A stretch of DNA of 47,413 bases, from positions 1 through 47,413 of IMG/VR virus record IMGVR_UViG_3300032223_002580; one strand, written 5' to 3'. Each line of letters begins with the position of its first letter. Positions within the stretch are counted from its first letter, which is position 1. Of this stretch, positions 1 to 47,413 are shown piece after piece. The DNA comes from a virus. A program made the position numbers and the translations under genes. The notes beneath the pieces are model-generated. The model made no database searches, was not told the origin of the DNA, and worked only from the letters and a program-made list of their open reading frames with translations.

Positions 1-1
1 A

Positions 2-241
2 AACGAAGATTTTTTAATCTATATTCATAGCGATGACATTGATATATATCATCATACAGAAACAGAAACAATAAAAAAAGAAGGATTAACATATGAAGAA
101 GCTGTTGATTATATTTTATCTAATAAAGATAAATTTCAATCATATGAAGAAAGTGTTAGTGATAGAAATAGAGAATTTGAAATAGAAGCTTCTGATAGAA
201 AAAATAATAGAATGGAAATGGGTGGATACGGAATGGGCTAA
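2..241 (+). CDS. C-terminal end of an unknown protein (5' end outside window)
   Basis: An open frame enters from the left edge and runs for 79 codons to a TAA at 239-241. The peptide is strongly charged, has many Glu, Asp and Lys residues, and ends in a Gly/Met-rich tail (MEMGGYGMG). I do not recognise the family. The frame is trusted because its codon use matches the neighbouring genes (A/T in third positions) and because it stops five bases before a strong palindromic terminator, as expected for the last gene of a unit. The N-terminus cannot be judged here. Confidence 0.6.
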   Translation, partial: NEDFLIYIHSDDIDIYHHTETETIKKEGLTYEEAVDYILSNKDKFQSYEESVSDRNREFEIEASDRKNNRMEMGGYGMG

Positions 242-245
242 ACTA

Positions 246-295
246 CTCCTCTAATAAAAAATACCACCAATTGGTGGTATTTTTTATTAGAGGAG
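246..295. terminator. 50-bp perfect palindrome, bidirectional terminator
   Basis: Positions 246-295 read the same on both strands without a mismatch, with the centre between 270 and 271. The core is ACCACCAATTGGTGGT, flanked by A-runs on the left and T-runs on the right, so the transcript of either strand forms a stem ending in a U-rich tract. It terminates the plus-strand gene ending at 241 and the minus-strand structured RNA starting at 644. Its right edge shares four bases with the 3' acceptor strand of that RNA. Confidence 0.85.
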
Positions 296-644
296 GCGCC
301 GCTTTCGAGGTCGGGTGACTATCAATTAATTTAACCCATTTATTCATAAGCTTATGCTATTTTTCTGAATAACCAAAATATTTAATTTATTTTTCATTAA
401 AAATTAAAAAATTATTGAGTTTTTTATACATAACTACTTGTTAATTTTTTCAACAGAATTACCTGCTTTCAACATTTAAGCGTAAGCTAACTCGTTGATC
501 AAGTTGTTCGAGAATGCAAAAGCGATATCTTCGCTTGTAGCTAATTCATTTGCGTTTATTGTTTATTGCTTCTTATTAATCGGATGCAACCACCGATGCT
601 TAATCATGTTTTACCTTACGTTGACGTTCTATTCATTCGCCCCC
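292..644 (-). ncRNA. ssrA: Candidate phage transfer-messenger RNA (tmRNA)
   Basis: This 353-nt minus-strand RNA would rescue stalled ribosomes: it is charged with alanine, enters the ribosome and encodes a degradation tag. Seen in the sequence: the 5' end GGGGGCG (644-638) pairs with CGCCTCC (298-292) into a 7-bp acceptor stem whose third pair is G:U, the alanyl-tRNA synthetase identity element. Just inside the 3' strand is a T-arm-like hairpin (CCG-A-C stem, loop CTCGAAA, GCGG) with one bulged base. The length is typical of tmRNA. A tag frame without start codon begins with GCA (Ala) at 553. A host-type promoter precedes the 5' end and a palindromic terminator follows the 3' end. Against it: the D-arm consensus GGxTTCGAC is not evident, the T-stem is imperfect, and CCA is not encoded. 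Some phages are known to carry tmRNA. No protein frame of normal quality fits this stretch. Confidence 0.66.
476..553 (-). other. tmRNA tag reading frame (25 codons, no start codon)
   Basis: The frame starts at the Ala codon GCA (553-551), 9 nt after an in-frame TAA, contains no ATG, and ends at TAA (478-476). The peptide begins ANELATSEDI and ends NELAYA. Codon use differs from phage genes: AAC, ATC, TTC, TAC and GAG are frequent, as expected where codons also form RNA stems. One such stem is AAGCGA-AGATA-TCGCTT near 519-535. Host tmRNA tags are usually about 8-15 residues and end in LAA or a similar motif, so both the length and the AYA ending are unusual. Proposed as a tag only if the surrounding RNA is indeed tmRNA. 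Confidence 0.55.
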
Positions 645-656
645 ATTTTTGTTTTA

Positions 657-687
657 CAAATATACGACAAAATTTTTAAAAAACAAA
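657..687 (-). promoter_or_regulatory. Bacteroidota-type promoter for the tmRNA candidate
   Basis: On the minus strand, TTTG (687-684) is followed after 19 nt by TATATTTG (664-657). This matches the Bacteroidota sigma-A consensus TTTG/TTG at -33 and TAnnTTTG at -7. The proposed RNA 5' end at 644 lies 12 nt beyond the -7 box, leaving room for a short leader that RNase P would remove. It is the main evidence that this stretch is transcribed leftward. Confidence 0.75.
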
Positions 688-720
688 ATTTTATTTGTAT
701 ATTTTTATTATATATTATAA

Positions 721-969
721 TTACTTTGTTTTCTTTGGTTTTGATGGCTTTTTTACAGATTCGGTTTCTTCTGTCACAATTTGCCACCCATTATTTACAT
801 AATGTGTTAAAAAATCATCAACATCTTTTTGTATAATCATACTTTTTTTACCTATCTTCCCTGTTTTTTCGATATAAAGGATCCATACGAACCAATCGTC
901 ATCTGGTTCGGTTGGTCTAAAATAAATTGTATATTTAGAACGTGGTTTAATTAATTTTATTTCTTTCAT
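721..969 (-). CDS. Hypothetical small phage protein (82 aa)
   Basis: This 82-residue protein has two predicted beta-rich segments and a Lys/Pro/Ser-rich tail (PSKPKKTK) that may bind nucleic acid. The central stretch DDDWFVWILYIEK followed by GKIGKKSMII is the most distinctive part. The gene overlaps the end of its upstream neighbour by 23 bases, so the two are very likely co-transcribed and translationally coupled. I recognise no family and infer no function. It is the last gene before the minus-strand tmRNA promoter. Confidence 0.6.
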   Translation of the reverse strand: MKEIKLIKPRSKYTIYFRPTEPDDDWFVWILYIEKTGKIGKKSMIIQKDVDDFLTHYVNNGWQIVTEETESVKKPSKPKKTK

Positions 970-1231
970 AGGTGCAAAATATGACAGGAGTTTGTTTATT
1001 CATCCACATTTCAAATGTGCATGAGAAATCTGGCATATAATTAAGTTGTATATTTTTTAATTCTTCCATTATATTCATAATTGAGAACATTGTTTCACAT
1101 TTCTGCAATTCTTTTTCAATAATTATTCGACTAAATTTATCTACATAAATAAATAAATTTTCTTGTTCCTTTCGAATAAGGTTTGCTATTTCTTTTATTT
1201 CGTCTAAATCTTGTATCAATTCTATTTCCAT
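947..1231 (-). CDS. Hypothetical small phage protein (94 aa)
   Basis: This 94-residue protein is mostly helical (ELIQDLDEIKEIANLIRKEQENL) in its first half and has a beta-like end (TPVIFCTYERN). There is no signal peptide or membrane segment. It starts two bases after the stop of the peptidase gene and overlaps the next gene by 23 bases, forming a compact three-gene minus-strand unit driven by the promoter at 2621-2652. The family is not recognised. It could serve as a partner of the peptidase, but only proximity supports that. Confidence 0.6.
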   Translation of the reverse strand: MEIELIQDLDEIKEIANLIRKEQENLFIYVDKFSRIIIEKELQKCETMFSIMNIMEELKNIQLNYMPDFSCTFEMWMNKQTPVIFCTYERNKIN

Positions 1232-1233
1232 AA

Positions 1234-2616
1234 TTATTCAATTTCTATATTCATTAACATATTACCAACAGAATCATCAGTTAAGTATATATACGGATTC
1301 AAATCATATTTTTTAAATAAATTATTTAAATTTAATATATCTTCATAATTTTCCATAAATGGTGATTCTACTGTATTCAATTGCATAAAGATTCTATCAT
1401 TATATGCCTTTAATTTAACATCATTATAAAATGATAACTCTTTAAATTCAGTTAACATATCATAATTCTTTTCAACTATTTCAGTATTATATCCAATTTT
1501 TCTATTTACAACTAAATTTTCCCAATTTATATTAACACATGCTTGACATAATTGTTCTAAAAATGTTATATTAACATATTCTCCTGTTGTATGTTCTTTA
1601 AAATAACCAACAGAAACGTTAGTACACTCGTTTATTACAGCAATAAAATTAGCCGAATCAGTAAAAGAACCTGTATCATCTAATTCATAGTGTAATCCTT
1701 GATTAATTAATTCTTCACATAAACTATTAGCAAAAGCGTCAGAACAAGTCCTTGTTAAACTTTGATGTGTAATAATTGAATGGTAATTTCGTCTATCAAA
1801 AGATACACATTTAGTAATTCCTTTTGCATGCTCACATTTATCATAATTTTTTGAAAGTAATCCAGATCCTATACCACCAACTTCTTCGCCTATAAAGAAA
1901 TAATATAAACCAGGTATATTATGTGCTATCATATATAACATAACAGTAACTCCTGCTTTATCATCCCCACTTAAAATGGTTTTGCCATCAGAACAGAAAA
2001 AAGACCATTCATCTTTTTTAAATGAAAGTAAATTAATTTTTTCTTGTGTTTTGCATGCAGAATCAAAATGAGAAGTAAACATAGTATTAGTTTCCCCGAT
2101 TTTTATATAATAATTACCGTAATCATCTAATTGTAATGGTAAATCAATAAATTTAAGAATTTCATCTTCTGTCCCATATGGATATGTTTGATAACATAAT
2201 GATTTAAATGTATAAACAACATCTTTTGGATTATAGATAAAATCTGGTTTATCAAAAATTGACATATCAATTGTTTGATGTTCCAAAATTGCACTATTTA
2301 ATACTTTCTGATTATAATCAAAAATAAATATACTAATTTCATTTTCAGTAAATTTAAATTCAGTGAAAAATCTATCCAAAAAATCTCGTATTGCTATTTT
2401 TTCATAATTTCTTTTACCATCAAAATATGCTTTAAAATAAAATTCTGAATCTAAATCAAGCAAACTAATACATGTCTCAGTTTCATTCATAAATGAACCT
2501 AATATAGCATAAGATATATTATCTGATATTTCCATTAATATACCTTCTAAACGATTTGTATATGTAAATGTTGTTTTAGATTGATTTATTTTTTTATATT
2601 TTCTTTTTCGACTCAT
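1234..2616 (-). CDS. Zinc metallopeptidase-like protein (M20/M28/M42 clan)
   Basis: Likely a cytoplasmic co-catalytic zinc exopeptidase. With the start at 2616 (460 aa), metal-ligand motifs appear in the clan order: TSHFDSA (His and Asp, about residues 183-185), LSGDDKAG (bridging Asp, about 218), IGEEVGG (catalytic Glu-Glu, about 244-245), SFDRR (Asp, about 274) and a late GYFKEHTTGEYV (His). This pattern is typical of clan MH aminopeptidases. Its substrate is unknown; it may process a host or phage peptide. Start choice: a longer frame begins at 2649, but that ATG lies within the -33 box of a host-type promoter, so translation must begin at 2616 (nearly leaderless) or at an internal Met at 2535. 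Two small genes follow in the same unit. Peptidases of this clan are uncommon in phages. Confidence 0.78.
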   Translation of the reverse strand: MSRKRKYKKINQSKTTFTYTNRLEGILMEISDNISYAILGSFMNETETCISLLDLDSEFYFKAYFDGKRNYEKIAIRDFLDRFFTEFKFTENEISIFIFDYNQKVLNSAILEHQTIDMSIFDKPDFIYNPKDVVYTFKSLCYQTYPYGTEDEILKFIDLPLQLDDYGNYYIKIGETNTMFTSHFDSACKTQEKINLLSFKKDEWSFFCSDGKTILSGDDKAGVTVMLYMIAHNIPGLYYFFIGEEVGGIGSGLLSKNYDKCEHAKGITKCVSFDRRNYHSIITHQSLTRTCSDAFANSLCEELINQGLHYELDDTGSFTDSANFIAVINECTNVSVGYFKEHTTGEYVNITFLEQLCQACVNINWENLVVNRKIGYNTEIVEKNYDMLTEFKELSFYNDVKLKAYNDRIFMQLNTVESPFMENYEDILNLNNLFKKYDLNPYIYLTDDSVGNMLMNIEIE

Positions 2617-2620
2617 ACAA

Positions 2621-2652
2621 CAAAGATAATAAAAAAAAATCAAACACACAAA
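2621..2652 (-). promoter_or_regulatory. Bacteroidota-type promoter for the peptidase operon
   Basis: On the minus strand, TTTG (2652-2649) lies 20 nt before TATCTTTG (2628-2621), a full match to TAnnTTTG. The first downstream ATG is at 2616, only four bases past the -7 box. The mRNA would therefore be leaderless or begin translation at the internal Met codon at 2535. Confidence 0.65.
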
Positions 2653-2734
2653 ACTATTTATTATTAATGTCTTTTATCGAAGATCGGCAACATCATGATA
2701 TATATAAATACTATTACTATTTAATATATACAAT

Positions 2735-4020
2735 ATGATTATTTTAAATGATATAAACAATCAGTTATTTTTAGATGACATCTTGAATAAAGAATTTATT
2801 GTATATGAAGATGTTAAAGGAACTTCAATTTATGTTAAATGGGATGGAGAGGATTTTATAATAAAACCAGATTTAAATGCTGATCCTATAAATTTTATAG
2901 ATGATTCAATTGATACATATTATGGAAAATCTTATGATTATTTAAATAGTTTGGATAATCATGTGAAATCACTTTTAAATAAAAGATTTTGGTTTAAGTT
3001 TGAGTATTTTCCAACTGATTTAAATACTTATAATAGAAAACCTAAACATAATTTAATATTATCTTCTATCATTAAAAAAGGTAAAGAAGATTATAATATT
3101 GAAGAAATTGAAGAATATGCTAGATTGTTTAATGTTGAATCTTTACCTTTTATATTTAAAGGTAAATTATCAGATAGACAAATTGAGGCTATTAAATATT
3201 TTTTAAATACGTCTGAGGAAGATTTAGATTATGTATTTGGTGAAAAATCTTTTTCATTCTTTTTTATAAATTATTAAATCCTCAATTATCTGGTTCTTTT
3301 TTAATGGATAATGATTTTAATGTTAATGTGGATAAAATTGTTTTAAGATCTAATGATGAGCAATTAAATTTTGCTATATTAAATCCTTTATATACAAAAA
3401 TAAGCAAATCTAATTTAACAACCTATTTGGAAGAATATTGCCTTATTCTTATTAATTTTGTTAACTTTTCACAAAGTATTAATTTACAAGATATAAAATT
3501 AAAAGGTGAAAAAAGAAATGATATTTATACATATTTGATTTGTAGATTATTTAATATTTATGTAGCAGAGGTTGGTGAGGATATATTAAAATGGGATATT
3601 ATTATCCCGGAGTTTTTTAATAAAGATAAATTTAGAATTAATAAAGAAATTATTTTAAATAAAATTACCAAAGAATACTTATTAGAATCTAAATTTGAAT
3701 ATATTTTTAAATGTATTTATTTTTCTTTTAAGTTTAAATTAAAAGAATCATTTGGTTTAATAACTGATAACATGTTAACTATAATTAACAAATTTATAAA
3801 TGATATAGGAATGTGTATTGATATATTTTTAAATAAAAAATCTGAATTTGAATTAGGCAAAAAAGGTTTGGTAAATTTTGGCGACTTTTTTGATATCAAG
3901 AGTAATATCGATGTTGATGGTGAAGGAAATGTCTATCCAACAATTTTGGATGAAATTCGACAAGGTGGAGAAGAAAAGAAAAAGAAAAAAGAACCTGTAT
4001 CAAAAGTTCCTTTAAAATAA
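2735..4020 (+). pseudogene. RNA/DNA ligase-like nucleotidyltransferase gene split by a frameshift
   Basis: Two frames form one ligase-like protein of about 430 residues: 2735-3277 (180 aa) and, in the -1 frame, the part from about 3244 to 4020. The N-terminal half has the layout of nucleotidyltransferase-type ligases: EDVKGTSIYV in the place of motif I, then WFKFEYFP resembling motif III (GEYF-like). The second half opens with LLNPQLSGSFL and a segment like motif IV/V (VDKIVLRS, later FAILNPLYTKI). The junction lies between 3244 and 3277 in T-rich sequence containing a run of six T; one lost T explains the shift. Motif I reads E-D-V-K-G where active ligases have E-K-x-D-G, so the nucleophilic lysine is displaced. 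The gene may be inactive, or the shift may be a sequencing error. The C-terminus is Lys-rich. Confidence 0.55.
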
Positions 4021-4030
4021 GAATAATATT

Positions 4031-4699
4031 ATGGATTTTAATGAAGTTTGGACTAAGGAAAAAAATGATTTACTTAGACAATTTATAAGAGAAAAAAAAT
4101 CAACTGATTTTATATTAAATTATTTTGGAGAAGATTTGAAGCACCATCCGAAAAAGAAATATTCTTATTCTAAAATAATGCCTTTTGAATATTTTGAGAA
4201 ATATGGATTTATTAATGAGATTAAAATAACACCGGAATATACTAAATATCGTGCAGTGAGAATTAATAGTATATTTTACAATAATAAATTTGATTATGAA
4301 TTATATTTTGATTTGAATAATCATGATTATGTTTTGTTATATTTATTTTATATAGTTAATGGAATAGACACTTATAATGTAGTAATGACTACGAAACAAC
4401 AATATTTAGATTATAAAAAAGAATTGTCTAATGGTAACAGAAATTATGATCAGTTGAAAAATATAATTGAAAGAGAAACCGGTTATGAAGAAGTATTACC
4501 ATTAATTAAAAGAATATCATTTATTATTTCTGATTTTTGTAATAGGATGAAAATTTTTACACTTTCTATAGGAGAAACTGATAATAAAGTAAAGATAAAA
4601 CTATATAGAAATATAATAAAAGATTCCTTTAAAAATATAAAAGAATCAATAGAAAAGGATAATTTTGGAAATATTTATTATATTTATGTTTTAAATTAA
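4031..4699 (+). CDS. Hypothetical phage protein (222 aa)
   Basis: This 222-residue soluble protein has an N-terminal helical part (FNEVWTKEKNDLLRQFI), a central beta-rich part with many Tyr and Asn residues, and a helical C-terminal part. It begins ten bases after the ligase-like gene and probably belongs to the same transcript. No catalytic motif, signal peptide or membrane segment is visible. Its stop overlaps by four bases the stop region of the convergent ribbon-helix-helix gene. I do not recognise the family. Confidence 0.6.
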   Translation: MDFNEVWTKEKNDLLRQFIREKKSTDFILNYFGEDLKHHPKKKYSYSKIMPFEYFEKYGFINEIKITPEYTKYRAVRINSIFYNNKFDYELYFDLNNHDYVLLYLFYIVNGIDTYNVVMTTKQQYLDYKKELSNGNRNYDQLKNIIERETGYEEVLPLIKRISFIISDFCNRMKIFTLSIGETDNKVKIKLYRNIIKDSFKNIKESIEKDNFGNIYYIYVLN

Positions 4700-4872
4700 A
4701 AATTTTTATCTATTTTAATATTTCTTTTTTCCAAATCTTCTAAAATTAATTTTTCTATATATTTTGAGCGATTTTCATATCCTATTTCTTTAAGGTATTC
4801 ATCCATTATTTCTATCAAATTTATATCTACTGATAGTGCTGTTTGTTTTTTGTATTCTTTTTTCTTAGCCAT
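4696..4872 (-). CDS. Ribbon-helix-helix DNA-binding protein (58 aa)
   Basis: This small regulator has the Arc/CopG-type ribbon-helix-helix pattern: a basic N-terminus (MAKKKEYKKQ), a short beta strand (TALSVDIN), helix A (LIEIMDEYLKEIG) and helix B after the N-cap NRSKYIEKLIL. The start at 4872 is preferred over 4935 because the extra residues would be a hydrophobic extension unlike this family. It would bind operator DNA as a dimer. A second protein of the same type is encoded divergently at 4965, with an AT-rich, partly palindromic spacer between them. Confidence 0.68.
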   Translation of the reverse strand: MAKKKEYKKQTALSVDINLIEIMDEYLKEIGYENRSKYIEKLILEDLEKRNIKIDKNF

Positions 4873-4964
4873 ATTAAGTTTATAATTATTTTTTAAAAAG
4901 TTGAAAAATGCCATAAAAATACCATAAAGGGGCATATAATTTTATAATATATAATATATATTAT
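4873..4964. promoter_or_regulatory. Spacer between two divergent ribbon-helix-helix genes
   Basis: The 92-bp spacer holds an AT-only inverted stretch near 4944-4965 (ATAATATATAATATATATTAT) directly before the plus-strand start and a GGGG island near 4929-4932. It must contain both promoters. Binding by one or both flanking regulators (autoregulation) is plausible but inferred only from the arrangement. Confidence 0.3.
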
Positions 4965-5123
4965 ATGAAAACAAAAAAGAAAATATCCGTAACTATTAAT
5001 GAAAAAATAGATGATATATTGAACGAAGAATTTAATAATAAATCAAAATATATTGAGTGGTTAATATACCAAGATTTATTAAAGAATAGTAAAAATAAGA
5101 AAATTAAAAAAATTATATTATAA
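4965..5123 (+). CDS. Second ribbon-helix-helix protein (52 aa)
   Basis: This 52-residue frame has the same plan as the minus-strand neighbour: a basic start (MKTKKK), a beta strand (ISVTINEKI), helix A (DDILNEEFN) and helix B (NKSKYIEWLIYQDLL), ending in a Lys-rich tail. The shared N-[KR]-S-K-Y-I-E core in both proteins marks them as paralogues. It lies immediately upstream of a homing-endonuclease fragment, two bases away. It may act as repressor of the adjacent genes. Confidence 0.65.
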   Translation: MKTKKKISVTINEKIDDILNEEFNNKSKYIEWLIYQDLLKNSKNKKIKKIIL

Positions 5124-5125
5124 CT

Positions 5126-5281
5126 ATGCCGGTTAATTTTTGGGGTGGAGAAGAAGGTTTTAAAAATCAAATAATAAGAGATAAAATAAAAACTGACTTT
5201 TGTTCATCTAATAATATAAATTTATTAAGAATTTCTTACAAAGATAATATAGTTGAGGTATTACAAAAAATTATAAACTAA
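5126..5281 (+). pseudogene. C-terminal remnant of a Vsr-like homing endonuclease
   Basis: This 51-codon frame (FWGGEEGFKNQI near the start, then NINLLRISYKDN) matches the extreme C-terminus of the intact endonuclease at 22800-23663, which has YFGGEEQFNII and NINLLRIPYYD at equivalent places. The zinc ribbons and catalytic core are missing, so it is a scar of a lost homing gene. The ATG is probably fortuitous. Confidence 0.7.
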
Positions 5282-5321
5282 ATTAAAATTAGATATAAAA
5301 ATTTAAAATTACAAAATTAAT

Positions 5322-5519
5322 ATGAAAGAAATAGAAAGTTCAGTAATGAAAGAAGTAAAAACAGAAGACGGCAATTTAATTATTAAATTTAATAGTGGTA
5401 AGATATACTCTTATATAGGAGCCGCTAATGAATATGAGAAAATAATAAATGCAGACTCTGCAGGATTTTATTTTAACAATTATATAAAAAAATACTATGA
5501 TTCAATTTTTTTGAATTAA
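5322..5519 (+). CDS. KTSC domain protein (65 aa)
   Basis: This short protein matches the KTSC pattern: SSVMKEV near the start, then a beta strand with FNSGKIYSYIG, a helix, and the closing AGFYFNNYIKKYY. KTSC is a small domain named after lysyl-tRNA synthetase-associated sequences and is common in bacteria and phages; its function is not established. It starts 19 bases before the methyltransferase gene and may be its cotranscribed leader gene. Confidence 0.75.
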   Translation: MKEIESSVMKEVKTEDGNLIIKFNSGKIYSYIGAANEYEKIINADSAGFYFNNYIKKYYDSIFLN

Positions 5520-5537
5520 GAAAAATTAAAAACATTT

Positions 5538-6560
5538 ATGAGAAATAAAATTTATAACGAAGATATATTAAAATTTTTACCAACACTACCAGATAAATCA
5601 TGTGATCTATTTATTTTAGATCCACCCTACATGAACGTAGTTGATGAAGATTGGGATAAGCAGTGGAGAACAATAGACGAATATATGAATTGGTGCGAAA
5701 GATGGATTAAAGAAGTTTCAAGAATAGGGAAATATAGTTCCTCTGTTTGGGTTTTTGGATTTCCATACCAATTATCCAGTTTAATACCTATTTTCGAGAA
5801 ATACGGATTTAAATTTAAACAACAAATAGTAATTTGGAAAGGAATGAAAAGTGCTGCCGGACGTGTAAGTAATAAATTAAAAATGTTTCCAACAACAACA
5901 GAATGCATCTATTTTTTTTATTATGATTCTTGCGAAATAATAAGAGATTTGTTGAATAAAGAAAAGGACAGAAAAAAATTAACTCCAAAAGAAATAAATG
6001 GCTTCTTAGGCAAAGCAATCCATGGTGGTGGAACTTGGAGTTCAATAGCGGGTTTAAAACAAAAAACATTACAACAACCAACCAAAGAAGATTGGGAAAA
6101 ACTTAATACTCTATTTGATGGTAATTTACCACCATACGAAAATATGGTTTATAAATTCAACCTTCCACATGGTCTGACTGATGTTTGGGATGATATTAGG
6201 TTTTATTTTAAACAAGGCACTAAATTTCATCCTACACAAAAACCAGATCAATTAATACAACGTCTAGTTGAGTGCAGCTCAAATAAAGGCGATTTAGTAA
6301 TTGATTTCTTTATGGGTTCCGGAAGCACAATTTTAAATGCAAAAGAATTAAACAGAGATTTTATAGGATGTGATATTGATCCTGATTATTTTAATGTAGT
6401 GCAAAATAGGTTAAATAACCCAAATTATATACTTAACGCTCCGGTAAAACCAGAAAAGGAAAAAGGTAAAAAAAGAAAAAAAGAATTGCTTTCCGATAAA
6501 GATTTTAAAACGGAAACTCTTAATGAAGAAGTTGATTTAAAAGATTTTTTTAACGAATAG
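5538..6560 (+). CDS. DNA methyltransferase, N6/N4 class with DPPY motif
   Basis: This enzyme transfers a methyl group from S-adenosylmethionine to adenine N6 or cytosine N4 in DNA. Motif order is beta-class: DPPY (residues 28-31) early, then late HPTQKP and the SAM-binding FMGSGST (about 258-264), followed by GCDIDPDYF. The middle part (about 130-200, with GGGTWSSIAG) is the likely target-recognition region. The length (340 aa) is normal. The gene is followed at once by a palindromic terminator and then by a candidate restriction enzyme, so the pair could be a phage-borne restriction-modification unit or host-DNA degrading system. The C-terminus DLKDFFNE resembles a sliding-clamp-binding peptide. 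Target sequence unknown. Confidence 0.9.
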   Translation: MRNKIYNEDILKFLPTLPDKSCDLFILDPPYMNVVDEDWDKQWRTIDEYMNWCERWIKEVSRIGKYSSSVWVFGFPYQLSSLIPIFEKYGFKFKQQIVIWKGMKSAAGRVSNKLKMFPTTTECIYFFYYDSCEIIRDLLNKEKDRKKLTPKEINGFLGKAIHGGGTWSSIAGLKQKTLQQPTKEDWEKLNTLFDGNLPPYENMVYKFNLPHGLTDVWDDIRFYFKQGTKFHPTQKPDQLIQRLVECSSNKGDLVIDFFMGSGSTILNAKELNRDFIGCDIDPDYFNVVQNRLNNPNYILNAPVKPEKEKGKKRKKELLSDKDFKTETLNEEVDLKDFFNE

Positions 6561-6588
6561 AAGTTGTTTAAACAACTTCTATTTTTTT
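6556..6588. terminator. Perfect 28-bp palindrome with T-run
   Basis: The sequence AATAGAAGTTGTTT and its exact complement form a stem over 6556-6583, followed by T residues to 6588. It overlaps the stop codon of the methyltransferase gene and separates it from the candidate restriction gene. Confidence 0.8.
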
Positions 6589-6603
6589 ATAAATATAAAA
6601 TTT

Positions 6604-7617
6604 ATGAAAAAATTCAGTATAATAACAGAAAAAGAATTTCTAAATGAAATTAGAGATTGGAGTTTTTCTTGGAAAAAAGATATTGATAAATCAATATCAA
6701 GAAATTTAGCATTGTTTGGTTCAGATAAAGGAGAAAGAGGAGAATATTTTGCTTCCTTAATTTCCGGAAAAAGTGGAACAGGATCGGGCGGTAGTGGATT
6801 TGATATATCAGATGGAAATAAAGCAGATGAATCAAAATTTACATCCTGGGTTCAACCTAAAGTTTGTAATACCTGCGTTATTAACCACATTAAAGAAAAT
6901 AATTTAAAAGACGATTCTAAAACAAGAAATAGTTTGGCAACTAAATATAAAAAAATTTTCTTTTTGGAAAAATGTCCTTCATGTAATGAATCAGATTTTA
7001 AATATGTGCGCGATTCAAGATGGGGAATAGATGCCGAATCATCCTTGAAATATAAGGATGATATAGAAAATTATTGGCTTCAAATATTAGAACCTGTAGA
7101 ATACGAATCTTCTTGTAGGAGATTTTTGTATAAATGTTTCAAAGTATCGTCTAAAAATGAGAATTTTATAGAATATCTTAGAATTCAAAAAGAAGATGGA
7201 AGTAAAAATAATTGTAATTTAATACCTTACTCATTTGATTTTTATAGATTTTCTCCAATAAAAGTTATTGAAATATTAATTGATATTGAGAATAATAATA
7301 TTGAAAGCATATTTTGGAATTTAGAAAATCAAAATTTGGAAAAAATGCCGTTGGTAGGAAAATATGCACCAGGATTAACAACGGAAGAATATTTATCGAT
7401 ATTTGAAAATATGGGTATAGAAACATATGATTATCAAAAAAATACTAAGTCATGGACTAAAAAAGATAAAGAAATTACAGGTTGTAATTCTGACTTAGAA
7501 TATTTCAGAAAAAGATTATTAAATTTAAATATTGATATTACACCATATTTAAATCAAAGAAAAAAAGCACACGGTAAAGATAGGGGGCTCACGGAAAGAC
7601 ACCAAGCAACGATTTAA
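6604..7617 (+). CDS. Candidate type II restriction endonuclease (337 aa)
   Basis: The protein has a Gly/Ser-rich stretch with GSGFDISDGNKADESK (about residues 62-77) that fits a PD-(D/E)xK nuclease core (Asp, then Glu-x-Lys), preceded by a conserved-looking GERGEYFASL. Two Cys pairs follow (CNTC and CPSC), probably binding zinc. The layout recalls restriction enzymes of the MamI type, but I cannot confirm that without a profile search. The position just after a methyltransferase supports a restriction role. Alternatively it could be a phage nuclease for host DNA. Both flanks are palindromic terminators, so it is expressed as its own unit. Confidence 0.55.
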   Translation: MKKFSIITEKEFLNEIRDWSFSWKKDIDKSISRNLALFGSDKGERGEYFASLISGKSGTGSGGSGFDISDGNKADESKFTSWVQPKVCNTCVINHIKENNLKDDSKTRNSLATKYKKIFFLEKCPSCNESDFKYVRDSRWGIDAESSLKYKDDIENYWLQILEPVEYESSCRRFLYKCFKVSSKNENFIEYLRIQKEDGSKNNCNLIPYSFDFYRFSPIKVIEILIDIENNNIESIFWNLENQNLEKMPLVGKYAPGLTTEEYLSIFENMGIETYDYQKNTKSWTKKDKEITGCNSDLEYFRKRLLNLNIDITPYLNQRKKAHGKDRGLTERHQATI

Positions 7618-7620
7618 AAT

Positions 7621-7650
7621 AAAAAGAGGAAGTTTAAACTTCCTCTTTTT
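7621..7650. terminator. Perfect 30-bp palindrome terminator
   Basis: AAAAAGAGGAAGTTT is followed directly by its complement AAACTTCCTCTTTTT. The stem lies three bases after the stop codon of the candidate restriction gene and ends in a T-run. Confidence 0.82.
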
Positions 7651-7666
7651 TAATAATAAGCATATT

Positions 7667-8200
7667 ATGATAAAAACTTTAAGAGGATTAAAAAATTCTA
7701 TCGAAAATGTTAATTACACATTAACGAATAATGAATTTGATTTATTAACAGATGTGTTAAAAGAACTTTATTTTGTCTGGATGAGAGATTTTAAAGGAAA
7801 TAATTTCACAACTTATCAATTAGATTCATATGCACAAGAGTTACAACAAGAATATTTAGAAAAAAGATTTAAAAGAGGATTAGATTTTAGAAAAAATGAA
7901 TTTGATTTAGCAAATGATAAATTAAAATTAGAATATGTTAAATCAAAAGATTATATTGATTGGCATATGTTTAAATGGTGTTCAAGTGAATTAAAATTAG
8001 AACATGTTGTGAAAAGAATAAATAAAGGTATATTATTACAAGATTTAATTTTTAAATGGCTTCCTTTGGAATTAAAGGAGCAATATTTCATTAAAAATGA
8101 GCAGGAATTATTTTTATCCAAATATCAAAAGATATGGCGAGTTTCAATTTATAAAGCATATTTAAGAAATAAAAGAATTGATGAAATTTTAACAGACTAA
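7667..8200 (+). CDS. Hypothetical protein (177 aa)
   Basis: This soluble, largely helical protein contains repeated helical segments of the form LKLEYVKSKDYIDW and LKLEHVVKRI, suggesting short helical repeats. There is no membrane segment, Cys motif or catalytic signature. It begins 17 bases after a terminator and starts a tightly packed plus-strand unit (gaps of 10, 2 and 3 bases) with two ADP-ribosyltransferase-like proteins and a methyltransferase. The family is not recognised. Confidence 0.6.
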   Translation: MIKTLRGLKNSIENVNYTLTNNEFDLLTDVLKELYFVWMRDFKGNNFTTYQLDSYAQELQQEYLEKRFKRGLDFRKNEFDLANDKLKLEYVKSKDYIDWHMFKWCSSELKLEHVVKRINKGILLQDLIFKWLPLELKEQYFIKNEQELFLSKYQKIWRVSIYKAYLRNKRIDEILTD

Positions 8201-8210
8201 TATATAATAT

Positions 8211-8939
8211 ATGAATATATTTAATTTTTCAGATTTTATTAATGAAACTCTTAAAACAAGAGATATTGATTTCACAATAAAGCATGTTTTTAATAAATTA
8301 TCTTTGTTAAGATACAATTTTTCAATTGAAAAATTGTCAACAATAAATACAAATTCAGTTGGTATAATAAGTATTAAATTAAATGATGTTTGTTATATTA
8401 ATAATTTTAAATTACATTTAGATGTATTAAATGATATTTTAATAAATGAATTTGGATGGTTTCCTTCTGAAATAGAGATATTAAATTTACACGGAACTAT
8501 AAAAAAAGATAAATATAATGAAGAATATATTTTAGACAAATTCTCATATTTTAAAGATTTAACAATAAAATATGAAGCAAAATATGATAAAGAATCTATT
8601 ATACCAAAAAAATTATACCATTTATCTATACAAGAATATGAAAATAAAATTTTAAAAAATGGATTAGTTCCAAAATCAAAATCAAAGTTAACAAGAACAT
8701 TAGATAGAATTTATTTATCAGACACACAAGATGGATGTTTTAAATTGGTCAACCAAATGAAATTTATATATTTTAATAATCCTAAAAAAGATTTGATTAA
8801 TACAAAATGGATTATCTATGAAATAGATACCGACAAAACTAACATATCTTTATATAAAGACCCAAATTATACTAATGGATATTATACAACTGATAATATA
8901 TCACCTAATTCTATAAAAATAGTTTCAAAAGAAAATTAA
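8211..8939 (+). CDS. ADP-ribosyltransferase-like protein, copy 1 (242 aa)
   Basis: The C-terminal half (about residues 135-242) has the compact ART-like pattern seen in many phage proteins: KKLYHLSI, KILKNGLVPKSKSKL, then DRIYLSD and a final NISPNSIKIV. These correspond to the His-containing first strand, the GL-P loop and later strands of the KptA/ART fold. The N-terminal 130 residues are unrelated to anything I recognise. The gene at 10082 encodes the same C-terminal domain. Substrate (protein, DNA, RNA or none) cannot be read from sequence. It lies two bases before a DNA methyltransferase gene. Confidence 0.6.
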   Translation: MNIFNFSDFINETLKTRDIDFTIKHVFNKLSLLRYNFSIEKLSTINTNSVGIISIKLNDVCYINNFKLHLDVLNDILINEFGWFPSEIEILNLHGTIKKDKYNEEYILDKFSYFKDLTIKYEAKYDKESIIPKKLYHLSIQEYENKILKNGLVPKSKSKLTRTLDRIYLSDTQDGCFKLVNQMKFIYFNNPKKDLINTKWIIYEIDTDKTNISLYKDPNYTNGYYTTDNISPNSIKIVSKEN

Positions 8940-8941
8940 CT

Positions 8942-10078
8942 ATGCACAAAATAAATAATTTAGGTCAAGTGTTCACACCAGAACATATTGTATATAAAAT
9001 GATAAATTTAATTAAAAATGGTTTTTCAATTTTAGAGCCAGCTTGTGGAGAAGGTATATTTCTTAAACATTTGATAAATAAAAATATAACTGCAATTGAA
9101 TTTGATGCACAATATTGCCCTATTAATGCATTAAATATAGATTTTTTTGATTATGATGTTAATAATAAATTTGATACTATTATTGGCAATCCACCTTATA
9201 TAGCTGGTAAAAATATAATTAATTCAACATTATCTAAAATAAATAGTAATCTAATTACTCACGGCAAATCTAATTTATATCTTTATTTTATAGAAAAATG
9301 TATTAATCATTTGACAGAAAATGGCGAATTAATATTTATTACACCAAGGGAGTTTATTAAAACTACATCTTCGATAAAATTAAATAATTTTATCTATGAT
9401 AATGGAACAATAACAGATTGGTATGAATATGGTGATGAAGTTGTTTTTAATGGTTACTCACCTTCTGTTGTTATATGGAGATTTGAAAAAAATAATTTTA
9501 ATCGAAAAACTAATACTAATTTAGGTGAAAAGATTTTCACAAATTCAAATGGACAATTACTATTTTTAGATAGTAATTTAACTGGAACTAAATTGGGTAG
9601 TTTATTTACTATAAAAGTAGGAGCAGTTAGTGGTTTAGATAAATCATTTGAGAGTAATGATGGAAATATGGAGTTTGTTTGTTCTTATACAAATAAGACT
9701 GGAAATTTGAAAAAAATGTTTTATAACATTAAAAATGATTTTATTTTTTCAATAAAAGACGAATTAATGAAACGTCGAATAAAAATGTTTACAGAAGATA
9801 ATTGGTGGATGTGGGGTAGAGATTTTTATAAATCTGATAGAAGAAGAATTTATGTTAATGCTAAAACAAGAAATGATAAACCGTTTTTTATACATGATTG
9901 TAAAAATTATGATGGTTCTATATTAGCATTAATACCATTAACCGATGAAATTGAAAATAATATAGAATTTTATTTAGAGAAATTAAATTCGTGTGATTGG
10001 GAAAATTTAGGATTTAAAGTTGGTGGAAGATATATATTTAATCAAAAAAGTTTAGAAAATATTACAATAAATATATAA
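8942..10078 (+). CDS. N6-adenine DNA methyltransferase, Eco57I-like
   Basis: Motif order is gamma-class: GQVFTP at the N-terminus, SAM-binding LEPACGEG (31-38), acidic AIEFD, then catalytic NPPY (83-86). The C-terminal part contains the long target-recognition segment. At 378 aa it is shorter than Eco57I-type fusion enzymes, so there is no nuclease domain. It would methylate adenine in a specific site, either to protect phage DNA or to modify the host genome. It sits between two ADP-ribosyltransferase-like genes at gaps of 2 and 3 bases, so the three are surely cotranscribed. Confidence 0.9.
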   Translation: MHKINNLGQVFTPEHIVYKMINLIKNGFSILEPACGEGIFLKHLINKNITAIEFDAQYCPINALNIDFFDYDVNNKFDTIIGNPPYIAGKNIINSTLSKINSNLITHGKSNLYLYFIEKCINHLTENGELIFITPREFIKTTSSIKLNNFIYDNGTITDWYEYGDEVVFNGYSPSVVIWRFEKNNFNRKTNTNLGEKIFTNSNGQLLFLDSNLTGTKLGSLFTIKVGAVSGLDKSFESNDGNMEFVCSYTNKTGNLKKMFYNIKNDFIFSIKDELMKRRIKMFTEDNWWMWGRDFYKSDRRRIYVNAKTRNDKPFFIHDCKNYDGSILALIPLTDEIENNIEFYLEKLNSCDWENLGFKVGGRYIFNQKSLENITINI

Positions 10079-10081
10079 TAT

Positions 10082-10780
10082 ATGCCAAAATTTACATTTA
10101 TATTAAAATATCATAATTATTTAAAAAATATTAATAATTTATCAGATAAAGATGATATAATTATTTATAATGAACGACAAAATGAAATAATAATTGAAGG
10201 ATTAATTAAAACACAGCCTATTGAAAAATCAATAAATATTATAAAAAGAAGATTTCCATATTTAAAAATTGAAAATGGCAGAGATTATGGTGAAATATAT
10301 ATAGAAGGTGATTTTGGTATATTAGAAAATTATTTACCTTTAATAAATAATCTTGGTTATTATATTTCGTTTTTAACATTAGATGGTAATAATTGGATAA
10401 AAAAATATGATAATAATACAATACCTTTGTCCTTATACCTTGAGCCTAAATATGATTTGATAATTGAAGATGTGCCAAAAGTATTATTTCACACAACACC
10501 TATTAAATATAGTAAAAATATTTTAAAAATTGGTTTAATACAAAAAAGTAAGAGTAAACTTTCAAATCATCCAGAAAGAATTTATCTAACTTGTGATATT
10601 AATTATAGCAAAGATTATGGAGATTATATAATCAGCAACAAAATTGATGTTGATTACTCTGTTTTTGCAATATATACTACTGGTTTAAATTTAACATTAT
10701 ATCGCGATATAAATAGTGATAAAAATGCTTTTTATATATTACAAAATATATCACCGAAAAATATTAAACAAATAAAATAA
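10082..10780 (+). CDS. ADP-ribosyltransferase-like protein, copy 2 (232 aa)
   Basis: The C-terminal 100 residues repeat the pattern of the gene at 8211: KVLFHTTP, ILKIGLIQKSKSKL, ERIYLT and a closing NISPKNIKQIK. The N-terminal 130 residues differ from those of copy 1, which suggests two adaptor regions on one catalytic-type domain. It ends one base from the convergent methyltransferase gene. The ART assignment is by motif only. Confidence 0.58.
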   Translation: MPKFTFILKYHNYLKNINNLSDKDDIIIYNERQNEIIIEGLIKTQPIEKSINIIKRRFPYLKIENGRDYGEIYIEGDFGILENYLPLINNLGYYISFLTLDGNNWIKKYDNNTIPLSLYLEPKYDLIIEDVPKVLFHTTPIKYSKNILKIGLIQKSKSKLSNHPERIYLTCDINYSKDYGDYIISNKIDVDYSVFAIYTTGLNLTLYRDINSDKNAFYILQNISPKNIKQIK

Positions 10781-12202
10781 TTAATATAAATAATCTTTTA
10801 TATTTTTACTTGTTAAAGTTAAAAACACATCATTAGAATCCTTTTTATCAGTTAAAGTTTTATTATTTAATTCTAAATAATTTATAAATTCTTTTGATTT
10901 TATAACCTCTATAAATTCATCAAATTTATCTTCTTTTACATCAACTAAAATACCAGATAAATTCAATGTATCTTCATTTATAGAGGTTATAAAATATATA
11001 CCTTTTGATTTTAAGAAAGTTAATGGTAATAAAATTCTTTTACCATTAACTTTTTTTAATAAACCCTGTTTTCTACCATAAGCATACCATTCTTCATATT
11101 TAATGGCTTTACCAGCATCTCTTTTTAATAGTTCTTCTTTTATTGATAAAAAATATTCATAAGTATTTGGATAATTTAATTTTAATTTATCTTGATTTAT
11201 TATTTTCGAATTATCATAAGGGTATATAATCCAACTATAATCATCAGATGATTTAGATTTTGTAGCTTTAATAAGTTTTTTACATATCTCTTTTTCTATT
11301 TTAAAACCATTTTTATAACAAAAATTTTCATCATAAGAATCAATTTTATAAAGATTATCTTTTAATGTTGCTATACCAACACTACAATAATTTATTAAAT
11401 CATATAATTTATTTGTGCCTATATTTAATTCGTCAAATATCCATTTATCATCAGATAAATATGTTTTGTCTTTTATAATATTATTATATTCTAAATTATT
11501 TGTAATATTACCACAAGTTAAAATGCAAGTATATGTTGATATTGTTTTCCACACTTTTTTTAAAACAAAATCGTATAAATAATTAATTCTTGGTTTTAAA
11601 ATATGTCTTAAAAATTTACCTGATTTAGATTTTATAAAAGAATTTGGAATAATAAATCCTATTTGTTGTGAAGATTTTAATGCTTTTTCAATAAAAGCAA
11701 AATATAAATCTACATTACCTAATTTAACCGAATCTAATTCTAATTTTAATATATTTAAATAATCTTTATCTAAATTTTGTATCCTTACATAAGGTGGATT
11801 TCCAAAAATAATATCATATTGATTATTTTGTAAAAGAAAATCACCACAAATTATATTTTTTGGATTAATTGTTATAGAATAATAATCAAAATAAATATCT
11901 AATAATGTTCTAAATTCAGCAATGAATGTTTCGTTTATATCATAACACCACAAATTATTTTCAATAAATAAAGCAAGTGATTCTGGTGTTTCTCCATTTT
12001 TTCTAAAATATTCTAATAAACAAAATATAAAAATACCTTTACCAACACTTGGTTCACATATTTTTTGATTGATTTTTGGTTGCAATCTATTAATTATTTT
12101 GTCGCATATTTCTTTATTTGTAAAAACAACGCCTTCTTTTTTTATTAGATCCTTATTTTTATCATCGAAATAACAACTTCTATTTAATATATCTTGTATC
12201 AT
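10781..12202 (-). CDS. N6-adenine DNA methyltransferase, second Eco57I-like copy
   Basis: This 473-residue enzyme has a SAM-binding CEPSVGKGIF (49-58), the acidic DINETF, and catalytic GNPPYVRIQ (134-142), followed by a long C-terminal recognition region. It resembles the Eco57I/TaqI group and shares with the gene at 8942 a similar middle segment (ELLKRDAGKAIKYEEW here, DELMKRRIKMFTEDNW there), so the two probably share ancestry. It is transcribed alone from a host-type promoter nine bases upstream of the start, with an almost leaderless mRNA. Confidence 0.9.
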   Translation of the reverse strand: MIQDILNRSCYFDDKNKDLIKKEGVVFTNKEICDKIINRLQPKINQKICEPSVGKGIFIFCLLEYFRKNGETPESLALFIENNLWCYDINETFIAEFRTLLDIYFDYYSITINPKNIICGDFLLQNNQYDIIFGNPPYVRIQNLDKDYLNILKLELDSVKLGNVDLYFAFIEKALKSSQQIGFIIPNSFIKSKSGKFLRHILKPRINYLYDFVLKKVWKTISTYTCILTCGNITNNLEYNNIIKDKTYLSDDKWIFDELNIGTNKLYDLINYCSVGIATLKDNLYKIDSYDENFCYKNGFKIEKEICKKLIKATKSKSSDDYSWIIYPYDNSKIINQDKLKLNYPNTYEYFLSIKEELLKRDAGKAIKYEEWYAYGRKQGLLKKVNGKRILLPLTFLKSKGIYFITSINEDTLNLSGILVDVKEDKFDEFIEVIKSKEFINYLELNNKTLTDKKDSNDVFLTLTSKNIKDYLY

Positions 12203-12210
12203 ATGTAATA

Positions 12211-12241
12211 CAAATATACAAAAAAATAACTTAAAAACAAA
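12211..12241 (-). promoter_or_regulatory. Bacteroidota-type promoter for the methyltransferase at 12202
   Basis: On the minus strand TTTG (12241-12238), a 19-nt spacer and TATATTTG (12218-12211) fit the host consensus exactly. The ATG follows eight bases after the -7 box, leaving little or no 5' leader. Confidence 0.75.
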
Positions 12242-12281
12242 AAATTAAACATTAATATAAATTATATTAATATAATATAGC

Positions 12282-13269
12282 ATGATAGATACAAAACTTT
12301 TTGATTGGATAGGTGGTAAAAAATGGTTATCCTCTAAATTAAATAATGAAGTTAAAACAATATTAGATAAGAAAAATATCCAATATTATATTGAATCATT
12401 CTGCGGCAGTTTAGGTTATGTTATTGGTTGTTTAAATACTTTTAAACAACATGATATACATGATATAATTTTAAATGACATTAATAAGGGTTTAATTAAT
12501 GTTTTTTTAACTGTAAAAGAGCAGCCTGATGAGTTGTTCAAAAAACTTTGTTTATTAGAAAAAACACACAATAATTTAATTCCAGATGAGGCATTTAATT
12601 TACATAAAACAAAAGATAAAGAAAGGTTAAAAATACTTATGTCTGATTCTAATAATTATTATTTATCAGTAAGAGATACTTTTAATAAAGTTAAAGATAA
12701 TATTAATGATATAGATTCGGCAGCTTATTTTTTATTTATAATGTATCATGCTTTTAATGGTTTATATCGTGAAAATCAAAAAGGAATGAATAATTCACCT
12801 TATAGTTGGACTAATAAAAAGATTAATTTAGATAATAGATATTATACAATAATGGAATATAATAAATTATTTAATGAGATGAATATTTCATTTTATAATT
12901 TACCTTATAATGAATTTATTGAGATGAATATTTCATTTTATAATTTACCTTATAATGAATTTATTGATAAGTTCAAATATTTATCTTCTAAATCTATTTT
13001 TTATTTTGCCACCATATATGAATAAAAATATAAAAGAAAATTCATATAGTAAAAATTCATTTGGTAAAAATGAGCAGTTAAATTTATTAAATTATGTTGA
13101 TAATTTAGATTTTATTATTTATAGTAATCATTATTTAGATTTATTTGTTGATTTTTTCAATAAGGATAAATATAATACACAAATTGTATATAGAAAAAAT
13201 TTAATTAGTGCTGATAATAATTCAAGAGGACAAGATGCGGCAGAAATTTTAGTTTCAACGATAGTTTAA
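12282..13269 (+). pseudogene. Dam-like (D12 class) adenine methyltransferase broken in its DPPY motif
   Basis: The first frame (12282-13025) has FDWIGGKKWL (motif X) and YIESFCGSLGYV (SAM motif I) of Dam-type enzymes. It then reads IFYFATIYE and stops. In the +1 frame from 13009 the sequence continues PPYMNKNIKENSY and further into a normal Dam-like C-terminus ending at 13269. Restoring two bases (AT) after G13008 gives GAT CCA CCA TAT, that is DPPY, and a single protein of 329 residues. The catalytic Asp codon is thus the exact site of the lesion. A 45-bp tandem duplication lies just upstream. As read, the product cannot be active; a sequencing error is the alternative. Confidence 0.78.
12876..12965 (+). 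repeat. Exact 45-bp tandem duplication inside the Dam-like gene
   Basis: The block 12876-12920 (encoding EMNISFYNLPYNEFI) is repeated exactly at 12921-12965. The copies are in frame and identical, so the duplication is recent. It adds 15 residues shortly before the broken catalytic motif. Confidence 0.95.
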
Positions 13270-13315
13270 ATACAAACAAATAATGGAACAAACCATATAA
13301 ATTAAAAAAGTTTAT

Positions 13316-13555
13316 ATGGCAAAAAATTTATTTGAAAAAGCTAAAGAAAATTTTAAAAATCAAACAAAAACGTGTGACGGTTGTGGTGAAAAAAAATCTA
13401 TTGATGAATTTAAAAAAACAAACAAATATTGTAATAATTGTCCTCATGTAAAGGAAATAAGAGAAGAATATAAAAAGAAATATTTAGAAAACAATAATAC
13501 CGAACCAATTTCAGATATAGAAGATATAGATTTAGATGAGTTTTTCAATTCATAA
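13316..13555 (+). CDS. Small zinc-ribbon protein (79 aa)
   Basis: A treble-clef or ribbon-type zinc site is indicated by CDGCG and, 18 residues on, CNNC. A Lys-rich helix and an acidic tail follow. The final DLDEFFNS resembles the DLKDFFNE end of the methyltransferase at 5538, and both look like short peptides that bind the DNA sliding clamp. The gene is preceded by a 46-base gap after the broken methyltransferase. Function unknown; a small DNA-associated adaptor is a reasonable guess. Confidence 0.65.
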   Translation: MAKNLFEKAKENFKNQTKTCDGCGEKKSIDEFKKTNKYCNNCPHVKEIREEYKKKYLENNNTEPISDIEDIDLDEFFNS

Positions 13556-13607
13556 CTTTTGGAATAAATTTTAATAAAAAATGTAAGAATTAATTAAATT
13601 AATTATA

Positions 13608-13970
13608 TTAGAGGACTAATTGGTAATTATTATAATCATCTAATAAACCTTTTAATTCAAATCCCAAACCTTTATAAAGATTGTTAGCAACATCATTAGT
13701 TATTTCTGTATTTAATTCGATAATTTTACAACCTTTTTGTTTTGCTCTATCAATTGCAGATTTCATTAATTTTTTGCTATAACCTTTTCCTCTAAATTTT
13801 TCCAAAACAGCTACAGAAAAAACTGATGCTTTACCATCTGGTGAAAAACATAAAATTAAACTACCAACCTGTTTTCCAGATTCGGTAATATATAATAATT
13901 CACTATCTAAATTAACTCTGTTAACATCCACAAAGTAATTATTTTCTGTAATTTGACTAAATTTATTCAT
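13608..13970 (-). CDS. GNAT-family acetyltransferase (120 aa)
   Basis: This enzyme type transfers an acetyl group from acetyl-CoA to an amine. The signature is clear: a beta strand (VFSVAVLEKF), the acetyl-CoA pyrophosphate loop RGKGYSKKLM, the following helix, and the later ANNLYKGLGFE segment near the end. At 120 residues it is a minimal GNAT domain. The substrate is unknown. It is transcribed alone, against its neighbours. Confidence 0.85.
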   Translation of the reverse strand: MNKFSQITENNYFVDVNRVNLDSELLYITESGKQVGSLILCFSPDGKASVFSVAVLEKFRGKGYSKKLMKSAIDRAKQKGCKIIELNTEITNDVANNLYKGLGFELKGLLDDYNNYQLVL

Positions 13971-14020
13971 AAATTAAACTTTTTATAAAATATATATTTA
14001 ATATAAAAACACAATTTTTA

Positions 14021-15229
14021 ATGTTGAAAGATTCTATAAAATCCAAATTAGAAACAAAAAAGTATTCACTACAATTTCTACCAGAATCCATAAAAGATAT
14101 AACAAACGAAAAATCAGTTTTTCATAATGGGAAAAAACTCAAACCATCATTTATAATCGATATCATACATAATTTACTTTTAAGATACTATTTTAGAAAA
14201 GAAAATGCATTTCCACTTTCATCAACTATTCTCAAGGAAAAATATGGTTATTTATATAATTATTATATGGATTATTTAGTTAGTAAAAATATATTACATA
14301 TAATCAAAGAATATCAAATTGGTAAAAATACACGGACATATAAATTTGATAATTTTATATTAGATGAAAGTATTTTAAGATATAAAAATGATAACCAATC
14401 TTTATTAAAGAAATATAAAAAAGCTGTTAGTGCTATTGATAATAATGATATTTTGAAAAATTCTATTTATCCAGAAATAAAACAAAAATTAGTATCTGAT
14501 TTATTTACTACTTCAATTGAATATGATAAAGCATTATATTATTTAAATAATACAATTCAAGATAAAGATTCTTATAATAAGAATAAATATTCCGTAGAAT
14601 CTATACATGATAGACATATATTTTATCATTTTGATTGTTATGGAAGATTGCATACTAATTTTACCATTTTAAAATCATTTATAAGAAAAAATTGTCTTTT
14701 AATAAATGGAGAAAAAACTTGCGAAATAGATATATCTAACTCACAGCCCTTATTTTTAACTAAAATAATAAATGAAGAAGGTATAGGTTTATCAAATACA
14801 CATGAATTTAAAGTTTTTAGTTATCTTGTAATACATGGTAAATTTTACCAATTTTTAATGGATAATTCTAATGTTAAAGATAAGAAAACATGTAAAGAAT
14901 TGGTTTATATAACATTATTTGGTAGAAATGGAAAATATATTAATAATCCATTTGCTAAACTTTTTCCAAAAATCTATAGTTTTTTAATCGATTATAAAAA
15001 AACATATGAAGATTACCGTATAGTTTCACATAAATTACAAAATTTAGAATCACAATTTATATTTAATAAAGTAATAAAAACTTTATCAATAATTAACCCT
15101 GATATAAATTTAATAACTATACATGATAGTATCATAGTACAGGAACAGCATAAACATCAAGTACAATCTTTAATGGATTCTATGTTATCAAATGAGTTTG
15201 ATTTCATAGATAGGGACTATATATTCTAG
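14021..15229 (+). CDS. Winged-helix plus polymerase-palm-like protein (402 aa)
   Basis: Residues about 40-110 look like a winged helix (LSSTILKEKYG, a helix, then IIKEYQIGKNTRTYKF as the wing). The C-terminal half has the order of palm motifs found in family A DNA polymerases and single-subunit RNA polymerases: GRLHTNFT (208-215), EIDISNSQP as motif A (Asp237), CKELVYITLFGRNG at the place of motif B (Lys292), LQNLESQFIFNK, and LITIHDS as motif C (His368-Asp369). The protein is far shorter than either family and has no exonuclease domain. I infer a compact nucleotide polymerase or primer-making enzyme, possibly a replication initiator; this is not established. It stands alone, preceded by a TATATA-type element. 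Confidence 0.55.
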   Translation: MLKDSIKSKLETKKYSLQFLPESIKDITNEKSVFHNGKKLKPSFIIDIIHNLLLRYYFRKENAFPLSSTILKEKYGYLYNYYMDYLVSKNILHIIKEYQIGKNTRTYKFDNFILDESILRYKNDNQSLLKKYKKAVSAIDNNDILKNSIYPEIKQKLVSDLFTTSIEYDKALYYLNNTIQDKDSYNKNKYSVESIHDRHIFYHFDCYGRLHTNFTILKSFIRKNCLLINGEKTCEIDISNSQPLFLTKIINEEGIGLSNTHEFKVFSYLVIHGKFYQFLMDNSNVKDKKTCKELVYITLFGRNGKYINNPFAKLFPKIYSFLIDYKKTYEDYRIVSHKLQNLESQFIFNKVIKTLSIINPDINLITIHDSIIVQEQHKHQVQSLMDSMLSNEFDFIDRDYIF

Positions 15230-15256
15230 TTATAAATTTTTTTTAATATATAGTGT

Positions 15257-15826
15257 ATGATTAATCTTAATGATATAAACTTATCATATATTATAGCATC
15301 ACCTGAAATTGAAGGGTTGAGTCAAACTGAAAATATACATAGAAATAACACATTTATAAATATGTTATATTCTTTAAATTATTCTATTATTCCAATTTGG
15401 GGATTTCAAAATGCTATTTATGAAAAATATTATATCGCTATTAGCAGCGAAGATAATGATATTTTTGAAAAAGAAACTAGATTAATTATCAATCAATTTT
15501 GTTTTAATGAAATAATAGTTAAATTTAAAGGTGAATCTTTATTAACAAGAATTTTATGGAATAGTGAAAAATTTCCAATAGAAGTTAAATACTATGATAA
15601 TAGTATGGATAAAAAAGTATTTATTCATGAAGGTGTTACATTTACTTTAAATGAACAGAAAAGATATTACTTTCCTTCAAAAAAAGAACATTTAAAAGAA
15701 GGTATGTTAATTGAATATTTTAATAATAACTTATGGACACAAAAAAAAATCAATAATTTAGATTTAGAATATGAAAAAATGTATAAATTATTAATGAAAT
15801 ATGAAAAAATAAGGATTAATTATTAA
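15257..15826 (+). CDS. Hypothetical protein, possibly DUF3293-like (189 aa)
   Basis: The first 100 residues (IIASPEI, NNTFINMLYSLNYSIIPIWGF, then YIAISSED and INQFCFNEIIVKF) follow the order of the small DUF3293 domain: a first strand, a helix after Asn-rich turns, a GxxxxxxEK-type strand and a QxA/F helix. The match is weak. The remainder is Lys-rich. Its last base overlaps the first base of the next gene (TAATG-type junction), so the two are translationally coupled. Confidence 0.5.
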   Translation: MINLNDINLSYIIASPEIEGLSQTENIHRNNTFINMLYSLNYSIIPIWGFQNAIYEKYYIAISSEDNDIFEKETRLIINQFCFNEIIVKFKGESLLTRILWNSEKFPIEVKYYDNSMDKKVFIHEGVTFTLNEQKRYYFPSKKEHLKEGMLIEYFNNNLWTQKKINNLDLEYEKMYKLLMKYEKIRINY

Positions 15827-17811
15827 TGAAATGGATTAAATATTTTATAAATGAAGATAAACAAAATCCAAAAGAAATTGCTGATAAATATTTTAAAGAT
15901 ATACCAACAGATATATTAAGTAAATTTGTTGAGGCTGATCCAACTTCTATTATAAAAAATAATAAAGTTAAAAAAATTGGTTCTTATGTTAAATTTTTAG
16001 TTAAAATTTATAGAAATAAATCTTTATTATTAGAAGATTTACCAAGAGCAAAACAATATTTAACAATTTATAATAATAATAAATCTAATTTAAAGGATAA
16101 AGATATACTTAAATTTAATTCATTGTCAGATTTAGGTAAAGCAGTAAGGCAATATTTAGATATTGAATCCGGTGAATTAACACCATTTTTAAAAGAATTA
16201 CCAGAAAATTCATATAAACTATTATTTGAAAATGATAATTGGCGAGTTTATAAACCATTAACAGAACAAGCAGCTGCAGTATTAGGAATTGGAACTTCAT
16301 GGTGTACATCATGGGGAAAATATGCTGTTGAAAAAAATAAACAATCATTAACAAGTCAGTTTTACAAATACAAAAATAATCTATTAGTATTTGTAGATAA
16401 CAATATAGATAAATCGGAATGGCAATTAGATTTAAATACTAAACAATTTAACGATAAGTGGGATAAAAATAGATTCGATAATGCATTGCCAGAATTATTA
16501 GATAATAATATTGATTTATGTTATGTTATATTTCCATACTTAAAAGATTTAGAAAATACAGATAATCTATCTTCTGCAAGTAAATATTTATATTTATATC
16601 CAGAAAAAATTCATAATATAGTTAAAGAAAAAATATCTTCTACATTACCAATCAATATTTTTAAAAAATTTAGTGTAATATGGAATAGTGAATCCTCAGA
16701 TGAGGATAAATCACTTAATTTATTACGTCTATTGAATATATCAAATATAATAAAAGATGAATTTGAAGATGAAGCTGCTGCTTTTGTTGAGTTTTATAAA
16801 AAAAGCGATCATATTGAATTTAAATATAAATTATTAAAAAAACAATTAAGAAATTGCTATCAATTACAAGACTATTTAAATTATTGTAATAATCCTATGT
16901 GGAATGATACTCTTTGGGAGAGCAGTGATATTAATATTAGTGATATAATAACTGAAAAAGAATTATTCGGAAAAGGTTTATTTGATGATTTAAAAAATAT
17001 AAATTTAGAGTGGATAAACACTTATGATAAATTAAAAAAATATTTAACAGAAGAACAATATAAAAAATTAATTAACATATGTTATGATAAATATATGGAA
17101 GAATATAATTCTAAAATAGAAGATTTCGCAAAAAGTATTGGTAATAAAGTTACTAATATCATTGAGAACAGTACAAATTATCATAGTACATATTCTAATT
17201 TATACATAAATGAGGATATTTTCTTAAATTCCTTATTAGCACTTTATATTTATAAAAGTCAAAGAGTAAATGAAAGTGATGTAAATTTAGAAGATGTCAT
17301 AGATTATATTTTTAATGATAATGATATACCAAGTGATAATGATAGTTTTACAGATACGGTATATAAAGATTTTGAATTTGATAATACCGAAGTTTTACAT
17401 GAAACACAAGTATCAGCTTATGATTTAATTGTAGATAGAAAAGATGAACTAACAGAATTAAATAAAACTGATGAAGAAAGAGAATCTGAAAAACAAGAAG
17501 AATTAAGAAAAATTGAAGAATTAAAGCAAAAAACATTAAAAGAATTTGAAATTTCTTTAAATAAATTAGGTTTTAAAAACTGGCATTTAGAAACAGATGA
17601 TTATATTATTGATATTGATAAAAATAAATTTAATCCAAGTTTAGATTATTCATATGGCTCTTTTTGGGCGAAAGTTGTATATAAAAACAACAATGAAATA
17701 AGAGAAGGATTTGTTAGTGATTATTATCTTAATAATGTTATAGCAAAAGAACTTGACAAAAAAATAATAACAGAATATTATGTTTTTAGACAAAAATTAT
17801 GGATTAAATGA
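15826..17811 (+). CDS. Large phage protein with T-x-WCT motif (661 aa)
   Basis: A segment at about residues 130-215 carries a motif widespread in large phages: NWRVYKPLTEQAA, then GTSWCTSWGKY, a beta segment LLVFVDNN and a WQLDLNTKQFNDK strand. The rest is charged, mostly helical, and includes a coiled-coil-like stretch near 545-585 (EERESEKQEELRKIEELK). I know of no established function for the WCT domain. The size and charge do not suggest a membrane protein. It is coupled to the upstream gene by a 1-base overlap. Confidence 0.6.
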   Translation: MKWIKYFINEDKQNPKEIADKYFKDIPTDILSKFVEADPTSIIKNNKVKKIGSYVKFLVKIYRNKSLLLEDLPRAKQYLTIYNNNKSNLKDKDILKFNSLSDLGKAVRQYLDIESGELTPFLKELPENSYKLLFENDNWRVYKPLTEQAAAVLGIGTSWCTSWGKYAVEKNKQSLTSQFYKYKNNLLVFVDNNIDKSEWQLDLNTKQFNDKWDKNRFDNALPELLDNNIDLCYVIFPYLKDLENTDNLSSASKYLYLYPEKIHNIVKEKISSTLPINIFKKFSVIWNSESSDEDKSLNLLRLLNISNIIKDEFEDEAAAFVEFYKKSDHIEFKYKLLKKQLRNCYQLQDYLNYCNNPMWNDTLWESSDINISDIITEKELFGKGLFDDLKNINLEWINTYDKLKKYLTEEQYKKLINICYDKYMEEYNSKIEDFAKSIGNKVTNIIENSTNYHSTYSNLYINEDIFLNSLLALYIYKSQRVNESDVNLEDVIDYIFNDNDIPSDNDSFTDTVYKDFEFDNTEVLHETQVSAYDLIVDRKDELTELNKTDEERESEKQEELRKIEELKQKTLKEFEISLNKLGFKNWHLETDDYIIDIDKNKFNPSLDYSYGSFWAKVVYKNNNEIREGFVSDYYLNNVIAKELDKKIITEYYVFRQKLWIK

Positions 17812-17853
17812 TTTTCTATGGAAGGAGAGGTGAAGTTTTTTAATATATAATTT

Positions 17854-18810
17854 ATGAATAAAGATAAAAATTTCAATAAATTTATTGAAAGGGCTAAAAA
17901 AATACATGATAATTATTATACTTATGTTAATAATTATTCTAATGCCAGAACAAATATAACTATAATTTGCCCAATACATGGTGAATTTCAACAACGACCA
18001 GATAATCATTTACAAGGTAAAGGTTGTAAATTATGTGGACTAAATAAACTAAAAATCTTATTTACAAAATCAAAAGAACAATTTGTAAATGAATCTAATT
18101 TAATACACAATAATAAATATGATTATTCGAAATCAGAATATATTAATGACTCAACAAAATTAACTATAATATGTCCTATACACGGTGATTTTTACCAAAA
18201 ACCAAATGATCATTTACAAGGTGCTGGATGCCACGATTGTAAAAGTGGAAAATTTGCTAATTCTATGAATATGAAATATAGTAAAATATTTATAGAAAAA
18301 GCAAGACAAATACATGATAATAGATTTGATTATTCAAAAGTTAAGTATAATAGAATGAAAGATAAGGTAATTATTATATGCAATAAACACGGAGATTTTG
18401 AACAATTGCCTTATAATCATTTGATGGGTAATGGGTGTCCAATTTGTAAAAATTCGATTGGTGAAAACAAAATAGAAAGTTTTTTGAAAAAAAATAATTT
18501 TTTATTTGAAAGAGAAAAAACATTTGATGATTGTAAAAATAAGGAAAAATTACCATTTGATTTTTATTTATCGGATATAAACACAATAATTGAATTTGAT
18601 GGTGAACAACATTTTAAACCTATGGGTTATTTTGGTGGATTAAAAAAATTGTTATATACGCAACAAAATGATAAAATAAAAAACGAATATTGTAAAAATA
18701 ACAATATTCGTTTAATAAGAATTCCTTATTATGAAATAAATAATATTGAAAAAATACTTTATGAATATTTATTCAATCTTCCTATTTTTGGTAATACTAA
18801 ATTAATATGA
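17854..18810 (+). CDS. Vsr-like (EDxHD) homing endonuclease with three zinc-ribbon repeats (318 aa)
   Basis: This mobile-intron-type endonuclease would cut phage DNA at a specific site and spread its own gene. Three repeats of about 65 residues each hold HDN-YDYS-like segments and CPIHGEF/CPIHGDF with a following C-x-x-C (zinc-binding, DUF723-like). The C-terminal nuclease core shows GENKIESFL, LPFDFYL and IIEFDGEQHF, as in the Vsr-type homing enzymes. It overlaps the convergent glycosyltransferase gene by 52 bases at the 3' end, so its insertion point was at the end of that gene. Confidence 0.85.
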   Translation: MNKDKNFNKFIERAKKIHDNYYTYVNNYSNARTNITIICPIHGEFQQRPDNHLQGKGCKLCGLNKLKILFTKSKEQFVNESNLIHNNKYDYSKSEYINDSTKLTIICPIHGDFYQKPNDHLQGAGCHDCKSGKFANSMNMKYSKIFIEKARQIHDNRFDYSKVKYNRMKDKVIIICNKHGDFEQLPYNHLMGNGCPICKNSIGENKIESFLKKNNFLFEREKTFDDCKNKEKLPFDFYLSDINTIIEFDGEQHFKPMGYFGGLKKLLYTQQNDKIKNEYCKNNNIRLIRIPYYEINNIEKILYEYLFNLPIFGNTKLI

Positions 18811-19523
18811 TTTTGTAATTGTTGCTTAGAAGCATTACTAAAATGATTTAAAATTTCCATATTTCTTTGATATAATTTCATATCAATTTTAGATTTCTCA
18901 TGATAAAAATGATAACATTTATTAGGCAATGTTGTGTGAGTTAAAAAATTTTTAACCATTACATCTAAATAGTTATCTTCTGCTCCCCATCCTATAAAAT
19001 CCTCATTATGCCCGCCTATTTTATAAAATGCCTCTTTTTTCATCATGAAAATACCACCCATCATAGGAACTTTTTGTATATCATCAGCTGCTTCTCCTCT
19101 ACCAATTCTATTAATCTGTAAAATAGAATTTAAATCCATCATTCCTTCTTGTGTTGTTAAATCTATTACTGAATTATATGGATTAACACAATCATAAAAA
19201 TCTAATGTTTGTACTGCTTGTAAAAATGCTTGTGGATGCATTACTAAATCAGAATCACCATATATTATAATTGGAGTATCACAGTATCGTAAAGCAACAT
19301 TAAATGCCCATGCTTTATTAAAAGGAAGATCGGTTTTTAAAAAAATATGTTTTGCTCTTAAATTAAGTTCAGATATTCTTGATTTTTTATCTTGTTCAAC
19401 TATAACAACATTTAAACCTTGAAATGGAGTAAGCCACTCTAAAACTCTTTTTAGATTATGAAGGCGGTCTGCCTTATGTTGATATGCAATTACATATGTT
19501 ATCTTTGGTATATTTTGTAACAT
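18759..19523 (-). CDS. GT-A fold glycosyltransferase (254 aa)
   Basis: This is an inverting, metal-dependent sugar transferase by motif. The nucleotide-sugar site is YGDSDLV (DxD at 90-92), preceded by LPFNKAWAFNVAL, and the acceptor site is GGIFMMKKEAFYKIGG...GWGAEDNYL (about 156-186), as in chondroitin synthase-like and galactosyltransferase C-terminal families. In a phage it could glycosylate modified DNA bases, virion proteins or host surface glycans. No nucleotide-modifying partner is visible nearby. There is no membrane segment, so it acts in the cytoplasm. Confidence 0.85.
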   Translation of the reverse strand: MLQNIPKITYVIAYQHKADRLHNLKRVLEWLTPFQGLNVVIVEQDKKSRISELNLRAKHIFLKTDLPFNKAWAFNVALRYCDTPIIIYGDSDLVMHPQAFLQAVQTLDFYDCVNPYNSVIDLTTQEGMMDLNSILQINRIGRGEAADDIQKVPMMGGIFMMKKEAFYKIGGHNEDFIGWGAEDNYLDVMVKNFLTHTTLPNKCYHFYHEKSKIDMKLYQRNMEILNHFSNASKQQLQNHINLVLPKIGRLNKYS

Positions 19524-19562
19524 TATTTTTTTATTTTTATATTAAACAAAAATAAAAAGGTT

Positions 19563-19588
19563 TAAAAAAACCACCATTTCTGGTGGTT
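19563..19588 (-). terminator. Hairpin terminator with T-run
   Basis: On the minus strand AACCACCA-GAAA-TGGTGGTT forms an 8-bp stem with a 4-base loop, followed by seven T residues. It ends the unit of the small gene at 19593-19775, before the glycosyltransferase gene. Confidence 0.8.
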
Positions 19589-19592
19589 AAAA

Positions 19593-19775
19593 TTAACTTT
19601 TAATAAGGCCGGGATTGGAATATCCTTTTTGTTGTACTATCTCTAACAATTGTTCGGGAGTTAATTGAGTTTTGTCCCAACCTTTTTTCCTCGCATATTC
19701 AGATATAAATTTTTCTCTTAACATCGATAAATCTTCTTTTGCAAGATTATTTGTAGTTTTAATTAGATTTTCCAT
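19593..19775 (-). CDS. Small conserved-looking phage protein (60 aa)
   Basis: The protein is helical: KTTNNLAKEDLSMLREKFISEYARKKGW then LTPEQLLEIVQQKGY and a PGLI turn. This looks like a helical hairpin with a final conserved motif. Its strong Lys/Glu patterning and well-placed terminator support a real gene. Function unknown. A TATATA-rich stretch lies just upstream of its start. Confidence 0.65.
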   Translation of the reverse strand: MENLIKTTNNLAKEDLSMLREKFISEYARKKGWDKTQLTPEQLLEIVQQKGYSNPGLIKS

Positions 19776-19820
19776 TTTTATTTTTATTTTATATATTAAA
19801 ATAAAATATACTCATTTTCT

Positions 19821-19850
19821 TTGTGTTGTTGTTTATTTTTATTACATTTG
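19821..19850 (+). promoter_or_regulatory. Bacteroidota-type promoter for the 2H phosphoesterase gene
   Basis: TTTG (19820-19823), a 19-nt spacer and TACATTTG (19843-19850) fit the TTTG-N19-TAnnTTTG consensus. The start codon at 19883 is 32 bases downstream, so this gene has a short leader, unlike the nearly leaderless genes elsewhere in the window. Confidence 0.72.
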
Positions 19851-19882
19851 TAATAGTTTTTGTAAAATTAAATTTTTTTTAA

Positions 19883-20512
19883 ATGGTAATCGAGTGTAAA
19901 GGGAAAATTCTTTTTCAACCAGAAAATAAAACGAAAAAACATGAAAAACAAGATTGGAAAAAAGTAGCCATGATAATTCTTGATTGTGATTTAGATAAGT
20001 ATTATGCATGGTTTCTTAGTAATAGATTTAATTTAGAGTTTGTAAAACCTTTAAGAGGAGGACATGTGACTTTTATATCTGAAAGAATCAGTAATGAAAA
20101 ATTTAATAAACTTGCTAAAAAATATAATGGTAAAGAAATCACTTTTTTCTACGAAATTGAACCTAGAACTAACATAAAACATTGGTGGTTAAGGATACAT
20201 AGTCCAGAAGCTCAAGCAATAAGACAAGAAATCGGTTTAAATAAAGAACCATATTTTGGTTTACACTTAACTATTGGTTATATGAATGAAAAAAATATGG
20301 AACATTCTGAATATATTTTTAATTCTATTAAAATGTTTAATTTAATTAGTTCAGAGCCAAGAAAAGAGTTAGAAAAACATAAAATAATTAAAGCTGTTTA
20401 TACAAAAAATTCTTTCATAAAGTCAAACGAAGAATTTGAGTTTAATGGTAAAATGGTTTATTATAAAAATGGTCATTATTGTGATAATAAAACAAAGTTA
20501 AATAATTTATGA
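19883..20512 (+). CDS. 2H phosphoesterase-like protein (209 aa)
   Basis: Two H-x-T motifs, GGHVTF (His61) and GLHLTIGY (His128), spaced 67 residues apart, are the catalytic signature of 2H phosphoesterases (LigT, CPDase, and phage anti-CBASS enzymes of the Acb1 type). These enzymes cleave 2',3'-cyclic phosphates or cyclic oligonucleotides. The separate strong host-type promoter suggests early expression, fitting a counter-defence or RNA-repair role, which is inference. The C-terminus is Lys-rich. It overlaps the next gene by four bases (ATGA). Confidence 0.75.
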   Translation: MVIECKGKILFQPENKTKKHEKQDWKKVAMIILDCDLDKYYAWFLSNRFNLEFVKPLRGGHVTFISERISNEKFNKLAKKYNGKEITFFYEIEPRTNIKHWWLRIHSPEAQAIRQEIGLNKEPYFGLHLTIGYMNEKNMEHSEYIFNSIKMFNLISSEPRKELEKHKIIKAVYTKNSFIKSNEEFEFNGKMVYYKNGHYCDNKTKLNNL

Positions 20513-20811
20513 TATTAAAAATTAATTTCATCAAAAGAATCAATGGTGATGTTGAAGTTAAAAAGGTTAAAAAAGTTAAAATAGAAAGTATTAAACCAAG
20601 ATTTAATTGGAGTATTCGTCATTCATCATATGTTAAAATATATGATGAATTTCATTATAAACATTATTCAATAGGCACTGGACATCAAAAAGTTTATTTT
20701 TTTAACACAGAAATTACATATATTTATTATGATAAAATGGAATATGAAGAGTTAGTAAAAATAACTCAACCATTTATTCGTGATATAAAAATAAAAGAAA
20801 TTTTAAGTTAA
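20509..20811 (+). CDS. Hypothetical basic protein (100 aa)
   Basis: This 100-residue protein has a basic repeat (EVKKVKKVKI) followed by a beta-rich Tyr/His-rich middle part (SIRHSSYVKIYDEFHYKHYSI, which exceeds a usual strand). It is coupled to the phosphoesterase by a 4-base overlap. Its last six codons lie within the arm of a 72-bp palindrome. No family recognised. Confidence 0.6.
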   Translation: MILKINFIKRINGDVEVKKVKKVKIESIKPRFNWSIRHSSYVKIYDEFHYKHYSIGTGHQKVYFFNTEITYIYYDKMEYEELVKITQPFIRDIKIKEILS

Positions 20812-20865
20812 AATAAAAATTGAAGCAATTTTGCTTCAATTTTTATTTTAACTTAAAATTTCTTT
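20794..20865. terminator. 72-bp perfect palindrome between convergent genes
   Basis: A 35-bp stem without mismatch and with a 2-base loop spans 20794-20865, centred at 20829.5. It holds the last codons and stop of the plus-strand gene ending at 20811 and reaches the stop codon of the minus-strand gene at 20864. Both transcripts would end in a stem followed by U-rich sequence. The length far exceeds an ordinary terminator. Confidence 0.85.
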
Positions 20866-21559
20866 AAACACTCCATGTGTATACTTCATTACCGCCTGTT
20901 ACTGGTCCAAGAGGTGCGTAATTTACAACAAGTGTATAGTTATTTAAACCACCGGAAAAAGTATTGCCCATAGTTGATGATGTTGCGAAACTTGAACCAC
21001 CTTGTGTTATGGTGTTGCTTATTGTAACACCATTATTTAAATTACCAGTATTTGTCGGCGCTGTAAATATTAAACTATTACCACTTGCAACAACTGTATA
21101 ATTAGCAGCAGCACCAGTAAAGTTTGTTGCACTCGCACTACCAATTATAGCTGCTAAAAAGTTTGAAATAGTTGGCGCCAATGAAGCTGAAGAAGTTGCG
21201 TTAATTACGTTAACACCTTTAAGTTGCATTAAAAGATTACTTGTGTTTGAAACAGTTCCAGTAAATGTATAAGTTAAAGTTGGTTGTGTATAAGTTGTAG
21301 TAGAAGCTGTTCCTAATGTTCCTACAGTAAGCTTTATAAGGTCATAAGGTAATTCTTCACCAACAGTATTTGGATTAAAATTATACAATCCTTGGTAAGA
21401 ATTGCTATTAGTTACACTAACAACGATTGAATTTGAAAAACCATCAATTGAAAAAGTAGCTGTTGTAGCAGTGCTTCTCAATTTAAAATAAGTTAATGAC
21501 ATACTCAATGTAGGTCCAGCATAAGTTAAATTATCAATATTGAAATAAGGTCTTGACAT
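20864..21559 (-). CDS. Probable virion surface protein (231 aa)
   Basis: The composition is Ser/Thr/Asn/Gly-rich with few charged residues, and alternating short beta-type strands, as in phage head fibre, decoration or tail-fibre proteins. The start (MSRPYFNIDNLTYAGPTLS) parallels that of the next gene (MSLPLYLINSMTYSGGTVS), so the two are paralogues. A late-promoter-like element lies 20 nt upstream. There is no signal peptide or membrane segment. The exact position in the virion cannot be read from sequence. Confidence 0.65.
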   Translation of the reverse strand: MSRPYFNIDNLTYAGPTLSMSLTYFKLRSTATTATFSIDGFSNSIVVSVTNSNSYQGLYNFNPNTVGEELPYDLIKLTVGTLGTASTTTYTQPTLTYTFTGTVSNTSNLLMQLKGVNVINATSSASLAPTISNFLAAIIGSASATNFTGAAANYTVVASGNSLIFTAPTNTGNLNNGVTISNTITQGGSSFATSSTMGNTFSGGLNNYTLVVNYAPLGPVTGGNEVYTWSV

Positions 21560-21579
21560 AGTAAAATTTATTATTTTGT

Positions 21580-21595
21580 TATAGTATATATATTA
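21580..21595 (-). promoter_or_regulatory. TATATAC-type element, candidate late promoter
   Basis: On the minus strand TAATATATATACTATA ends 20 nt before the start codon at 21559. Nearly the same element at the same distance precedes the capsid, protease and 45143 genes. Confidence 0.5.
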
Positions 21596-21621
21596 TTTTA
21601 AAAATCAATTTTTTCATTATT

Positions 21622-22038
21622 TTATGTTGTAAAAATATAGTTTCGAACAACTCTATTTACTTGGTATAAAGTTCCATAATTTCCGGTATTATAAATATTT
21701 GTTGTATAAGGATATCCACCATTATTCAACGAAGAACCACCGGTAATTCCAAAAAATTGTGGTGTATCAATTGGGTAATTTGTATATGGAGATTTTAAAT
21801 ATGAAAAAGTTAAATTATATGTAGTGGAAGCAGAGACACTCATAGCAAATGAATATGTTGCGTTTAGATTGAATGATTGTGTGTATGAAAGAGTTACACC
21901 TGTATAAAAACCTGAAATACTAATTAAAGCATTTGAACTAGTTAAAACACCACATAAAAAATTTGAATAATTGGCATTTAATGATACAGTGCCACCTGAA
22001 TAAGTCATTGAATTTATAAGATAAAGTGGTAAAGACAT
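21622..22038 (-). CDS. Probable virion surface protein, shorter paralogue (138 aa)
   Basis: This protein shares the opening M-S-x-P-x-Y-x-I-x-x-x-T-Y-x-G plan and the ISGF segment with the protein encoded at 20864-21559 and has the same Ser/Thr/Tyr-rich beta composition. It ends in a short charged piece (YQVNRVVRNYIF). The element TTAATATATATAATA lies 14 nt upstream of the start. Likely a second copy or domain of a virion fibre or decoration protein. Confidence 0.6.
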   Translation of the reverse strand: MSLPLYLINSMTYSGGTVSLNANYSNFLCGVLTSSNALISISGFYTGVTLSYTQSFNLNATYSFAMSVSASTTYNLTFSYLKSPYTNYPIDTPQFFGITGGSSLNNGGYPYTTNIYNTGNYGTLYQVNRVVRNYIFTT

Positions 22039-22044
22039 ATTTTA

Positions 22045-22799
22045 TTACTTTTTATTATATATATTAATTATAAAATAACAATTATATTGATCTATTCCAT
22101 CTTGTCCACATCCAAATACCCTATAATTGCCAATTTCATGCATTATTTCAACCTCTGTTTTTAGTGGATCATAACCCATTTTAATTAATTTAGACTTATT
22201 AAAATTAAACCTATGTTTTCTAATACCATTAACAACCCACCAATAATTTATCATTGATCTTTTTTCGAAATTAAAACCGAGTGTTTTGTATATACTACCA
22301 GTGAATAATGAAATATCGGCATATGATATTATTTCGTTTATATCTAAATGTGTTCTAATAAAATATTTAAATAATTTACTAGCAGAACCTATAATATAAT
22401 AATTTATTTTATTGCAAAATCTTATTAATTCATATTCTCTTTTACCATTTGTAGCTCTAAATCCAAATGACATTAAGCTAACTAATTCATTATTATAATA
22501 TAAACCAATTGATTCTGAAAATCTAGTGTATCCTTGTATATGATTTTTGTTTAAGAAATTAGAAGTATCTTCATTATTTACGGGTTTTATTACGCATTTC
22601 CACATTCACATTTAATATAATAATTTATATTATTAACCCAATGCCATATTTTCTGAACAAATGTTATATCAAGTTCTTTATTGAATAATTCTATTTCTTC
22701 GTATATTTTTACGAAATTATTTTTAAAATAACTTTCTCTTAATCTAACCGAATAACCACATAATATATCATCTATTATTTTTTCCCTATTAAGCAGCAT
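22045..22799 (-). pseudogene. Remnant of a homing endonuclease: N-terminal piece plus GNAT-like C-terminal domain
   Basis: Two overlapping frames remain. 22590-22799 (69 aa) gives an N-terminal part with a final CECGN, like the start of related enzymes. 22045-22605 (186 aa) gives the complete C-terminal domain: NHIQGYTRF, ELVSLMSFGFR, YELIRFCNK, IISYADISLF, TLGF, KTEVEIMHE and a final CGQ. The same domain ends the intact enzymes at 28013, 36400 and 41855. The nuclease core and zinc region are missing, joined by a deletion and a frame change at about 22600. The 186-residue piece has its own ATG and could still fold by itself. It lies directly next to an intact Vsr-like homing gene. Confidence 0.75.
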
Positions 22800-23663
22800 T
22801 TATAATAAAGATTGTATTTTATTTAAAATAATTTCTTCTATTATTTCAATATCATAATATGGTATTCTTAATAAATTTATATTTTTTTCAGATGACCATA
22901 TATTTTTTATTTCATCATTTTTTTGTATAATATTAAATTGTTCTTCGCCACCAAAATAATCAATAGATTGAAAATGTTGAATTCCATCAAATTCAACAGC
23001 TAAATTTAATTCTGGAATAAAAAAATCATAATAATATATTTTATTATCAATTTCTATTTTAGATTCTGGTATATAATATATTTTCAAATAATCTAAAATA
23101 TTATAAATTGCCCGTTCCCCTTTAGATGATGCGCAATGTGGACACCCACAACCCATGTGTAAAATATAATTAGGTTTAGTATACCATTTGTTATTGCATA
23201 TTAAGCATTTATGTTCAACTTTTGTAAAAGAATTTTTATACTCACCTATTAATTCAATATCTTTTGGTAATTTGTTTATATAATCTTTATTACTAATTTT
23301 TTTACCAGAACAAAATGGACAACCGTATATTGAATTTTTAATACTTTTTGGATTTGATATAAAAGTATTTTCACATGTTAAACACTTATGTTTAATCTTT
23401 TTTTTGAAATTATAAAATTGTTCTAAGATTATTAAGTTTTTATTTTTAATGGAATTTTTATAATTATTTAATCTATCTATACAATTGCATTTTAATTTAT
23501 TAAATTCTTTTGGTTTTTTCTTAAAAATTTTTTCACAAGTTTTACATTTAAATTTTATTGAAGTAGATGCATTTATATAATTATCGACTCTTATAAAATT
23601 TGAATTTTTAATTTTGAAATCAAATTGATCATTTGTTATTTTAGTGCCTAATTTACTATACAT
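22800..23663 (-). CDS. Vsr-like homing endonuclease with zinc ribbons (287 aa)
   Basis: Six Cys pairs (CKTC, CNC, CLTC, CPFC, CLIC, CPHC) form three zinc ribbons over residues 40-175. The nuclease core follows: KGERAIYNIL, YYYDFFIPELNLAVEFDGIQHF, and a C-terminal YFGGEEQFN segment. The order is that of EDxHD homing enzymes. It should cut a target in a late gene and promote its own transfer. The remnant at 5126-5281 comes from a close relative. It is followed at its end by a homing-gene remnant, and lies between capsid and fibre-like genes. Confidence 0.87.
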   Translation of the reverse strand: MYSKLGTKITNDQFDFKIKNSNFIRVDNYINASTSIKFKCKTCEKIFKKKPKEFNKLKCNCIDRLNNYKNSIKNKNLIILEQFYNFKKKIKHKCLTCENTFISNPKSIKNSIYGCPFCSGKKISNKDYINKLPKDIELIGEYKNSFTKVEHKCLICNNKWYTKPNYILHMGCGCPHCASSKGERAIYNILDYLKIYYIPESKIEIDNKIYYYDFFIPELNLAVEFDGIQHFQSIDYFGGEEQFNIIQKNDEIKNIWSSEKNINLLRIPYYDIEIIEEIILNKIQSLL

Positions 23664-23690
23664 ATAATTATATATTTAAACTAATAGTTA

Positions 23691-23734
23691 GTTTAACTAA
23701 AAAAGTCCTCAATTGAGGACTTTTTTAGTTAAAC
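23691..23734. terminator. 44-bp perfect palindrome after the capsid gene
   Basis: Positions 23691-23734 form a perfect palindrome around AATT at the centre (CAATTG at 23710-23715), with A- and T-runs in the arms. It lies 13 bases past the stop codon of the capsid gene and upstream of the homing gene at 23663, so it should end capsid transcripts. Confidence 0.85.
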
Positions 23735-23746
23735 ATTAGTTAAATA

Positions 23747-25558
23747 TTAGTTAAGATACTGAGCGTTATCTTGAACAACAATTGTCATAAATTGTTTTTG
23801 TGGATACCAACCAACTTCTGCTACTGCATAACGGCTTCTCAAAAGCATTCTTGGAGCAAATGTTGCTTCAGAGATGATGCTTATTGACTGCGCCATTAAG
23901 TATGGTACGAAGATGATACCTGGTTGATCTGGATTATTCTTTCTACCAATAACAATTCTGTTATCGTTATACTTCATATATGGATCAACATATATTTGAA
24001 TGTCACCAATTTGGCCTACTTGGTAAAGTTGTCCAGAGCTATTTAATTTAGATTTAAGAGGGTTAATTGTGTAACCAGCAATATCCATTAAAGAAGCTGC
24101 AAGAGCACCATTTGTCACTGCAAATTGTGCAGGACCAACACGACCTTCTGTTGCTACATAGTTAGAAGCATGAACCATTTTAGTAATTAACTTACGTTGA
24201 ACAGCGTGAGTTGTTTCACCACCAGGACCAGCTTGTACATATGCTGTATCTAAGTCAAATATTGTAGCGCCTGTAATTGAGTTATAAGCAGTATTACCAG
24301 CATAAAGAGGAGCAGATGCTCTATTTAAGCCACCCATTTCAAATATTTTACCTACGATTTGTTTAGAAATTGTTTGAGATAATTCATTAACAAGAATTGA
24401 TTCCATTTTTTGAACGATATCCATACCTGTATTAGCTTTAATATCTTCAATTTCTGTTCTTCTTAATGCAGAAGATACTTCGATTGTACCAACAGCGATT
24501 GATTTAGAAGAAATTTTTGGACCAATTTGACCTGCATAAATATTTTCTTCTTGTGCACGATCCATTGGATATCTACCACCACCAGAGAAGTTAGAAACAT
24601 AACCTGGAATATGATCTTCTAAAGCAGATATTAATGAAATACCGGCTGTAAGACCTTTGACACCAAATGGACCTACGTTAGCACCAACTATCTGGCTAAG
24701 CATTGATTGTGTAGGTGAGAATGTATTTCTTGTTGGGTCAAAGCCCCAAGTTGTACCAGCAGAGAAGCTATTATTACTATTATTATTATTATTAATATAA
24801 GGATAAGAAAGAGTCTGAGCCGTATTTGCTTGTTTATAAGCTCTAAACATTGGATATGAATCAATTCTTGAGTAACCTAAGAATTCAACAGTATTTTGAA
24901 CATTTGATGCAGCTGAAGTACTTTGTGGGTCTTGAGTAACATAATAGTTTGTTGTACCAGAAGAAAAAGTAGCATTAATTTGTGTCCAAACTCTTGCATT
25001 TGTTATTGAACCATCAGCTCTTGTCAAACCACCAACTGATTGTATTATATTGTTTGCGCTTAAAATTGTAGAAATTGTACCAGTCAAAGATGATAAGCCA
25101 GCAGCACCCGAAACAGAAAAATCTAATTTAAAAATAGTTGGTCTTTCGTCAGAGTTACCAAGATTATTATCATCATATTGGAAATCAATATAAAGTAAGT
25201 CCATTTTAGGACCTGGTGTTGGTTTTACAGCAACTAAATCTAAACCAATAGTTTGAGCTGCAATTTTCATAGCAACTGGTAATAAATTTTGACCTAAGTC
25301 ACCAGAGCCATTAGTACCAGAGTTTGAAGACCAGTTTGTACCAATTGTTGTACCTGGTAATAATGATGCTTGTGGAGCAGTAATGCTACCTAAACCACTT
25401 ACGTTTGATACGTTTGCATAAGCATTTTCGTTAATCGCATGGTATTCGGCATATTCTGACATCCAGCTGATCTTATCAGCATCTTTAACACCCATGTTCT
25501 CCAATACAGGAGTCCATTTGTTAATAGCTTTTTGATTGTCTATACGAATGTGATTCAT
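23747..25558 (-). CDS. 23: Major capsid protein, gp23-like (603 aa)
   Basis: This is the main hexamer-forming protein of the T4-type head. Recognition: PKMDLLYIDFQYDD, the central block GPKISSKSIAVGTIEVSSALRRTEIEDIKANTGMD, which I quote in parts only, and the C-terminal RYAVAEVGWYPQ. T4 gp23 has 521 residues; here about 80 more, mostly in a Ser/Asn/Gly-rich insertion (about 235-285). The N-terminal part holds HAINE-NAY: I-N-E (residues 42-44) fits the (L/I)-x-E site cut by the prohead protease, so a propeptide of about 44 residues is likely. The gene sits below protease and portal in the usual T4 order, with a TATATAC-type element 20 nt upstream. Confidence 0.88.
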   Translation of the reverse strand: MNHIRIDNQKAINKWTPVLENMGVKDADKISWMSEYAEYHAINENAYANVSNVSGLGSITAPQASLLPGTTIGTNWSSNSGTNGSGDLGQNLLPVAMKIAAQTIGLDLVAVKPTPGPKMDLLYIDFQYDDNNLGNSDERPTIFKLDFSVSGAAGLSSLTGTISTILSANNIIQSVGGLTRADGSITNARVWTQINATFSSGTTNYYVTQDPQSTSAASNVQNTVEFLGYSRIDSYPMFRAYKQANTAQTLSYPYINNNNNSNNSFSAGTTWGFDPTRNTFSPTQSMLSQIVGANVGPFGVKGLTAGISLISALEDHIPGYVSNFSGGGRYPMDRAQEENIYAGQIGPKISSKSIAVGTIEVSSALRRTEIEDIKANTGMDIVQKMESILVNELSQTISKQIVGKIFEMGGLNRASAPLYAGNTAYNSITGATIFDLDTAYVQAGPGGETTHAVQRKLITKMVHASNYVATEGRVGPAQFAVTNGALAASLMDIAGYTINPLKSKLNSSGQLYQVGQIGDIQIYVDPYMKYNDNRIVIGRKNNPDQPGIIFVPYLMAQSISIISEATFAPRMLLRSRYAVAEVGWYPQKQFMTIVVQDNAQYLN

Positions 25559-25578
25559 AAATATTTTTATTTTTTTTT

Positions 25579-25593
25579 TATAAAGTATATATA
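25579..25593 (-). promoter_or_regulatory. TATATAC-type element upstream of the capsid gene
   Basis: The minus strand reads TATATATACTTTATA, ending 20 nt before the capsid start codon. Its core is shared with the elements before the protease, the 45143 and the 21559 genes. Probable late promoter read by the gp55-like factor. Confidence 0.55.
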
Positions 25594-25682
25594 ACTTCTT
25601 AAAAACCTTATTTTTTAAAGGGTGGTTTTTTTATTGTTCTTTTACTTTATTAGTCACACATTGCTGTGTTTAATTATATATC

Positions 25683-25720
25683 AAACAAATAATCCTCCCT
25701 TTTTAAGGAGAGGATTGTTT
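25683..25720 (-). terminator. Hairpin between protease-scaffold and capsid genes
   Basis: The stem AAACAA plus ATCCTC plus CCTT pairs with AAGG, GAGGAT and TTGTTT, with small bulges and a TTT loop. It lies 20 bases after the stop of the protease gene. There is no strong T-run after it, so it may attenuate rather than fully end transcription. Confidence 0.55.
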
Positions 25721-25740
25721 ATAGTATAATTAATTTAAAA

Positions 25741-27885
25741 TTAATTTAAACCTTTGATTCTTTCTAATATTGAAGTAATATCTTTATCTGAAAGTTTATC
25801 TTCTTGAATTAAAGAATCATGATTTACTAATGTTTTAGTAGTTTCATTTTTCTTTAAATTTCTAGTATACCAGAAATGTTCAATTGCAGATTCAGTAGTT
25901 AAATCATAACCTAATTTAGATTGAGATAAAATAGATTTTTTAGCAACTTCATTTAAAGAATCCCAAGAAGATTTTAATGATTCTGGAATTAATCTTACAA
26001 TTTTTTCTTCCATAGTTTCTGCTTTTACTGATAAAGCTTCTTGAACTAATCTTAAAACATCAGCATTATTGAAATAAGATTTACCATTAATATGTAATTT
26101 AACAGTTTCTTGTTCTTCATTTGTTAAATTGTAATAGTTATCAATTTGAGCTTTATTTAAGAATTTTAAGAAATGTAAATCATTTGATTCAACCACTTTT
26201 CTTTTCTTAGCCTCAGCAATTAAATTATCAATTTGTAAAGATAATTCTGTATCTGATTCACCTGTAAAAGTCGGTGCTTCAATTTCAGGAGTTTCAACTG
26301 TAATAGTTTCAGTTGGGATTTCAGTAGTAACTTCAGCAGTAGGTATTTCGTCTATAACTATTGGTGCTTCTTCTGTTGGAATTTCAGTAGTAACTTCTGT
26401 TGTATCTACAACATCTGTATCAGTTGGTATTTCATCTGTAATTTCAGTTGTATCATCTACAATAGCGTCTTCAATTTCAGCAGCAATTGGTTCTTCGGTA
26501 ACAATTTCGTTTTCAAATCCCCATTCTTCTAAAGTTGGAACAGAATTATCAGAAGCATCTTCATTTATTTTATTACTATTTAATTTTTCAGCAATCATAC
26601 CCGAATATGAAATTGCTTTATCAAGATTTTCTGCAATATATTCACCATAAGCAATATTATCATCTAAATGTTCTGCAATATATTCTGAATAAGCAATATT
26701 ACCTTCTACATGTTCAGCTAAATATTCAGAATAAGCAATAGCATTATCTACGTTTTCTGCAATATATTCACCATAAGCAATTGATTTATCAAGATTTTCT
26801 GCAATATATTCACCATAAGCAATTGCTTTATCTAAGTTTTCTGCAATATATTCTTGATAACCAATAGATTTATCTAAGTTTTCTGCAATATATTCTTGAT
26901 AACCAATAGATTTATCTAAGTTTTCTGCTAAGTATTCTTGATAACCAATAGATTTATCTACATTTTCAGCTAAATATTCAACATAGTTGATATTTTTTTC
27001 AAGACTCTCAGTTAAATAATCGTTATGAGCTATAAGTTTATCTGCTGTTTCTTTCAAGCTTTTATTTTCATTAACTACTATTTGTACTGTTTCAGCTAAA
27101 TAATCTAAATATTTAACCATTTGTGTATTAGTAGTATTTAGAACTTCATAATATTCCATAAGTTGTTCTAATTTTTTAGGGTCTACATTACCTTTTTTAA
27201 TAGCCTCGTTTACTGACTTTTTTGTTTTGTCGATTTCTTTAATTAAGAAATCTGAGTAACTAGATAATTGTTCTTTTGTGACAAAATCATTGTTGTTCAT
27301 ATTAAATATATCGTTAATTTTTGACTCATCATTCATTTCATAAATTCTGAAATTTGAGTTATTTGAATAATTTAAAGTTTCATTTATTGAATTCATTTTA
27401 GCTGAACCAAATCCTGGATCAGCAACAATGTCATAAGTGAATAATTTTTTAAGTGTAACAGTTCCATCATTTTCTGTAACACCCGCTGCTCTTGAAGAAA
27501 CAAAAATAGGGCAATTGTCTTCAACCAATGCTCTGGCTTCTTTACCCCAAAATGTTGACAGAAGTTGAATTTTACCTTCAATGCGATTTGATTCTTTATT
27601 GAAAATAGCTTCTTTTACTATATGTGAAGCCCTTTGCAACGAAGTATCAAATACATCTGGATGATCAAATTCACCATATACACCCATATTAGTTATTCTT
27701 TGATTCAGTTCTTCTAAACAAGGTAAAAATTTATTAGCAGTATAAATTCTCTCGTTACGATTTTTAACATCAAACTCGGTGAAAATACCACCTAATAAAT
27801 AATATTTTTTACCACCAGAATTAAAAACTTCTTCATTTAAATTTAATGGATTATTATTGTTTTCAATAATCATTACTGGTTTCAT
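25741..27885 (-). CDS. 21: Prohead protease fused to a repeat-rich scaffold (714 aa)
   Basis: The first 170 residues are a T4 gp21-type serine protease: GVYGEFDHP (His75), FVSSRAAG (Ser130/131) and YDIVADPGFG. In T4 the protease and the gp22 scaffold are separate; here the protease continues into a helical region (about 200-300) and then nine full 14-residue repeats of the form YxEYIAENLDKSIx (301-434), likely a long coiled coil. Next comes a Thr/Glu/Pro-rich linker (about 440-540) and a folded C-terminus with NKAQIDNYYNLTNEEQ. I infer a scaffold that carries its own maturation protease. A TATATAC-type element lies 18 nt upstream of the start. Confidence 0.85.
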   Translation of the reverse strand: MKPVMIIENNNNPLNLNEEVFNSGGKKYYLLGGIFTEFDVKNRNERIYTANKFLPCLEELNQRITNMGVYGEFDHPDVFDTSLQRASHIVKEAIFNKESNRIEGKIQLLSTFWGKEARALVEDNCPIFVSSRAAGVTENDGTVTLKKLFTYDIVADPGFGSAKMNSINETLNYSNNSNFRIYEMNDESKINDIFNMNNNDFVTKEQLSSYSDFLIKEIDKTKKSVNEAIKKGNVDPKKLEQLMEYYEVLNTTNTQMVKYLDYLAETVQIVVNENKSLKETADKLIAHNDYLTESLEKNINYVEYLAENVDKSIGYQEYLAENLDKSIGYQEYIAENLDKSIGYQEYIAENLDKAIAYGEYIAENLDKSIAYGEYIAENVDNAIAYSEYLAEHVEGNIAYSEYIAEHLDDNIAYGEYIAENLDKAISYSGMIAEKLNSNKINEDASDNSVPTLEEWGFENEIVTEEPIAAEIEDAIVDDTTEITDEIPTDTDVVDTTEVTTEIPTEEAPIVIDEIPTAEVTTEIPTETITVETPEIEAPTFTGESDTELSLQIDNLIAEAKKRKVVESNDLHFLKFLNKAQIDNYYNLTNEEQETVKLHINGKSYFNNADVLRLVQEALSVKAETMEEKIVRLIPESLKSSWDSLNEVAKKSILSQSKLGYDLTTESAIEHFWYTRNLKKNETTKTLVNHDSLIQEDKLSDKDITSILERIKGLN
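26584..26985 (-). repeat. 42-bp coding tandem repeats (14-residue units)
   Basis: Within the protease-scaffold gene, about nine and a half units of 42 bp encode 14-residue repeats of pattern Y-x-E-Y-[IL]-A-E-[NH]-[LV]-[DE]-x-x-I-x. Units differ mainly in silent or conservative positions. Their regular length and coiled-coil phase suggest an extended rod in the scaffold core. Confidence 0.9.
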
Positions 27886-27903
27886 GTGTAAATACTTTAT
27901 TTT

Positions 27904-27917
27904 TATAGTATATATAT
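27904..27917 (-). promoter_or_regulatory. TATATAC-type element upstream of the protease-scaffold gene
   Basis: The minus strand reads ATATATATACTATA and ends 18 nt before the start at 27885. It matches the elements before the capsid and 21559 genes. Confidence 0.52.
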
Positions 27918-27946
27918 CATTAGTATTTAATACTTTTATAAATTGA

Positions 27947-27977
27947 CGGACTTTTTATCGTTTCGGCGGACTTTTTA
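27947..27977. repeat. Two 11-bp direct repeats in the divergent spacer
   Basis: CGGACTTTTTA occurs at 27947-27957 and 27967-27977, start to start 20 bp apart, about two helical turns. It lies in the 127-base spacer between the protease-scaffold and a divergent homing gene, in a GC-richer island. It could be a protein-binding site; function unknown. Confidence 0.6.
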
Positions 27978-28012
27978 AACAAATGTATTTCACAGTATAT
28001 AATATATATACT

Positions 28013-29569
28013 ATGAATGAATTATTTTTTAAAACAACAAATGGTTTAAGTGAAAAGTGGTTAATTAATAATCATAAAGATTATTATGATATAATATTTA
28101 ATTATGTTCTTGAAGAAGATATTTCTTTATCAGAACGTATATATCTTTATCAAAATAAATTAACAGAAAATCCAAAATGTTTAAATTGTAAAGAAAAAGT
28201 TAAATGGATTAAATTTTCTCAGGGTTACAGAAAATTTTGTTCCAAGTCTTGTGCTGCCTCTTATACTCATAAGGATGAAAATATAAAACGAAATAGAATA
28301 AAGAATTTATTAATATGTAATAAAGATGAAGAAATGAGGAAAGAAATGACTTTAAAGTCTATAAATACTAAAAAATCTTTTTCTAAGGAAAAAAAAATCG
28401 AAATAAATATTAAAAGAAAAAAAACAAATTTTGATAAATATGGTGAAGAAAGTGTATCAAAGGTTGATTATTTAAACAAAAATAAATCTATAAAAATTTC
28501 AGAAAAAATAAAAAGTAATGCAGAGTTTAAATTAAAAAATTTAATCGAATCACTCAAAGGTTATAATTTAATTGAAATATTTAAAGAAGATATTGAATTA
28601 TTTTGTGAAAAATGTAATTTAAATTTCACAATAAAAAAATATTTATTGCATCAAAGAAAAAGATTTAAAAAAACAATTTGTACAAATTGTAATCCTACCG
28701 ACAATAAATCTGATTTTGAATACCAAGTTTTGAACTTTATAAAAGAAAATTATAATGGTGAAATACAAAATAATATATTTTTTGATAAAAAATATGAAAT
28801 AGATATTTATTTACCAGATTTAAATATTGGAATTGAATGTAATGGATTATGGTGGCATTCGGAAGTATATAAAGATAAATATTATCATCAAGAAAAATTA
28901 GATTTTTTTAATAAAAAAGATATTAAAATATTAAATATATGGGAAGATGATTGGAATTTTAAATCAGAAATTATAAAAAATAGAATTCTTTATAAACTTC
29001 ATAAATTAAAAAATAAAATTTATTCAAGAAAATGTTATATTAATATAGTAGACAATAAGTTATCTAAATCGTTTTTAAATGATAATCATATACAAGGTTA
29101 TTGTATATCATCTGTCAATATAGGCATTTTCTATGAAAATGAATTAATAAGTTTAATTACTTTTGGAAAATTAAGAAAAAATCTTGGCTTAAAAAGCATT
29201 GATAGAAATTATGAATTATTAAGGTTTTGTACTAAAATTGGATATACAAATATAGGTGCTTTTTCTAAATTAATAAAATTTTTTATAAAAAATTATAATC
29301 CTGATAGGATTATATCATATTGTGATGCGTCTTTTAATGATGGTAAAACATATTCAGAAAACAATTTTAATTTCATTAAAAGAACTAAACCTAATTATTA
29401 TTGGTTTAATAAAGATATAGGGTTAAAATTAAATAGATGGAATTTTCGAAAAGATATTTTAGTAAAAAAAGGATATGATAAAAACAAAACAGAAGTTGAA
29501 ATAATGAATTCCATAGGTTATTACAGAATATGGGACTGTGGTTCATATTTATATGAAATTAATATTTAA
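28013..29569 (+). CDS. Homing endonuclease with PD-(D/E)xK core and GNAT-like tail (518 aa)
   Basis: The order of domains is: a zinc site (CLNCKEK and CSKSC), a helical linker, a second zinc pair (CEKC and CTNC), the nuclease core (FEYQVLNFI, YEIDIYLPDLNIGIECNG, WWHSE, NIWEDDW), and a C-terminal domain of about 180 residues (NHIQG, ELISLITFG, YELLRFC, IISYCDAS, KTEVEIMNS). The enzyme should cut phage DNA and drive its own spread. The start at 28013 is chosen over 27983 because the longer reading would add MYFTVYNIYT, translated from the AT-rich promoter-like element. It is inserted between the protease and portal genes, on the opposite strand. Confidence 0.85.
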   Translation: MNELFFKTTNGLSEKWLINNHKDYYDIIFNYVLEEDISLSERIYLYQNKLTENPKCLNCKEKVKWIKFSQGYRKFCSKSCAASYTHKDENIKRNRIKNLLICNKDEEMRKEMTLKSINTKKSFSKEKKIEINIKRKKTNFDKYGEESVSKVDYLNKNKSIKISEKIKSNAEFKLKNLIESLKGYNLIEIFKEDIELFCEKCNLNFTIKKYLLHQRKRFKKTICTNCNPTDNKSDFEYQVLNFIKENYNGEIQNNIFFDKKYEIDIYLPDLNIGIECNGLWWHSEVYKDKYYHQEKLDFFNKKDIKILNIWEDDWNFKSEIIKNRILYKLHKLKNKIYSRKCYINIVDNKLSKSFLNDNHIQGYCISSVNIGIFYENELISLITFGKLRKNLGLKSIDRNYELLRFCTKIGYTNIGAFSKLIKFFIKNYNPDRIISYCDASFNDGKTYSENNFNFIKRTKPNYYWFNKDIGLKLNRWNFRKDILVKKGYDKNKTEVEIMNSIGYYRIWDCGSYLYEINI

Positions 29570-29594
29570 TAATATATAAAAATAAAAATTTAAA

Positions 29595-29975
29595 ATGATA
29601 CTTACAAAAGAGGTTACGGTTAAGATAAATGAATCAAATTATGAACATTATGAAGAATGTGGTTATAGTGTAAGTATAGGTGACGCTATTGTTATACCAC
29701 CTGGATTATTATCAACTGGAAGTCATTATAAAATTCTTTGTAAATGTGATTTCTGTGGAAAAGAAAAAGAAGTTATGTATAAAAATTATATTAAATATCA
29801 CAATAATTGGGGTGAATATAATTGTCGTAAATGTTCGGAGCATAAAAGAAGAAGATCTTTAAATGAAAAATATGGTGTAGATTATCCAATTCAAAATAAA
29901 GAAATTAAAGATAAAATACAAACAACTTTAATTGAAAAATATGGAGTAGATAACCCTAAAAAGAAAAAACCTTAA
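29595..29975 (+). pseudogene. N-terminal remnant of a homing endonuclease (126 aa)
   Basis: This frame matches the N-terminus of the enzyme at 36400-38253: a beta start (EVTVKINESN, YEHYEECGY), a zinc pair (CDFCGK), CRKC, and then KYGVDYPIQ and KYGVDNP repeat units. It stops after only two such units in KKKKP, where coding runs into the portal-gene terminator. The nuclease core is gone, so it is a truncated gene. It sits next to an intact homing gene. Confidence 0.75.
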
Positions 29976-29992
29976 CTTAGTTAAGGTTTTTT
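29964..29992. terminator. Strong hairpin after the portal gene
   Basis: AAAAAACCTTAAC, loop TTA, GTTAAGGTTTTTT give a 13-bp stem with flanking A- and T-runs, effective from both sides. It lies directly after the portal stop (29993) and contains the stop codon of the plus-strand remnant. Confidence 0.85.
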
Positions 29993-31765
29993 TTAAAATT
30001 CAAATTCAGGAGTTCCTCCCTGTGCTGGTGGTGCTTGACCGCCCTGTGCTGGTGGTGCTTGACCACCTTGAGGTAGAGTTCCTTGTGCAGGTGGTTGTCC
30101 ACCTAATTCACCCCCAATTTGTCCACCAGGTGTAGAACCTGGTGATCCACCAAATTCCCCACCTGTCGATCCACCTGGTGGTCCACCAAATTCTCCGCTA
30201 ATTTGCTCACCAGGTGTAGAACCAGGTGTTCCTTGCACTACACCAGTAGACCTTGATTTAATCCAATAAGCTTGGTTTTCTTCAATTTCTTGTTGTGATA
30301 ATTTTAAAATGTTATTTACAATAAAGTCAATATGAAAATAAGAGGTGCCATCTTCTTTTTTAAGGTTTTGAACTTGTGTAGCTGCTTCTATTTTTTTAGT
30401 ATATGTTTTAATTCTTTTCCATTCTTCTATCGTTTGGTTTGAACTAAATATAATGTCTATACTATTCAAAAATACTTCATCATCTTTTAATTCTGGAAAT
30501 TCCATACACATTTGCAAACGTAATGGTTTTATTATTAATTCTTTAAAGTTTGCTCTTAACCTACCAATAAAATTAGCAAATTTATTTTCTTCTACATTTA
30601 CATCTGCTGTATCGAGTGTAAATATATTACCGCCACCTGCTGCTAAATCAAAACGAGGCATTGGTATTTTTGATGCTCGTTTTAAATTATTTGAAAAATA
30701 TTTTAAAACACCTTCTTCATTTAAATCATTACCAGTTGGAGTAACTAATTCAAATTGCGGAGTTCCTTGATCACCATCAGGGAACCATAGTTGCTTATTA
30801 TATGGCAAATGTTTACTACCATTTATTAATAATGTTCCCAAAGAATCATCCCATTCGACATGTTCTGAATAATTAGCTATTAATTGTCCTATTTGTTCTT
30901 CGGCTTTTTGGCGAGATAAACCCTTTGTTGGTATTGTAAATTTTTGATAAACTGTAGCATTAATGATATTATACATTATTCTTGTTTGTTCTATAATTTT
31001 CAGTTGATTATATGGTTTAATTAAACCTTCGACATAAGAAGTTTCAGCAAAATCATTTTGTGTTGTATATGATATTAATAATAATTGAGAATCTAAAAAA
31101 ATTCTTCTTAACTGTGGATCTTCCGGATATTGAATCCATAAATTACCAATAGTAGGCTCATAAGATGGGACTAATGTATCAGGTCTTAACCTATTAAATG
31201 AAATTATATTTTGTTTTTTATCATCCCAAACAATTTCAAAAGCAATAAATCCATCAATTAAAAAATCTTTCATCAAATTCCAAGCTGTAATAGTGTCGGA
31301 AAAACTATAACGATTATAAATTTTTTCAAAAAATTCTTGATATTTATTTTTTATTTCTGAAGAATAACTATTGGATAAAGGTTTTGTTTCACAAAAATCT
31401 TGCCCATTAAATATTATCGCCTCGTCTGATATTATTGACACATAATCTCTAATTTCATCTTTAATAGAATATTCTCTTAAAATTCTCCTTTTATCTGAAT
31501 ATGATTTATCTAAATATGGTATTGCTTTTTTATTTAAAACTTGTGCTATAGCTCTTTGACTAAAAAAGTCATACATAGAGTTATTTTTCTGTGACAAAGG
31601 ATCTTCATTCATAGAAATACCAACTGTATTTCTAATAATCATATCATCATATTTCATTCCAAAATTAGATAGATTTCTTAGTAATCTATTAAATATTCCT
31701 TTATTTTCGCCAGACATCGATGATATATTTATATCACCTTGATTAATTGGATTATAACTCGACAT
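29993..31765 (-). CDS. 20: Portal protein, gp20-like (590 aa)
   Basis: This protein forms the 12-fold ring at the head vertex through which DNA passes. Typical parts are: SDKRRILREYS near residue 90, the clip/stem region around WNLMKDFLIDGFIAFEIVWDD (split here as WNLMKDF and IAFEIVWDD), FNRLRPDTL, NATVYQKFTIP, and the conserved ENKFANFIGRLRANF helix. T4 gp20 has 524 residues; the extra length here is a C-terminal tail of about 75 residues rich in Gly, Pro and Gln (repeated GGxPG and APPAQGGQ units). Gene order portal-protease-capsid follows T4. An element CATATATATAAG lies 17 nt upstream of the start. Confidence 0.88.
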   Translation of the reverse strand: MSSYNPINQGDINISSMSGENKGIFNRLLRNLSNFGMKYDDMIIRNTVGISMNEDPLSQKNNSMYDFFSQRAIAQVLNKKAIPYLDKSYSDKRRILREYSIKDEIRDYVSIISDEAIIFNGQDFCETKPLSNSYSSEIKNKYQEFFEKIYNRYSFSDTITAWNLMKDFLIDGFIAFEIVWDDKKQNIISFNRLRPDTLVPSYEPTIGNLWIQYPEDPQLRRIFLDSQLLLISYTTQNDFAETSYVEGLIKPYNQLKIIEQTRIMYNIINATVYQKFTIPTKGLSRQKAEEQIGQLIANYSEHVEWDDSLGTLLINGSKHLPYNKQLWFPDGDQGTPQFELVTPTGNDLNEEGVLKYFSNNLKRASKIPMPRFDLAAGGGNIFTLDTADVNVEENKFANFIGRLRANFKELIIKPLRLQMCMEFPELKDDEVFLNSIDIIFSSNQTIEEWKRIKTYTKKIEAATQVQNLKKEDGTSYFHIDFIVNNILKLSQQEIEENQAYWIKSRSTGVVQGTPGSTPGEQISGEFGGPPGGSTGGEFGGSPGSTPGGQIGGELGGQPPAQGTLPQGGQAPPAQGGQAPPAQGGTPEFEF

Positions 31766-31808
31766 AAAATTAGATGTTTTTTCTTATATATATGAAAGAT
31801 ATAGTTTC

Positions 31809-32657
31809 CTATTTTTTGAAAATACAATCACCTACAAAATATTTATTTTTTGCTTCTACATTTAATTCATTAAAATCATTTGGATTATACAAAATAACAG
31901 TTTGTGACCCCCAATTGAAATATCCTAAATAATCAAATATATTAACTATATCTCCCTTTTCTTTTAAGAAATCAAAATCTTGAATAGTTGATTCACCAAC
32001 AAGCATTAAATAAACAGGACTTTTTTTTGTAATAAATTCAACTATCCATAAAGTATTTTTACCAAAAAAATCATCTTGTCCCTCAATAGGTATCATTTTA
32101 CCAATTTTTCCAGAAACAGGACAATGAATGCGATGATAAAAAGACACAAGTAATTTCATATTAATATACATATAACCATTTACATTAATATCCAATTTAT
32201 GTAAATCTTCTGTTGCGTATCTACCAGAAGTTTTTTTCAATCGTAAAATTTTTTGATCTGGACGTCCTTCTTTATCAAATTCTCCAATTGATTCAATGTA
32301 ACATTCGTTTGGAATTATCATTTCATAATCTTTGAGTGATTCTTTAATTTCCAAACTTAATTTTGTAGTTAATTTTCTTGTAAAAAAATCCATAAAAGAT
32401 ATTTTAGGAGTGTTAATATCATATTTGAATAAATTGGGATTATAATGATAATTTTGGTTAAATCCATATTTTGGGTTATTCATAAAATCTTCATCATTTG
32501 ATGAAAAATGCGAAATTATTTTTTTTAAAAGTTTAGAATCAATCAATTTATATCTGAAAGATTTTAATTTATTTAAAATCTTTCTTTCATGATCACCATT
32601 TTTAATAAATTTTTGTATATCTTTAATATTTTTGTGATCGTCATAATTTAATAACAT
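31809..32657 (-). CDS. Phosphatidylserine decarboxylase-like protein (282 aa)
   Basis: Enzymes of this family make phosphatidylethanolamine by removing CO2 from phosphatidylserine, using a pyruvoyl group made by self-cleavage at a Gly-Ser bond. Seen here in family order: FMDFFTRKL (86-96, like the FF-R-L helix), SFYHRIHCPVSG (172-183, with the His pair), YLMLVGEST (216-223), KGD and YFNWGSQTVILY (246-257), where GS at 250-251 is the place of the LGST cleavage site. The product may act on membrane lipids or, as a relative, on another amino acid substrate. No membrane segment is present. It starts on the last base of the upstream DUF3326-like gene (TAATG junction), so translation is coupled. 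Confidence 0.78.
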   Translation of the reverse strand: MLLNYDDHKNIKDIQKFIKNGDHERKILNKLKSFRYKLIDSKLLKKIISHFSSNDEDFMNNPKYGFNQNYHYNPNLFKYDINTPKISFMDFFTRKLTTKLSLEIKESLKDYEMIIPNECYIESIGEFDKEGRPDQKILRLKKTSGRYATEDLHKLDINVNGYMYINMKLLVSFYHRIHCPVSGKIGKMIPIEGQDDFFGKNTLWIVEFITKKSPVYLMLVGESTIQDFDFLKEKGDIVNIFDYLGYFNWGSQTVILYNPNDFNELNVEAKNKYFVGDCIFKK

Positions 32658-33904
32658 TATATAACACTAATTTTTGTTGGCTCTATTGGTCTTTTTAGTG
32701 AATTAACACTTATACCATTTTTAATAGCTGTTAGAATACCAGCTGCTTCAAAATAATTATTCACAAAGTAAATTTCTTTATCTAAAAATTTACTTAAATC
32801 ATTTTTCATTATATTTTTATCATCCTTTATAACTATTACAGGTATATTTTGTTCAATAGCAGCTAAAAACTGCAACCCTATACACCTATCTGGTATCACT
32901 AAAGCATGTATATCCGAATTAGTTAATATTCCATTTATACCCTTAATTGCTTCAACAATTTTCGGAGTTTTATACATACCTTTTAATACACAATGTAATT
33001 CTGTAATAGATAGTGTTTCTGGTGCTTTTGCTGGGTCTACAATTGGTAATTCATAACCTAAATTATCCACAATAGATGTCATTGGGGAATGAGCCACACT
33101 AATATCAAATATATTAGACAATGAGTAGGTAATCATTGCTTCTATACCACCCCAAGGATTAACTATTAATTCATCTTTAAAATATGAATCCATTAGTTTT
33201 TCACCATTTTGTATTTTGGTATGTAATGCAAAAGAATCATATTTGTCTTTGTTGTTTTTAATTACTTTTAAAAGTTTTTCCAAATTTTCAATTTTACCAC
33301 AAGCAATACCATTTTCATTGTAAAATGACTCATAAAGTGGTGAATCATTTAATTCTAAAACATCTATATCAGCTCCTAGTGTTACTCTACCTGCTGAAGC
33401 AGCATTTATTGTAAATCTTATATCAGAACCACCATCAGCTATTAATAATATTTTATTTTTTCTAATTTTATTTAATCCAATTTGACCCATCATGAATCTA
33501 TTTAAAATACTACCTTCGACATATAAAGTATTTTCTGTCATTTCATTTAAATCAGCGCCATTCACTACATTTGGATGTGTAATTAACATGTCACAGCAGC
33601 CAGCTAATAATTTAGCAGCTGGATTTCCGTCACCAGAATCACCACCAATCTGTGCACCAATACCAGTAGGTATTGTTAAAACAACATTAAATTTTTCATT
33701 ATTTACATAAGTTCTAGGTTTAAATTCAAAAATGTTTTTAATAGGATATTCATTGTTAATTGTTATAGCACAATCAATAATAATTTTATTATTGTTGTTA
33801 ATAACAGCAAATCTTATAATATTTTTATCTTTTAATTCTTTATTTAAGTTAAAAATAGTAAGTTTATCTAATTCTAATTCAATTTGTGTTTGTATTACTT
33901 CCAT
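32657..33904 (-). CDS. DUF3326-like protein (415 aa)
   Basis: The protein carries the typical DUF3326 block: TIPTGIGAQIGGDSGDGNPA (about 77-96), LLAGCCDMLITHPNVVNGADL, YVEGSILNRF, followed by IADGGSD and later WGGIEAMI. This family is found in bacteria, cyanobacteria and plants, and its function is not established. The Gly-rich loops suggest nucleotide or cofactor binding. Ending in TAATG with the decarboxylase-like gene, it forms a fixed pair in the late structural cluster. I infer a joint pathway, perhaps lipid- or amino-acid-related, but nothing in the sequence names the substrate. Confidence 0.72.
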   Translation of the reverse strand: MEVIQTQIELELDKLTIFNLNKELKDKNIIRFAVINNNNKIIIDCAITINNEYPIKNIFEFKPRTYVNNEKFNVVLTIPTGIGAQIGGDSGDGNPAAKLLAGCCDMLITHPNVVNGADLNEMTENTLYVEGSILNRFMMGQIGLNKIRKNKILLIADGGSDIRFTINAASAGRVTLGADIDVLELNDSPLYESFYNENGIACGKIENLEKLLKVIKNNKDKYDSFALHTKIQNGEKLMDSYFKDELIVNPWGGIEAMITYSLSNIFDISVAHSPMTSIVDNLGYELPIVDPAKAPETLSITELHCVLKGMYKTPKIVEAIKGINGILTNSDIHALVIPDRCIGLQFLAAIEQNIPVIVIKDDKNIMKNDLSKFLDKEIYFVNNYFEAAGILTAIKNGISVNSLKRPIEPTKISVI

Positions 33905-33914
33905 ATTTTATATA

Positions 33915-34595
33915 TTATTTTATATATTTTTCGTAACTTTTTCTTATTCTATCAATATGTTTTTCCAATGCATCATAATCATTTAATATTTGTGTTTCGG
34001 TATCATAAAAATCTTTAATATCTGCGAGCATCATTTCTTTATGTCTTTGTTCTTTTGTTTTTAATTTTGTTTTCCAAATATTATATAATTTTATAGGGTC
34101 ATATTTATTTTTAGGAAACCCTGAATATAAAAATTTTGGTATTAAAGAATTATTTATTTTATGGACAAATTTAATTTGTTTTAAATTATATTCAACCAAT
34201 GCATATTCATAACCATATTGTAGTAATACTTTATATACACTTTCATAAGTAGTGTTTAATAATGAATTTTCTTCTAAATCTTTCTGTGTGATATATCTAT
34301 CAAAAATAGTAGTTCTTATTTGCAAAGGTATAAAATTAAAATTTATTGCATAAATTATAATTAAATCATTAAATTTCTTAAAATCAACCGTAAAGATAGG
34401 TGAATATTGCATCCAATTCGAATCATCTTGATATTGTAAAAAATAAAAAGCTCCTAATTGAATTTGTCCAACATTTATATTTGTGACTTCTTTAGAACTT
34501 TTTTGATAAGCATTATAAAAAAACATAGTATTTTCTTTATAGCTTTCTTCTATGTTTTTATATTCTCGTTTAATTATTTTAATTAAATCTCCCAT
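33915..34595 (-). CDS. Phage protein of unknown function, probably structural (226 aa)
   Basis: The first half is beta-rich (INVGQIQLGAFYFLQYQDD, PIFTVDFKKFNDLIIIYAINF), and the last third is a charged helix (TKEQRHKEMMLADIKDFYDTE). It starts the unit that continues with the DUF3326-like and decarboxylase-like genes (gap of 10 bases) and the portal gene. I do not recognise it. The element ATATATATT near 34605-34613 lies upstream. Position and lack of motifs fit a neck or tail component. Confidence 0.55.
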   Translation of the reverse strand: MGDLIKIIKREYKNIEESYKENTMFFYNAYQKSSKEVTNINVGQIQLGAFYFLQYQDDSNWMQYSPIFTVDFKKFNDLIIIYAINFNFIPLQIRTTIFDRYITQKDLEENSLLNTTYESVYKVLLQYGYEYALVEYNLKQIKFVHKINNSLIPKFLYSGFPKNKYDPIKLYNIWKTKLKTKEQRHKEMMLADIKDFYDTETQILNDYDALEKHIDRIRKSYEKYIK

Positions 34596-34641
34596 AGTAA
34601 TATATATTTAATATATATCGGAAAATTAATTATTTTTATTT

Positions 34642-35151
34642 ATGTTAAATTCCGCGCCTAATAAATCAGGTAAGTATAAACAAGGTTTGTTTATACCAAA
34701 AAATAAACAAAAATGTATTAAATTAAATAATCAAGGAGGTTTATATTATCGTTCAAGTTTAGAACAAAAATTTATGATTTATTTAGACAATAATGACAGT
34801 ATATTACAATGGAATACAGAATTAATAAAAATTCCATACATGAAAAATGCTTGGAATAATCAATTATTAGAAATGACTTTAACAGAGCATACATATTTTC
34901 CCGATTTTTACTATGAAATAAAAAAATCAGATGGTTCAGTCTCAAGAGTTATAGCAGAAATAAAACCTGAACATGAAACAAAACCACCTAAATTGCAACA
35001 AAATCCAACAGCTAAACAAATGAAAAATTTTGAATATTCCTTAAAAGAATATTCAAAAAATCTAGATAAATGGAAATATTGTATTGAGTGGTGTAAAATG
35101 AAAGGATTTGACTTTATAATAATAACCGATAAATTATTAAATAAAAAATAA
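34642..35151 (+). CDS. 4: Head completion nuclease-like protein, gp4-like (169 aa)
   Basis: In T4, gp4 (also called gp50) completes the filled head before tail joining. The protein has a TnsA-like nuclease layout: LYYRSSLEQKF (Glu41), ILQWNTELIKIPY (Glu60), HTYFPDFYYE (Asp88) and AEIKPEHETKPP (Glu106, Lys108). The length is close to T4 gp4 (150 aa). It lies on the plus strand between two minus-strand late units. Confidence 0.85.
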   Translation: MLNSAPNKSGKYKQGLFIPKNKQKCIKLNNQGGLYYRSSLEQKFMIYLDNNDSILQWNTELIKIPYMKNAWNNQLLEMTLTEHTYFPDFYYEIKKSDGSVSRVIAEIKPEHETKPPKLQQNPTAKQMKNFEYSLKEYSKNLDKWKYCIEWCKMKGFDFIIITDKLLNKK

Positions 35152-35162
35152 TATATACCTAT

Positions 35163-35690
35163 ATGAAATTGAAATATTTAAAATTATTTGAAGATTATAA
35201 TGATGAGTTAAGGAATTTTCATAAAAATTTAATGCATAAAATTAAATCAAAAGTTGAAATAGAAAATAAATATTCGATTAAAGATATTAATGAAATTAAG
35301 AAATTAATTGATAAATATATCTTAACTGATGAGATAAAAGATATTATAAAAAATAAATATAAAGTTGAGATTGGTAAAACCTTTTTAAGAAAAAAAAATA
35401 AAAGGTCAACACAATATCATAATTATATAGCATATGATGTTGTTGATACTATTTTGCCACGCAAACAAAATTGTATTATAGATATTGAAATAGAAATACC
35501 TATAATAGAAGAGTTTATAGAAGAAAATACAATGATGTCTATATCAATATATATACATTCACAGAATCATAGAAAAGATTTTTTTGAACTTTTCAATAGA
35601 AGAATTGATACCGATAAAGAAGGTAACTACTATAAATTAGCTGCAATGATACAAAGTTTAGGAAAAGAAATATATAATAAACTTATGTAA
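35163..35690 (+). CDS. Hypothetical protein (175 aa)
   Basis: This charged protein begins with a segment common to many phage proteins here (MKLKYLKLFEDYND, compare MKYLKKFYE and MKLKNFSQFNE), followed by alternating helices and a beta-rich middle (NCIIDIEIEIPIIEEF). It starts 11 bases after the gp4-like gene and overlaps the convergent membrane-protein gene by eight bases. No family recognised. Confidence 0.6.
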   Translation: MKLKYLKLFEDYNDELRNFHKNLMHKIKSKVEIENKYSIKDINEIKKLIDKYILTDEIKDIIKNKYKVEIGKTFLRKKNKRSTQYHNYIAYDVVDTILPRKQNCIIDIEIEIPIIEEFIEENTMMSISIYIHSQNHRKDFFELFNRRIDTDKEGNYYKLAAMIQSLGKEIYNKLM

Positions 35691-35991
35691 AAATTAAATA
35701 AATATATAATAATATATTAATTAAAGCATCAATCAATTCATAGATTCTATAGGTTTTGCCTTTAATTAAAGGATATATAAAAAATTTTATTAAACCTAAT
35801 AAAGATAATAAAAAATAAATAGGTTTAAATGTAAATAAACCTATTATTATCCATATAGGATAAATAATTTTAAGTAAATAAAATAACCATGTATATTTTG
35901 GAGTTGTTAAATCAACTTTTTTATAAATTAATTCATTTTTTGTTATATGAATATATTTCATCCATATAAATAAAGGTATTATAAATTTCAT
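35683..35991 (-). CDS. Small membrane protein (102 aa)
   Basis: Two to three hydrophobic segments are visible: WLFYLLKIIYPIWIIIGLF (about 40-58), PIYFLLSLLGLIKFFIYPL (about 61-79) and a final LINILLYIYLIF. The loops carry Lys and Thr. It overlaps the upstream gene by four bases (ATGA). A role in the host membrane, such as holin-like, lysis-control or superinfection exclusion function, is possible but not shown. Confidence 0.6.
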   Translation of the reverse strand: MKFIIPLFIWMKYIHITKNELIYKKVDLTTPKYTWLFYLLKIIYPIWIIIGLFTFKPIYFLLSLLGLIKFFIYPLIKGKTYRIYELIDALINILLYIYLIFT

Positions 35992-36281
35992 ATTATTACT
36001 AATTCTTCTAATTTAATTAAATTATTCATTTCATATTCCATTAATCTTAATGAACCATTTTGTATAGAACTATATAAATCATCTTTTATAAGAACTTCTA
36101 TTAGATTACCAATCGGACGATCATATTCATAAGGAACTTCGTTATCTAATTCTCGTTTTTTATAAATTGAATCAATATATTTTTTATGTTCTTCCTTATA
36201 TTCATGTAAAGAGCAACCATCTGGTCTAACTCCCCATCCTCTTTCAGATTCTTCCCAATATTGTAAAAAAACTTTTTTCAT
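35988..36281 (-). CDS. Small conserved-looking phage protein (97 aa)
   Basis: The start KVFLQYWEESERGWGVRPDG is characteristic, as is the following CSLH and YKEEHKKYI helix. It is acidic in the C-terminal half. A full host-type promoter lies 14 bases upstream, so it is expressed early together with the membrane protein. Function unknown. Confidence 0.68.
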   Translation of the reverse strand: MKKVFLQYWEESERGWGVRPDGCSLHEYKEEHKKYIDSIYKKRELDNEVPYEYDRPIGNLIEVLIKDDLYSSIQNGSLRLMEYEMNNLIKLEELVII

Positions 36282-36294
36282 TTTTAATTTTTTA

Positions 36295-36326
36295 CAAATT
36301 TAAAAATTAAAATTAAAATTAACAAA
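36295..36326 (-). promoter_or_regulatory. Bacteroidota-type promoter for the unit 36281-35683
   Basis: On the minus strand TTTG (36326-36323), 20 nt and TAAATTTG (36302-36295) fit the host consensus. The ATG follows 13 bases after the -7 box. Confidence 0.7.
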
Positions 36327-36399
36327 TTTTTAAAACATAAATATATGAATAAAATATTTAATTTTTATTTCATTAAAAACAAGAATCAATGTTCTAAAT

Positions 36400-38253
36400 T
36401 TATATTTTATATATCCATTTTTCTTGACCACAAGAAAAAACTCGATAATAACCACGCTCATGCATTATTTCAACTTCGGTTTTATTTGAATTGAAACCTT
36501 CTTTTATTAATTTTTTCTTATTATAGTTAAATCTGTGTTTTTTAACTCCACTTACTACCCAAAAATAATTCGGTTCCGATAAATGAATTTTTTTAAAACC
36601 TAATTTTTGATATATAGCGCCATTAAATAAAGAAATATCAGCATAAGATATAATTTCATTTATTTGATTATTTTTAATGAAATATGAAAATAATTTAGAA
36701 GCAGCGCCAATAACATTTAAATTCAATTTATTGCAAAATCTTATCAACTCATATTCTTTTTTGCCATTAGTATATCGCCAACCAAATGTCATTAAACTTA
36801 CTAACTCTTTATCATAGAATAAACCTAATTTTATTTGTGATGGAGAAAATCCTTGAATATGGTTAATATCTAAAAATTGCCTTGCTTGTTTAGATTCGAC
36901 AAATTTAACTTGACATTTTCTTGCAAAAATTTTCGTTTTAATTAAACTTAATTTATTTAATATGATTGATTTGATTATATTTCGTTTATATTTCCAATCA
37001 TCTTCCCAAATATGCAAAAGTTGTATTCCTTTCTCTTTGCAAAGTAAAGTTTTATTTATATGATAATTTGAATCAACATAAATTTCCGAATGCCAATAAA
37101 CACCATTCATTTCAATAGCTAAATTATATTCAGGAAAATAAATATCTAATTCTAAACCATTTAATATTTTTTTATTTTTAACTTCATAAGTTAAAAATAA
37201 ATTATTCAAAAAGTCTTGCATTTCAATCTCCATATAAGATTGTTGAATATCAATAGGATAACAATCTGTGCATAAACAAATTTCTAAATTTAATCTTGAA
37301 TATAAAGCATCACGATTTATTTGAAATTCCTTTTCACAATTTTTATGAAAAATCGAAAATAATTTATTTTCATAAGATATTATACTATATTCATCACCAA
37401 TTAGATTTTCATATCTTAATTTAGTTAAAGATTCTCTTTTAGATTTAACCAAATTTTTAAATTCATCAGTTTTTGAGTAATGCTCAACTCCCCATTTTTC
37501 TAAGCTAATTTTTCTATTTTTTTCCTTATATTCAGAAGTTTGTGTATAATATTCAAATCCCCATTTTTCTAAGTTTGTCTGTTTAATTTTTTGTTTGTAT
37601 TCTTCAGTATTAGAATAATATGTACCCCATTTTTGAAATTGATTTTCTATAATTTTATTTTTACACTCCTGCGATTGAGAATATTTTTTGAAACCATATT
37701 TTTCTAAATTAGTTTCATCAGATTTTTTTCTAATTTCTTCCGATTGTTGTGGATATTTCACTCCATATCTATCTAAATTAGTTTGTTTTATTTTTTCTTT
37801 AATTTCTGAGTTTTGCAAAGGATTTTCAGTCCCGAATTTCTTTAAATTAGTTTCTTTAAATTTTAATTTATATTCTTCAGTTTTCGAATAATGATCTACT
37901 CCATATTTATCAATTAAAGATTGTTTTAATTTATCTTTAACTAAAGCCGATTTCATGGGATTTTCGACACCATATTTTTTTATACATGTTTCCTTTGCCC
38001 TTTTTTTATTGCATTTATTACAAAAATATTCTTTTGTTAATCCTTCTGTATAATGATAATAATCTTTAAAAACATTTTTGTTTTCCAAACCACATTTGTC
38101 ACAAATGCATGTAATTTTTATTACACTTCCAGGCAATAAATCTTTTACTTTAATCAAACAAGGCTTTCTATAATTGATATCATATCCTAATTTTTTATAA
38201 TAGTCATAATTAGTCCTATGTCCGTTAATAACCACTTCTAATTCTTTAATCAT
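36400..38253 (-). CDS. Homing endonuclease with KYGVxNP repeats and GNAT-like tail (617 aa)
   Basis: The N-terminus is a beta/zinc part (CDKCG and CNKC), followed by about nine tandem units of 20-25 residues with the core EKYGVENP or EKWGFEYY, which should read DNA as helix-type repeats. The nuclease core has EMQDFL, LELDIYFPEYNLAIEMNG, YWHSE and HIWEDDW. The C-terminal domain carries NHIQGFSPS, ELVSLMTFGWR, YELIRFCNK, IISYADISLF and KTEVEIMHE. The end lies before the gp55-like gene region, and a TATATAC element abuts the start. It should cut and invade phage DNA. Confidence 0.87.
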   Translation of the reverse strand: MIKELEVVINGHRTNYDYYKKLGYDINYRKPCLIKVKDLLPGSVIKITCICDKCGLENKNVFKDYYHYTEGLTKEYFCNKCNKKRAKETCIKKYGVENPMKSALVKDKLKQSLIDKYGVDHYSKTEEYKLKFKETNLKKFGTENPLQNSEIKEKIKQTNLDRYGVKYPQQSEEIRKKSDETNLEKYGFKKYSQSQECKNKIIENQFQKWGTYYSNTEEYKQKIKQTNLEKWGFEYYTQTSEYKEKNRKISLEKWGVEHYSKTDEFKNLVKSKRESLTKLRYENLIGDEYSIISYENKLFSIFHKNCEKEFQINRDALYSRLNLEICLCTDCYPIDIQQSYMEIEMQDFLNNLFLTYEVKNKKILNGLELDIYFPEYNLAIEMNGVYWHSEIYVDSNYHINKTLLCKEKGIQLLHIWEDDWKYKRNIIKSIILNKLSLIKTKIFARKCQVKFVESKQARQFLDINHIQGFSPSQIKLGLFYDKELVSLMTFGWRYTNGKKEYELIRFCNKLNLNVIGAASKLFSYFIKNNQINEIISYADISLFNGAIYQKLGFKKIHLSEPNYFWVVSGVKKHRFNYNKKKLIKEGFNSNKTEVEIMHERGYYRVFSCGQEKWIYKI

Positions 38254-38301
38254 ATAGTATATATAAACAAAATTAAAAGAGTTTTAGCAAGAAAATTAAT
38301 C

Positions 38302-38673
38302 TTATATTGAGTGCAATCCTTGTCCATCGTTAGAACCTTCTAAACTTATTAATTTTATACTGTGCATTGGGTCGCCTTTCTTTTTATATAAGGAATTGAA
38401 GCCTTTGGCTAAGCCTCGCTTGAATATTTCTGTAAAATATGCAAAAGCATTGCCATCAGATTTTTCTTCATTAAAATTATACCAATTATCAAACATGTCT
38501 AATAAACCAGACTGATAACAATCCCATTTATCATCATTTGACCAATAACGCATTTTTTTAATTGTTTTTTTAGCTAATAATTCTAACATTAATTTAGCAT
38601 CTTTGGTAAGTTTTCCTTGTGCTTTACTTACAACTATTTCGACATATAAATCTTTATTATGGAGATAATTCAT
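38302..38673 (-). CDS. 55: Late sigma factor, gp55-like (123 aa)
   Basis: T4 gp55 binds host RNA polymerase core and directs it to late promoters. The match includes MNYLHNKDLYVEIVVSKAQGKLT at the start (quoted in pieces: YLHNKDLY, QGKLT), MLELLAKKTIKKMRYW, DCYQSGLLDM, and AFAYFTEIFKRGLAKGF, the last being the core-binding part. T4 gp55 has 185 residues; the shorter length here lacks some C-terminal sequence. It supports a phage-specific late promoter class and lies in the minus-strand late block. Confidence 0.82.
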   Translation of the reverse strand: MNYLHNKDLYVEIVVSKAQGKLTKDAKLMLELLAKKTIKKMRYWSNDDKWDCYQSGLLDMFDNWYNFNEEKSDGNAFAYFTEIFKRGLAKGFNSLYKKKGDPMHSIKLISLEGSNDGQGLHSI

Positions 38674-38730
38674 TTAGTTTAAAATATTTTTTTGGTTTAT
38701 ATAAAATAATTTCAATAAGGTTTCAAATAA

Positions 38731-38760
38731 AAAAAAGCCAATTATTAAATTAGCTTTTTT
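38731..38760 (-). terminator. Hairpin at the end of the gene at 38745
   Basis: AAAAGC, AATT, loop ATTA, AATT, GCTTTT form a stem with one C-A mismatch. On the minus strand it is followed by T residues. It overlaps the last codons of the small gene and should end its transcript before the gp55-like gene. Confidence 0.6.
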
Positions 38761-39053
38761 ATTTTTAATTCTAAATCACCGTCACCTTTTATTACCCTGT
38801 GCCAAACCATTTTTTCTATCAAAATTTTTTTGTCAAAATTTTCTGGTAATTTATTTTCTCTTTGAAATAACCAATTTGTTTCGCGTGTGCATTCTATTAA
38901 TCTATCTTCTAAATCTCTATGCCATGCAAATTCATTTGAATCTGTTTCTGCTTTAAATAAACGAATGTTAAATCCATTTTCTATTTTTTCTTCAAACGGA
39001 TATTTATAATTATTATTCTTCCTCATAATTTTCTTCCTCATCAAAATTTCCAT
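38745..39053 (-). CDS. Small cupin-like phage protein (102 aa)
   Basis: The segment FAWHRDLEDRLIEC, NWLFQRENKLP and WHRVIKGDGDLELKI reads like a small beta-barrel with a His-containing first strand and a closing WHR-x-IKG motif, as seen in many phage proteins of this kind. The basic N-terminus (MRKKIMRKNNN) may be an extension; an internal start at Met5 or Met10 is possible. It overlaps the upstream gene by 41 bases. Function unknown. Confidence 0.58.
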   Translation of the reverse strand: MEILMRKKIMRKNNNYKYPFEEKIENGFNIRLFKAETDSNEFAWHRDLEDRLIECTRETNWLFQRENKLPENFDKKILIEKMVWHRVIKGDGDLELKIKKLI

Positions 39054-39399
39054 CTTCTAAATTTCCATCTTCTTCATTATTATTATTATTGTAATCATAA
39101 TCTTCTTCCCCTTCTATAGTGTCATCATTTTCTAAATAATCAGTGTTATTAATTAAAAAATCAAAAACTTGTTCAACATTAACTTTTGCTGCTGAAATAT
39201 GATCAGCTGCCCAATCATGCCCTCTTGTAATAATTTCATCTACTTTATTTTCGTCAAGTTCTAATAACACATCAACTAATCTCTTTATAGTTTTAAGATT
39301 TTCAAAAACCATATAATTTTGTTCATCATGATGTTCGATGTCCATATCATTTACATCGTTTAGATTTTCATTAAATTGTGAAAAATTCTTTAATTTCAT
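39013..39399 (-). CDS. Phage protein with acidic tail (128 aa)
   Basis: The first 85 residues hold a compact helical domain (LKTIKRLVDVLLELDENKVDEI, DWAADHISAAKVNVEQVFDFL). The last 40 residues are almost only Glu, Asp and Asn, suggesting an unstructured tail or a DNA mimic. TTAATATATAATA lies 17 nt upstream of the start. Similar helical domains are common in T4-like phages, without known function. Confidence 0.65.
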   Translation of the reverse strand: MKLKNFSQFNENLNDVNDMDIEHHDEQNYMVFENLKTIKRLVDVLLELDENKVDEIITRGHDWAADHISAAKVNVEQVFDFLINNTDYLENDDTIEGEEDYDYNNNNNEEDGNLEDGNFDEEENYEEE

Positions 39400-39417
39400 T
39401 TTTAAAAATTATTTTTA

Positions 39418-39990
39418 TTATATATTAATTTGGTTTAATTCAAATTCATTATATCTTTCATCTGGTATATCAACCTCATAAATACTATCTATTTTTATAT
39501 CATCTCCGTTGAAAATTATATAACAAATATCTCTAATACCAACATCAAAAGATTCATCCCAAAATTTTAAAGAATTAAAATTTTTACTTTTTGCATATTC
39601 TATAAGAGGTATATAATTATTATCAGTTAATGTGTAACCTGGTCCTGGATATAAACCTCTTTCTTTATATCTGTCCGAGGCTTCTTTTCCATATAATTCA
39701 TTTACTAAATTGTCTATAAAATAATCTGTGCCAAGAATATAAGGACCACCTTTTCCTATCTCACCTTTAAAATTTTCCATTCTACTCTGATTCTCCATAA
39801 ATTCAAAAGTATTTAAATTGGCACTGATTTTATATAGTAACCCACCATGATTATAGGCATATGTGGCTGCAACATAGTTGCCTTCTGAAAAGAATTGATT
39901 ATCTTTGAATCTTTTAAAAGGTTTAATAGAATCAGAACCATGATATAAAGTAATTAAATTATTTTCATAAAATTTTTTTAAATATTTCAT
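39418..39990 (-). CDS. ADP-ribosyltransferase-like protein, LYHGS type (190 aa)
   Basis: The opening LITLYHGSDSI, the FFSEGNYVAATYA segment (about 33-45) and the later LYKISANLNTFEF follow the plan of small ART-fold domains: H-G strand, S-x-x-x-x-A-x-x-Y turn and a third strand. A final Glu-x-Glu/Gln pair cannot be named with confidence. It could modify a host protein early or late in infection; the substrate is unknown. It lies between a homing gene and late small genes. The fold differs in detail from the two ART-like proteins at 8211 and 10082. Confidence 0.55.
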   Translation of the reverse strand: MKYLKKFYENNLITLYHGSDSIKPFKRFKDNQFFSEGNYVAATYAYNHGGLLYKISANLNTFEFMENQSRMENFKGEIGKGGPYILGTDYFIDNLVNELYGKEASDRYKERGLYPGPGYTLTDNNYIPLIEYAKSKNFNSLKFWDESFDVGIRDICYIIFNGDDIKIDSIYEVDIPDERYNEFELNQINI

Positions 39991-39993
39991 TAA

Positions 39994-41163
39994 TTATATA
40001 TAAAAATAATTCTCATGATTATTAGACTTTAACCTATATCTAATTAATTGTCTATCTATATTAGTTTTTCTAACTGCTTCTGCAATTGATTCATATATTA
40101 TACCATCAATTGATATTTTCTTAAATTTTTGTGGTCCAGTTTCTTTCAATTCAATATCTTTATTTAAATAGAACCAATCAGGATAAGATTTTGAATTTAA
40201 TCGCCAAGTAATATAATCATGTGTTTTATTTAATTTAATAGTAGCTTCTGTTATTGAAGTGTATTCTATACCGTTTATAGAAATTTTTTCTTTTTTAGAA
40301 TCCTCTTTTATAATATATTTACCATTTTTAACATTTAAACTATCGTCTGAATATAAATAATTTGGAAAATTAGGAGAAATTAATCTAAACCCTATTGTTG
40401 TTATTTTAATATCTTTGATATCACAGCATTCTTTTATAGAATTATATTCAATACCATCAACTATAACTTTTTTTTCTTTAGTATTTTTTTTGACATCTAT
40501 GATTTTTTTCTTCTTTCTATTTTTACCAAATATAAATTTTAAATCTTGTCCAAAGAAATCATAGAAACCTTCTGCATTTTTTAAAAAATTATCTGCAACT
40601 CTTTTTTTGATTAATTTTAATTCATCTATATGATTATCAATATTCCCTTTTATAATTTCCTCTCTAATAAATTTACATCTTTTTATTAATTCTTCTCGTT
40701 TATTATCAAAAAATAATTTTCGTCTTTGGTTAGATTTATTCGAAAAAATTGATAAATTTATTTTTGATTTTAACTTTTCTTTATATTCTTTTGCTTTTTC
40801 TTCGCCAAAAGATTCTTCGTATGTTTTACCTTTAACTAAACTACCATTTGATATTTTTTCTTTGATGATGTCTAAATTGGGATTATTAGATAATGTATCC
40901 CCACCATCTCCTCCTTTTGATATATTATAACCTATTTCTATATTAGTAGAATTAAATTTTTTAATCCAATACTTTTCTTTTATAGACAATTCTTCGTAAT
41001 TATCTGTTTCATCTATAATTTCTTTTTTGAAATTATCTATACCATATTTTTCTATGGATCTTTTGATCAATAAACCAGACCCAAAATAATTTGGATCTGA
41101 AGTTGTATCTTTACCTATGTAAATTTTATTGTTAATTAAATTAGTAATTTTGTAGATTTGCAT
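39994..41163 (-). CDS. GIY-YIG homing endonuclease with helix repeats (389 aa)
   Basis: The nuclease is at the N-terminus: QIYKITNLINNKIYIG (residues 2-17), FGSGLLIKRSIEKYG and the catalytic Glu in SIKEKYWIKKF. The C-terminal half has three repeats of about 38 residues (INGIEYTSITEA..WYL/YFYI), which look like NUMOD-type DNA-reading units. It should cut DNA near its own insertion site. It lies between the DUF5872-like and ART-like genes. Confidence 0.88.
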   Translation of the reverse strand: MQIYKITNLINNKIYIGKDTTSDPNYFGSGLLIKRSIEKYGIDNFKKEIIDETDNYEELSIKEKYWIKKFNSTNIEIGYNISKGGDGGDTLSNNPNLDIIKEKISNGSLVKGKTYEESFGEEKAKEYKEKLKSKINLSIFSNKSNQRRKLFFDNKREELIKRCKFIREEIIKGNIDNHIDELKLIKKRVADNFLKNAEGFYDFFGQDLKFIFGKNRKKKKIIDVKKNTKEKKVIVDGIEYNSIKECCDIKDIKITTIGFRLISPNFPNYLYSDDSLNVKNGKYIIKEDSKKEKISINGIEYTSITEATIKLNKTHDYITWRLNSKSYPDWFYLNKDIELKETGPQKFKKISIDGIIYESIAEAVRKTNIDRQLIRYRLKSNNHENYFYI

Positions 41164-41185
41164 TTTTAATACATTTTATTTATTA

Positions 41186-41201
41186 TAGAATAAAAATTCT
41201 A
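41186..41201 (-). other. Small hairpin upstream of the GIY-YIG gene
   Basis: TAGAAT, loop, ATTCTA form a 6-bp stem 22 bases upstream of the homing gene start. There is no T-run, so it is more likely a leader structure than a terminator. Weak evidence. Confidence 0.3.
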
Positions 41202-41239
41202 TTTATTTACCATTATATATTAAAATCTCCGTTCCTTCT

Positions 41240-41836
41240 CTACCAAAGCCCGGAATAGGAGCCAGAGTATAAATTTTTATATTTGGGCAGATGGCAGGAC
41301 CAGTAGCCCGCAGTCAATTTATCAGTTTTTTGTGAGCATTTATGTCTAGCAACAAATGATTTTCTCGCAGAAGGATTATTTATTTTAGTTGTTAAACCAC
41401 CTTTAATATCGCCAAAATTAATTTTTTTAATATTTCCTGTTTTTGGATTTCTAACGTATACTTGATATTTTTTTGGACCTGAGCTTCTTGTTGGATGATT
41501 TAATTTCTGATGAGATTTTTTCGATTTTGCTTTTTCATCAATTGATTCTAATTCCTCATTAATTGATTCATCTTCGAATGGAAAATCAAGAGCAACTAAT
41601 TTTCCTTCAAATTCTGCAAATTTACCAATATCGGTTGTTTCAAATAATTCTTTATCTAAATCACTAAAATTAACATAGTCATCGTCATATAAATTTCTAG
41701 CTTCTTGTAATAGAGAAAAAAATGAATCAGAACCAGGTCTAAATATATTTTCTAAAATAGAAAGTTTATTATCAATGTGATATTGTAAATTTTCACTTAC
41801 TTTTCCATATGAATCGAAATCTTTTAAATGTATCAT
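41240..41836 (-). CDS. Phage protein with DUF5872-like C-terminus (198 aa)
   Basis: The C-terminal 70 residues carry a conserved pattern known from many phages: KYQVYVRNPKTGNIKKINFGD, PSARKSFVARHKCS, AGYWSCHLPKY and SGSYSGLW at the end. The basic, Cys/Trp-rich nature suggests a small fold binding nucleic acid or zinc. The N-terminal 100 residues are helical and acidic. It has TATATA-type sequence about 17 nt upstream. Virion or packaging role inferred from its place in the late block. Confidence 0.68.
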   Translation of the reverse strand: MIHLKDFDSYGKVSENLQYHIDNKLSILENIFRPGSDSFFSLLQEARNLYDDDYVNFSDLDKELFETTDIGKFAEFEGKLVALDFPFEDESINEELESIDEKAKSKKSHQKLNHPTRSSGPKKYQVYVRNPKTGNIKKINFGDIKGGLTTKINNPSARKSFVARHKCSQKTDKLTAGYWSCHLPKYKNLYSGSYSGLW

Positions 41837-41854
41837 AAATATTTTAGTTTTAGT

Positions 41855-43774
41855 TTATATATTAATTAATTCAAATTTTAATTTCCCACAATCATATATT
41901 TTATTAATTCCTCTATTTTTCATTTCAAGGGATTCAGTTAACTGTGTATTTAATTTAGTTTTTTTAAAATTAGATTTATGTATTCTTTTATTTTCGATAA
42001 TATATTTATAATCAGGGTTTGTCTCTGAAATTAATTTAAATCCTAATTTATAATATAAGTTGCCTTCAGACCAAATTCGATCTGCATAACTTATAATTCT
42101 TAATGGATTATAATTTTTTATAAAATAATTTAAAAGTTTACTAGCACCGCCAACAACATTATAATTTAATTTATTACAAAATCTAGAAAGATTCCATCCA
42201 TCTTTTTCCATTTTTTTTCGTCCTTCAAAATTATCAAATGTCATCACTGAAATTAATTCGTCATTAAAATATAAACCTAATTTAATTAGAGATTTGTCTG
42301 AGCCTTGTATATGATTCTCATTTAAAAAATTTTTAATGTTATATAATTCTCTAATTTTACATTTTCTAGCAAATATTTTATTTTCAGTTAAACCTAAAAC
42401 ATTTTTAATTTGACTTTTAATTATATCTTGTTTCAAATCCCAATCATCTTCAAATATGTGCATAATTCTTATACCATTTTTCATGAAATATAAAGTTTTA
42501 TTTAAATGATAATTATTTTCTTTAAATTCATTAGAATGCCAATATAAACCATTAAATTCTATACCAAATTTAAGTTCTGGTAAATAAATATCTATTTCTA
42601 AAACATCTCTGTAACCAGATAAAATTTCACCTTTGTAAAAAGATTTAATAAATTCTAATAGTTGTTTTTCTTTAATCGATTTCAAATCATCAATAGGGTA
42701 ACAAATAGTGCATAATGGTAAATTAGATTCTAATCTTTTGTAAAAATTATCTGATTTTATTTCAAAATAGTGTCCATTTATACATTTAAAAGAAGATATA
42801 TTATTTTCAATATATTTTATATAATTTGGATGTTTTGCAATTTTAAAGTTTTCTTTCCTGAAATTTTCATCTTTAACGATGTTATCAACACCATACTCTT
42901 TTAAGTTGGTTTCCTTTATTTTGTTTGATATTATTTTCCAATCTTCATAAGTAAATTTAGATAATGTTTCCTTAATTTTTTCTATATTATTATAATTTTT
43001 GTTACCATATCTTATTAATTTAGTATTTTTAATATTATCTATTATTTTTAATTTTTTTTCATCTGTTAAATTATTATAATTTTCCTTAATTTTTTCTATA
43101 TTATTATAATTTTTGTTACCATATCTTATTAATTTAGTTATTTTTATTTTATCTGATATTATTTTCCAATCTTCATAAGTATATTTAGATAATGTTTCCT
43201 TAATTTTTTTATTAATATCAATTGATTGTGTTGGATTTTCAACACCATAATTCTTCATTAATGTTTTTTTGGATTTTTCTTTAAATTCATCTGACTTCAT
43301 CCAATCCGATGATTTTTTTTTCATTATTTTAGTTTGTGATATATGTTCTACATCATATTTATTTATTAAAGTTTTTTTAGATTTTAATTTAATATCTTTA
43401 GATTGTTGTAAATATTCCACACCATATTTTTCCAAATTAGTTTCTTTTTGTTTTTTCTGAAATTCTTCCAATTGTAAAGGATGTTCAACACCATATTTTT
43501 TTAAATTAGTTTCTTTGGCTTTTTTTGCACCACATATTTTACAACATGAATATTTACCACCTAAACTTATATTTCTCAAATATTCTCTATATGTAATGCT
43601 AACTTCATTTTCACAAAAATCGCATAAAACATCTACAATTTCTCTTGAACCAATTGTTAAATCTTTTATATTTATTTGCAGAATTTCTTTATCAATATCA
43701 TAACCTAATTTCTTAAAATATTCTAATTTCCTACAACCTTTCTTTAATATGTTTACAAAATTATTTTTTATCAT
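41855..43774 (-). CDS. Homing endonuclease with internal repeats and GNAT-like tail (639 aa)
   Basis: The protein has an N-terminal zinc part (CDFCE, CKICG), KYGVEHP/KYGVEYL repeats, then a duplicated segment TKLIRYGNKNYNNIEKIKE, the nuclease core (KEKQLLEFI, LEIDIYLPELKFGIEFNG, YWHSNE, HIFEDDW), and the C-terminal domain (NHIQGSDKS, ELISVMTFDNF, LSRFCNK, RIISYADRIW). The C-terminal domain ends in a variant CGK. It is larger than its relatives because of the internal duplication. It should act as a mobile endonuclease. Confidence 0.85.
   Translation of the reverse strand: MIKNNFVNILKKGCRKLEYFKKLGYDIDKEILQINIKDLTIGSREIVDVLCDFCENEVSITYREYLRNISLGGKYSCCKICGAKKAKETNLKKYGVEHPLQLEEFQKKQKETNLEKYGVEYLQQSKDIKLKSKKTLINKYDVEHISQTKIMKKKSSDWMKSDEFKEKSKKTLMKNYGVENPTQSIDINKKIKETLSKYTYEDWKIISDKIKITKLIRYGNKNYNNIEKIKENYNNLTDEKKLKIIDNIKNTKLIRYGNKNYNNIEKIKETLSKFTYEDWKIISNKIKETNLKEYGVDNIVKDENFRKENFKIAKHPNYIKYIENNISSFKCINGHYFEIKSDNFYKRLESNLPLCTICYPIDDLKSIKEKQLLEFIKSFYKGEILSGYRDVLEIDIYLPELKFGIEFNGLYWHSNEFKENNYHLNKTLYFMKNGIRIMHIFEDDWDLKQDIIKSQIKNVLGLTENKIFARKCKIRELYNIKNFLNENHIQGSDKSLIKLGLYFNDELISVMTFDNFEGRKKMEKDGWNLSRFCNKLNYNVVGGASKLLNYFIKNYNPLRIISYADRIWSEGNLYYKLGFKLISETNPDYKYIIENKRIHKSNFKKTKLNTQLTESLEMKNRGINKIYDCGKLKFELINI
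42968..43137 (-). repeat. Exact 57-bp repeats within the homing gene
   Basis: 42968-43024 and 43081-43137 are identical over 57 bases, and a further block at about 42926-42980 recurs at 43154-43210 with one difference. They encode the repeated RYGNKNYNNIEKIKE units. This is a recent internal expansion of the DNA-reading repeats. Confidence 0.85.
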
Positions 43775-43812
43775 ATAATTATATATAAAAATGTGGCAAT
43801 TTGTTTTAATAA

Positions 43813-43848
43813 AAAAAAAATAACTACTTTTAAGTAGTTATTTTTTTT
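43813..43848. terminator. 36-nt hairpin terminator
   Basis: A-run plus TAACTACTT, loop TT, AAGTAGTTA plus T-run make a perfect stem over 43813-43848, 14 bases after the stop of the gene at 43863. It separates that gene from the homing gene below. Confidence 0.83.
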
Positions 43849-43862
43849 ATTAAATTTATAAA

Positions 43863-45143
43863 TTATAGTTTAATTCTTTCTTTATATTGTAATTCTTTAA
43901 TTGCTTGTAATTCTTCATTTAATATTTTCTTTCTAGCTGTTAAATTTACCATTGCTGTTGAAAGAACTTCTGATTCACCAATATATTTAATTGAAGCTTC
44001 TAATTTTGATATGTTAAAATCTAAATCTTCTAATTTAATAGAAATTTCTCTTTCTTTATCTTCTAATTTTCTTTTAACAATCAATTCTTTATCCAATTTA
44101 TTTTCATAGAAGAAAGTTAAATCATAATTTAATTCATTTCTGACTTCGTTAACCAATTCGAGTGCTGATTCATATTTGAAGAATGAATTACCATATCTTT
44201 CATCACATCTATATAAATAAGTTGCATTTTTATAATTAAATGCGAAACACTCTAAATAAGGATTAATTAAATTATTAACTCTTTTAACAACATCTAATTC
44301 AACAAATTTGTTTAAATTATTTGCAGTTTCAACTAAAAGTGGATAAAAATTTTTATTTACAATAGGAATAATTGGAGAAGAGAATAAAGATTCTAAAGTT
44401 GTTTCTTTCATTTCATCATCATTAATATAAATTACTCCTTTTTTAGCAACTGATAAACCAATAGTTAAATTTTCAGAAATTCTAAAATTAATTCTATCTT
44501 CAACAACTCTTGCATAATTCATAGCAGATTGTAAATTTCTCAAAACTTTTAATTGTTCATTATCAGTTACATGTGTTTCCAACAATGTTTTTTCGATATT
44601 ATTTTCAGAAAGCAAAAACCATGAATCTTTTACTAAACAGATATAACCTTCTTCAACTCTATCGACAAGAGTATAAACTGATTCAGATTTACCACCTGAT
44701 AAAAGATTTGTTTTTTGTTCCGGCGATTTTGTTAAATTGTGTACAAATAATTTTATTTCAGGAACCCAATCATAAATTGCTAATTCGTTTAGAACTTTTG
44801 ACATTCTATCTTGATCAGAATCTAAATTAATTGTTTGCAAAACAACATTGATAGGCTGTCTGTATATTTCTCCTTGATTTTTAGAATTTAAAACATTATA
44901 TAAATTTTTCAATTCATACAATAATTGATATTGTTGCATATCAATGTTTAATGATTCCAAAAGTCCTTTTACATCCGAATCATAAGTATATGTTTTAAGC
45001 TTCTCATTCAAAGATAAAATTATTTGTTTCTCAGAAGCCACATTGCATGCATTTAAGTGACTTTCTACAATGTTAAATATATCATTCTGATCATATGATA
45101 AATTTTTCTTAAAGTTAAAAAGCTCTAATTTGAGATCCTTCAT
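43863..45143 (-). CDS. Phage protein of unknown function, probably structural (426 aa)
   Basis: This largely helical protein has a middle segment with beta strands (GYICLVKDSWFLLSE, ISENLTIGLSVAKKGVIYI) and a C-terminal coiled coil (LEDKEREISIKLEDLDFNISKLEASIKYI, cited as LEDKEREISI and LEASIKYI). The TATATAC-type element 21 nt upstream matches that of the capsid and protease genes and suggests high late expression, so a virion or scaffold role is likely. It is not recognised as any T4 protein. Confidence 0.6.
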   Translation of the reverse strand: MKDLKLELFNFKKNLSYDQNDIFNIVESHLNACNVASEKQIILSLNEKLKTYTYDSDVKGLLESLNIDMQQYQLLYELKNLYNVLNSKNQGEIYRQPINVVLQTINLDSDQDRMSKVLNELAIYDWVPEIKLFVHNLTKSPEQKTNLLSGGKSESVYTLVDRVEEGYICLVKDSWFLLSENNIEKTLLETHVTDNEQLKVLRNLQSAMNYARVVEDRINFRISENLTIGLSVAKKGVIYINDDEMKETTLESLFSSPIIPIVNKNFYPLLVETANNLNKFVELDVVKRVNNLINPYLECFAFNYKNATYLYRCDERYGNSFFKYESALELVNEVRNELNYDLTFFYENKLDKELIVKRKLEDKEREISIKLEDLDFNISKLEASIKYIGESEVLSTAMVNLTARKKILNEELQAIKELQYKERIKL

Positions 45144-45164
45144 AATTAAAAATTGTTTTTATAG

Positions 45165-45180
45165 TTTAAAGTATATATTA
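45165..45180 (-). promoter_or_regulatory. TATATAC-type element upstream of the 45143 gene
   Basis: The minus strand reads TAATATATACTTTAAA and ends 21 nt before the start codon. Same core and spacing as before the capsid and protease genes. Confidence 0.52.
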
Positions 45181-45213
45181 CATTTCAAAACCCTATTTTT
45201 GCTATTTTTTTAT

Positions 45214-46035
45214 TTATAAACTATTTGGGTTTGTGCTGTCTATACTTGTACTGGTTCCGGGGTTTCCGAGTGATTTATCGATATTAGAATACCATTTCGT
45301 CCTTTTTGGTGAAATTATATTTTCAGTATCTTCTGTAAATTGATCGTATGTATAAGAATTTGACCAAGTTGATGGTGTTTCTATTGACCTTATTCCTGTT
45401 CTATTTGGTTTCCTATATGCTGGATAAAATGTATATACTTCAAATGAAACAGTTAATTTAATTTCATTTTTGGTAGTAAAACTTCTATCTCTTGTAATTT
45501 CAAATTGATTACTTTCAGGTAATTGCATTACAGCGTTAATTACATATTCATTATATTCGAATGACATATATCTATAGATACCAATTGTGTCCATTAATGC
45601 TGCTGCACAATTAAAATAATCATTTTCGCTATTTAAAAAAATAACCAATTCATATTTAGCTGAAATTGGAAAAGGCCTGATTCTTGCTTGTATAGTTTTT
45701 ATTTCGTCTGTATCCTCAAATTTTGTATTAATCCAAACATTTGGATTATCCATTTGTTCCGTTAAAATATCAAATCCATTCATGGTAAGAATTCCTCTTG
45801 GTATCTGATCAGTATTTAAATCTGTTTTTCTATTATCTGAAACAACATCATCAACAAAAGTATCTATTACGAATTTTTCGTCACCTGTCAATGAGTAATA
45901 GAACGGAACTATTACTTTTCGTGGTCCAGTTGAAAATTCATAATACCAATAAATTTCACCTTCAAATGTATCTAACACTGCAATTGTTAGATTCCTTAAA
46001 AAAACTTCGTCATAATTTTTTTTATCGCCTATCAT
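45214..46035 (-). CDS. Probable tail or neck structural protein (273 aa)
   Basis: The protein is beta-rich with few Lys runs: FEGEIYWYYEFSTGPRKVIVPFYYSLTGDEKFV at 24-56 (cited by WYYEFSTGPRKVIVPFYY), then PRGILTMNGFDI, KTIQARIRPFPISAKYELVIF and an extended C-terminal tail rich in Ser/Thr/Asn. Such an organisation occurs in neck and tail-tube-completion proteins of T4-type phages. TATAATATATAAA lies 15 nt upstream. I cannot name the T4 counterpart. Confidence 0.55.
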   Translation of the reverse strand: MIGDKKNYDEVFLRNLTIAVLDTFEGEIYWYYEFSTGPRKVIVPFYYSLTGDEKFVIDTFVDDVVSDNRKTDLNTDQIPRGILTMNGFDILTEQMDNPNVWINTKFEDTDEIKTIQARIRPFPISAKYELVIFLNSENDYFNCAAALMDTIGIYRYMSFEYNEYVINAVMQLPESNQFEITRDRSFTTKNEIKLTVSFEVYTFYPAYRKPNRTGIRSIETPSTWSNSYTYDQFTEDTENIISPKRTKWYSNIDKSLGNPGTSTSIDSTNPNSL

Positions 46036-46108
46036 ATTTACATTTTTTTTTATATATTATAAATTTTCTTTCTTCTAAAACTTATTTAATTCTTAACATA
46101 AAATTTTT

Positions 46109-47086
46109 ATGAAACAACTTTTATTATCTGAAAAATGGCGTCCAAAAATAATTGACGATATGGTATTAATACCAAGAATAAAAAAAATATTTGAATCAGG
46201 ATTAAAAGATAATGTAATACTTTATGGTCATTTTGGAACTGGTAAAACTACATTAGCAAGAATACTTATAGGAAAATATACTAAAAACTCACCAAAATTA
46301 GAATTAAATTCATCTTTTTATACATCAATAGATGACTTAAGAACTAAAATTGATGATTTTTGTTCTAAAGTTTATATGGGATTAGATATGTCGATAGATA
46401 TAAAAGCAGATACTATTAAATATGTATTTCTAGATGAATTTGAAAGAACCTCAAAACAATATCAAGATGCGTTGAAAGCATATATTGAGGAATATTCTGC
46501 TAAAAATGTTAGATTTATTTTAGTCACTAATCATATTAATAAAGTTTCAAAGGGGATATTATCAAGATTTTCTCTTGTAAATTTTGATTGTCAAGATCAT
46601 TCTGAAGAAAAATTGTTAAAAACACTTTTTTATAAAAGAATACAAGAAGTTATTGCACCAGCAGAAAATTTTAAAATTAATAAAGAAGATTTAGCTAAAA
46701 TTATCAACAAAAATTTCCCAGATTTTAGGCAAACTTTAATTGCCATTGATCACTTTAGGAGAAATGGTGAAATTTTAAATTCAACTAATATAGATATTAA
46801 GAAAAAAGAAGAACTATATAAAATAGCTCTTGGCGAAACTAAAACATTTGATGAAATATACCATTATATACTTGAAACATTTACAGCAGAAGGTGTTGAT
46901 GAGATGATAACATTACTTGGGCGTCCTTTTATAGATTATATAATACAAAATCAACCAAATTTAATAGAAAAACTTTTTAAAGTAAGTGCAATTATAACGG
47001 ATCACACAAGATTATTAGAAACAAATACAGATCCACTTATATTAGGTATAACTATTTTATCCAGAATCAGAGAAGTTTTTAATTAA
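46109..47086 (+). CDS. 44: Clamp loader ATPase, gp44-like (325 aa)
   Basis: This AAA+ protein loads the sliding clamp onto primed DNA for the replicative polymerase. It has EKWRPKIIDDM at the start, Walker A GHFGTGKTT (40-48), Walker B YVFLDEFE, sensor region FILVTNHI, and the arginine-finger SRF in GILSRFSLV. The C-terminal third is the helical collar region (FPDFRQTLIAIDHF). Length matches T4 gp44 (319 aa). Its small partner gp62 is not in the window, though a gp25-like gene follows 10 bases later. Confidence 0.9.
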   Translation: MKQLLLSEKWRPKIIDDMVLIPRIKKIFESGLKDNVILYGHFGTGKTTLARILIGKYTKNSPKLELNSSFYTSIDDLRTKIDDFCSKVYMGLDMSIDIKADTIKYVFLDEFERTSKQYQDALKAYIEEYSAKNVRFILVTNHINKVSKGILSRFSLVNFDCQDHSEEKLLKTLFYKRIQEVIAPAENFKINKEDLAKIINKNFPDFRQTLIAIDHFRRNGEILNSTNIDIKKKEELYKIALGETKTFDEIYHYILETFTAEGVDEMITLLGRPFIDYIIQNQPNLIEKLFKVSAIITDHTRLLETNTDPLILGITILSRIREVFN

Positions 47087-47096
47087 TATATAACTT

Positions 47097-47413
47097 ATGT
47101 TTAACTTCACCGATTTTTATGTAATTAATAAAAATGATCCTTCATATACAGCATATCAAGTTATCGAAGATGATATAATAAAGGTTATTATACAAAAGTA
47201 TAAAATGATATTATTCACCAATAAAGGTGATGTTATGGGTGATCCTTTTTTTGGTGGTGATTTAGAAATGTTAGTTAATCAGACAACTGTTTCGGCATCA
47301 TATGTAGAAAATGAATTACATTCACAAATTATTGATTATATACCAGAATTAACAAACATGAATTACAGTTTAAAAACTGTATTTACTCAGGATACTATTA
47401 ATTTTTATGATAT
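47097..47413 (+). CDS. 25: Baseplate wedge protein, gp25-like (cut by the window end)
   Basis: The first 105 residues are present. They carry the gp25/lysozyme-like (W25) pattern: KMILFTNKGDVMGDPFFGGDLEML (cited as TNKGDVMGDPFFGGDLEM), then VENELHSQIIDYIPEL and a following strand. In T4 gp25 connects sheath and baseplate and is common to all contractile injection systems. The gene begins ten bases after the clamp loader, with a TATATA stretch before its start. The C-terminus lies outside. Confidence 0.82.
   Translation, partial: MFNFTDFYVINKNDPSYTAYQVIEDDIIKVIIQKYKMILFTNKGDVMGDPFFGGDLEMLVNQTTVSASYVENELHSQIIDYIPELTNMNYSLKTVFTQDTINFYD

Follow-up and report, generated by a model that had tools for sequence, protein, structure and literature searches.

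A probable one-piece tmRNA gene of a Mahaphage-like huge phage belongs to a family with altered T-arms and long tags

Does a 353-nt stretch with alanine-type paired ends, in a fragment of a phage genome, encode a tmRNA that standard models overlook? An earlier note on this DNA had proposed so, and we analysed the locus in its window, which is the whole 47.4-kb fragment (an IMG/VR record of 47,413 nt). Positions 292-644 of the minus strand are very probably a one-piece tmRNA gene from a 'Mahaphage'-like huge phage that infects Bacteroidota, with the following elements.

292-644, minus strand: probable tmRNA (ssrA) gene, mature RNA from G1 to C72, 353 nt; the homologues L002 and L001 match RF00023 positions 1-374
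638-644, minus strand: 5' strand of the acceptor stem, GGGGGCG, pairing with 292-298; G3:U70 in all members
292-298, minus strand: 3' strand of the acceptor stem, CGCCTCC; the discriminator is position 291
299-314, minus strand: T-arm CCG(A)C-CUCGAAA-GCGG, a 4-bp stem from which one A bulges, aligned with CCGG-UUCGAAA-CCGG of L002
598-628, minus strand: end of the D-segment and 5' strand of the H2 helix (approximate); covarying helices
318-351, minus strand: 3' strand of the H2 helix (approximate); covarying helices
565-597, minus strand: PK1 pseudoknot, two covarying helices; the most conserved block in the alignment with relatives
597-593/583-579, minus strand: PK1 stem 1, AUCGG/CCGAU
590-586/569-565, minus strand: PK1 stem 2, GUUGC/GCAAU
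476-553, minus strand: tag reading frame with resume codon GCA (553-551), 25 a.a. ANELATSEDIAFAFSNNLINELAYA and stop UAA (478-476); frame conserved in relatives
657-687, minus strand: predicted Bacteroidota-type promoter TTTG-19 nt-TATATTTG, upstream of the gene
246-295, no strand assigned: perfect 50-nt palindrome with T-runs, predicted to act as an intrinsic terminator in both directions; the last 4 nt of the acceptor lie within it

The ends pair over 7 bp including G3:U70, and the start-less frame of 25 codons begins at GCA, both as first read. The host-type promoter, in the Bacteroidota form (TTTG-19-TATATTTG), and the palindromic terminator are present as sequence, and both are conserved in the family described below: 48 of 70 members have TAnnTTTG no more than 40 nt upstream, a motif present in 2.5% of random 40-nt windows, and 66 of 71 have a hairpin with 6 bp or more just downstream of the acceptor, compared with 16% of shuffles.

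The window copy indeed escapes the standard tools: it is called neither by ARAGORN nor by Rfam at gathering thresholds, and with permissive Rfam thresholds the only scoring matches are to parts of tmRNA models, below every threshold. Folding alone lends no support, as RNAfold gave the bare mature RNA a z-score of only -0.40 (a z of -5.9 in another fold was due to inclusion of the terminator). The missing matches and the weak z-score would fit a chance resemblance in an AT-rich intergenic stretch, a reading to which we give next to no credence, since it is already refuted by homology. A search with the peptidase gene neighbouring the window tmRNA found L001 and L002, with the same RNA downstream in both. 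These RNAs match RF00023 over all 374 positions, under the gathering cut-off (L002, 41.2 bits, E 3e-15; L001, 33.3 bits, E 7e-12), and a further relative, L061, scores 74.6 bits, above it. With a profile built from the window, L001 and L002 and iterated on loci fetched by capsid protein and tag motif, 118 full-length loci representing 71 distinct sequences were obtained from viral contigs. The same architecture recurs in these 71 homologous sequences with compensatory changes, indicating that the window match is more than chance; the synteny near the major capsid gene and the relatives above the Rfam cut-off argue likewise. The window RNA shares descent with 70 other viral sequences. In the tree it groups with L001 and L002 (100/100), within a 10-row clade (100/99). 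ARAGORN detects 1 of 44 distinct family sequences, the copies in LR745206 and LR756502 being among the 43 missed, and 1 of 6 tested loci was detected at the Rfam gathering threshold.

Several other candidates were rejected. A permuted tmRNA (weak RF04321 match, 11.1 bits) was ruled out by ends that pair in the standard order, and a group I intron in the T-loop by a 353-nt gene without an insert; HPnc0260, STnc430 and similar weak Rfam matches fall far under their own cut-offs, and the PK1 DNA pattern that picked out L005 matched there by chance, within coding sequence that gave no Rfam signal. A Bxz1 tag sequence gave no match and is not used. Three individual loci were also observed. In L015 (14927-15344) the tmRNA keeps its tag and 3' half, but its 5' half is swapped for unrelated sequence, and the gene may be broken. 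L093 (LR756504, 1504-1857) carries a tmRNA above the Rfam cut-off; its tag, DNVNSFEQSILNELFAPVEMAVAA, has 24 a.a., and its T-loop is altered to GUCGUA on 6 bp. L099 (LR756501, a 735-kb phage, around 718388-718731) may be a tmRNA that has diverged strongly and carries a long frame resembling a tag (GDYKMNAEDMMSIP...VEDLVLA); it was left out of the family count because its acceptor is not definable.

The major capsid protein of the window (23747-25558) is 65% identical to its counterparts in LR756502 (642-kb phage) and LR745206 (635-kb phage), and is more distantly related to those of Lak phages. Al-Shayeb et al. assign those of their genomes that exceed 634 kb, together with Lak, to the Mahaphage clade, with Bacteroidetes hosts (PMC7162821). 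The family tmRNA mostly lies a few kb downstream of the capsid gene; in the window the two are 23 kb apart, with many other genes between. Among the capsid-bearing contigs without a match, many stop short of that position or match elsewhere, and in a few the flank is long enough and contains none. The window also carries four long homing endonuclease-like genes (27983-29569, plus strand; 36400-38253, 41855-43774 and 39994-41163, minus strand), three of phrog_3339 type, one of these also matching Pfam DUF7487, and one GIY-YIG, as well as three separate genes with matches to DNA methyltransferase families (5538-6560, 8942-10078 and 10781-12202).

Pairing of the 5' and 3' segments, a pseudoknot and compensatory changes in related phages were among the checks proposed at the outset, and all are found in the homologues, as are a conserved acceptor and tag. 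Two acceptor pairs distinguish L002 from the window by a change on each strand, 5:68 (C-G to G-C) and 6:67 (U-A to C-G). In members with a 6-bp T-stem, 99.7% of the acceptor and T-stem cells are paired, the covariation score is 0.50 (0.16 in shuffles; reached in 0 of 500), and both sides have changed in 62 cells, compared with 19 in shuffles. H2 and PK1 show double changes at 18 of 20 pairs (0/500 shuffles). The H2 helix, which joins the tRNA-like and mRNA-like domains, contributes 12 covarying pairs that are 96-100% paired, and in PK1, upstream of the resume codon, stem 1 is 100% and stem 2 is 82% paired, with double changes. G3:U70 is invariant throughout the family; the apparent exception, L080, was a mis-drawn acceptor whose true pair is GGGGGTG/CACTTCC.

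The tag is also conserved. Family tags are 25-34 a.a. long, have ends that include VA, TV, LV, TA, FA and YA (-AYA in the 25-a.a. window tag), and share a core resembling [AG]N.NEV[AG][ST].ED[LIV]..AL.NN. Of the 17 nucleotide differences between the window and L002 tags, 11 fall at third codon positions (p=0.008), and pS is 0.57 against a pN of 0.13, a pattern that points to purifying selection on the window tag frame. The commonest tag length in the published tmRNA database is 10 residues (PMC11915505). The host tmRNAs compared carry GENNYALAA, although their count is circular because the loci were fetched by that pattern; the host T-loop count given below is not. In one clade (L294, L305, L308, L033 and similar) the frame continues upstream without a stop past the aligned resume codon (GKVVNGKTN...), making the resume point ambiguous.

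The tmRNA consensus comprises a 5-bp T-arm with a UUCRANN loop, among the most conserved RNA motifs, and a D-segment, GGnUUCGAC, without a D-stem. The T-loop is UUCRA in all 69 Bacteroidota tmRNAs that ARAGORN detected among 80 control loci. In the family, about 54 of 71 members instead have a GGCRGUA-type loop (GGCAGUA, GGCGGUA, GGCAGUG and similar), mostly on a 6-bp stem. It maps to one change on the tmRNA tree (96% of bootstrap trees), indicating a single origin; one row, L258, has its T-loop altered further. The window belongs to the UUCG-like part of the family, in a three-sequence clade with L001 and L002 that has short T-stems. L061 and L002 retain a UUCGAAN loop, and the stem is 4 bp in L002 and the window, where it is bulged and closes a CUCGAAA loop. 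The T-arm-like hairpin first reported at 314-299 is therefore real by homology but weak, at about -1 kcal/mol versus -5 to -7 in relatives. The D-arm consensus is absent, as had been noted, the D-segment of the window being AAUGAAUAGAACGUCAACG rather than GGnUUCGAC. A further detail, missing from the earlier note, is the discriminator: U73 occurs only in the window, whereas the other 70 members have A. The window thus departs from the tmRNA consensus in T-arm, D-segment and discriminator, but the lost T-arm consensus is the variant itself and does not prove non-membership. The RNA is unusual, as suspected, in its T-loop/D-segment and long tag and not in its acceptor.

The base at position 73 and G3:U70 are key for AlaRS recognition (PMC3968760). 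The window copy is the most eroded of the family, and its activity is less certain given the weak T-arm and the unique U73. It could be a recently decaying tmRNA in a functional family, with T-arm and discriminator damaged, perhaps by templated palindrome correction or an assembly error. The U73 found in 1 of 71 members and the weakest T-arm of those folded fit such decay, and, speculatively, correction from the far arm of the palindrome, which runs into the acceptor, could have altered position 73. We nevertheless consider decay unlikely: the acceptor, PK1 and the tag have stayed intact, their changes being compensatory or synonymous, and selection for pairing would account for the closing pair of the T-stem, which is G-C in L002 and C-G in the window.

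SmpB (Pfam PF01668) was found in 5 of 6 huge-phage reference records (LR745206, LR756502, LR756504, LR756501 and Lak-B5) and in the IMG/VR contigs G032 and G042. The phage SmpBs show sequence similarity to solved SmpB structures and have an intact C-terminal tail. SmpB was looked for and not detected in LR756500, which has a canonical tmRNA with the short tag GNNAEMRMAA, nor was it found in the L001 and L002 contigs, the nearest relatives, both fragments like the window. Lak-B5 combines SmpB with a canonical T-loop and a short tag ending in MAA, which shows that phages with SmpB need not have the altered T-loop. Of 8 huge-phage records, 7 contain ClpP-family proteins, some of which may be head maturation proteases. 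LR745206, whose tmRNA is non-canonical, also encodes a partial AlaRS-like protein of about 292 a.a. (368019-368711).

Contacts between D-loop and T-loop are reported as required for SmpB binding by tmRNA (PMC3968760), so the remodelled loops need explanation; our hypothesis is that the tRNA-like domain has adapted to the phage's own SmpB. An altered elbow might also be expected of a tRNA-like decoy RNA that would block trans-translation in the host by titrating SmpB or AlaRS; such a role has been proposed for the RNA of mycobacteriophage DS6A, which consists of a tRNA-like domain only (PMC4131195, PMC11915505). This reading seems highly improbable here, as the mRNA-like domain is complete, with PK1 and a selected tag frame, and the reference huge phages with related tmRNAs carry their own SmpB, which argues for use rather than blockade.

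The gene architecture, tmRNA homology, covarying stems, selected tag frame and conserved transcription signals are observed, and they are best read as the usual chemistry of trans-translation, with alanine charging, SmpB, a resume codon and a tag, carried out by a phage gene; whatever goes beyond the gene structure is what we infer. The RNA would be made from the host-type promoter and trimmed by host RNases, its CCA, which is not encoded, would be added, and AlaRS would charge it via G3:U70. SmpB, supplied by the phage where it encodes one, would bind the RNA, which would enter ribosomes stalled at broken mRNA ends and switch translation to GCA, so that a 25-residue phage-specific tag ending in -AYA would be appended. 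Ribosomes would thereby be kept available during infection, and the rescued products would be directed to proteolysis, possibly by another route than the ALAA route of the host. A phage-dedicated system, suggested by the altered elbow and long tag, is plausible but unproven. More tentatively, huge phages may have evolved their own trans-translation, in which an elbow made of the GGCRGUA T-loop on a 13-bp acceptor/T stack and a rewired D-segment is read by the phage SmpB, and the long non-ALAA tag leads to a phage-controlled fate and not to host ALAA degradation; the window clade, with its UUCG-like loop, lies outside the GGCRGUA clade. Why phages use long tags without an ALAA ending is a question raised by the family. 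With more than 50 distinct tmRNAs that lost UUCRANN in one step and kept G3:U70, PK1 and a selected tag, the family constitutes a natural test of elbow function, sharpened by SmpB in both huge-phage reference genomes of the GGCRGUA clade.

Mycobacteriophages and phage G (PMC4131195), as well as huge phages (PMC7162821, PMC9723777), were already known to carry tmRNAs; what is new is a largely overlooked variant in huge phages. In the literature searched (open-licence papers only), we found no description of either the GGCRGUA T-loop or the tag family. The rarity presumed in the earlier note holds only in part: phage tmRNAs are uncommon but not exceptional, being detected by ARAGORN in 402 of 18,146 phage genomes (PMC9004378) and reported in huge phages (PMC7162821). 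Such counts are underestimates, given the single detection by ARAGORN among 44 sequences here, and the 2025 tmRNA database drew its viruses from RefSeq (PMC11915505).

The family resembles the bacterial one-piece tmRNA of the Bacteroidota type (RF00023) in its G3:U70 acceptor, H2, PK1 before the resume codon and start-less tag frame. It differs from that type, with its UUCRA loop and GENNYALAA tag, in having GGCRGUA on 6 bp in most members and CUCGAAA on a bulged 4-bp stem in the window, and in tags of 25-34 a.a. that do not end in ALAA. A complete phage-borne tmRNA gene is shared with mycobacteriophages (Bxz1, Cali, Wildcat and others) and Bacillus phage G (PMC4131195), but the phage G tmRNA, unlike that of the window, is found by ARAGORN and Rfam and has a 13-a.a. 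tag, AKLNITNNELQVA, and a canonical UUCGACU T-loop. The huge phages of Al-Shayeb et al. 2020 (PMC7162821) include the same superclade (Mahaphage) and carry tmRNA and SmpB, although that survey relied on ARAGORN, by which 43 of the 44 family sequences tested go undetected; Mar_Mega_1 (PMC9723777) is likewise a huge phage with a reported tmRNA and SmpB. The ssrA of the marine methylophage Melnitz (PMC9004378), like that proposed for this family, would serve to sustain or redirect translation in infected cells, but the Melnitz tmRNA is permuted, two-piece and controlled by a glutamine riboswitch, whereas that of the window is one-piece with its own predicted promoter.
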